Shown here: positions 1 through 36,823 of the stretch, in pieces | Layout: each line of letters starts with the position of its first letter | Numbering within the stretch: position 1 is the first letter of the stretch | Source: Bdellovibrionales bacterium | GTDB taxonomy: Bacteria; Bdellovibrionota; FAC87; UBA2466; JACKAF01 | Length of the DNA: 36,823 nucleotides | Reading direction: 5' to 3' | NCBI GenBank assembly: GCA_020435295.1 | Contig: JAGQZV010000014.1 | Span: 1-36,823 of the forward strand | Notes under the pieces: model-generated | Seen by the model: only the letters and a program-made list of their open reading frames with translations | What the model was told of the DNA's origin: nothing | The model's database searches: none | Made by a program: the position numbers and the translations under genes

Positions 1-861
1 TTCGGGTTGCTTGGTGTTTTTCTTCTTCACCAAGGCTTCCACGGCTGGTTTGGATAGCCCGTAGCTTCCAAGTTGCGTGGCCTTTTCCGACACAAACTCC
101 TTAGCGCGCAGATCCAGAACGGCGCCCAGCATTTTTTTTACTTCGTCCGAACTGGCAGGAATGTTCTCTCGGGCGAGGGTCCACGAGTCCGTGTCCGTAC
201 GGGCCAAAATAAAACTTCCGTAACTGTTGCGAAGCTCGACTTCATCGACATCCGGCCGCGTGAGGCTGAAGAGATTCTTGTTGCGGTAGTCAGAAAGTTT
301 CTTATCAAAACTTGTGCGCAACGAACGCGCCACTCGGTAAACGGCCCCCTTTTGTCCGGCGGGGATAAGGTAGCTGCTATACCCGACCGGTGTGTCCTTG
401 CCGATCAGGACTTCGGAAAAATCCTCGCCGGAATTCCGACGTACTCGGATCTTGTAGCGTGGGAAGTCCAAGCCGTAAGCGGAGAGATCCTCAGGGTTTT
501 GTGCGATTTCTCGCTCGTTCTTGGTAGTGGTGAGAGTGCTGAGGACTGCCGCGATGGTTGACACGTCGGCCTCATCATTAAGGGGTGAGGTAATGAGCCA
601 AGACTTGTCGATGCGCTTGAATTTAAAAGTCTCGTATTCGGCGGTCGCCTTCTCTTTAGCGGCGAGCAGCGCCTCCAGGTTTTTCAGACGATCTACTTCG
701 AATTCCTGGATTTCTTCCCGCGGGATGGAAACCACCAGCTTGGCGTTTTCCTGCGCCTCATTGCGTTTAACTTTGATGCCTTTTTCGTAGATGACATACC
801 AAAGCACTAAAGCGATGAGCACCCCAGTAAGGGCTAACGTCGTCTTAAAGCTCTTCTTCAT
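1..861 (-). CDS. DUF4340 domain protein, 3' end beyond window
   Basis: An open frame of 287 codons runs from an ATG at 859-861 to the left edge without a stop, so the C-terminus is missing. The protein starts with a short basic segment and one hydrophobic helix (KTTLALTGVLIALVLWYVIY), as expected for a single-pass inner-membrane anchor. A mixed alpha/beta region follows with repeated modules of the type 'YGLDFPRYKIRV' and 'LGSYGLSKPAVEA', typical of DUF4340 proteins. These are often encoded beside GldG-like ABC transporter genes; any such partner would lie beyond the left edge. A good ribosome binding site (GGAAGGGGA) precedes the ATG. It is 47 nt downstream of rpoZ and probably cotranscribed with it. 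The molecular function of the family is not established. Family assignment is by recognition of the repeated module only. Confidence 0.72.
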   Translation of the reverse strand, partial: MKKSFKTTLALTGVLIALVLWYVIYEKGIKVKRNEAQENAKLVVSIPREEIQEFEVDRLKNLEALLAAKEKATAEYETFKFKRIDKSWLITSPLNDEADVSTIAAVLSTLTTTKNEREIAQNPEDLSAYGLDFPRYKIRVRRNSGEDFSEVLIGKDTPVGYSSYLIPAGQKGAVYRVARSLRTSFDKKLSDYRNKNLFSLTRPDVDEVELRNSYGSFILARTDTDSWTLARENIPASSDEVKKMLGAVLDLRAKEFVSEKATQLGSYGLSKPAVEALVKKKNTKQPE

Positions 862-908
862 CCAGAGTCCCCTTCCGTACCGTGAGTTCCAGAGAGGCGG
901 GAGGACAC

Positions 909-1130
909 CTAGGCGGCGTTATTCCCGTCCTCGGAGGTCTCCGGTTCGGCTTTGCTAACGTGACCGGCCGCAATTTCACGAAGCGCGATCACCGCCTGCT
1001 TATTTGTGCTGTGGGCGATGAGCGGGCGGGAACCTTTAGCGAGCTGCCGCACGCGCTTAGCCGCGATGTGGATCAATTCAAAGCGGTTAGGGATTTTCTC
1101 CAAACAGTCTTCCACCGTAACTCGGGCCAC
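909..1130 (-). CDS. rpoZ: RNA polymerase omega subunit
   Basis: This encodes the small omega subunit, which binds beta-prime and helps assemble RNA polymerase and, in many proteobacteria, forms part of a ppGpp site. The 73-residue product begins [20 protein letters not shown] and contains the conserved 'AAKRVRQL' and '[12 protein letters not shown]' stretches of omega. I place the start at GTG 1128-1130: AGGAG lies 7 nt upstream and the family N-terminus (MARVTVEDC) starts exactly there. A longer frame reaching 1202 has no family support. The C-terminal tail is short and acidic. The gene lies between the Bat operon and the DUF4340 gene on the same strand, with its own promoter-like sequence in the 93-nt gap upstream. 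Confidence 0.95.
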
Positions 1131-1182
1131 TGAAATCTCCTGTAAAATTAAGAGTTTCCACCAAACCAATTTTGGACCCACT

Positions 1183-1210
1183 ACAATACCGCGGGGCCGC
1201 AAAAAGTCAA
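1183..1210 (-). promoter_or_regulatory. Putative sigma-70 promoter of rpoZ
   Basis: Read on the minus strand, TTGACT (1205-1210) is followed after 16 nt by TATTGT (1183-1188). The spacer contains a GC-rich near-palindrome (GCGGCCCCGC). It lies in the gap between batD and rpoZ, about 55 nt upstream of the GTG start of rpoZ. This suggests rpoZ and the DUF4340 gene can be expressed independently of the Bat operon. The call rests on match to consensus only. Confidence 0.5.
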
Positions 1211-1223
1211 TGAAAATGTAGGT

Positions 1224-2522
1224 TTAGGCAGCGAGTACGCGTTGCAAGTCTTCGTATAGGACGCTGGGTTGTTGGGTGAGAGCAGAGCCGGGAGAGTACA
1301 GGACGGCTTCGTAGGCGGTGAAGAATCGGCGCGCTTGGTGGATAGTATCGGCGGAGGTTTGTTTGGCGGCATGGCGAAGCAACGAGTCGAGTGTTCCCCC
1401 GTCTTGATTCCAGTCAGTTTTTTGCTTGAGGTGAAGCGAGAGCAGTTCGCTACCGAGGCGGAGAAAGCGCGGGAAGTCGCCGCTGCTATAGGCGGCCTCG
1501 GTCTCACGGCGTAGCCGCTCCATCTTGTAGGCGGCGCTTTGCCGGTACCGGGTTTGTTTTTCCTTCAGGCGCCAAACCGTGAGCCCGGAAACAGCGGCTA
1601 GCAAAAGAAGAACCTGAACGAGCCAAAACCAGAGCGCGTCTTGTAGTACGAAGGCGGTGGACCACTCGGCGACAGGCTGCAATTCGAGGACGGTTTCAAC
1701 AGTCTGTGCGGGCTCAAGTTTTGCCTGAAAGCGCAAATGACCGGGTTCGCTTTGTAAGAATTCGTATCGGCCCTGAACCGGATCGAAGAAATTGAAATGG
1801 ATCGGAGCAATTTCCAAATCCTCGTCGTGATTCACTGAAAGTGCCCACTCGTGATGTTGGATTTGGTACGGGGCCGAACCCTGGGTGTAGGAACGTTTAG
1901 AGAGGACTTTGACACTCGGAGGGAGGGTAACTTGGGCCGTGGCAATTTCCTGAAAGTTTCCTTGGCCCCGGATTGAAAAACGTAGCGTTGCCGGTTCGTT
2001 TTGCTCGTACGGGATTTCCGGAGTGTCCAAAGAGAGTGTGAATTGCCCGACGGCGCCCCCGAAGGCTTCGCCGTCCTTAGTGGGAAACGGGGGGAGGGTG
2101 CGCACGCGCAGTGGTTTTGGGGTTTCGCTTTCTACGGTGATATCGGCCTCATCAGAAAACGGATTTTTCAGTACGAGTTTCATTGGGCGGATGGTGGGTT
2201 TTTTTTCGTCCACCATGGCAGAGATGCGGTACGAGCCCAAAACAATTCTGTTCCACGGAGAAGTGGCGAAGCGGGAATAGGGGACCAGAATTTTCCCCTG
2301 GCGCAGCACAAGATTGTCCTTCCAGAAACCTCGGAATTCTGGAAATTTGGCTACCTCAACCTCAACGGTGTTCAGGTTTGTGTATAGGACGAAGTCGCAG
2401 CGGATCTCTTCCCCAGCGTACACTTCCTCTTTCGAAAATTCCGTGCGGAATTGAAAACTTTCTTCGGCTAGCGAGGAGAGCGAGAGAGAGACTGTTAACA
2501 AAATGAGTAAACGACTTACCAT
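1224..2522 (-). CDS. batD: BatD-like membrane protein of the Bat operon
   Basis: The 432-residue product has a signal peptide (MVSRLLILLTVSLSLSSLAEE), about 270 residues of predicted beta-sandwich repeats, one transmembrane helix near residues 290-312 (ALWFWLVQVLLLLAAVSGLTVW) and a helical cytoplasmic tail. The segment 'FTLSLDTPEIPYEQNEPAT' followed by 'FSIRGQGNFQEI' matches the repeated beta domain of BatD (oxygen-tolerance) proteins, where a G-GN motif is conserved. BatD is thought to work at the membrane with the VWA proteins BatA and BatB. The ATG at 2520-2522 overlaps the end of the upstream batB/C fusion by 7 nt and is preceded by GAAGGG, indicating translational coupling. It is the last Bat gene before rpoZ. 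Confidence 0.82.
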   Translation of the reverse strand: MVSRLLILLTVSLSLSSLAEESFQFRTEFSKEEVYAGEEIRCDFVLYTNLNTVEVEVAKFPEFRGFWKDNLVLRQGKILVPYSRFATSPWNRIVLGSYRISAMVDEKKPTIRPMKLVLKNPFSDEADITVESETPKPLRVRTLPPFPTKDGEAFGGAVGQFTLSLDTPEIPYEQNEPATLRFSIRGQGNFQEIATAQVTLPPSVKVLSKRSYTQGSAPYQIQHHEWALSVNHDEDLEIAPIHFNFFDPVQGRYEFLQSEPGHLRFQAKLEPAQTVETVLELQPVAEWSTAFVLQDALWFWLVQVLLLLAAVSGLTVWRLKEKQTRYRQSAAYKMERLRRETEAAYSSGDFPRFLRLGSELLSLHLKQKTDWNQDGGTLDSLLRHAAKQTSADTIHQARRFFTAYEAVLYSPGSALTQQPSVLYEDLQRVLAA

Positions 2523-4096
2523 TGTTTGCCCTTCGGGGAAGCGTCCGCTTTTTGATTTTTGTCGCGTTGAAGGCGTTGGATCGTCTGTTGCTCCTCGCGG
2601 GCCATCATGTCGAAAATGCGTTGCTTACGTTCATTAGAAAACTGCTCTTTTTCATAGTCCGTCTTCGGGCCCTTGGAATCTTGCGGTGTTTTTCCGGATT
2701 TGTTTTCGTCGTCACTGCTCCCCTGCTGAGCGGCACTTTGCATGATTCTTGAAACGAGCGCCATGTTTTCCGAAAGCTTGCGATTGGTTTCGGTCTCAAA
2801 GCTTTGGGAAGAGGACTTGGTATCGTAGGCAGACTGGTAGCTCTCAAGGGCCTTTTGGGGTTCCTGCGCGTAGACCAGCGTATTGCCAAGATTAAAGAGA
2901 GCTTTTTTCTTCAACTCCGGGTTCTCGGTCATGTACGCCGACTCTTGAAAGTACTCGGCTGCTTTGTCGAGTTTCCGCTCCTTGAGGTAGGCGACACCTA
3001 AGTTATAAGTGAGAGCTCCGCGGACCCCGGGATCCGTCGCTTTTTCCAAAGCCTGCGTGATTTCGCTTACCGAAGCGCCAAACAAGAGCCTCGGAAGCAG
3101 AAGGAACGGAAGTAACCGTATCGCGTACTCCCATCGTCCCAATCCAAACTCAATTGCAAAGAGAATGAGCGCAAGAGTAAGGAGTATGGGATAGAACTCG
3201 CGCGCAACTTCTACTGAGGTAATAACCTGGGACACCCGCCCGCCCTGGCGCAAGCGTTCTCCCAAGTCGAGTATAGAAGTAAGATCCGCATTAAAATAAT
3301 TGCCCCCAGTTAGATTGCTGATCTCCTGAAGCGGCTCCGAGTTGAGTTTTGTTGTTACCGTATTGCCGCGGCCGTCCTTCAAATACGGAGTTTGTCCGAA
3401 GCGTTCGAATTGAAAGGAGTGAACGGGGATGGGGCTACCGGTGGTAGTTCCCGTACCGACAGCGTGGATGGGAATACCCTTGGCTTTGAACCGTGCGAAT
3501 ACTTCTTTCCGAAGTGCCTCATGGCTTTCTCCGTCACTGAAGACAATAACTTGCGAGGGAAACCAAGTTTCTCCGCGCTGTTTAGCCTTTTCTTCCAATT
3601 GTAGAATATGTCGCAGTAGAGTCTGTAGGGACTGGCTCAAGTCGGTGCCCTGATCCGTTGTCATCTCCGGGCTAAGCGTGGGCGTGATGGTCAGAATGCC
3701 ACTGAGATCGGACGTGAGGGGTACTTGAAGATAGCCGTCAGCGGCGAAAGGAAACAGCGCTACGCGGGACTCGTTTAGCGCATCGGCGAGGACTTCGAGG
3801 CTACTGGTTACAAAACCAAGGCGGGACGGCCGAATGTCTTCGGCGACCATGCTGCGGGAGATGTCTATTGCCAAAAAAACGTTGGAGCCTGCACCTTGGC
3901 GAGACGAAATGTGTTTTCCCAGCTGTGGCCGTGCCAGTGCCAAGATGCATAATGTGAATGCCATCAGGCTAACTACCGTGTGGCGCAGCGAGAAGCGGGC
4001 GTTGGGTTGTCGCTTTTTTGCGAGCATGATCCAGGCGAGCAGTGTTACCGGGACTAGCCCCCAAAATAGTTCAGGGTTTTGAAATTGAAGTTGCAT
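2516..4096 (-). CDS. batB: BatB-BatC fusion: VWA domain plus TPR repeats
   Basis: This 526-residue membrane protein starts with two hydrophobic helices (about residues 8-22 and 40-55). A von Willebrand A domain follows with a metal-ion-adhesion motif DISRSM (DxSxS) and a later 'VIVFSDGES'. Two further helices (ILLTLALILFAIEFGL and YAIRLLPFLLLPRLLF) flank the junction to a tetratricopeptide region (NLGVAYLKERKLDKAAEYF and NLGNTLVYAQEPQKALESY). The C-terminus is a charged coiled-coil-like tail. In many Bat operons VWA and TPR parts are separate batB and batC genes; here they are one chain. I prefer ATG 4094-4096 over an upstream in-frame TTG at 4147, because the family start MQLQFQNPELFW begins there and GGAG lies upstream. 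It overlaps batA by 26 nt. Confidence 0.87.
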   Translation of the reverse strand: MQLQFQNPELFWGLVPVTLLAWIMLAKKRQPNARFSLRHTVVSLMAFTLCILALARPQLGKHISSRQGAGSNVFLAIDISRSMVAEDIRPSRLGFVTSSLEVLADALNESRVALFPFAADGYLQVPLTSDLSGILTITPTLSPEMTTDQGTDLSQSLQTLLRHILQLEEKAKQRGETWFPSQVIVFSDGESHEALRKEVFARFKAKGIPIHAVGTGTTTGSPIPVHSFQFERFGQTPYLKDGRGNTVTTKLNSEPLQEISNLTGGNYFNADLTSILDLGERLRQGGRVSQVITSVEVAREFYPILLTLALILFAIEFGLGRWEYAIRLLPFLLLPRLLFGASVSEITQALEKATDPGVRGALTYNLGVAYLKERKLDKAAEYFQESAYMTENPELKKKALFNLGNTLVYAQEPQKALESYQSAYDTKSSSQSFETETNRKLSENMALVSRIMQSAAQQGSSDDENKSGKTPQDSKGPKTDYEKEQFSNERKQRIFDMMAREEQQTIQRLQRDKNQKADASPKGKQW

Positions 4097-5102
4097 AGCG
4101 TGGTGATGCTCTCCAGTACCTGAGTTCTTGAAGCAAATAGACTCCAAACAATAGAATTGTCGCTACGAATGCGATCCAAAAGTAGAGTTCTTCCGTTCGG
4201 CTTTTTGGGGTAATCTTCACTTTGGATTTTTCCAGCTGGTCGATTTCGGATAGAACCGCTGCCAGCGATCCCTCATCTTTTGCCATGTAGGCTTTGGCGC
4301 CTGTAAGTGCTGCAATCTCCTTCAAGAGTTCAGGGTTCAAATAGGAAGGAATGTGGGTGAGTAAGTGCGTACGATTTCCCATGACGTCATAGGCGTAGAT
4401 CGGGACGAGTACTCGGGAGTTCTTCCCAATCCCAATCGCATAAATGCGAATACCTTCTTCTTTGGCCAAATTCGAGGCTGTGATGGGGTTAATAGCCCCG
4501 ACGTTGCTGTCTCCATCCGTGATAAGAACGATTACTTTGCTCTTCGCCGTGGAGCCGCGTAGCCTGCCGACGGCATTGGTTAGGGCCATGCCGATGGCGG
4601 TTCCCTGTTTTAATTCCCGCAGTTCGACTTGTTCCAGCTGTTGCTTTAGGAAATCGTAATCACGCGTAAGGGGGCATTTCGTTACCGCTTCTCCGCCGAA
4701 AGTCACAAGCCCAATCCTGTCGGTATCACGCTTGTCGATGAAATCTCGAATGACTTGCTTGGCGACGACAATGCGATTCGGTTTGAAATCAGTAGCGTCC
4801 ATGCTTTCTGAGACGTCCAGGGTCAGAACGATGTCGATACCTTCAGCCCACTTCTCCGCCCAAAGGTGCCGTTTGGCGGGGCGGGCAATGCTGAAGGCGA
4901 GAAGCACCAGGGCAAGAAATGTAGTGCCAAAAAGAGCGCGGTGAACATACTTCGCTTGGCGGGTGGTGCTGCGGCGAATGGCAAGGGACGAGAAAGGCAA
5001 GATGAGCTTGCCGCTCGTTGCGCGTTTCTTCAAAAAGAAAAAAAGTGCCAGTCCCGATGGGACTAGAAGTAGCAGCAACGCGACTGGAGTGATCAAATAC
5101 AT
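4071..5102 (-). CDS. batA: BatA-like VWA domain membrane protein
   Basis: The 343-residue product has an N-terminal hydrophobic helix (LITPVALLLLLVPSGLALFFFL), a second helix (ALFGTTFLALVLLAFSIA), a VWA domain and a C-terminal helix (LYFWIAFVATILLFGVYLL). The VWA domain holds the MIDAS motif DVSESM (DxSxS), a TFGGEAVTKCPLT segment and 'VIVLITDGDSNVG', all typical of BatA. The preceding 'IARP' after helix 2 is a hallmark of BatA/BatB. I chose ATG 5100-5102, which has GGAGCAGG upstream and overlaps the previous gene by 10 nt; a GTG ten codons earlier is the alternative. BatA is expected to form a membrane complex with BatB and BatD and to be a client of the MoxR ATPase at the operon start. Confidence 0.88.
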   Translation of the reverse strand: MYLITPVALLLLLVPSGLALFFFLKKRATSGKLILPFSSLAIRRSTTRQAKYVHRALFGTTFLALVLLAFSIARPAKRHLWAEKWAEGIDIVLTLDVSESMDATDFKPNRIVVAKQVIRDFIDKRDTDRIGLVTFGGEAVTKCPLTRDYDFLKQQLEQVELRELKQGTAIGMALTNAVGRLRGSTAKSKVIVLITDGDSNVGAINPITASNLAKEEGIRIYAIGIGKNSRVLVPIYAYDVMGNRTHLLTHIPSYLNPELLKEIAALTGAKAYMAKDEGSLAAVLSEIDQLEKSKVKITPKSRTEELYFWIAFVATILLFGVYLLQELRYWRASPRYATSISKP

Positions 5103-6010
5103 AAAAGAGCCTGCTCCACTGTTTTTAGGCACGACGAAGCCATCTCATAGGGGACGTGTGCTTTCTGCGCGAATTTCACAGCGTCACATCTATTGAAAAG
5201 CGTCACCATTTCCGGGGCGCCTGTATCGCAATTCCCAAAACGCTTAGTAAACTCAAGTGTAGTTAAGGACCGTACGGGGTAGTCCAGTTTGCGCCCGTAG
5301 TAGTTACGGACGATCGTTGTGAGCTCGTCCACCAGGCGCGGATCGGCGGGGTGCGACTCCATATGTTCTTTGAAGACTAACAGGTGCCTGCGGAGCCAGT
5401 CGCTATCGCTCTCCCTAGGCTGCGGAGGGGTGGGTTCAGCAACTACTATCGCTAGCTTTTTCTTTGGAAAATACTTCTTGATCAACCGGTACACGATGGG
5501 AGTTAAGGCGGCGGTTAACACCAGGATAATGAGAAGGGGTAGCAACCACTTTGGCCAAACGCGCGGTACTTCTGTTTCGTCGAAACCCTCTCGAAGCTCG
5601 TTGTCATCTTGGGATCGCGTCGAAACAACACGGAAAGCTTGGTTTTCCGTAGAAAAACTGCTGCCTAGGAAGGAAAACTCAAGCGGCGGGAGGGCGTACT
5701 CGCCATTGTCATAGGCAGTGAACGCGTAGGTCCAAACGGCGATCGTTCCGTCCATCCGGCGATCTTGTGCGAGTAAGCTAAGGCCTTTCTGTGATTGCAG
5801 CAGTGTTTCGTTGACGTGAATGGAGTCCACGTCGTTGTCAAAATTTTTGAGTACACGTGTATCCAGGCGGATCTCAAGTACGGCTCGCTGTCCGGGTTCC
5901 ACTTGCGGGGGAGTCAGTGTGTACTGAAGCGCAGGCGCTTCGGCACGTACACTAGAGACGAGCAGGACCGCGACGCCTAAAGAAATGAACCAGTCTTTGC
6001 AGGTAGTCAT
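5093..6010 (-). CDS. Bat-operon membrane protein with BatD-like layout
   Basis: The product (about 305 residues) has a signal peptide ending near SSVRAEA, an exported domain of predicted beta strands (about residues 25-145), one transmembrane helix (WLLPLLIILVLTAALTPIVY) and a cytoplasmic helical domain of about 120 residues. The topology matches BatD in miniature, and the gene sits between DUF58 and batA, where other Bat operons carry a small membrane protein. I do not recognise a specific family. ATG 6008-6010 is chosen; a GTG three codons upstream is possible, and neither has a strong ribosome binding site. It overlaps the DUF58 gene by 59 nt, so expression is probably coupled to it. Confidence 0.7.
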   Translation of the reverse strand: MTTCKDWFISLGVAVLLVSSVRAEAPALQYTLTPPQVEPGQRAVLEIRLDTRVLKNFDNDVDSIHVNETLLQSQKGLSLLAQDRRMDGTIAVWTYAFTAYDNGEYALPPLEFSFLGSSFSTENQAFRVVSTRSQDDNELREGFDETEVPRVWPKWLLPLLIILVLTAALTPIVYRLIKKYFPKKKLAIVVAEPTPPQPRESDSDWLRRHLLVFKEHMESHPADPRLVDELTTIVRNYYGRKLDYPVRSLTTLEFTKRFGNCDTGAPEMVTLFNRCDAVKFAQKAHVPYEMASSCLKTVEQALLCI

Positions 6011-6846
6011 CCTGAACACTCAGGCAGAAGTAATCGGATTTACACTTCCGGCTTAAGTCCTCAATTTGATGTTGGTGCATTATGGCTCGTTGCTGCAACT
6101 CCTGACGCACGCTCTTGGAATTGGCATCGAGCAGAAAAAAATCTCCGGTCTCGGGATCGCAAACTTCGTAAACACCTTTAAGGCCCACGCCGCGTTCGGC
6201 GTCATCTACGCAGTGTAGGAGTACAAGTTCGTGGCGCTGGGCAAGCATGCGCAACTCTGGGCTAAAGTCGGGTACTAGAAAATCGGATAGAACAATGACG
6301 ATAGAACGATTTTTCAAAACATTTTGGGCGTAGAGTAGAGCGGGCCGGAGATCACTCGGCCGCCCTTGTAGGGGTTGTTGAAGAAGCGAGATCATTCCGT
6401 GCAGGACATGATTTTGAGTGTCGCGGGGAGGAAGATAGAGGACAGGAGTCTCATTGAAGAACAGCATCCCCACATTGTCCTTGGATTTTACGGCGGCTAG
6501 ACCAAGCAGGGCGAGCAACTCCGCATACATGTCAATTTTTCTCTTTTGGACGGAGCCGAAGAGCGAGGAGCCACTTACGTCGATTAGGATCAGCACGTTT
6601 AGCTCGCGGTCTTCTTCGTAGAGTTTTATGGTCGGGTGTTTGGTTCGGGCGGTTACGGTCCAGCTCATGTGCCGGATGTCATCTCCCGGTTCATACCGCC
6701 GGAATTCCTTGAATTGCATGCCGCTACCGTGAAACGCACTTCGGTAGTCGCCGGACAAAAGGGTGGAAACGGATCGCCGCGCGACGAGTTGCAACTGGGC
6801 CACTTGGTCCAGAATTTCCTGAGGGATATTCAATGGGCTCCCGGTA

Positions 6847-6860
<14 letters not shown>
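5952..6860 (-). CDS. DUF58 domain protein of the MoxR/Bat operon
   Basis: The 302-residue soluble protein contains the DUF58 signature: 'SGDYRSAFHGSGMQFKEFR', then 'YEPGDDIRHMSWTVTAR', and a degenerate VWA-like fold beginning 'LNVLILIDVSGSS' with a DxSxS motif. DUF58 proteins nearly always follow a moxR gene and precede Bat-type VWA genes, as here. The start is uncertain. A TTG at 6858-6860 overlaps moxR by 14 nt with AGAGG just upstream. A second TTG at 6831-6833, preceded by GGGAG, gives a shorter product that matches the usual family N-terminus. The function is unproven; DUF58 proteins are thought to be partners or substrates of the MoxR chaperone ATPase. Confidence 0.9.
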
Positions 6861-7887
<1,027 letters not shown>

Positions 7888-7966
7888 AAGCTTTTTTTCG
7901 GGAAGGAAATCTTTAGGTTAGCCGGAAAAGGCTCTATCATTTAATTATAACGGAAAAGGGGGCACG
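7888..7966 (+). promoter_or_regulatory. Divergent promoter region, Bat operon / ferredoxin
   Basis: This 79-nt gap separates two divergent start codons and must hold both promoters. On the minus strand a perfect TATAAT lies at 7944-7949, without a good -35 at standard distance. On the plus strand TATCAT (7935-7940) is the best -10 candidate, again with a weak -35. A short AGCC/GGCT inverted repeat (7920-7933) sits between them. AAAGGGGG provides the ribosome binding site of the ferredoxin gene. Confidence 0.4.
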
Positions 7967-8254
7967 ATGCCCATTGTTACCTTTTTGCCGTCTGGGAAAA
8001 AAGTAAATGTCCCCAGCGGCACAACCCTGTTTGAAGCGGCGCGACAAGCCGGCATGCCCATCGCGTCATCGTGTAGCGCCAATTTCGTCTGTGGGCGCTG
8101 CAACGTGCAGGTTGTTGTGGGGCGTCATAATCTTTCAGAGCAGGGCCAACCCGAAAAGGCGCTGCTCGCTCGGGAGAAACACCCGCCGACGGACAGAATT
8201 AGTTGCCAAACACGTGTTATGGGCAATTGCAGCATCACCACGCGGTACTGGTAG
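7967..8254 (+). CDS. 2Fe-2S ferredoxin
   Basis: The 95-residue protein has the plant/adrenodoxin-type 2Fe-2S fold. Cluster ligands are Cys36, Cys42 and Cys45 (CSANFVCGRC, spacing C-x5-C-x2-C) and Cys80 (ISCQTRV). The N-terminus (IVTFLPSGKKVNVPSGTTLFEAAR) forms the beta-grasp core. It would carry single electrons in the cytoplasm; no signal peptide is present. The ATG has a strong AAAGGGGG site upstream. It is transcribed divergently from the Bat operon, which is associated with oxidative-stress tolerance in some bacteria, so a shared redox signal is conceivable but not shown. The electron donor and acceptor cannot be inferred from neighbours. Confidence 0.93.
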   Translation: MPIVTFLPSGKKVNVPSGTTLFEAARQAGMPIASSCSANFVCGRCNVQVVVGRHNLSEQGQPEKALLAREKHPPTDRISCQTRVMGNCSITTRYW

Positions 8255-8281
8255 TTCGGATCATTTGCTAACGAAATACTG

Positions 8282-8302
8282 CTCGCTAACCGAGTGTTTT
8301 TA
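8282..8302 (+). terminator. Weak intrinsic terminator after ferredoxin gene
   Basis: A short hairpin CTCG-ctaac-CGAG (8282-8294) is followed by TGTTTTT. The stem is only 4 bp, so termination would be inefficient. It lies 27 nt after the ferredoxin stop and before the protease gene. Confidence 0.35.
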
Positions 8303-8361
8303 GAGTCCTCCTGTAATCTGAAAATGTCAGCTCCATTCGTTTCTTAATCACCGGAGAAAAT

Positions 8362-9927
8362 ATGCGCCCGCTTATTCTTTCGATGGTTTTTTTGTGTACG
8401 TATGCGCCCGCCACCCAACGGCTGATCAATGGCCAACCAGTTGATTCAGGCACTTATAAAGAAGTTGTATGGATAACGAGCAGCAGTTCCGGCTGTACGG
8501 CGACAGTCGTCGGCCCACGAACCATTGTTACCGCCTCTCACTGCGCTACCACAGGGACGACAGTAAAGTTTAATGTGAACGGAACGCAGTACTCGGCGCG
8601 GATTACGCGAAACCCCGAGTACAACAACTCGACTGTCTCTTACGACGTGGCCTTAGGGTACGTGGACAAGGAAGTTACCGGGGTTGAATACGCCACTTTA
8701 GGGGTGAAGGGTATCTCAACTGGGATGGGGATTACTTTACTGGGCTACGGCTGTACGCGTCCTAATGGTGGGGTTGACGGGACGTTGAGAATAGGCGAGT
8801 CGGTGATTATCTCTACGGACAGTAATCGCTTTGGTTCCAGAAAATCGGGTGGGGCGACGCTTTGCCCTGGAGATTCCGGGGGGCCGGCATTTGTATTTGA
8901 TGGCGATAAGCGCTACTTGGTCGGAATCAACTCCACGGTGACTACCGATTTTGTGACTAGCTACAACGCACGCACAGAAATCAGCCAGCAGAAAAGTTTT
9001 TTTGAAGATTTTGCGCGAACGAACTCCGTCGAGATTTGCGGCGTGAATAAGGATTGTTTCAAGGCGATTTCGGAACCTCCGACTTGCCAGCTCTCGGCTC
9101 AACCATCCTCAATTCAACTCGGGGAATCCGTTACTTTTGAATTGCGTACTGAAGGGGAAGTAACCAGTGCAAAAATTGGTCAAACAAGTGTGAACTTTCC
9201 GCTGGGAACGCTCACTTCGACTCCTTCTCAAGCGGGGACCTTCACGCAATCGGCTTCGGTGATTGGGCCCGGAGGATCGGCTTCTTGTTCTGCAAGTTAC
9301 GAAGTCAAAGGTGCCCCTGCGCAAAATGCACCTTCTTGTACACTTACCGCGGCCCCCAATCCCGTATCGCTTGGGCAAACGGTGAGGCTGACGCTGGCGA
9401 TTCAGGGCAACGCAACGCACGCGGCGATAGACGGGGAAAGTGTCAACTTATCCAATCCCAGCGTGACGCGCACACCGATGCAGATCGGCCAACATTTGAG
9501 TAGCGGTTATGTGATGGGGCCGGGCGGTAGCGGGGAGTGCCGCACTAGTTTTGCTGTCGAGGACAAGCCTAGCCAGACGTTGCCTGGACACACGGTGGTT
9601 CCCGGGCCATGCGGGACCAATACCAATGGCAGCACGGTGCGCGAGGTCTGCCTCGCTGTACTAAAGAAGGTGACGGTCAATGTTCGTAATGTCAGTGAGG
9701 CACTACTCATTCGCTACCAGGATGGCGGGGAAGAAGTTATGCCGGTTCTAAGTCGCTACCAGGACAACGGGCAAACCCACTTGTCACTTTATGCCAACAG
9801 TACGTACAAGCAAAATCAGTATTGGGTACTGGACGCCCGCGACGCCCTAGTGCAGGAACAAAGCGGCCAGACCACCGCCATTTCCGGTACCACCATTCGT
9901 GGCATCGCTTTCGACGCCCGCTTCTAG
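8362..9927 (+). CDS. Secreted trypsin-like serine protease with Ig-like repeats
   Basis: The 521-residue product has a short signal peptide followed by R20-LINGQPV, which resembles the activation site of trypsin zymogens. The S1A catalytic triad is visible: His60 (TASHC), Asp95 (YDVALGY) and Ser172 (CPGDSGGP). Two tandem Ig-like repeats follow (about 239-315 and 325-400), each starting P-S/T-C-x-L and ending with GPGGS...C, with a conserved Cys pair per repeat. A C-terminal beta-rich region (about 405-521) has no recognised family. GGAGAAAAT precedes the ATG. The stop codon TAG (9925-9927) is the outermost triplet of a mobile-element inverted repeat. Extracellular protein digestion is the likely role. 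Confidence 0.92.
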   Translation: MRPLILSMVFLCTYAPATQRLINGQPVDSGTYKEVVWITSSSSGCTATVVGPRTIVTASHCATTGTTVKFNVNGTQYSARITRNPEYNNSTVSYDVALGYVDKEVTGVEYATLGVKGISTGMGITLLGYGCTRPNGGVDGTLRIGESVIISTDSNRFGSRKSGGATLCPGDSGGPAFVFDGDKRYLVGINSTVTTDFVTSYNARTEISQQKSFFEDFARTNSVEICGVNKDCFKAISEPPTCQLSAQPSSIQLGESVTFELRTEGEVTSAKIGQTSVNFPLGTLTSTPSQAGTFTQSASVIGPGGSASCSASYEVKGAPAQNAPSCTLTAAPNPVSLGQTVRLTLAIQGNATHAAIDGESVNLSNPSVTRTPMQIGQHLSSGYVMGPGGSGECRTSFAVEDKPSQTLPGHTVVPGPCGTNTNGSTVREVCLAVLKKVTVNVRNVSEALLIRYQDGGEEVMPVLSRYQDNGQTHLSLYANSTYKQNQYWVLDARDALVQEQSGQTTAISGTTIRGIAFDARF

Positions 9928-10604
9928 GTACCACGTTCCTTTTGGCACAAACCTGTGGATAGTATCAGCGGTATGGTGACAGCGTGTTCCCGACGGCTCG
10001 TCCGAAACCGCATGACTGGCTTCCTCAATGCTCGTCTAATGAGATCCGCTTCTCCGTCTTCATAGTTCTGGTTCAGCCAGAGCCCCCGTTGGCCTAAATG
10101 GTGAGGAATCGTGCAGAAGTATCGGTGACGGTAGTCGTGCAGAGGGAACGGGGGGCTGTCAATGTTTCCCAAATACTTATACGTACTAAACGCAAACTCT
10201 CCGACACTCCTGCAGATTCCGGCCTCGACGGGATTTCGATACACGTATCGGTAAGCGTGGGAGAAATACAACGCATTGTCGATAAGTGACCAGTAGTATC
10301 TACCCCCGAACACATGATTGATCCGACCGGATTTCTTACCAATAGACCGGGAAACCTCCCGCATCAGGTAGTTCATGATGCGATCCAGATTCGCCCGTGG
10401 CGTGGTCAGCAACAGGTGGTAGTGGTTGTGCATCAGCACGAAGGCAATCACTTGGGCTCCGTACTCCATGCTTACAAGCAATAGTTTTTCGCTAAAGATG
10501 TCCCAAACTTCTGGCATTTCTAGATAGAACCATTCCTTGTTATTGGAACGTCCGGAAACGTGGTACGGCAGATTGTCTGATCGAATAATGGGCTTTCGCG
10601 GCAT
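9924..10604 (-). CDS. REP-associated tyrosine transposase (RAYT, Y1/HUH family)
   Basis: The 226-residue product is a single-strand DNA transposase of the IS200-like Y1 superfamily. It has the HUH motif (MHNHYHLLL) and a later helix YRYVYRNPVEAGI that carries the catalytic Tyr region typical of TnpA_REP. The N-terminus 'PRKPIIRSDNLPYHVSGRSNN' matches the family start. I therefore use ATG 10602-10604; an open frame extending to 10817 on the same strand only overlaps lysS. There is no good ribosome binding site. The last eight codons (CQKERGT and stop) lie inside the left inverted repeat. Its TAG shares the palindrome CTAG with the protease stop on the other strand. Such proteins recognise hairpin repeats (REPs) flanking their own gene, which are present here. 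Confidence 0.9.
   Translation of the reverse strand: MPRKPIIRSDNLPYHVSGRSNNKEWFYLEMPEVWDIFSEKLLLVSMEYGAQVIAFVLMHNHYHLLLTTPRANLDRIMNYLMREVSRSIGKKSGRINHVFGGRYYWSLIDNALYFSHAYRYVYRNPVEAGICRSVGEFAFSTYKYLGNIDSPPFPLHDYRHRYFCTIPHHLGQRGLWLNQNYEDGEADLIRRALRKPVMRFRTSRREHAVTIPLILSTGLCQKERGT
9925..9961 (+). repeat. Left terminal inverted repeat of RAYT element
   Basis: This arm pairs with 10641-10677: 24 bp perfect, then 10 of 13. It supplies the TAG of the serine protease and encodes the last residues of the transposase on the opposite strand. Confidence 0.88.
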
Positions 10605-10640
10605 GCGGAGAGAGCAAGCAAATGGCGTTCCAACCGGAGT

Positions 10641-10677
10641 TATCCACAAGTACGTGCCAAAAGGAACGTGGTACCTA
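10641..10677 (-). repeat. Right terminal inverted repeat of RAYT element
   Basis: This is the inverted copy of 9925-9961. It lies 36 nt upstream of the transposase ATG and supplies the TAG stop of lysS. Its inner end overlaps a perfect DnaA-box consensus, TTATCCACA (10640-10648). Confidence 0.88.
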
Positions 10678-12252
10678 TTCGCGGCGCATGAGGGGGAAGA
10701 AAAGGACGTCGCGAATGGAGTGCTGGTTGGTGAAGAGCATGACGAGCCTGTCGATGCCAATCCCGAGGCCTCCGGTTGGCGGTAAGCCCTGACAAATAGA
10801 CTCCATGAATTCCTCATCCATCGGGTGGGCTTCCGCGTCGCCCTTAGAAAGCTTGTCGGCCTGACCTTCCAAAAGTTTTCGTTGCAGGACGGGATCGTTC
10901 AGCTCCGAATAGGCATTGCTAAATTCTTTGCCAACAATAAAAGATTCAAAGCGCTCCACCAGCCCCTCCGCCGCTAGTTTCGGATCCCGATGCGGTTTGC
11001 AAAGCGGTGTGGTTTCAATAGGGTGATCGATAATGTGGTGCGGTTGGATGAGATTGCCTTCCACAGTCTCAAAGAGAGCCGCGATTAACGAGCCTCGGGT
11101 CATTGTTACAGCGAGCTCTTTTTCCGTGTCCGTTTTTTCTACGACAAGCTGTCGCAACGCCTCCTCACTGAGCGCGTCCACATCCGTCCCACCATAAGCC
11201 TTAATGGCCTCTTTCATCGACAGGCGCTTCCATGGGGTTTTGAGTTCAATCTGCACTTCTTTTCCGTCCACTAAGTAGGGGACACTGGTTTTCCCGTAGA
11301 GCTCCAGCGCGATCTTCTCAAATAGTTTCTCGGTAAACGACATGACGTCGTTGTAGTCCCAATAGGCCGCGTAGCTTTCGACGAGCGTAAACTCAGGATT
11401 GTGGGTTCTGTCCACACCCTCGTTGCGAAAAACGCGCCCAATCTCGTACACTCGATTCATACCGCCAACAATGAGCTTCTTTAGAGGGAGTTCGAGCGAA
11501 ATACGTAGAAACATGTCCTGATCGAGAGCGTTTAGGTGTGTGAGGAACGGCCTCGCATTGGCCCCGCCGTATTGAGTTTGCAGAACGGGGGTTTCGACCT
11601 CTACAAAATTGTGTGCATCAAAATAATCTCTGACGATTCCGAGTATTTTAGAGCGCAACCTAAAGGTGGCAGCGACCTCAGGATTGGAAATGAGATCCAG
11701 CCAGCGTTTGCGATAGCGCGTTTCTTTGTCCGCCAGTCCGGCGTGTTTGTCTGGCAACGGTAACAAAGCCTTGGAGAGCAGCTTGACCTCATTGGCGAGC
11801 ACGGTCAGCTCACCCGTGTGGGTTCTAAAGACATGGCCTTTTACGCCAAGGTAGTCTCCCAAATCGAGCCGCTTCTCGATAAATTTCATGTGGGAAGGGG
11901 GCTGGCTTACTTTGGCTTGCGCGGGATCGTAACCGGCAACATGGCTGATGTCCCGATTGAACATGAGCTGCACACGGCCTGTATGATCTTGTACGTGTCC
12001 GAAGGCGTTCTTCCCCATTGCCCGGAACAAAACAAGGCGTCCTGCGATCTGCACTGCAGGCGACGTACCGGCTTTTGCCGCCTCGAAATCGCCGGGATCT
12101 TTTTCCCCATAGGTGTGAAGGAGTTGTGCCGCGACGTGACTCGGTTCGTATTTATGCGGGTAAGGGCAAACCCCAAGTTCCTGGATCTCTCTTAGCTTCG
12201 CCGAGCGTGTGACAAATTCGTCATTCGAATGGTAGTCCGGCGTTTCGCTCAT
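10675..12252 (-). CDS. lysS: Lysyl-tRNA synthetase, class II
   Basis: The 525-residue enzyme charges tRNA-Lys with lysine in the cytoplasm. An N-terminal OB-fold anticodon-binding domain (about 65-165, with AGRLVLFRAMGKNAFGHVQD) precedes the class II catalytic core. Motif 2 is visible as VFRNEGVDRTHNPEFTLVE and motif 3 as GLGIGIDRLVMLF. The 'RYRKRWLDLISNPEV' linker is typical of LysRS. The ATG at 12250-12252 has GAGGAG upstream, and a TATAAA -10-like hexamer lies at 12282-12287 on the minus strand. The C-terminus ends normally for the family (FFPLMRRE), and its TAG stop is inside the RAYT right repeat. Length is close to the usual 500 residues, so the insertion has not truncated the enzyme noticeably. 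Confidence 0.97.
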   Translation of the reverse strand: MSETPDYHSNDEFVTRSAKLREIQELGVCPYPHKYEPSHVAAQLLHTYGEKDPGDFEAAKAGTSPAVQIAGRLVLFRAMGKNAFGHVQDHTGRVQLMFNRDISHVAGYDPAQAKVSQPPSHMKFIEKRLDLGDYLGVKGHVFRTHTGELTVLANEVKLLSKALLPLPDKHAGLADKETRYRKRWLDLISNPEVAATFRLRSKILGIVRDYFDAHNFVEVETPVLQTQYGGANARPFLTHLNALDQDMFLRISLELPLKKLIVGGMNRVYEIGRVFRNEGVDRTHNPEFTLVESYAAYWDYNDVMSFTEKLFEKIALELYGKTSVPYLVDGKEVQIELKTPWKRLSMKEAIKAYGGTDVDALSEEALRQLVVEKTDTEKELAVTMTRGSLIAALFETVEGNLIQPHHIIDHPIETTPLCKPHRDPKLAAEGLVERFESFIVGKEFSNAYSELNDPVLQRKLLEGQADKLSKGDAEAHPMDEEFMESICQGLPPTGGLGIGIDRLVMLFTNQHSIRDVLFFPLMRRE

Positions 12253-12356
12253 CGCGGCTCTCCTCGCTTTGAAAGAGCCCGTTTATAGCATGAGATTTGT
12301 GGGAAGGACAGGAGCGACGCCTTGTCTTTCGCGAATAATTCCAGGACAATGGCACC

Positions 12357-12917
12357 ATGCCAAAATGGGTATGGTTAATCTTTTTTGCGTTGTGTGCCTT
12401 CTTTGCTTTCAAGATGGCTACGCGCCCCAAGGCCGAGCCGTCTGCTAAAGCGCCGGCCCCACAGGCGCAACCGCGTCAGACCCGCACACCTAAGGTCCCA
12501 CCAGGCGGACGCACGAGCGAGCTTCCAGTAGGGAGTCCCTTGGATCAAGGGGATGTCCGATTGCGCGAAAAGCCGGCGCCAGAGGTGAGTCCTCCCCCTG
12601 TGCCAAGCCCGGATACTAGTTACACGCCTCCCCCCACTTACAATGATGAACCCGCGTACACACCCGAGTACGATCCACCACCGCCGCCACCCACTAGTCC
12701 GTTCAATGTGGATTCCCTTCCACCGCCACCCGACTTTGTGGAGCCCGACGACATGGACGGGCCGCCGCCAATGGACCGGCCGGATTTTGAGCCGCCTCCC
12801 GAGGACTTCGAACCGCCGCCTAACCAGCCGAACTTTGAACCTCCACCTCAAGACTTTGAAGCGGGAGAATATGTGGAGCCGCCGGATAAGGCGCCCCCCC
12901 TGGAGGACGACTATTAG
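12357..12917 (+). CDS. Membrane-anchored proline-rich protein
   Basis: The 186-residue product has one N-terminal hydrophobic helix (WVWLIFFALCAFFAF) and then a low-complexity, proline- and acid-rich stretch with no predicted globular domain. Near the C-terminus a short unit of the type DFEPPPxDFEPPP repeats about three times (encoded at 12784-12862). The layout recalls TonB-like or cell-wall-spanning spacers, but there is no TonB C-terminal domain. Its stop overlaps the GTG of the following permease by one base (TAGTG), so the two are translationally coupled. That suggests it works with the ABC permease, perhaps spanning the periplasm, but no family is recognised. ATG 12357 has AGGA about 10 nt upstream. 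Confidence 0.75.
   Translation: MPKWVWLIFFALCAFFAFKMATRPKAEPSAKAPAPQAQPRQTRTPKVPPGGRTSELPVGSPLDQGDVRLREKPAPEVSPPPVPSPDTSYTPPPTYNDEPAYTPEYDPPPPPPTSPFNVDSLPPPPDFVEPDDMDGPPPMDRPDFEPPPEDFEPPPNQPNFEPPPQDFEAGEYVEPPDKAPPLEDDY
12784..12862 (+). repeat. Degenerate tandem repeat coding for Phe-Glu-Pro-rich units
   Basis: About three imperfect units of roughly 24-33 nt encode the pattern FEPPP followed by an acidic or Asn-rich spacer. The DNA copies differ mostly at third positions, so the peptide pattern is kept by selection or older duplication rather than recent slippage. Confidence 0.55.
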
Positions 12918-14125
12918 TGAAAAAGGAACGCTTCATTGCCCTGCGCTTCATGTTTAAGGGGACGGATCGGGGTACTTTCAGTCCACTCACACTAGTGGCA
13001 TGGGTGGCCATCGCTGTCGGCGTTGCGGCCATGGCTGTCCTGCTATCGGTGATGTATGGGTTTGAATCCGCGCTGAAAGCCCGGGTCCTTACAGCTTTTC
13101 CACACATCATGGTGAAGCCTGCGGCCGGGGGGGAAGTCATACGGGACTACGAAAAATGGACGGCAACCCTCTCGGGTGTCGACGGTGTCAAACGCCTTAC
13201 TCCGTATCTCGAGACCGAGATGATCCTTCAGTCCGAAACGCGTGCTCTCGGCGCAGTAGTTCTCGGGGTTTCTGAAGCGGAGTTAGACCTTCGCGCGTCT
13301 GAGGTTCAGGAGGGCACACTCCCCAATCCGGAGGCCAAACGGGCCGAGGTGCTCGTGGGCAGTGAGCTCGCGCGGCGGCTGGGTTTGTATGCCGGCGCTG
13401 AGATCAAGCTCATCTCTCCCATCGAGACTTCTGGTGCGATGGGGCTTATTCCGCGCGCCCAGACTTTTGTGGTTTCGGGGATTTGTCATACGGGGCACTA
13501 CGAATTTGACCAGCAGACTCTGCTTCTGACGCTTTCCGATGCGCAGACCCTTCTCAAAAGAGGGAGAGTGATTAGCGGCTGGCAAGTATGGGGCGAGGAC
13601 GTGGACACGGCCGAAATCTTGCGCGAGCGCATTAGCGCCGTCTTGCCGCGCACCTGGGTGGCAGAGAGTTGGGCGCAATTCAACGCCGCTCTTTTTAACT
13701 CTCTTAAGCTCGAACAGTATGCGATGTTCAGCATTCTCAGTTTCGCTGTCCTCATCGCGGTCATGAATATCAGCATCACTCTCACGATGTATGTAAGCCA
13801 GAAAAAGCGCAATGTGGGGGTGTTGCGCGCGCTCGGGGCCTCTCAGAAGCAGATCCGGAGTCTTTTTATCTGGCAGGGTGCTTTTTTGGGGGGGATGGGA
13901 TTGTTTCTGGGCGCCGTACTCACCATTTTGGCGCTTGTTTACCTTCGCTATTTTTCCAGCTACCTGCTGCCGGATATCTATTATGATCGCACGGTTCCAA
14001 CCGAGGTACGCCCGCTATCAATACTCGCCATTTATGGCATCGCCACTATGTTAATATTTGTTTCCACGGTGTACCCGGCTAAGAAGGCGATGGAGATCGA
14101 TCCCATCGAAGCTATCCGGCAATAG
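12917..14125 (+). CDS. LolC/LolE-type lipoprotein-releasing ABC permease
   Basis: The 402-residue permease has the FtsX/LolC architecture: an N-terminal helix (TLVAWVAIAVGVAAMAVLLS), a large periplasmic domain (about 50-260), then three C-terminal helices. The start 'FIALRFMFKG' and 'SVMYGFESALKARVL' are characteristic of LolC/LolE. The cytoplasmic loop YVSQKKRNVGVLRALGAS is the coupling helix that contacts the LolD ATPase. The complex would extract lipoproteins from the inner membrane for transfer to LolA. The GTG start (12917-12919) has GGAGG 10 nt upstream. No lolD ATPase gene is adjacent: the next gene is ybeY on the opposite strand, two bases away. I cannot decide between LolC, LolE or a single LolCE-type subunit. 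Confidence 0.88.
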   Translation: MKKERFIALRFMFKGTDRGTFSPLTLVAWVAIAVGVAAMAVLLSVMYGFESALKARVLTAFPHIMVKPAAGGEVIRDYEKWTATLSGVDGVKRLTPYLETEMILQSETRALGAVVLGVSEAELDLRASEVQEGTLPNPEAKRAEVLVGSELARRLGLYAGAEIKLISPIETSGAMGLIPRAQTFVVSGICHTGHYEFDQQTLLLTLSDAQTLLKRGRVISGWQVWGEDVDTAEILRERISAVLPRTWVAESWAQFNAALFNSLKLEQYAMFSILSFAVLIAVMNISITLTMYVSQKKRNVGVLRALGASQKQIRSLFIWQGAFLGGMGLFLGAVLTILALVYLRYFSSYLLPDIYYDRTVPTEVRPLSILAIYGIATMLIFVSTVYPAKKAMEIDPIEAIRQ

Positions 14126-14127
14126 AG

Positions 14128-14598
14128 TTACAGCATCGCGACGATGCGCTCTTGTAGGCGGAACATGCGCTGGGCTTCTGCATCATCCGCTTCATGATCG
14201 TAACCGCAGAGATGCAAGATCCCATGGACTGTCAGTACCTTTAGTTCTTGTTCAAGCGAGTGGCCCTGCTCTTTGGCATAGGTGCGCGCAACGGACGGGC
14301 AGAGGCAGATATCCCCCATGTGCACGGACGCTTGCGTTGGGTGTGCCTGCCAAAGAGGGAAAGAAAGTACATCGGTCGGCTTGTCTTTTTTTCGAAATTG
14401 CTTGTTTAGCCGCTGGATCTGTTTGGGGCTTGCGAGAGTGACCGCCAATTCGTAGGCTTCAGCCTTTCGTAGCCAGGCCTTTTTTGGCAGCGCGGAGACG
14501 GCCGAAAGCGCACTCCTGCGCACGAGCTTCTCGTAGCGGCGGGCGGCGCGTGTTTCCGCGCGCACGCTGATCTTCACTTTAGGCACGGTAATAGGCAT
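14128..14598 (-). CDS. ybeY: Endoribonuclease YbeY (rRNA maturation factor)
   Basis: The 156-residue protein carries the metal-binding YbeY signature HGILHLCGYDHEADDAE (H-x3-H-x5-H) and the upstream 'DVLSFPL' and 'MGDICLC' motifs. YbeY is a single-strand-specific zinc endoribonuclease that takes part in 16S rRNA 3'-end maturation and ribosome quality control. Length is normal for the family. ATG 14596-14598 is used, although the upstream sequence shows no strong ribosome binding site. It is convergent with the ABC permease gene, with only two bases between the stop codons. Confidence 0.95.
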   Translation of the reverse strand: MPITVPKVKISVRAETRAARRYEKLVRRSALSAVSALPKKAWLRKAEAYELAVTLASPKQIQRLNKQFRKKDKPTDVLSFPLWQAHPTQASVHMGDICLCPSVARTYAKEQGHSLEQELKVLTVHGILHLCGYDHEADDAEAQRMFRLQERIVAML

Positions 14599-14986
14599 CG
14601 GCCGCTTATACCTTATTCGACAAAAACTTTATAGGTTCTGATCACAGCGCCCATTTTGGTCTCTGCACACACGCAGTCTTCAAATTCTGGCGGAATGCTG
14701 GCTAAGCATTAAACACCAGTCAGTCTGGTGCTCGTTTTGCTAACTATCTGAATTTAGAAAAATTTCTAAAACTGCTCGCAGCGTTTTTCGGCACGCAGGT
14801 CTTCTGCATGAGGCGCTTTGAAGAGGGCTGTCGGGTGCAACTTTGGCGTGCCCTTTGCAAAGTGTACCTAGAGAACGTTCTCTGTTCGTGGGGAACGACT
14901 ATAGACTCCTGGTAAACGGGAGGCTAAGCGGGCCGACAGCTCGCACAGATGTTTTGGAAGTAGTGTTGAAAGTTGCGGAGTAGAAG
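14599..14986. other. 388-nt intergenic region with three palindromes
   Basis: No gene is supported here. The region separates the ybeY start from the downstream secreted-protein gene and is rich in dyad symmetry. TTTAGAAA-AA-TTTCTAAA lies at 14753-14770, CTTTGCAAAG at 14853-14862, and a perfect 14-bp palindrome AGAGAACGTTCTCT at 14870-14883. A small hairpin CACCAG-tcagt-CTGGTG (14714-14730) lacks a proper T-tract. TATAGA (14900-14905) is a possible -10 for the plus-strand gene; the 14-bp palindrome would then cover its -35, as expected of an operator. The binding factor is unknown. Confidence 0.5.
14870..14883. promoter_or_regulatory. Candidate operator: perfect 14-bp palindrome
   Basis: AGAGAACGTTCTCT is fully self-complementary and sits 104 nt upstream of the ATG of the 510-residue secreted protein, next to a possible -10 (TATAGA, 14900-14905). 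It contains GAAC/GTTC half-sites, but without the 4-nt spacing of Gram-positive-type LexA boxes. Confidence 0.4.
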
Positions 14987-16519
14987 ATGAAGCACGTGAA
15001 TAACCGTTCAGCCAAGTGGGTAGTAGAAGCAGCCCTTGCGGTAACCATGATTCTGCCTGGCAGTGTCGTTCTTGGCGCCGATAGCTACTATGGAGGCCCG
15101 TCGGCTTCCAGAGTGAGCGCGGCGACGGACCTGGGAAGCCAGCTTTCCAGCGGTTTGTCATCGGCCTCAGAAGGTGACAAGAAGCCAAAGACGGTAGCCG
15201 AAGCCAAGAAGCAATTGGCTGAGATCATTGGCCGTCTGAAAATTACTGAAGATCAAAAGAAACAAGCTCTTGAGTTTTTTAATGGTGTTGCTGACATCTC
15301 TCGATTGAACAAAGCTTTGGTCGACTTGCGCCAAAGAGAGATCGACGATGCCAAAAAAGCAAAAGAGGAAAACGAAGCCATTGAACAGAAAGTTCAGTCG
15401 ATGAGTTCGCCTCCGGTCGCTGCTAACAACCTCGACACCGGTAGCTTGCCCCAAGAGTGTGGCAAGAGCCAAGTTGAAGGCCACTTGTCTGGCTGGTCCA
15501 CCATCATGCAAGCGGTGGGCGATTTCAGCAAATTCACCCGTGATGCGCTGAAAGGCATTGCCAAAGAAGACAAGAAAGCGCGCGAAGAAGCTCTTGATAA
15601 AGCCATCGCGAAAGCCAAGAAAGAAATTTTGGATTCCATCAAGGCTGATGACAAGTCGGATGACTACGAAGAAAGGCTCGACAAAGGATTGAAGGCCACT
15701 AAAGATGGCAATCCGGTGCCTTTTGCGAAGTACATTCCTGAAGCCATCAAGTGGATGGAAGCTGTAAAGAAGAAAAAGTCCCTTGCTTTGTTGGACAATT
15801 TCTTTAACTCCATCGCTGGCAAGCGAGAAGCCAACGATAAAGCTGACAAGATCAACGAAAGCGCTCGTCAGCTTAAAGAGTCCGCTGACAAGTATGTGGT
15901 CGCAGCCGAAGCGCCGGTCTCTCAAGCGGTTTCGACTCTGGCAGCGAAGTGTGAAGAGTTTAAGTTTACCGTTCTCGGTGGTGACCAGCAGCCTGGTCAG
16001 AACAGCCTGCGTGGAAAGCAGAAAGAAGCGATGGATCGCTTCCAGACAGCTTTCGAGTCGCAAGGCCCAGCGAGCCCCGGTGGGCAAGTGGTGCCGGCAC
16101 AGCAGGATCGCAATTTCTTGACCGCAGCTAGCAACTTCGCCAGCAGCCTCGTCCGTAAAGGGCGTCAGTTGTTGCAAGGTGTTGACTGCCAAGCTTCGGC
16201 GCGTCAGCAGGTTGCAAGCCAAATGGCAACCCTTCGCAGCCAGGCCGCACAACTCGAAGGCGTGACGGATCCGGATAGCATGATCCGCATCGCTTCTGAG
16301 ATCATGACGAACTTTGGAAACACGTTCCAGACCGTAAACGGTATGGTGAACACGTCGGCCGCCGCTTGTACGGCTTGGTCGCGGGAAGCCAAACGTCTCG
16401 ATACGAACGTGAAAGATTTAGACAAGCAGATTGCTCAGGCCCGTCAGCAGAGCGTCGCGCCCCAGGTACCTGGTGTTTCACCGGCGTCCACCGCGATTCC
16501 TGGTCCGACGGTCCACTAA
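14987..16519 (+). CDS. Secreted helical/coiled-coil protein of unknown function
   Basis: The 510-residue product has a signal peptide (cleavage likely near SVVLGAD) and is otherwise almost entirely predicted helix. It has Lys/Glu/Ala-rich coiled-coil stretches around residues 60-135 (EAKKQLAEIIGRLKITEDQ; RQREIDDAKKAKEENEAI), 185-240 and 285-315. Four or five Cys residues are scattered (e.g. PQECGKS, AAKCEEFK, GVDCQAS, AAACTAW) and could form periplasmic disulfides. The C-terminus is Pro/Ser-rich. I do not recognise a family. The gene is monocistronic: it has its own palindrome-rich upstream region, a GGAG site before the ATG and a strong terminator after it. That layout suits an abundant, separately regulated exported protein. 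Confidence 0.82.
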   Translation: MKHVNNRSAKWVVEAALAVTMILPGSVVLGADSYYGGPSASRVSAATDLGSQLSSGLSSASEGDKKPKTVAEAKKQLAEIIGRLKITEDQKKQALEFFNGVADISRLNKALVDLRQREIDDAKKAKEENEAIEQKVQSMSSPPVAANNLDTGSLPQECGKSQVEGHLSGWSTIMQAVGDFSKFTRDALKGIAKEDKKAREEALDKAIAKAKKEILDSIKADDKSDDYEERLDKGLKATKDGNPVPFAKYIPEAIKWMEAVKKKKSLALLDNFFNSIAGKREANDKADKINESARQLKESADKYVVAAEAPVSQAVSTLAAKCEEFKFTVLGGDQQPGQNSLRGKQKEAMDRFQTAFESQGPASPGGQVVPAQQDRNFLTAASNFASSLVRKGRQLLQGVDCQASARQQVASQMATLRSQAAQLEGVTDPDSMIRIASEIMTNFGNTFQTVNGMVNTSAAACTAWSREAKRLDTNVKDLDKQIAQARQQSVAPQVPGVSPASTAIPGPTVH

Positions 16520-16555
16520 TATATTTAGCTAGTAGGCTAACTTTCAAATACATCT

Positions 16556-16600
16556 GCAAAACACCGAGTGCCCGGCGGCAATCGGTGTTTTGCATTTTGT
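16556..16600 (+). terminator. Intrinsic terminator of the secreted helical protein gene
   Basis: A perfect 12-bp stem, GCAAAACACCGA (16556-16567) with TCGGTGTTTTGC (16582-16593), encloses a 14-nt loop and is followed by ATTTTGT. It is 36 nt after the stop codon. The A-rich 5' arm could allow partial function on the minus strand too. Confidence 0.8.
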
Positions 16601-16713
16601 GACTCTCTGTTCCACAGCTCAATCCCCCTCAATTGACTGCCTTTGTTGCCGTTGATACCTTCTTGCGGAAACGCATCAATGTGGTCCGCCACGTCTTACT
16701 AGGAGAGGGTGCC

Positions 16714-17562
16714 ATGGCAAAGCTAGCCGGGTTTGGAGTTGTAGGTTCGGGAGCAATGGGTTCTGGGATAGCGCAAGTCGGCGCGCAGGCAGGATTTCCG
16801 GTGACCCTCTTTGATATCTCCGAGGCCCAGCTCGAAAAAGCTCGCGGTGGAATCCAGAAAAGCCTTTCCAAGCTTGAAGAAAAGGGCATGCTTAAGGAGT
16901 CGGCCGGAGACGTACTAAAACGTCTGAACCTCACGACCCAACTGCAGGGACTAAAGAGCTGCGATTTCGTTGTGGAGGCGGCGACTGAAAACCGCGAAAT
17001 TAAGTTCAAGCTCTTCCGCGATTTGGACGCGCTACTCGATCCCAAAGCCATTTTGTGTTCCAACACCTCTTCCATTTCCATTACTGAAATAGCGGGTCAG
17101 ACCAAACGGCCGGAACTCGTAGCAGGCATGCACTTTATGAATCCTGTCCCCTTGATGAAGCTTGTAGAGGGAATACGGGGCCTGGCCACGGGTGACGCCT
17201 GTTTTCAGAAAGTAAGGGCGGTGGCTGAAACCATGGGTAAGACGTTCATCGAAGCCAAGGACTCGGCGGGCTTTGCGGTGAATCGGATTCTCATGCCGAT
17301 GATCAACGAAGCCTTCTTTGCCTTGCAGGAGAATCTGGCGACGGCGGCAGACATCGATGAGGCAATGAAACTGGGCTGCAATTTCCCCATGGGCCCGCTC
17401 ACCCTGGCGGACTTTGTTGGTATTGATGTTTGTTTGAGTGTTTGCGAAGTTTTGCACCGCGATTTGGGGGATCCCAAGTATCGCCCCTGCCCGCTTATGA
17501 GAAAGTATGTGGAAGCGGGTTGGTTGGGACGTAAGGCGGGCCGAGGAGTCTATGTCTACTGA
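16714..17562 (+). CDS. 3-hydroxyacyl-CoA (3-hydroxybutyryl-CoA) dehydrogenase
   Basis: The 282-residue enzyme oxidises 3-hydroxyacyl-CoA to 3-ketoacyl-CoA with NAD(P). The N-terminal Rossmann fold has GVVGSGAMGSGIAQ. The catalytic region shows SNTSSISITEIA and GMHFMNPVPLMKLVE (catalytic His and the N-P-V-P motif). The C-terminal helical domain includes DSAGFAVNRILMPMINEA and GCNFPMGPLTLADFVG. Length and motifs match the Hbd/PaaH family exactly. ATG 16714 is preceded by AGGAGAGGG; an open frame continues upstream to 16633 without family similarity. The next gene starts inside its last codons (11-nt overlap), making a three-gene operon that ends in a B12-binding domain. It probably serves short-chain acyl-CoA metabolism. 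Confidence 0.95.
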   Translation: MAKLAGFGVVGSGAMGSGIAQVGAQAGFPVTLFDISEAQLEKARGGIQKSLSKLEEKGMLKESAGDVLKRLNLTTQLQGLKSCDFVVEAATENREIKFKLFRDLDALLDPKAILCSNTSSISITEIAGQTKRPELVAGMHFMNPVPLMKLVEGIRGLATGDACFQKVRAVAETMGKTFIEAKDSAGFAVNRILMPMINEAFFALQENLATAADIDEAMKLGCNFPMGPLTLADFVGIDVCLSVCEVLHRDLGDPKYRPCPLMRKYVEAGWLGRKAGRGVYVY

Positions 17563-18151
17563 TTTCAGTAGTGAGCCTGAACTCTTAGTCGATAACCTGA
17601 AGTCCGAAGAAGAGCTGCTTGCGGAAGTGTCGGTTCTGGAGTCCGAATCGTTGCCGATCCTCTATCTACGGGTGGCTTTCGAGTCTTTGGGTCGCGTGCG
17701 CCGGATGATGCTCGCCTTGCGGGCGGCAAATATTGCGCCGCTTATGCTCATCGAGAAGCCGCTGGAGTTGCCCGATCGAGAAATTGTTCGCGATGCGGTG
17801 ACAAAACTTCGAGACTGGGATCAGTTACTTTTGCAGAATCTCTTTAGAATGAGTGCGACTTGGATCCCAGAGAATTTTCATGCAGCTTTGGAGAACGAGG
17901 CTAGAGTTGAATTGAAGTGGTTTAAAGAATGGGTGGGAGCGAGTCAGGATCCGCGTTTGGCGCATTCTGGGCTTCCTTGGCGGCAGTTCATCCGCAAGAC
18001 GGTAGCCGAAAATTTCGCGTTTGGGTGCGCGGTTCTCGAAGCCGACGCAATGGTCGCCCCAGAGGTTGTCGAGGCATTCCTGAACCAAAAGAAGCAAGCG
18101 GTGTGTATATTTCCAAAAAGGTGGAGGCGTCGTGAAGAGTCAACCAATTAG
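17552..18151 (+). CDS. Hypothetical protein between acyl-CoA dehydrogenase and B12 domain
   Basis: The 199-residue soluble product is not recognised. It is acidic at the N-terminus, then mostly helical with a possible beta strand ([10 protein letters not shown]). It is rich in Trp in the middle (RDWDQLL, TWIPENF, LKWFKEW, LPWRQF) and basic at the end ([11 protein letters not shown]). ATG 17552 has GAGGAG 5 nt upstream and overlaps the dehydrogenase by 11 nt. Its own 3' end overlaps the B12-binding gene by 20 nt. Tight coupling on both sides implies a role with those two proteins, for example as a partner or chaperone of a B12-dependent mutase. It has no P-loop, so it is not a MeaB-type GTPase. 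Confidence 0.7.
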
Positions 18152-18539
18152 GGTCTTAGTGGCGAAGCCCGGTTTGGATGGACACGATAGAGGGGCCAAA
18201 ATTGTGGCACACGCCTTACGGGACGCCGGTATGGAAGTAATTTATACGGGCTTACACCAAACGCCGGAAATGATCGTCAACAGCGCCATTCAAGAAGATG
18301 TGAATGTCATCTGTGTGAGCATTCTTTCCGGGGCCCACAACCGCCTCTTTCCGGAGATCTTGGACGGATTAAAAGCAAAAGGCGCCTCCGATATTCCGGT
18401 GGTTGGGGGTGGCGTGATCCCGGAGTCCGATATCGCGAAACTCAAATCACTTGGCGTGAAAGAGATCTTCACCCCGGGGGCGACCATGAAGAGCATCACG
18501 GCGTTTATTCAGGGGCTTGTCCAGGGCAACAAGGGCTAA
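18132..18539 (+). CDS. Stand-alone B12-binding domain of an acyl-CoA mutase
   Basis: The 135-residue protein is the cobalamin-binding domain found at the C-terminus of methylmalonyl-CoA mutase, here as a separate chain as in the isobutyryl-CoA mutase small subunit. The base-off/His-on motif DxHxxG is seen in '[13 protein letters not shown]'. The later 'SILSGAH' and '[20 protein letters not shown]' are also conserved. The GTG at 18132 has GGAGG upstream. It must pair with a substrate-binding large subunit encoded elsewhere, since none is in the window. Operon context with a 3-hydroxyacyl-CoA dehydrogenase suggests carbon-skeleton rearrangement of branched or odd-chain acyl-CoAs. It overlaps the convergent thioesterase gene by 4 nt (CTAA). 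Confidence 0.93.
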
Positions 18540-18997
18540 CGCCAGTGCAGGCGGCGCTCACGGCGGATTTTCGCTTCCTCGTAGAGCGTCTTCTCTTCCG
18601 CTGTTTTTGGTTCGTAGGGAGGAACTTGCTTGGGGCGACCCTTTTCGTCTACCGCCACGAAGGTCAAATAGGCGTGGGTGGCGCGCTTGCGCTCTCCGGT
18701 TTGGCTCTTTTCCGCGTCCACAAGAACCTCCACTTCCATGGAAGTCCTTCCTACAAAGCTGACTTGGGCTGTGACTTGGACGGTCCAACCCGTCTTGATG
18801 GGATTGATAAAGTTTAAATAGTCGATGGACGCGGTGACGACGTTAGAGCGGGCGTAGCGTTGAGCGGCGATAGCAGCTGCGATATCGACCCATCCCATAA
18901 CGACGCCACCGAAAATGGTACCCAATGCATTCGTATGTGAAGGCAACACGATTTCGGTCATGATCGTGGGGCTGCGATCTGGTTTTGGGGTAGCCAT
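18536..18997 (-). CDS. Acyl-CoA thioesterase, hotdog fold (YciA/BACH type)
   Basis: The 153-residue hotdog enzyme hydrolyses acyl-CoA thioesters. The signature '[20 protein letters not shown]' followed by DIAAAIAA is the conserved helix and active-site Asp region of YciA/BACH thioesterases. '[17 protein letters not shown]' supports it. ATG 18995-18997 overlaps the mltG stop by one base, so it is the last gene of a ruvX-mltG-thioesterase operon. The pairing with cell-wall and Holliday-junction genes looks like simple operon packing rather than a shared pathway. It is convergent, by 4 nt, with the B12-domain operon, which also handles acyl-CoA. Confidence 0.92.
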
Positions 18998-20037
18998 CAG
19001 GGTCCTTGGGTAGCGTTGCCGCGCCGACCACTTCGGCGCTTTTGTAGCACCTCCACGTGGTGGGCGTGCTCCTTATAGGTTTTCGTAAAGGTGTGCGTGC
19101 CGTTATTCTTGGACACGAAATACAGGTACTCGGTATTCGCCGGTCGCAAAACCGCCGCAATGGACTCTTCTCCAGGGTTCGAGATGGGACCGGGTGGCAG
19201 ACCTTTTATCCGGTAGGTATTGTAGGGTGTGTAGGTTTCCAGGTGCTTGCGAGTCAGGTTACCATCAAAGTTCTCGATGCCGTAAATAGTGGTCGGATCG
19301 CTTTGCAGCCGCATGCCTTTATTTAATCGGTTCTTGAATACCGATGCAATAAGCGGCCGTTCCTCTGGCGCACCGGTTTCCTTTTCTACGATGGAGGCGA
19401 GAGTGACCAGGCGCTCGACGGTAAATCCTTTCAGTGCGGCTTCATCTTTGTACTTGTCAAACTTCTGCCTAAAGCGCTTAACCATCGCTGTTAGGATGTA
19501 TTCTTCTGAGTCAATCTTTGAAAAAGAGTACGTGTCGGGGAAAAGGAAGCCCTCAATGGTTGGCGTCGTAAAGCCACTTTTTCTGGCGAACTCTTTGCTC
19601 AGACCAATTTTTATAAATTTGTTTGGGTCGCCCAGATTTTGGGCCGCAAGAATTTCAGCTATCTGGTGGACATTCCATCCTTCGGGAATGGTTACTTGAT
19701 GAAGCACTGGATCGGAAAAGTACAAGATCCTCAACGCACCGAGCGGATTCATATTTTCTTGAAAGCGAAATTCGCCGGCACGCACGCGCGAACTGCCTTG
19801 GGTGAGGGTCAGCAGAACTTTGAAGAACGTGGGGCCGCTCACAACATGTTTCTTGTATAGTGTGTTGACCACACCGGAGAGAGGCGTTCCCCGCTGAATG
19901 ATCACATCAACGGGTGTGCCATCGGAGTTCCCTTGTAAGACGAAGTAGCCCAAGGTGAGGGCGCAAACAAAGAGTACAGCTGTTAGGAAAGCGACAATCT
20001 TTCCAAAAAGGCCTAACTTAGAGTTTCTCAGTTCCAC
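18997..20037 (-). CDS. mltG: Endolytic murein transglycosylase
   Basis: The 346-residue inner-membrane protein cleaves nascent peptidoglycan glycan strands and helps set their length. It has an N-terminal transmembrane helix (KIVAFLTAVLFVCALTLGYFVL), a LysM-like region, and the YceG/MltG catalytic domain. The domain is marked by 'VTLASIVEKET' (catalytic Glu), 'RLQSDPTTIYG' and 'YNTYRIKGLPPGPISNPG'. The start is GTG 20035-20037 because no ATG is in frame before the membrane helix; it overlaps ruvX by 10 nt. The C-terminus is short and basic. Confidence 0.95.
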   Translation of the reverse strand: MELRNSKLGLFGKIVAFLTAVLFVCALTLGYFVLQGNSDGTPVDVIIQRGTPLSGVVNTLYKKHVVSGPTFFKVLLTLTQGSSRVRAGEFRFQENMNPLGALRILYFSDPVLHQVTIPEGWNVHQIAEILAAQNLGDPNKFIKIGLSKEFARKSGFTTPTIEGFLFPDTYSFSKIDSEEYILTAMVKRFRQKFDKYKDEAALKGFTVERLVTLASIVEKETGAPEERPLIASVFKNRLNKGMRLQSDPTTIYGIENFDGNLTRKHLETYTPYNTYRIKGLPPGPISNPGEESIAAVLRPANTEYLYFVSKNNGTHTFTKTYKEHAHHVEVLQKRRSGRRGNATQGP

Positions 20038-20462
20038 GGTGCGTGATCGAATTGTAAACTATCCAGGTAGCTTTGCAAAAGAATCGTTGCAGCAACTTTG
20101 TCCACAACCTGTTTGCGTTTTTTCCTGGAGACTTCACCTTCGATCAGGTAGCGCTCAGCTTGAGCACTCGTGAGGCGCTCATCCCATTCGATGATGGGAA
20201 GCGATTTGCTCTTTTGCAGCAGTGCGACGCGTTTTCGTATTTCCAAGCCCATTTCACTGGGTTCTCCGCTGGAGTCCAGCGGCATGCCGACCACCAAGGT
20301 ACCCACGTCGTTTTCGTCAATGAGTGCGACGACGTTTTCCACCCAGCGGCGTGGATCGGAGGCCTCAAACTGCAGTAGTGGGAAGGAAAAGGTCCTACTC
20401 TCATCTGAAATGGCGGCGCCGGTTCGTTTAGTACCGACGTCCAAAGCGAGTATGCGTTCCAT
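20028..20462 (-). CDS. ruvX: Putative pre-16S rRNA nuclease / RuvX (YqgF) family
   Basis: The 144-residue RNase H-fold protein has the YqgF signature 'ILALDVGTKRTGAAISD' (first catalytic Asp), 'VGTLVVGMPLDSSG' and 'EWDERLTSAQAE', with a C-terminal 'VDKVAATILLQSYLD'. The family processes the 5' end of 16S rRNA and has also been described as a Holliday-junction resolvase. ATG 20460-20462. It is the first gene of the operon with mltG, a pairing common in proteobacteria and Gram-positives, and overlaps mltG by 10 nt. Confidence 0.95.
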   Translation of the reverse strand: MERILALDVGTKRTGAAISDESRTFSFPLLQFEASDPRRWVENVVALIDENDVGTLVVGMPLDSSGEPSEMGLEIRKRVALLQKSKSLPIIEWDERLTSAQAERYLIEGEVSRKKRKQVVDKVAATILLQSYLDSLQFDHAPWN

Positions 20463-20524
20463 AGGTGCGGCAGGGTAGCAAAAGCCACCACGGCAAGCAA
20501 AGGCGAAATTCTAATAATTTTTCC

Positions 20525-22033
20525 CTATAATTTCGGTAGATTGGCCGGCATGTGCGGGTACGGCTTCTCCGCGCCTAGCTCTAGCGAGCTCATGGGGTTG
20601 GTGCATTGCAAGTAGGCTTGGGTTCCCATCGGGCGCCCGTTTCCGCTTCTCTTAAGGCCTACAAAGGGAAGCCGGTAGACGGGGCTCACCGTGGGGCAAT
20701 TCCAGTGAAAAAGGCCGACCTCTACTTCACCCAACAATCGGGCGTACGTGTCTCGCGACGTTGAATAGAGTGACGCCACTAATCCGTCCGGACTCTGGTT
20801 TAGCACCTCGGCGACTTCGTCGAGATCTTGGATCTTGTAAACTGCGATGTTAGGTCCAAAAATCATGTCTCTTTGGTAAATGCTCTTGGGGTTTAGGTCC
20901 TTCACGAGGTGGATCGACGGAGATACGTAGTACCCACGCCGCTCCTTTTCGAGGTGTTTGCCCCGCATGACTTCTTCGCAGCCTTCGCGCACCGCGATGC
21001 CTTGGTAACGCAGGTAACTTTCCATTTTGGCTTCGCTCACCAAAGGCCCCATAAAAACGTGACGGTCGGGAAGCAATCCATAGTCCACGCGAACCTTCTT
21101 TGAAAGGCTGTGGAAATCACTTAGAAATCGATCGAAAAGGTCAGCATGGATTAGGAGCCGACGTGTAGACGTATAACGTTGCCCGGTTGTCAGGTACGCG
21201 GAGTATAAACTCTCCTTCAACGCTTTTTCGTAACACGCGTCTTTCCAAACAACGATTCCATTTTTTCCGCCGCTATTGATGACAAGCGTTTTCCAGTAGT
21301 CGTTTAACAACTCCTTACGGATACGCAGAGCTTTTTCGTGAGAACCTGTAAAAAAAACTCCCTGCACATCTTTGTGGCCAATTAGGCGGCGAGATAGCTC
21401 AGCATTTCCGTGTATGACGTTAAATACTCCACTCGGGATACCCGCGTCGTTGGCAATTTCTGCGAGCATTTGGCCGACTGCGGGATTGAATTTGGATGAT
21501 TTCAATACCACAGAGTTGCCGTTCAAGAGCGCTGGTACAAAGCGGCTGTGAGAGATCAATAGTGGCAAGGTAGACGGGGAGATCACGACCATAGGCCCCT
21601 TGGGATAGTAGCGAAAAACGCTCTCCATCTCACTTGTATTCTCCAGCTTGCGTTCCACTTCCGTTTCGCTAGATTGGCTGAGGTAAAACTCAAGCAGCTG
21701 GACGGACTCGTTGACCTCCGATTCGGCTTCCCAAAGGGGGCTGCCCCCTTCAAAAGCCAGCATTTCCGCGAGGCTGCTTTTCCTTTCCTGCAGCAAGCCA
21801 CGATAGCGTGAGAGAGCCGCGTAGCGATCGGATGCCGGCATCCGCTTCCAGGTCTTAAACCCTGCTCGGGCGGCGTCGATTACATCCCCGACGTGCTCGT
21901 AGCTGAAAGGAAAACTCAGTACCGGCTCATCAAGATCACCGGGGTTCTTACTTAGGACCTCTCCGTTGGGGTCATTGACTTTGACGAAGTGGCCTTTGAT
22001 GTAGTCGCCGCGGTAAGATCGTGTCGCTTGCAT
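20525..22033 (-). CDS. AstD-like aldehyde dehydrogenase homologue lacking catalytic residues
   Basis: The 502-residue product has the full-length aldehyde dehydrogenase fold and is closest in motif layout to succinylglutamate-semialdehyde dehydrogenase (AstD). However, the nucleophile Cys in 'GQRCT' is Tyr287 (TTGQRYTSTRRLL; codon TAT at 21173-21175). The general-base Glu of 'LEMGG/LELGG' is Asn253 (VINSGGKNG). The oxyanion Asn of 'PYNFP' is Thr155 (SPSTLPL). The cofactor-binding KPSE is KSSK (178-181). The FTGS loop (228-231) is retained. The frame is intact, so it is probably a non-catalytic homologue under selection, not a decayed pseudogene. ATG 22031-22033 has AGGAGAAAC upstream. It is last in an operon with an M20 deacylase and astA. 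Confidence 0.88.
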   Translation of the reverse strand: MQATRSYRGDYIKGHFVKVNDPNGEVLSKNPGDLDEPVLSFPFSYEHVGDVIDAARAGFKTWKRMPASDRYAALSRYRGLLQERKSSLAEMLAFEGGSPLWEAESEVNESVQLLEFYLSQSSETEVERKLENTSEMESVFRYYPKGPMVVISPSTLPLLISHSRFVPALLNGNSVVLKSSKFNPAVGQMLAEIANDAGIPSGVFNVIHGNAELSRRLIGHKDVQGVFFTGSHEKALRIRKELLNDYWKTLVINSGGKNGIVVWKDACYEKALKESLYSAYLTTGQRYTSTRRLLIHADLFDRFLSDFHSLSKKVRVDYGLLPDRHVFMGPLVSEAKMESYLRYQGIAVREGCEEVMRGKHLEKERRGYYVSPSIHLVKDLNPKSIYQRDMIFGPNIAVYKIQDLDEVAEVLNQSPDGLVASLYSTSRDTYARLLGEVEVGLFHWNCPTVSPVYRLPFVGLKRSGNGRPMGTQAYLQCTNPMSSLELGAEKPYPHMPANLPKL

Positions 22034-22114
22034 GCCGTTTCTCCTGATTCCCTTAGATCTTAATCGCTCCCGGAGGAGGGTCAAGCGCCGGGGCGTATGT
22101 CACAAAAGGCGTGC

Positions 22115-23149
22115 CTAGAGGGGCATCAAATAGACGAGGTCTTTGGCTTCCACCTTAAGTAGCTTTTGGAGGGTCGTGGGCAGAACGGCGCCCCCCTTTC
22201 GGAGCTCCAACGCGGTCTGCATGCAGCGGAATTCTCCGCTATCCATCACCCCGCAAAGGGAAACGGACTTCGCCTCCTTCGCCGAGCCATTGAGCGCCTT
22301 ATGGTGAACGTGCGCTTTCTTGGTGTCGCGCACAATCGTGATCTTGTCCGTATCTGCCCAATAGTGGGGGCCCCCGTCAAAGGGATCGATGTGTTTTCTC
22401 CAGGTAAAGCCAATCTTTTCTAGCATGTGCTTTACCGGCTCGGTTTCTTTGCCTACCCGGCCGATGCTATCTCGGACTTCACCATCGAGGAGGCAGACAA
22501 AGATGTCGCGCTTTGGAAAAAGAGAGGTGACAAACTCCTTGTTTGTTTGAGAGAGCAGATCTGCCTCTTCGTACGATAGATTGGTGAATTTCCTTCCTAC
22601 GGCCTCCCACAAGATGCTTTCGCCGCTTTCCGTGAGAGGAGGCATCAGTTCGGAGAGGATTCGATCCTTGAACCAGCGGCGCTTCATTTTAACAAATAGG
22701 AAACGAGCGAATGACAGCTGGCGCCCCAGTCGCGACTTGTGGTTGCGGTATTCCGGGTCCAGAACCAGGCCTCCTATTTCGGTTGGCCCGTCATGATCAA
22801 ATTTCAACCTCAGAACTTTGTGGATAAAGCCAGTATGAAGGGTCTCGCTGTATTTCTTGATCTCTTTCAGATCGAAATACATGTGCGGAGACTTGGGGCT
22901 ACCGTGGCGTGCGATGATCATGGAGGTACCAACGATAGATTCCCTCTCGAGATCTTCCAGCACAAAGATATATTCCCGTTCAAACTTGTTTTCTACGTCT
23001 CCGTTGAAGGAATCCAAGGAGAGCTGGATCTTTTTCTTCAGAAATTCCCGATCCGCGGGAAGGTTTATGAAATAGACGAGCTTGCTGAGGCGAAAAATGT
23101 CCTCCAAATCGTCTTCTCGAACACTTCGAATGAGGAAATTGGCTTCCAC
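22115..23149 (-). CDS. astA: Arginine N-succinyltransferase-like acyltransferase
   Basis: The 344-residue GNAT-fold protein resembles AstA, which transfers succinyl from succinyl-CoA to the alpha-amino group of arginine in the AST catabolic pathway. Matching segments include the N-terminal 'IRSVREDDLEDIFRLSK', 'EIGGLVLDPEYR', 'FLFVKMKRRWFKDRILSELM', 'LWEAVGRKFTNLSYEEAD' and 'YIDPFDGGP'-like HIDPFDGGPHYWA. Length matches AstA (about 340). The start is GTG 23147-23149, overlapping the upstream deacylase stop by one base (TAGTG). No astB, astC or astE is in the window, so substrate and pathway are uncertain; ornithine or another amine is possible. Confidence 0.88.
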   Translation of the reverse strand: MEANFLIRSVREDDLEDIFRLSKLVYFINLPADREFLKKKIQLSLDSFNGDVENKFEREYIFVLEDLERESIVGTSMIIARHGSPKSPHMYFDLKEIKKYSETLHTGFIHKVLRLKFDHDGPTEIGGLVLDPEYRNHKSRLGRQLSFARFLFVKMKRRWFKDRILSELMPPLTESGESILWEAVGRKFTNLSYEEADLLSQTNKEFVTSLFPKRDIFVCLLDGEVRDSIGRVGKETEPVKHMLEKIGFTWRKHIDPFDGGPHYWADTDKITIVRDTKKAHVHHKALNGSAKEAKSVSLCGVMDSGEFRCMQTALELRKGGAVLPTTLQKLLKVEAKDLVYLMPL

Positions 23150-24450
23150 TAATGATCCTGCTCTGAGCCCGGTCGCGAGCGCATCATTTCGCTATAGAAA
23201 CGTGTTGCGATCTTGATCTGAGACAGAGAATTGTATTCGTTGGGCCGGTGCACATTTCCAGTGGAAACGCCGGGACCAAAGACGATGGCTTCGGAACCGT
23301 GCTGCTGATACAGTGCCGCTTCTGTCGATGATGCCTTAGTTGCCTTAACGATTTTTTTTTGCCCCGCGGTTTTCAGACTTTGACTCGCTAGCCGCATGAA
23401 GGGGCTGTCGCGCCTTCCTTTCAAAGGAGCGTCAATGGAGACATTTTCGGTTCCAAATCCCCATTCTTTCACCTGAGCCTCTATCTTTTTCTGCAGGCGG
23501 TACAGATCTAAATCTGGTAGGCCCCGAACATCGAAACTCAAGTACAAAGCCCCGTCACGGGTCTCAGCGCGGTTCGGGCTCAGCGTACTCGACGCCGGGT
23601 TAAAGCGATTGTCGCGTCGTTTCTTAAATTCGTGATTGAGTTCCTCGAAGTAGTTAAAAAGGTGAAAGAGCGCAACGGTGGCCGGAGTTTGGCTTTCGAC
23701 AACCATTGCCGTGCATCGATCCGGAATGCGGTTGGTATCGGTTCCCGCGTCTAGCGAGAGAATGCCTAGGCCGCGTTTGAAGATATCGGTAAGACCTTTG
23801 ATCAAGGCGTTTATACCTAGGTGGGGAGTCGAGCTGTGAGCGGCCTTCCCTTTCCAGCTACGTTCTCGCGGTACTTGCGCGCTAGGGGCGAGTGGCAGAC
23901 GAAGCGTGTAAACCATGTGCCCTTTGTGGGCAAACACGAGGGAGAGTTCCGAGGGCTCGCCCACTAGCGTGTACTGGGGCCGGACCTGGTGAGCTTCCAA
24001 TAGTTTTTGGGCCCCGATGAGGCCGCGCTCTTCGCCATAACTACCGATGAGCGCAATGGGGCGGTTCCAAGGTCGGGCTTGCTTTGCCGCCCAAATCTTA
24101 CAAAGGAAATCCAATTTTACGTCCGCACTCCCCAGTCCGTAGAGGCGATCCCGAACCCGCGTGAGCTTAAATGGGTCTCCGCCCGTTTTGGTCCAATCCA
24201 GTTTCTCTCCAAAGGATACGGTGTCCAAATGCGTGTGGAACGCGAGGAGATTGGGGCTATCGGGAGTGTGGCTAAAAGCGATTACGTTGATGAACGTCTG
24301 CCCATCTTCTTGGATCCGCTGCTCACGCACCTTAAGTCCGCAGTCGTCCAACAATGGAGTGAGAAAGCGGACGATTTCCTCGTTTCCCTCATAGGTGAGT
24401 GAGGGAATACGGATCGCCTTCACCATCCAATCCATTGGGGGTACGTGCAT
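23149..24450 (-). CDS. M20 metallopeptidase / deacylase (ArgE/DapE type)
   Basis: The 433-residue enzyme belongs to the zinc-dependent M20 family. Visible metal and catalytic residues are His74 and Asp76 (FHTHLDTV), the bridging Asp110 (GLGSADVK), catalytic Glu140-Glu141 (SYGEERG), Glu165 (VGEPSE) and a C-terminal His (GNVHRPNEY). The lid domain has 'WKGKAAHSSTPHLGINALI'. Family members remove acetyl or succinyl from amino acids. Beside astA, a desuccinylase of N-succinyl amino acids is the natural guess. ATG 24448-24450 has GGAG upstream; a TTG at 24471 is the longer alternative. It is the first gene of the operon and divergent from rnc. Confidence 0.92.
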   Translation of the reverse strand: MHVPPMDWMVKAIRIPSLTYEGNEEIVRFLTPLLDDCGLKVREQRIQEDGQTFINVIAFSHTPDSPNLLAFHTHLDTVSFGEKLDWTKTGGDPFKLTRVRDRLYGLGSADVKLDFLCKIWAAKQARPWNRPIALIGSYGEERGLIGAQKLLEAHQVRPQYTLVGEPSELSLVFAHKGHMVYTLRLPLAPSAQVPRERSWKGKAAHSSTPHLGINALIKGLTDIFKRGLGILSLDAGTDTNRIPDRCTAMVVESQTPATVALFHLFNYFEELNHEFKKRRDNRFNPASSTLSPNRAETRDGALYLSFDVRGLPDLDLYRLQKKIEAQVKEWGFGTENVSIDAPLKGRRDSPFMRLASQSLKTAGQKKIVKATKASSTEAALYQQHGSEAIVFGPGVSTGNVHRPNEYNSLSQIKIATRFYSEMMRSRPGSEQDH

Positions 24451-24521
24451 GAAATGAGTATCTCCGGTCAACGGTCCCTGGCCATGTCCCTTTTACGTGA
24501 CGGACTTCTGAAAGCTAACCG

Positions 24522-24547
24522 CGGCCGTTTTTGTCTGTCAACGGCCG
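24522..24547. promoter_or_regulatory. 8-bp perfect inverted repeat upstream of the deacylase-astA operon
   Basis: CGGCCGTT (24522-24529) and AACGGCCG (24540-24547) are perfect complements with a 10-nt spacer. They lie 72-97 nt upstream of the deacylase ATG in the divergent gap. No T-run follows on the plus strand, so an operator or a 5'-leader hairpin on the minus strand is more likely than a terminator. Confidence 0.4.
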
Positions 24548-24585
24548 GCGTCCCGGGGCCCGCAGACTGCATCGCCGCAAGACAC

Positions 24586-24591
24586 TATAAT
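24586..24591 (+). promoter_or_regulatory. Putative -10 element of the rnc-era-der operon
   Basis: A perfect TATAAT hexamer lies 208 nt upstream of the rnc start and just ahead of the structured leader. The -35 region is poor at 16-18 nt spacing. If used, transcription would begin near 24598 and the leader would be about 200 nt long. Confidence 0.4.
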
Positions 24592-24665
24592 AATTGACCT
24601 ATTGGGTTGAGGCCTTGTTTAAGCGCCGCGGCTATGGTAGAAAATTCCGGGGTTGCGACTATTGA

Positions 24666-24730
24666 ATTATCAGGTCTTTTGACTTACCCGCCGGCATGCG
24701 GCTGCGGGCTTTTTCGCAAGACCAGATAAT
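24666..24730 (+). ncRNA. Structured leader of rnc with embedded terminator-like hairpin
   Basis: ATTATCAGGTCTT (24666-24678) pairs with AAGACCAGATAAT (24718-24730) over 13 positions with a single A-A mismatch. Inside lies a GC-rich hairpin (CCC-GCCG-gcatg-CGGC-tgc-GGG, 24687-24708) followed directly by CTTTTT. The element ends 68 nt before the rnc start. By analogy with the E. coli rnc operon, whose leader stem is cut by RNase III itself, this could be an autoregulatory RNase III site, an attenuator, or both. Pairing is seen in the sequence; the function is inference. A further short stem, CCAGGA (24731-24736) with TCCTGG (24770-24775), lies closer to the start codon. Confidence 0.5.
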
Positions 24731-24798
24731 CCAGGAGTCCATAACAAAATTAGGTTGTGCTGAGGTGATTCCTGGCTGGAGATCCACAATTTAGGCAC

Positions 24799-25515
24799 TT
24801 GGAATCCGACTTTAAGGCGGTTGAGACGCTACTAGGCTATGCCTTCTTAAGCCGGTCTATCCTTTTGCAGGCGATGACGCACTCATCGTACGCAAACGAG
24901 CTTGCCAACAACGCTTCCCCGGTCCTGTTAGAAAATAATGAACGTCTCGAGTTCCTTGGCGATGCGGTCATCGGTTTGATCGTGGCCAGAGCGCTAATGG
25001 AACGTTTTCCGGATGCGAGCGAAGGGCGGCTGTCGCGTTGGCGCTCGAGCCTTGTAAGCCGAAAGACTTTGGCTGCCATAGCGGCAGACCTCGGCGTTGG
25101 GGATCACCTCCTCTTAGGGCGCGGCGAGCTTCGAACCGGTGGGAACGAAAAGCGGTCCATTCTGGCTGCTGCGCTGGAGGCGCTAGTGGGTGCGCTCTAT
25201 GTGGACGGTGGTATCGACGTCGCAGGCGAGTTCCTTATGACGATCTATGAACCCTGGTTCTCGTCCCTGCACGAAGGGGATGAAACTATGTTCAAGCTCA
25301 TGGACAAAAAGACCCACTTGCAGGAACGCACCCAGAGTATTTTCCGCTGTACCCCCATTTATCAGATCGTGGATAGCTGGGGCCCTGAGCACGAGAAAAT
25401 TTTTCGAGTGGAGATCATCATTAACGAAAAAGTTGTAGCGCAGGGCGATGGTCGAAGCAAAAAAGATGCGGAACAGCAGGCGGCTGGTTTGGCGCTTGAA
25501 ATCTTGAAACTATAA
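24799..25515 (+). CDS. rnc: Ribonuclease III
   Basis: The 238-residue enzyme cleaves double-stranded RNA, including rRNA precursors. The catalytic domain shows the signature NERLEFLGDAVIGLIV, the upstream 'LLQAMTHSSYANE' and the second acidic site 'ALEALVGALYVDGG'. A C-terminal dsRNA-binding domain runs from DKKTHLQERTQ to SKKDAEQQAAGLALEIL. The start appears to be TTG 24799-24801, since no ATG or GTG is in frame between the upstream stop (24766) and the domain; CTG 24772 is less likely. It heads an rnc-era-der operon (3-nt gap to era) and is preceded by a structured leader. Confidence 0.96.
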   Translation: MESDFKAVETLLGYAFLSRSILLQAMTHSSYANELANNASPVLLENNERLEFLGDAVIGLIVARALMERFPDASEGRLSRWRSSLVSRKTLAAIAADLGVGDHLLLGRGELRTGGNEKRSILAAALEALVGALYVDGGIDVAGEFLMTIYEPWFSSLHEGDETMFKLMDKKTHLQERTQSIFRCTPIYQIVDSWGPEHEKIFRVEIIINEKVVAQGDGRSKKDAEQQAAGLALEILKL

Positions 25516-25518
25516 ATC

Positions 25519-26433
25519 ATGAAAAAACAGGCTGAAAAAAGAACGGGCTTTGTCGCCATCGTAGGGCCCAGTAATTCGGGGAAATCAACTTTTCTGAATG
25601 CGGCCCTCGGAACCAAGGTCAGCATTGTCTCCCACCGCCCTCAGACCACGTTGCGAGCCGTGAAAGGAATCTTGAATGAGTCCCGGGGGCAGATGATCTT
25701 TGTGGACACACCGGGCCTCATCAAAAGAGACAAATTGATGTCCCGCTCACTAAACCGACTTGCGGACGAGCAGGCCAAGGGTTGTGACGTGGCGGCGTGG
25801 ATGTTTGATGCGTCTCTTAGCAACGTTCTGGAGCGCATTCGTAACATGGCCTCTATCATTCAGAACTGGAAAGGGAAATCGCAATCCCTCTGCGTTTTGA
25901 ACAAGATCGATAAAGTGGATAGGCGAGCCCTTCTGCCGTTATTGATGGAGATAGACAAACTTGGGTTGTTTGAAGAGTTAATTCCCATCTCTGCGCGGCG
26001 ACAAGATGGTGTGCAGCGCGTGGTGGACGTACTTTTTAAGTACTTGCCTGTTGGAGACGCTTTGTACCCGGACGACAAAGTTACCGATCGGTCGGAGGAG
26101 TTTCTGATTTCCGAGATTATTCGCGAAAAGATTTACAAGATAACCAGACAGGAAATCCCTTACTCGGTGCGAGTGGATATTGAGCGCTACGAGGGCCCTA
26201 CTCGTAAAGACATCCCCCATTTTCTAGCGCGCGTGCACTCGGATTCTGATTCTCGAAAAGGGATTCTCATTGGCAAGAAAGGCGACGTGCTTAAGCAGAT
26301 CGGAAGCTTTGCCCGCGAGGATGTGGAGCGTTTGCTCGGCCGCCAAGTCTGTTTGAAACTGCAGGTGGATGTGGAAAAAGATTGGCGAAAAGACGAACGC
26401 CTGGTCCAGCGCTACCTTGAGATTGAGGTCTAA
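25519..26433 (+). CDS. era: GTPase Era
   Basis: The 304-residue GTPase binds 16S rRNA near its 3' end and assists 30S assembly. The G domain has G1 GPSNSGKST (a variant of the usual GRPNVGKST), switch I/II region 'RPQTTLRAVKGI' with DTPGL, and G4 NKID. The C-terminal KH domain begins near 'REKIYKITRQEIPYSVRVDIE' and includes ILIGKKGDVLKQIGSFAREDVE. Length is normal. ATG 25519 lies 3 nt after the rnc stop with only a weak ribosome binding site, so translation probably depends on coupling to rnc. Confidence 0.97.
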   Translation: MKKQAEKRTGFVAIVGPSNSGKSTFLNAALGTKVSIVSHRPQTTLRAVKGILNESRGQMIFVDTPGLIKRDKLMSRSLNRLADEQAKGCDVAAWMFDASLSNVLERIRNMASIIQNWKGKSQSLCVLNKIDKVDRRALLPLLMEIDKLGLFEELIPISARRQDGVQRVVDVLFKYLPVGDALYPDDKVTDRSEEFLISEIIREKIYKITRQEIPYSVRVDIERYEGPTRKDIPHFLARVHSDSDSRKGILIGKKGDVLKQIGSFAREDVERLLGRQVCLKLQVDVEKDWRKDERLVQRYLEIEV

Positions 26434-26434
26434 G

Positions 26435-27706
26435 GTGCTCTCCCGCATTCTCATTGCTGGCCGGCCTAATGTCGGCAAATCGAGTCTGATGAACGCTCTG
26501 CTTGGGTATCGACGGAGCATCGTATGGGATGTGGCGGGAACCACCCAAGACGAACTCTGCGAGAAATTTGAGTGGGACGGCAAGCAAGTGGAATTGGTGG
26601 ATGGGCAGGGTATCGATTCCGAAGCGGACGAGGGGCTTGTGCGCGGCATGCTTAGCCGAGCGGATGCCTGTGTTTTCTTGGTGGATGCGCGTTCGGGGAT
26701 TCTGCCCATGGACCGGTGGCTTGCTGAGGAAATTCGTCGAGCGGAGATTCCGGTACTACTGGGGGTAAACAAAGCCGAGTCGCTCTACGAGGACATTGTC
26801 TGGGACTTCGCGGAATTGGGCTTCGAAGAAATGCTGGCTTTTTCCGCTGCTCACAGACTCCACACGGACAAGATTAAGGACTGGTGTGTCTCGCACGCGC
26901 TGCCCACAGAAGTGGGTGCGTCGGAGGGCGAGATGCTCACGATATCTATTCTGGGGCGTCCCAATGCCGGTAAGTCTACACTGATGAACCGTCTCTGTGG
27001 GGAGGCAGTATCTAAGGTGAGCCCAGTTGCGATGACGACGCGAGATGCGGTGGCGCACGAAGTGGAATATGGGGGGCGGCGTTTTAGGCTTTTGGATACC
27101 GCCGGCATCCGACGCCGCAAAAACCGAAAAGAACCCATCGAAGTGTTCTCCATTCACGCTTCGAAGCGGGCGCTCCGGGAGTCGGATCTGGTATTTCTTC
27201 TTCTCCGATCCACTGAAGAGCTGACGGATCAGGACAAAAAGTTACTGGCGCTAATCGAAGAGGAAGGCAAGCCGACCGTGATCTTTCCGAACTTTTGGGA
27301 TCTGTTGGACGGAGAGAGCCGACGCCTGTTTCTCAGAGAACTCAAATTTTACGTGGCAGCCCAGCCCTACACAGTCGAGCCGATATCTGCGGCTACTGGG
27401 TGGCATGCGGACCGGTGCTTGAAGGCAGCGTTGAAGCTGTCTCAACATTTAGGAAAACGCATTACGACTTCAAGACTCAACGATCGCATGAAACAGATCA
27501 TTTCGCGAAACCCGCCTCCGGTACGAGGAACGGGAAATTTCAATTTGTTGTATGTGAGTCAAGTGAAGGAGACACCTCCGACTTTTGTATTTTTTGGGAA
27601 CCGGCAAGTCCCCGAAAGCTACCGACGCTACCTAAAAAATGAGATCCGCAAGGAGTTTGGATTTCATGGCACTCCGTTGCGGCTCCTATTCCGAGAAAAA
27701 CGTTAG
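26435..27706 (+). CDS. der: Double-GTPase ribosome assembly factor Der (EngA)
   Basis: The 423-residue protein has two tandem GTPase domains and a C-terminal KH-like domain, the diagnostic layout of Der, which acts in 50S subunit assembly. G1 motifs are GRPNVGKSS (first domain) and GRPNAGKST (second); G3 motifs are DGQGI (a variant of DTPG) and DTAGI. The first-domain NKAES replaces the usual NKxD, and the second has 'FPNFWDLL' at the expected G4 position, so both G4 motifs look divergent. GTG 26435 follows the era stop by one base with GAGG upstream; a longer frame to 26369 only overlaps era. Its stop lies 2 nt from that of the convergent trmL. Confidence 0.93.
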   Translation: MLSRILIAGRPNVGKSSLMNALLGYRRSIVWDVAGTTQDELCEKFEWDGKQVELVDGQGIDSEADEGLVRGMLSRADACVFLVDARSGILPMDRWLAEEIRRAEIPVLLGVNKAESLYEDIVWDFAELGFEEMLAFSAAHRLHTDKIKDWCVSHALPTEVGASEGEMLTISILGRPNAGKSTLMNRLCGEAVSKVSPVAMTTRDAVAHEVEYGGRRFRLLDTAGIRRRKNRKEPIEVFSIHASKRALRESDLVFLLLRSTEELTDQDKKLLALIEEEGKPTVIFPNFWDLLDGESRRLFLRELKFYVAAQPYTVEPISAATGWHADRCLKAALKLSQHLGKRITTSRLNDRMKQIISRNPPPVRGTGNFNLLYVSQVKETPPTFVFFGNRQVPESYRRYLKNEIRKEFGFHGTPLRLLFREKR

Positions 27707-27708
27707 CT

Positions 27709-28176
27709 CTAAAAAGTGATCGCGTTTTGGCGAATGGCTTCGTACACACTCACTGCGGCACACTGGGCGAGGTTTAAACTACGCACGAGTTCGGTGCGCA
27801 TCGGAATTTGTACACACGCCTCGGGGTAATTTTCGCGCAAGCTTAATGGCAGCCCCTTGGTTTCGCTTCCGAACACCAGGTAAGCCCCCGGTGGTATCGA
27901 CACCGAATAAAAGGAACGCTTGGAGAACTTAGTGAAGAGAAACAGTTGTTCAGGTTTGCGGGCCTCAAGAAAATGCTCCCAGTTTTCGTACTCCATGACG
28001 TCCAGGTGCGGCCAGTAGTCCAAGCCGGCGCGTTTTACTTTGGATTCGTCGATTGCAAATCCCAACGGGTGAATCAGATGTAGGCTTGCGCCTGTGCACG
28101 CGCAAAGCCGAGCGATAGATCCCGTGTTTTGCGGGATGACCGGTTCGTGCAGGACTATATGGAACCTGACAGACAT
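27709..28176 (-). CDS. trmL: tRNA (cytidine/uridine-34-2'-O)-methyltransferase
   Basis: The 155-residue SPOUT methyltransferase modifies the wobble ribose of leucine tRNAs. Conserved blocks are 'IVLHEPVIPQNTGSIARLCA', 'LHLIHPLGF', 'YLVFGSETKGLP', 'IPMRTELVRSLNLAQCAAV' and SVYEA, which form the SAM-binding trefoil knot of TrmL. Length is typical. ATG 28174-28176 lies inside the 3' end of the aminotransferase gene (22-nt overlap), implying coupling with it. Confidence 0.95.
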   Translation of the reverse strand: MSVRFHIVLHEPVIPQNTGSIARLCACTGASLHLIHPLGFAIDESKVKRAGLDYWPHLDVMEYENWEHFLEARKPEQLFLFTKFSKRSFYSVSIPPGAYLVFGSETKGLPLSLRENYPEACVQIPMRTELVRSLNLAQCAAVSVYEAIRQNAITF

Positions 28177-29258
28177 TCCATCAGGCTATCTACCACTTTT
28201 TGCTGCTCTACGGGGGCCAATTCCGGATAAATGGGGATGGAAAGCACCGTCTGCGAAAGCCGTTCCGCGTTGGGGAACTTGCCTCCGTTCAGGTGTGGGT
28301 GGAGCGCCGCCTGTTGGTTTAGCGACTTCAAGTAGTAGATGCCACACCCTACGCCCCGCCCCTGAAGGGCTTCCATAAGTCCGTTTCGGTTTTCCGGAAT
28401 CCGAAGCGTGAAAAGCGACCAAACGTTTTCACTTTCTGAATGGGAAAGAGGGGGGAGCTTTAGCTTGCCTTGCGCTTCTAAGGGGGCGAGCGCCTCCCGG
28501 TACCGGTGGGCTAGGCGCCTGCGATCCTCCGACCAGGTGTGCACGTGGGGGATTTTTAGCCCGAGGAGGGCGGCCTGCAATGTGTCCAGCCGCCCGTTTG
28601 TTCCGACGCGTTCGAACTGGTCCCGCGCTGTCGCACCGTGCTGAGTGAGGTGGGTCAGAGTGCCAGCAAGCGTTTCGTCGTCTGTGAGAATCGCGCCGGC
28701 GTCGCCGACGGCGCCGATATTCTTTGTAGGGTAAAAGCTCAACGTGTAAAGCTCTGCTCCAGCATTAGGAACACCGATGGATTGGGCTCCATCCTCGATA
28801 AGACGCAGAGATCGACGACGGCACAGCTCGCGGATCGCTGCTAGGTCGTTTTGGCGCCCATACAAATCCACTGCAATGACTGCTTCCGTTGCGGGCGTAA
28901 TGGCGGCTTCTACCCGCTCGGCCGTGACACAGCCGGTTTCCGGGCATACATCGACCAAGACCGGGCGCAGGCCGGCCCAAAGAATCGAGCTAGCACTAGC
29001 GACAAAAGAATACGCCGGGGTGAGGACCTGCGCGCCCGGGCTAAGGCCCAATGCTTTTAACGACAGGATGAGGGCTTCGGTGCCGCTCGAGCAGCCAACC
29101 GCAAAGCGGTAGCCGAGACTTTCGGCCAGAGACGTTTCAAAACTAGTTACCTGTGGCCCGAGGATGTAGTGCCCCGATCGGAGGACTTGCTCAAACTGGC
29201 GCTGGAATTCTGCAAAGTATGGTTCATTCTGGCGGAGCGGAGAAAACAAAGGTATCAA
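28155..29258 (-). CDS. DegT/DnrJ/EryC1/StrS-family PLP aminotransferase
   Basis: The 367-residue fold-type I enzyme usually aminates keto-sugars for surface polysaccharide or antibiotic sugars. 'GCSSGTEALILSLKALGL', 'AYSFVASASSILWAG', 'EDGAQSIG' (PLP-phosphate and ring contacts) and 'YPTKNIGAVGDAGAI' (Schiff-base Lys) are all present. The start is TTG 29256-29258 with a perfect AGGAGG 8 nt upstream; no ATG is in frame. No other sugar-nucleotide genes are adjacent, so the substrate cannot be deduced. It forms a two-gene unit with trmL. Upstream, CGGGAAA (29279-29285) and TTTCCCG (29302-29308) form an inverted repeat in its leader. Confidence 0.93.
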   Translation of the reverse strand: MIPLFSPLRQNEPYFAEFQRQFEQVLRSGHYILGPQVTSFETSLAESLGYRFAVGCSSGTEALILSLKALGLSPGAQVLTPAYSFVASASSILWAGLRPVLVDVCPETGCVTAERVEAAITPATEAVIAVDLYGRQNDLAAIRELCRRRSLRLIEDGAQSIGVPNAGAELYTLSFYPTKNIGAVGDAGAILTDDETLAGTLTHLTQHGATARDQFERVGTNGRLDTLQAALLGLKIPHVHTWSEDRRRLAHRYREALAPLEAQGKLKLPPLSHSESENVWSLFTLRIPENRNGLMEALQGRGVGCGIYYLKSLNQQAALHPHLNGGKFPNAERLSQTVLSIPIYPELAPVEQQKVVDSLMECLSGSI

Positions 29259-29377
29259 CAGCGGTGCCTCCTGTTAACCGGGAAAGTTACAGCATGAGGA
29301 GTTTCCCGCCAATAGGCAAGCTTGGGCAAAGACGCGCTGGGATAGGGCTGCGGGGCCCACAAGGTGCCTTATGAGAC

Positions 29378-29406
29378 TTGTGACCTGCCGAGTTGTGCAC
29401 TAGACT
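29378..29406 (+). promoter_or_regulatory. Possible promoter of miaB
   Basis: TTGTGA (29378-29383) and TAGACT (29401-29406) are spaced 17 nt, each matching four of six consensus bases. They lie 24 nt upstream of the proposed miaB start. Weak evidence from consensus only. Confidence 0.3.
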
Positions 29407-29429
29407 GCCGGCACGAAAGGGTGGCGCGA

Positions 29430-30803
29430 GTGAGCGGGCTAGAGAAATCCATACACATCAAGACCTTCGGTTGTCAGATGAACGTTTTTGACTCCGACCG
29501 AATGGAATCAATTTTGGTGCGGCAGGGATACCGGAAGGAAGCCGATTTGGCGAAGGCGGACGTGCTTTTGATCAATACGTGCAGCATTCGTGACAAATCG
29601 GAGCACAAAGTGCTGAGCTTGCTAGGCCAACTCAAGCCCCTGAAGGAAAAATACCCGCATAAAGTAATTGGGATTACGGGCTGTGTGGGCCAGCGGATGG
29701 GTCGGGCTTTACTCCAACGGGTGGCCCACCTGGATTTGGTCATGGGCCCCGATGGCGTGGAACGGGTCGGCGAACTTGTGGAAGAAGTCGTTTCGCGGGG
29801 ACGGCGAGTGCTTGAAACCTCCTTTGATAACCAGAAAGAGCGCAGCTACTCGCAGCCTGCCGTCATTGATAAGGTGCGGCCCAGCGAATTCTTGACCGTA
29901 ATGAAAGGCTGCGATCACTTCTGCACGTACTGCATCGTGCCCTTCGTCCGTGGTAGGGAGAAAAGCCGTCCGATCGCAGAACTTCTAGATGACGTCCGCC
30001 GTTTTGTGGATCGCGGGACCAAAGAAATTACGTTTCTCGGGCAAAACATAAATACGTACGGGAAACGAACCGGGGAAAGTTTAGCGGAGCTTGTCCTGTG
30101 CACCAACGAGATCCAAGGGGTGGAAAGGATCCGCTATGTAACGTCTCACCCTCGCGATTTGGGAATGGATCTCATTCGGCAATTTGGGCAGGTGGAGAAA
30201 CTATGTCCGGCATTGCATCTGCCCTTTCAGTCCGGAAGTAACGCAGTCTTGAAAAGAATGGCTCGACTATACACGCGCGAAGAATACTTAGAAAAGATCG
30301 CAGCGCTGCGCGCAGCCCGGTCCGATATCGCACTTTCGACCGATGTGATCGTCGGGTTCCCGGGGGAGACGGACCAGGATTTTGAGCAGTCCATGGACGT
30401 TATCCGCGAAGTGGGGTTTTCCGGAGCCTTTCTCTTTAAGTATTCACCTAGGCCCGGCACCCGTGCCTTTGAATTCGGCGAAGAGGTACCTGACAGCGTT
30501 AAAACCGAGCGCCTCGCCCACCTGCAGGAAGTCTGTTTTGGAAAAATTCACGAAGAAAACAAGGGTTTGGTGGGTAGTACCGTTAGCTGTTTGATAGAAG
30601 CCCTCGACAAGAAGGGACGCTACTACACCGGCCGGACACCACACGGAAAACTGGTCCACGTGTTGAACGCTGGGGAGGCCTGTATAGGAAAAATATTGGA
30701 TGTGGAAGTGACCGAGGGCAACGCCTCTAATTTGAAAGGGTATTATGTTGGAGCGCCCAGACAAGACCGAACTCGAGACTCTGAAAAAGCGGTTTCCGCA
30801 TAG
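29430..30803 (+). CDS. miaB: tRNA-2-methylthio-N6-dimethylallyladenosine synthase
   Basis: The 457-residue radical-SAM methylthiotransferase adds a methylthio group to A37 of tRNAs. The N-terminal UPF0004 domain holds three cluster Cys residues (IKTFGCQMN, LLINTCSIRD, GITGCVGQR). The radical-SAM CxxxCxxC is in MKGCDHFCTYCIVPFVRG, with 'YTSHPRD'-like YVTSHPRD and 'ALHLPFQSGSNAVLKRMAR'. A C-terminal TRAM domain follows. I chose GTG 29430 because AAAGGGTGG lies 5 nt upstream and the homologous part begins there; the frame is open back to GTG 29364. The 3' end overlaps the next gene by 59 nt. Confidence 0.96.
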   Translation: MSGLEKSIHIKTFGCQMNVFDSDRMESILVRQGYRKEADLAKADVLLINTCSIRDKSEHKVLSLLGQLKPLKEKYPHKVIGITGCVGQRMGRALLQRVAHLDLVMGPDGVERVGELVEEVVSRGRRVLETSFDNQKERSYSQPAVIDKVRPSEFLTVMKGCDHFCTYCIVPFVRGREKSRPIAELLDDVRRFVDRGTKEITFLGQNINTYGKRTGESLAELVLCTNEIQGVERIRYVTSHPRDLGMDLIRQFGQVEKLCPALHLPFQSGSNAVLKRMARLYTREEYLEKIAALRAARSDIALSTDVIVGFPGETDQDFEQSMDVIREVGFSGAFLFKYSPRPGTRAFEFGEEVPDSVKTERLAHLQEVCFGKIHEENKGLVGSTVSCLIEALDKKGRYYTGRTPHGKLVHVLNAGEACIGKILDVEVTEGNASNLKGYYVGAPRQDRTRDSEKAVSA

Positions 30804-31290
30804 ATACAAGCGCCCCGTTGTGGATCCAACTGCGTACGTCGCCAGCGGCGTGGCGGTCGAAGGAGACGTTACTATCGCGGCGCACGCCAGCCTTTGGTTC
30901 AATGCAGTATTGCGAGGTGACGTGGGGCGAATTGTTATAGGGGAAGGCTCCAACGTTCAAGATCTGTGCATGGTGCACGTGTCCTACGAAAAGAGCTCTA
31001 CACTTGTTGGGAACCACTGCACCATTGGTCACAGCGCGATTCTTCATGGTTGCCAGATCGGCAACCATGTTCTGGTGGGAATGGGCAGCCTCATACTGGA
31101 CAACGCCCAGATTGGTGACTGGGTGATGCTCGGCGCTGGAAGCCTAGTTACCGAAGGGAAAAAAATCCCGTCGGGTACATTGGCATTCGGCCGTCCGGCC
31201 AAAGTGATTAGGGAACTTACTGATAAAGAACGCGAGTATATCGCTTGGAGTTCGGACCACTATCGGCACTTGGCACGAACCTACCTCTAA
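30745..31290 (+). CDS. Gamma-carbonic anhydrase-like hexapeptide-repeat protein
   Basis: The 181-residue protein has a left-handed beta-helix built from hexapeptide repeats (VAVEGDVTIAAHASLWFNAV, NHCTIGHSAILHGCQIG, HVLVGMGSLILDNAQIG). His residues in 'MVHVSY' and 'HCTIGHSAILHG' fit the metal ligands of the gamma-carbonic anhydrase/YrdA family. Many members lack measurable carbonic anhydrase activity, so the reaction is not certain. ATG 30745 has GAAAGGG upstream and lies inside miaB, giving a coupled pair. The stop overlaps the convergent membrane-protein gene by 4 nt (CTAA). Confidence 0.93.
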   Translation: MLERPDKTELETLKKRFPHRYKRPVVDPTAYVASGVAVEGDVTIAAHASLWFNAVLRGDVGRIVIGEGSNVQDLCMVHVSYEKSSTLVGNHCTIGHSAILHGCQIGNHVLVGMGSLILDNAQIGDWVMLGAGSLVTEGKKIPSGTLAFGRPAKVIRELTDKEREYIAWSSDHYRHLARTYL

Positions 31291-32948
31291 GCCTCGTTCG
31301 AACTGGCCAGAAGCGAGCGATTCTTCCGTACCGACCAAGCCGCTCTTTTGAGCGTATAGCCGAACGCCAGCAGCAGACAGAACACGAAAGTAACAGGTTG
31401 CAGGATGTCCACAGAAGTTACGGCCGCCACTGCGTAGATGGTCACGCCGATCAAAAGAGGAATGGCCAGTTGGCCGAGACGGAAGGAGATTAATTTGCGG
31501 ACGCCGATGCGGAACTGAATTGCGGGGAGTAAGTTAAATAAAGAAAGCGGTGAAAGTAAAAGGCCTGCCAGTACGCCGTCCAGAATCGCCGCCTTAATGA
31601 GTGGAACTTGGGGACTTTGCATGTATGCAAAAAGGGAAAAGAAGGCGGCGGAGAAACTTCCAGTTAGAAAGCCCAGTCCCATCCCTGCTAGGAATGTAAA
31701 AAGATACAAGACGCGCGGGTGGGCGCGCGGATTGAAGAGCTCTAAGGCAAGATCTATCACCCCCGACTCTACGCTTACCACCATAATGAAAATACCCATG
31801 AAAAGTACGCTCATCCAGGGGTAACAGAGGTTGAGACTAGCCTTGAGATGTAGGTCTTTAGGCCACAGCAGTTCTCCCAAGACTAAAGCCATTCCAAAAC
31901 GGGTGACGGAATTGATTCCCTGCAAAGCAGGGATAAATTGACGGGCAATTTCAATAACAGCCAAAACCGCCATCGCACGCCAAAAATTGGGGAGCTTCCA
32001 GACTACGCGCTGTTTGCGCGCGGGCTTCAACCACAATTGGATGGCGTATAAGAACAGCACTGCAAAGGTGAAGTAGCGCGGTAAGAGAAGACTCTCTTTA
32101 AAAAGGCTGCGCAGATTTCCGAAATGGATGGTCAGTAAATATAGGCTGACCGCGGTGAAAACGAACTGGGCTTCCAGAAAAGGGAAGATCCACCCGCTGC
32201 GATTAGGGACCATCACCTTTCCAAAAAGTGTAAAAGCGGTTGGGTTCCAAAGTCCCGCCAGTGCAGCGACACCTCGGTTCAACCAAGACTCGTGCGGTTT
32301 TTGCTCGACGGGGATCCCGTTTCCCCGCTGGCTGCGTACTTGTTGGATACTCAGCCAAAGCACGATCAATCCCAACCCAACCAGTGTCTGATCCGCGGTG
32401 AGGGCGATGTACGCACTGTGCCCCATAAGATCGAACATGCGGATTAGATTTCCGCCACTCAGCATGAACAGATAGGAAATCAACATGAAGCTGAATTTCC
32501 AAAGGCGGAATTCGAAAAATAAAGCCAGCACGAATACAACAACCGGTAGGAAACTAAGAGGGCGAGGTGTGTCGACGCTGAAAGAGCGCAGTAAGAGCAG
32601 CTGCCCCTCCCGCTGCACTTGTACACTCACCACCCAAAGTGTGCGCAGATCGAAACGAGTAGAGTGTTCTTGGTGGACCACAAGGTCACATTTTCGCTGC
32701 GATTCGCCACCTTCCAAGGAGTCTATCGCGAGCCACCCCAAAAAAAGGCGTTCGTACTGCGTGTCGTTTTGCGTGCTGAGTACGTCGCACTGATTGCGCA
32801 GCAGAGCGCGCATGCCCGCGCCCTCCTGGCTCCACGCGCGTTCTAGGCGATGAGCGGCTACACGCCCTTCGTTAAACGGGGCAAAGTGCAGGATCAATCC
32901 AACGAGAACTACCGCAAAGAAAAAGGAAATGGTTTGAGAGGCTTTCAT
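31287..32948 (-). CDS. Polytopic inner-membrane protein, unknown family
   Basis: The 553-residue product has an N-terminal helix (ISFFFAVVLVGLILHFA), then a soluble, presumably periplasmic domain of about 100 residues with two Cys (NQCDVLS, RKCDLVV). About a dozen further hydrophobic helices fill the rest, e.g. LSFLPVVVFVLALFF, LVGLGLIVLWLSI, FTFAVLFLYAIQLWL, WMSVLFMGIFIMVV and YLFTFLAGMGLGFLTGSF. The C-terminal third resembles general transporter-like membrane domains, but no family is recognised. ATG 32946-32948. It is a single-gene unit with its own promoter and converges on the gamma-carbonic anhydrase gene. A solute transporter or membrane enzyme would be a guess. Confidence 0.82.
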   Translation of the reverse strand: MKASQTISFFFAVVLVGLILHFAPFNEGRVAAHRLERAWSQEGAGMRALLRNQCDVLSTQNDTQYERLFLGWLAIDSLEGGESQRKCDLVVHQEHSTRFDLRTLWVVSVQVQREGQLLLLRSFSVDTPRPLSFLPVVVFVLALFFEFRLWKFSFMLISYLFMLSGGNLIRMFDLMGHSAYIALTADQTLVGLGLIVLWLSIQQVRSQRGNGIPVEQKPHESWLNRGVAALAGLWNPTAFTLFGKVMVPNRSGWIFPFLEAQFVFTAVSLYLLTIHFGNLRSLFKESLLLPRYFTFAVLFLYAIQLWLKPARKQRVVWKLPNFWRAMAVLAVIEIARQFIPALQGINSVTRFGMALVLGELLWPKDLHLKASLNLCYPWMSVLFMGIFIMVVSVESGVIDLALELFNPRAHPRVLYLFTFLAGMGLGFLTGSFSAAFFSLFAYMQSPQVPLIKAAILDGVLAGLLLSPLSLFNLLPAIQFRIGVRKLISFRLGQLAIPLLIGVTIYAVAAVTSVDILQPVTFVFCLLLAFGYTLKRAAWSVRKNRSLLASSNEA

Positions 32949-32971
32949 CCTGGATTGCTTTGGTTCTTATT

Positions 32972-33000
32972 AGTATACCGAGAAAGTATAAGAATGTTGA
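32972..33000 (-). promoter_or_regulatory. Putative promoter of the membrane-protein gene
   Basis: On the minus strand TCAACA (32995-33000) and TATACT (32972-32977) are separated by 17 nt. The -10 matches five of six consensus bases and lies 23 nt upstream of the ATG. Confidence 0.45.
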
Positions 33001-33200
33001 ATATCTAGCTCAACCCGCCGCAGTACGTGGCTACTTTGCGACTAAACGCGTTGACATTGGGACGGCGCGTGAGGTGAATAACACGAAGGATTGCAGGAGC
33101 GGGGGCGGGTTGGCGCATACTCTTTTTCGATCCGACGTATCCCGGAAGGTCAGCCGCACTCTCGAATGAGCAAAAAAAATAGTCACATGAGGAGCGATCT

Positions 33201-36823: not shown

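Follow-up and report, generated by a model that had tools for sequence, protein, structure and literature searches.

Pseudoenzymes have often been studied as single old events, in which the features that were kept and those that were lost are hard to separate. In the aldehyde dehydrogenase (ALDH) superfamily, a pseudoenzyme is already known in human ALDH16A1 (PMC10650815; PMC8160307). The family that scores best with the protein described here is AstD, N-succinylglutamate 5-semialdehyde dehydrogenase (NF006992, TIGR03240; PDB 5u0l, 4kna and 3ju8). For AstA, a report on Acinetobacter describes that growth on arginine was abolished when the predicted catalytic His229 was mutated together with residue L125 (PMC12375414). 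A literature search found no bacterial pseudoenzyme of the AstD branch and no repeated inactivation at one locus, nor any paper joining Bdellovibrio with succinylglutamate or with a pseudoenzyme; the repeated formation of a pseudo-ALDH at a single bacterial locus appears to be new.

The DNA considered here (the window, meaning the whole stretch of 36,823 nucleotides) belongs to a 3.44 Mb genome of Bdellovibrionota, G000, whose relatives bear names such as Bdellovibrionales, Bacteriovoracaceae and Halobacteriovorax. A sequence-only reading had claimed for it a catalytically dead AstD homologue, kept intact in an arginine-succinyl operon with astA. An error of assembly or binning is ruled out, the flanking gene order (rnc-era-der; RuvX-MltG) being the same in relatives. 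The features of the locus are collected in Table 1.

The ALDH-like protein of the window

The frame runs on the minus strand from the ATG at 22033 through 502 residues, with AGGAG 8 nt in front of it; the full length and the ribosome binding site claimed earlier are both borne out. Our scan gave about as many promoter-like matches as chance would (4, with 3.8 expected) and fewer terminator-like ones (3, with 7.9 expected). Alignment with the AstD structure 5u0l confirms all four altered functional positions of the sequence-only reading: GPYNFP has become SPSTLP (N169 to T155), FKPSEL has become LKSSKF (KPSE to KSSK), LALEMGG has become LVINSGG (base E268 to N253) and GQRCTC has become GQRYTS (nucleophile C302 to Y287). 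That reading missed a fifth change, E399 to M390 (in YQRDMIFGP), at a residue which in this family is a nicotinamide-ribose ligand.

The protein is clearly of the ALDH superfamily (PF00171, 329 bits, cut-off 23), and lacks the Cys302, Glu268 and Asn169 of its catalytic members. AstD models score it at 260-278 bits, about half of their curated cut-offs, and by neither model does it count as an AstD (TIGR03240, 259 bits against 579; NF006992, 278 bits against 514). An AF2 model built from 31 homologues has a pLDDT of 91 and a pTM of 0.90 and superposes on PDB structures of ALDHs, including the AstD structures 5u0l and 4kna, with a TM of about 0.9. The combination of lost catalytic residues, a predicted fold that is kept and purifying selection (see below) is that of a pseudoenzyme. 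The extra C-terminal ALDH-like domain of ALDH16 is absent, the protein having a single domain.

Table 1. Features of the locus in the window
Feature	Position	Strand	Remarks
AstD-like ALDH-fold candidate pseudoenzyme, 502 aa	20525..22033	-	T155 (N169), K178-S-S-K181 (KPSE), N253 (E268), Y287 (C302), M390 (E399)
Ribosome binding site AGGAG	22034..22060	-	8 nt 5' of the ALDH ATG
AstA-like acyltransferase, 344 aa	22115..23149	-	PF04958, 330 bits; under the AstA equivalog cut-off; Gly at predicted catalytic His229
M20 ArgE/DapE-like metallo-deacylase, 440 aa	23149..24471	-	metal and catalytic motifs intact (HTHLD, GSADVK, GEER, GEP, NVHRP)
Presumed RuvX/YqgF-like gene	20028..20462	-	conserved neighbour downstream of the ALDH
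Presumed MltG-like gene	18997..20037	-	most persistent neighbour of the ALDH, also in family f3

The operon and the arginine pathway

The two genes downstream of the ALDH are those which we take to be RuvX/YqgF-like and MltG-like. In outgroup families the gene order is class-III aminotransferase, M20 deacylase, AstA-like gene, ALDH, (RuvX-like gene), MltG-like gene, and the aminotransferase keeps its conserved Lys wherever the gene is present. An orthologue of it is missing from all 15 genomes of the window's order and from all four of f3. The f3 genomes are small and have also lost M20 and AstA, with the dead ALDH gene abutting MltG or nearly so (L121, L122). A glycosyltransferase-9 (heptosyltransferase-like) gene lies directly 3' of the ALDH at L105 (5998-6972), L107 (8782-9762), L111 and L116; the window has none.

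That the gene order includes an AstA-like gene next to the ALDH stands, but the identity of that gene as astA is doubtful. Its product scores 207 bits with TIGR03244, for which the cut-off is 391, and in the alignment with 1yle it has VG opposite the VHP motif, and so lacks His229. Across more than 60 loci, AstA-like proteins have Gly, rarely Ser or another residue, at this predicted catalytic position. The AstA-like proteins of the phylum carry a conserved motif of their own, SELxPPLxxxGxSxLWEAxGRRF; an AstA with VHP adjoining an aminotransferase was seen only at L148 and L150. The rest of the pathway is likewise missing from G000 (95.8% complete), in which there is no match to PF04996 (AstB) or PF04952 (AstE) and no orthologue of the AstC-like aminotransferase of the operon; AstB is missing from 57 of 59 relatives and AstE from 54 of 59. 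An arginine-succinyl operon, as proposed by the sequence-only reading, is therefore doubtful. Because AstB and AstE are absent and the AstA-like protein lacks the VHP His, the operon would rather serve an acyl-protected amino acid route of another kind than the known arginine pathway. Annotations of 'AstD' or 'AstA' in relatives of Bdellovibrio need not mean arginine catabolism. Two members of the order have AstB elsewhere, at locus L125 (G011, C159) and at locus L126 (G013, C85, beside another ALDH match), probably as part of a separately acquired AST operon.

Loss of catalytic residues in the order and the phylum

In each of the 14 other genomes of the order an ALDH orthologue stands at the same locus, its substrate pocket eroded (identity 47-55%; two of the 14 run into contig ends). 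N169 is lost in every orthologue that spans the position; the nucleophile and the base vary. At the position of Cys302 there is Tyr in the window and in genus g3, Ser in g4 and Arg in g6 and g7, while g2 and g5 have Cys; at the position of E268 there is E, Q, N, V or D. Genera g2 and g5 keep both Cys and Glu, though N169 and KPSE are gone, and from these residues relatives of their type may retain chemistry. Elsewhere in the phylum, most families have homologues that are normal N/E/C enzymes. The exceptions are f3 (E to G, C to S), G320 (C to Q), G041 (N to T, E to Y, C to A), L098 (N to R, E to N, C to F), G355/G346 (N to S/D, E to Q) and L096 (N to D). The frames are full-length, with no internal stops, in f3 and in the members of the order with complete contigs. 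Loss of the gene also occurs in Bdellovibrionota, since L209 (G020, C63) and L210 (G036, C2) have M20 and AstA-like genes with no ALDH at the locus; G020 also has the aminotransferase.

In trees computed without the trait columns, f3 is the sister of the window's order (support 99/96), and parsimony puts the changes at the Cys position at six or more. One common loss for the order and f3 is rejected (p-AU 2.5e-5), for which reason the two are tallied separately; one loss within the order is compatible with the data (p-AU 0.07). Judged from the residues and the trees, the phylum has lost the Cys at least five times independently, namely in the order, f3, G320, G041 and L098, where L098, G320 and G041 lie on long branches and their exact placement is unsure.

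The changes are concentrated in one part of the protein. Across 69 active homologues, 72 positions are conserved at 95% or more. They comprise 12 catalytic and substrate-pocket positions, of which the window protein has changed 10, 16 NAD-site positions, of which it has changed 4, and 44 that lie outside both the pocket and the cofactor site, of which it has changed 5; in each class, active homologues on average depart at about 1% of the positions. Every altered line has 7-12 of the 12 pocket positions changed. The excess in the pocket of the window protein is, on these alignments, far beyond chance, with P values that are descriptive because the list of positions was fixed after the changes had been seen. 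The altered copies share lost positions (113, 154-160, 253, 287 and 450-457), which by homology to ALDH2 numbering we take to be the substrate pocket and catalytic residues; of these, 154-160 and 450-457 differ between genera within the order. Retained in all 24 altered copies are 28 of the 72 positions, including K178 (Lys192), G230 and parts of a GYYVxPSI segment. Most copies in the phylum, active or dead, retain the longer segment QGIAxREGxExxMRGKxLE...GYYVxPSI, in which the AstD structures aligned here differ from them.

The codon model rejects omega=1 for all pairs of dead copies tested (G004-G008, G004-G005, G005-G008, G023-G030, G015-G030, G000-G007, G000-G011 and G000-G004; LRT 196-524), a test on which we rely alone, since dS is saturated and point estimates of omega are unusable. 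The sequence-only reading had called for dN/dS, and purifying selection is what every pair returns. The ALDH nevertheless evolves faster relative to AstA in the order, with a distance ratio of 1.9 against 0.8 among active outgroups (about 2.4 times), and relative to MltG as well (1.04 against 0.70); between genera of the order AstA is 66-69% identical and the ALDH about 50%. Constraint thus appears relaxed in part, yet clearly present. The claim of a catalytically dead copy that is kept intact holds up in this sense: dead as judged by its residues, it is under purifying selection and does not look like the decay of one copy. Normal Cys and Glu in relatives had been named as a sign of simple decay if joined with relaxed selection. 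Relatives with Cys and Glu were found (g2, g5), but one-copy decay is contradicted by the rejection of omega=1 and by the window copy's terminal branch (0.57-0.6), which is like those of its relatives (0.48-0.62).

The proposed retained function and its alternatives

We favor the reading, with a probability of roughly 0.6, that the ALDH of the window is a recurrent bacterial pseudoenzyme, folded, with its NAD-site residues mostly kept, that has retained a non-catalytic role. The ancestor in Bdellovibrionota would have had an operon of class-III aminotransferase, M20 deacylase, AstA-like acyltransferase and AstD-like ALDH. As the absence of the gene shows, the common line of the order and f3 lost the aminotransferase, which probably took away the aldehyde substrate. 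The pocket and the catalytic residues then eroded, separately in different sub-lineages, while selection kept the fold, most of the NAD site and the phylum-specific segment. The retained job may be that of a structural or regulatory ALDH-fold subunit which binds a nucleotide, a metabolite or a protein, and the M20 deacylase is one possible partner in the order. Such a job may predate the order, because other families of the phylum came to the same outcome on their own. A wider version is tentative and in our view somewhat short of even odds: a non-catalytic second function of the AstD-like ALDH would predate the radiation of the phylum, and breaks in the pathway would have shed catalysis, giving at least five parallel pseudoenzymes, with M20 behaving alike in several lines. 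Altered ALDHs occur in 22 of 31 incomplete modules and in 1 of 31 complete ones, a comparison that holds only about one to two informative independent pairs, and we make no claim that module loss drives inactivation because the independent events are too few. There are lines that have lost the aminotransferase or AstA with the ALDH normal, and G041 has a dead ALDH although its module is complete, with aminotransferase, M20 and AstA-like genes.

The M20 copies examined in the order keep their metal motifs except in G007, which has lost AstA too. Full-length M20 proteins lacking metal ligands or the catalytic Glu occur at L205 (G041), L206 (G320), L105 (G007), L134 (G032), L135 (G045) and L136 (G051), and look as if the whole operon tends towards pseudoenzymes.

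The sequence-only reading had offered a structural or regulatory partner of AstA as the retained role, and astA does adjoin the ALDH in most genomes of the phylum and is unusually conserved in the order. As a general role this fails: G007 keeps M20 and a Ser-type ALDH with AstA absent from the genome, the f3 genomes keep their altered ALDH without any AstA, and at the loci of G320, G346, L096 and L098 the altered ALDH also stands without astA. With G007 and f3, AstA is excluded as the general reason for retention. Moreover, AstA being more constrained while the ALDH is less so is the opposite of tight co-evolution, and we consider a specific partner or regulator of the acyltransferase improbable. 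A pocket rebuilt to take a new substrate or to carry out a non-oxidative reaction, the different chemistry also suggested earlier, would agree with the strong purifying selection, with the Cys and Glu kept in g2 and g5 and with the three positions at which the order has a fixed residue of its own (N162H, F423Y and N443H, the only ones, each residue occurring in some active homologues too). A shared new reaction would, however, be expected to fix a shared pocket, and the nucleophile, the base and the pocket positions instead vary by genus. We therefore regard new chemistry as unlikely for the window protein, whose altered pocket residues are not conserved among altered homologues, and as conceivable only for relatives of the kind that keep Cys and Glu.

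Two further alternatives are less likely still. A useless gene slowly awaiting loss could explain the faster rate relative to AstA than in active relatives, and the loss of E399 in the window copy on top of the residues lost in its relatives; against full-length frames at saturated synonymous divergence in both the order and f3, and against the selection tests and branch lengths given above, it is very unlikely. Weak or partial ALDH activity, with the lost groups replaced by another residue or subunit, would make sense of the 12 NAD-site positions of 16 that are kept, but C302, E268, N169 and E399 are all lost together in the window copy, and every catalytic ALDH structure has the Cys according to a review of the family (PMC8160307), which makes this reading, too, highly improbable. 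We return to the preferred reading of a retained pseudoenzyme. A single gene of one phylum then occurs at one locus in active, half-altered and dead forms, on several independent occasions, which amounts to a natural experiment: what active and dead copies both conserve points to the hidden function, and the parallel losses define the substrate pocket.

The candidate pseudoenzyme of the window resembles AstD as its best-scoring family, in fold, in length and in having an AstA-like neighbour, and differs from it in lacking the Cys, Glu, Asn, KPSE and E399 as well as the AstB, AstC-like and AstE genes. It also resembles the active AstD-like ALDHs of other Bdellovibrionota (for example G018, G055 and G032), which are orthologous by locus (M20/AstA-like/ALDH/MltG), are 37-43% identical and share the MRGK segment; their N/E/C, KPSE or KPSD and E399 are intact, and their operon usually begins with the class-III aminotransferase. 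The astNOP genes of Acinetobacter are likewise a partial ast operon, the second of their genome, with an AstA homologue of altered substrate, but that genome keeps a complete astCADBE operon, and the accessible part of the report describes no dead ALDH (PMC12375414). Human ALDH16A1 is similar in having the fold without the catalytic residues, and is retained and proposed to bind proteins (PMC10650815; PMC8160307). ALDH16 has, however, a large extra C-terminal domain (PMC8160307), whereas the protein described here is a single 502-residue ALDH of the AstD branch, with losses that recur at one bacterial locus.
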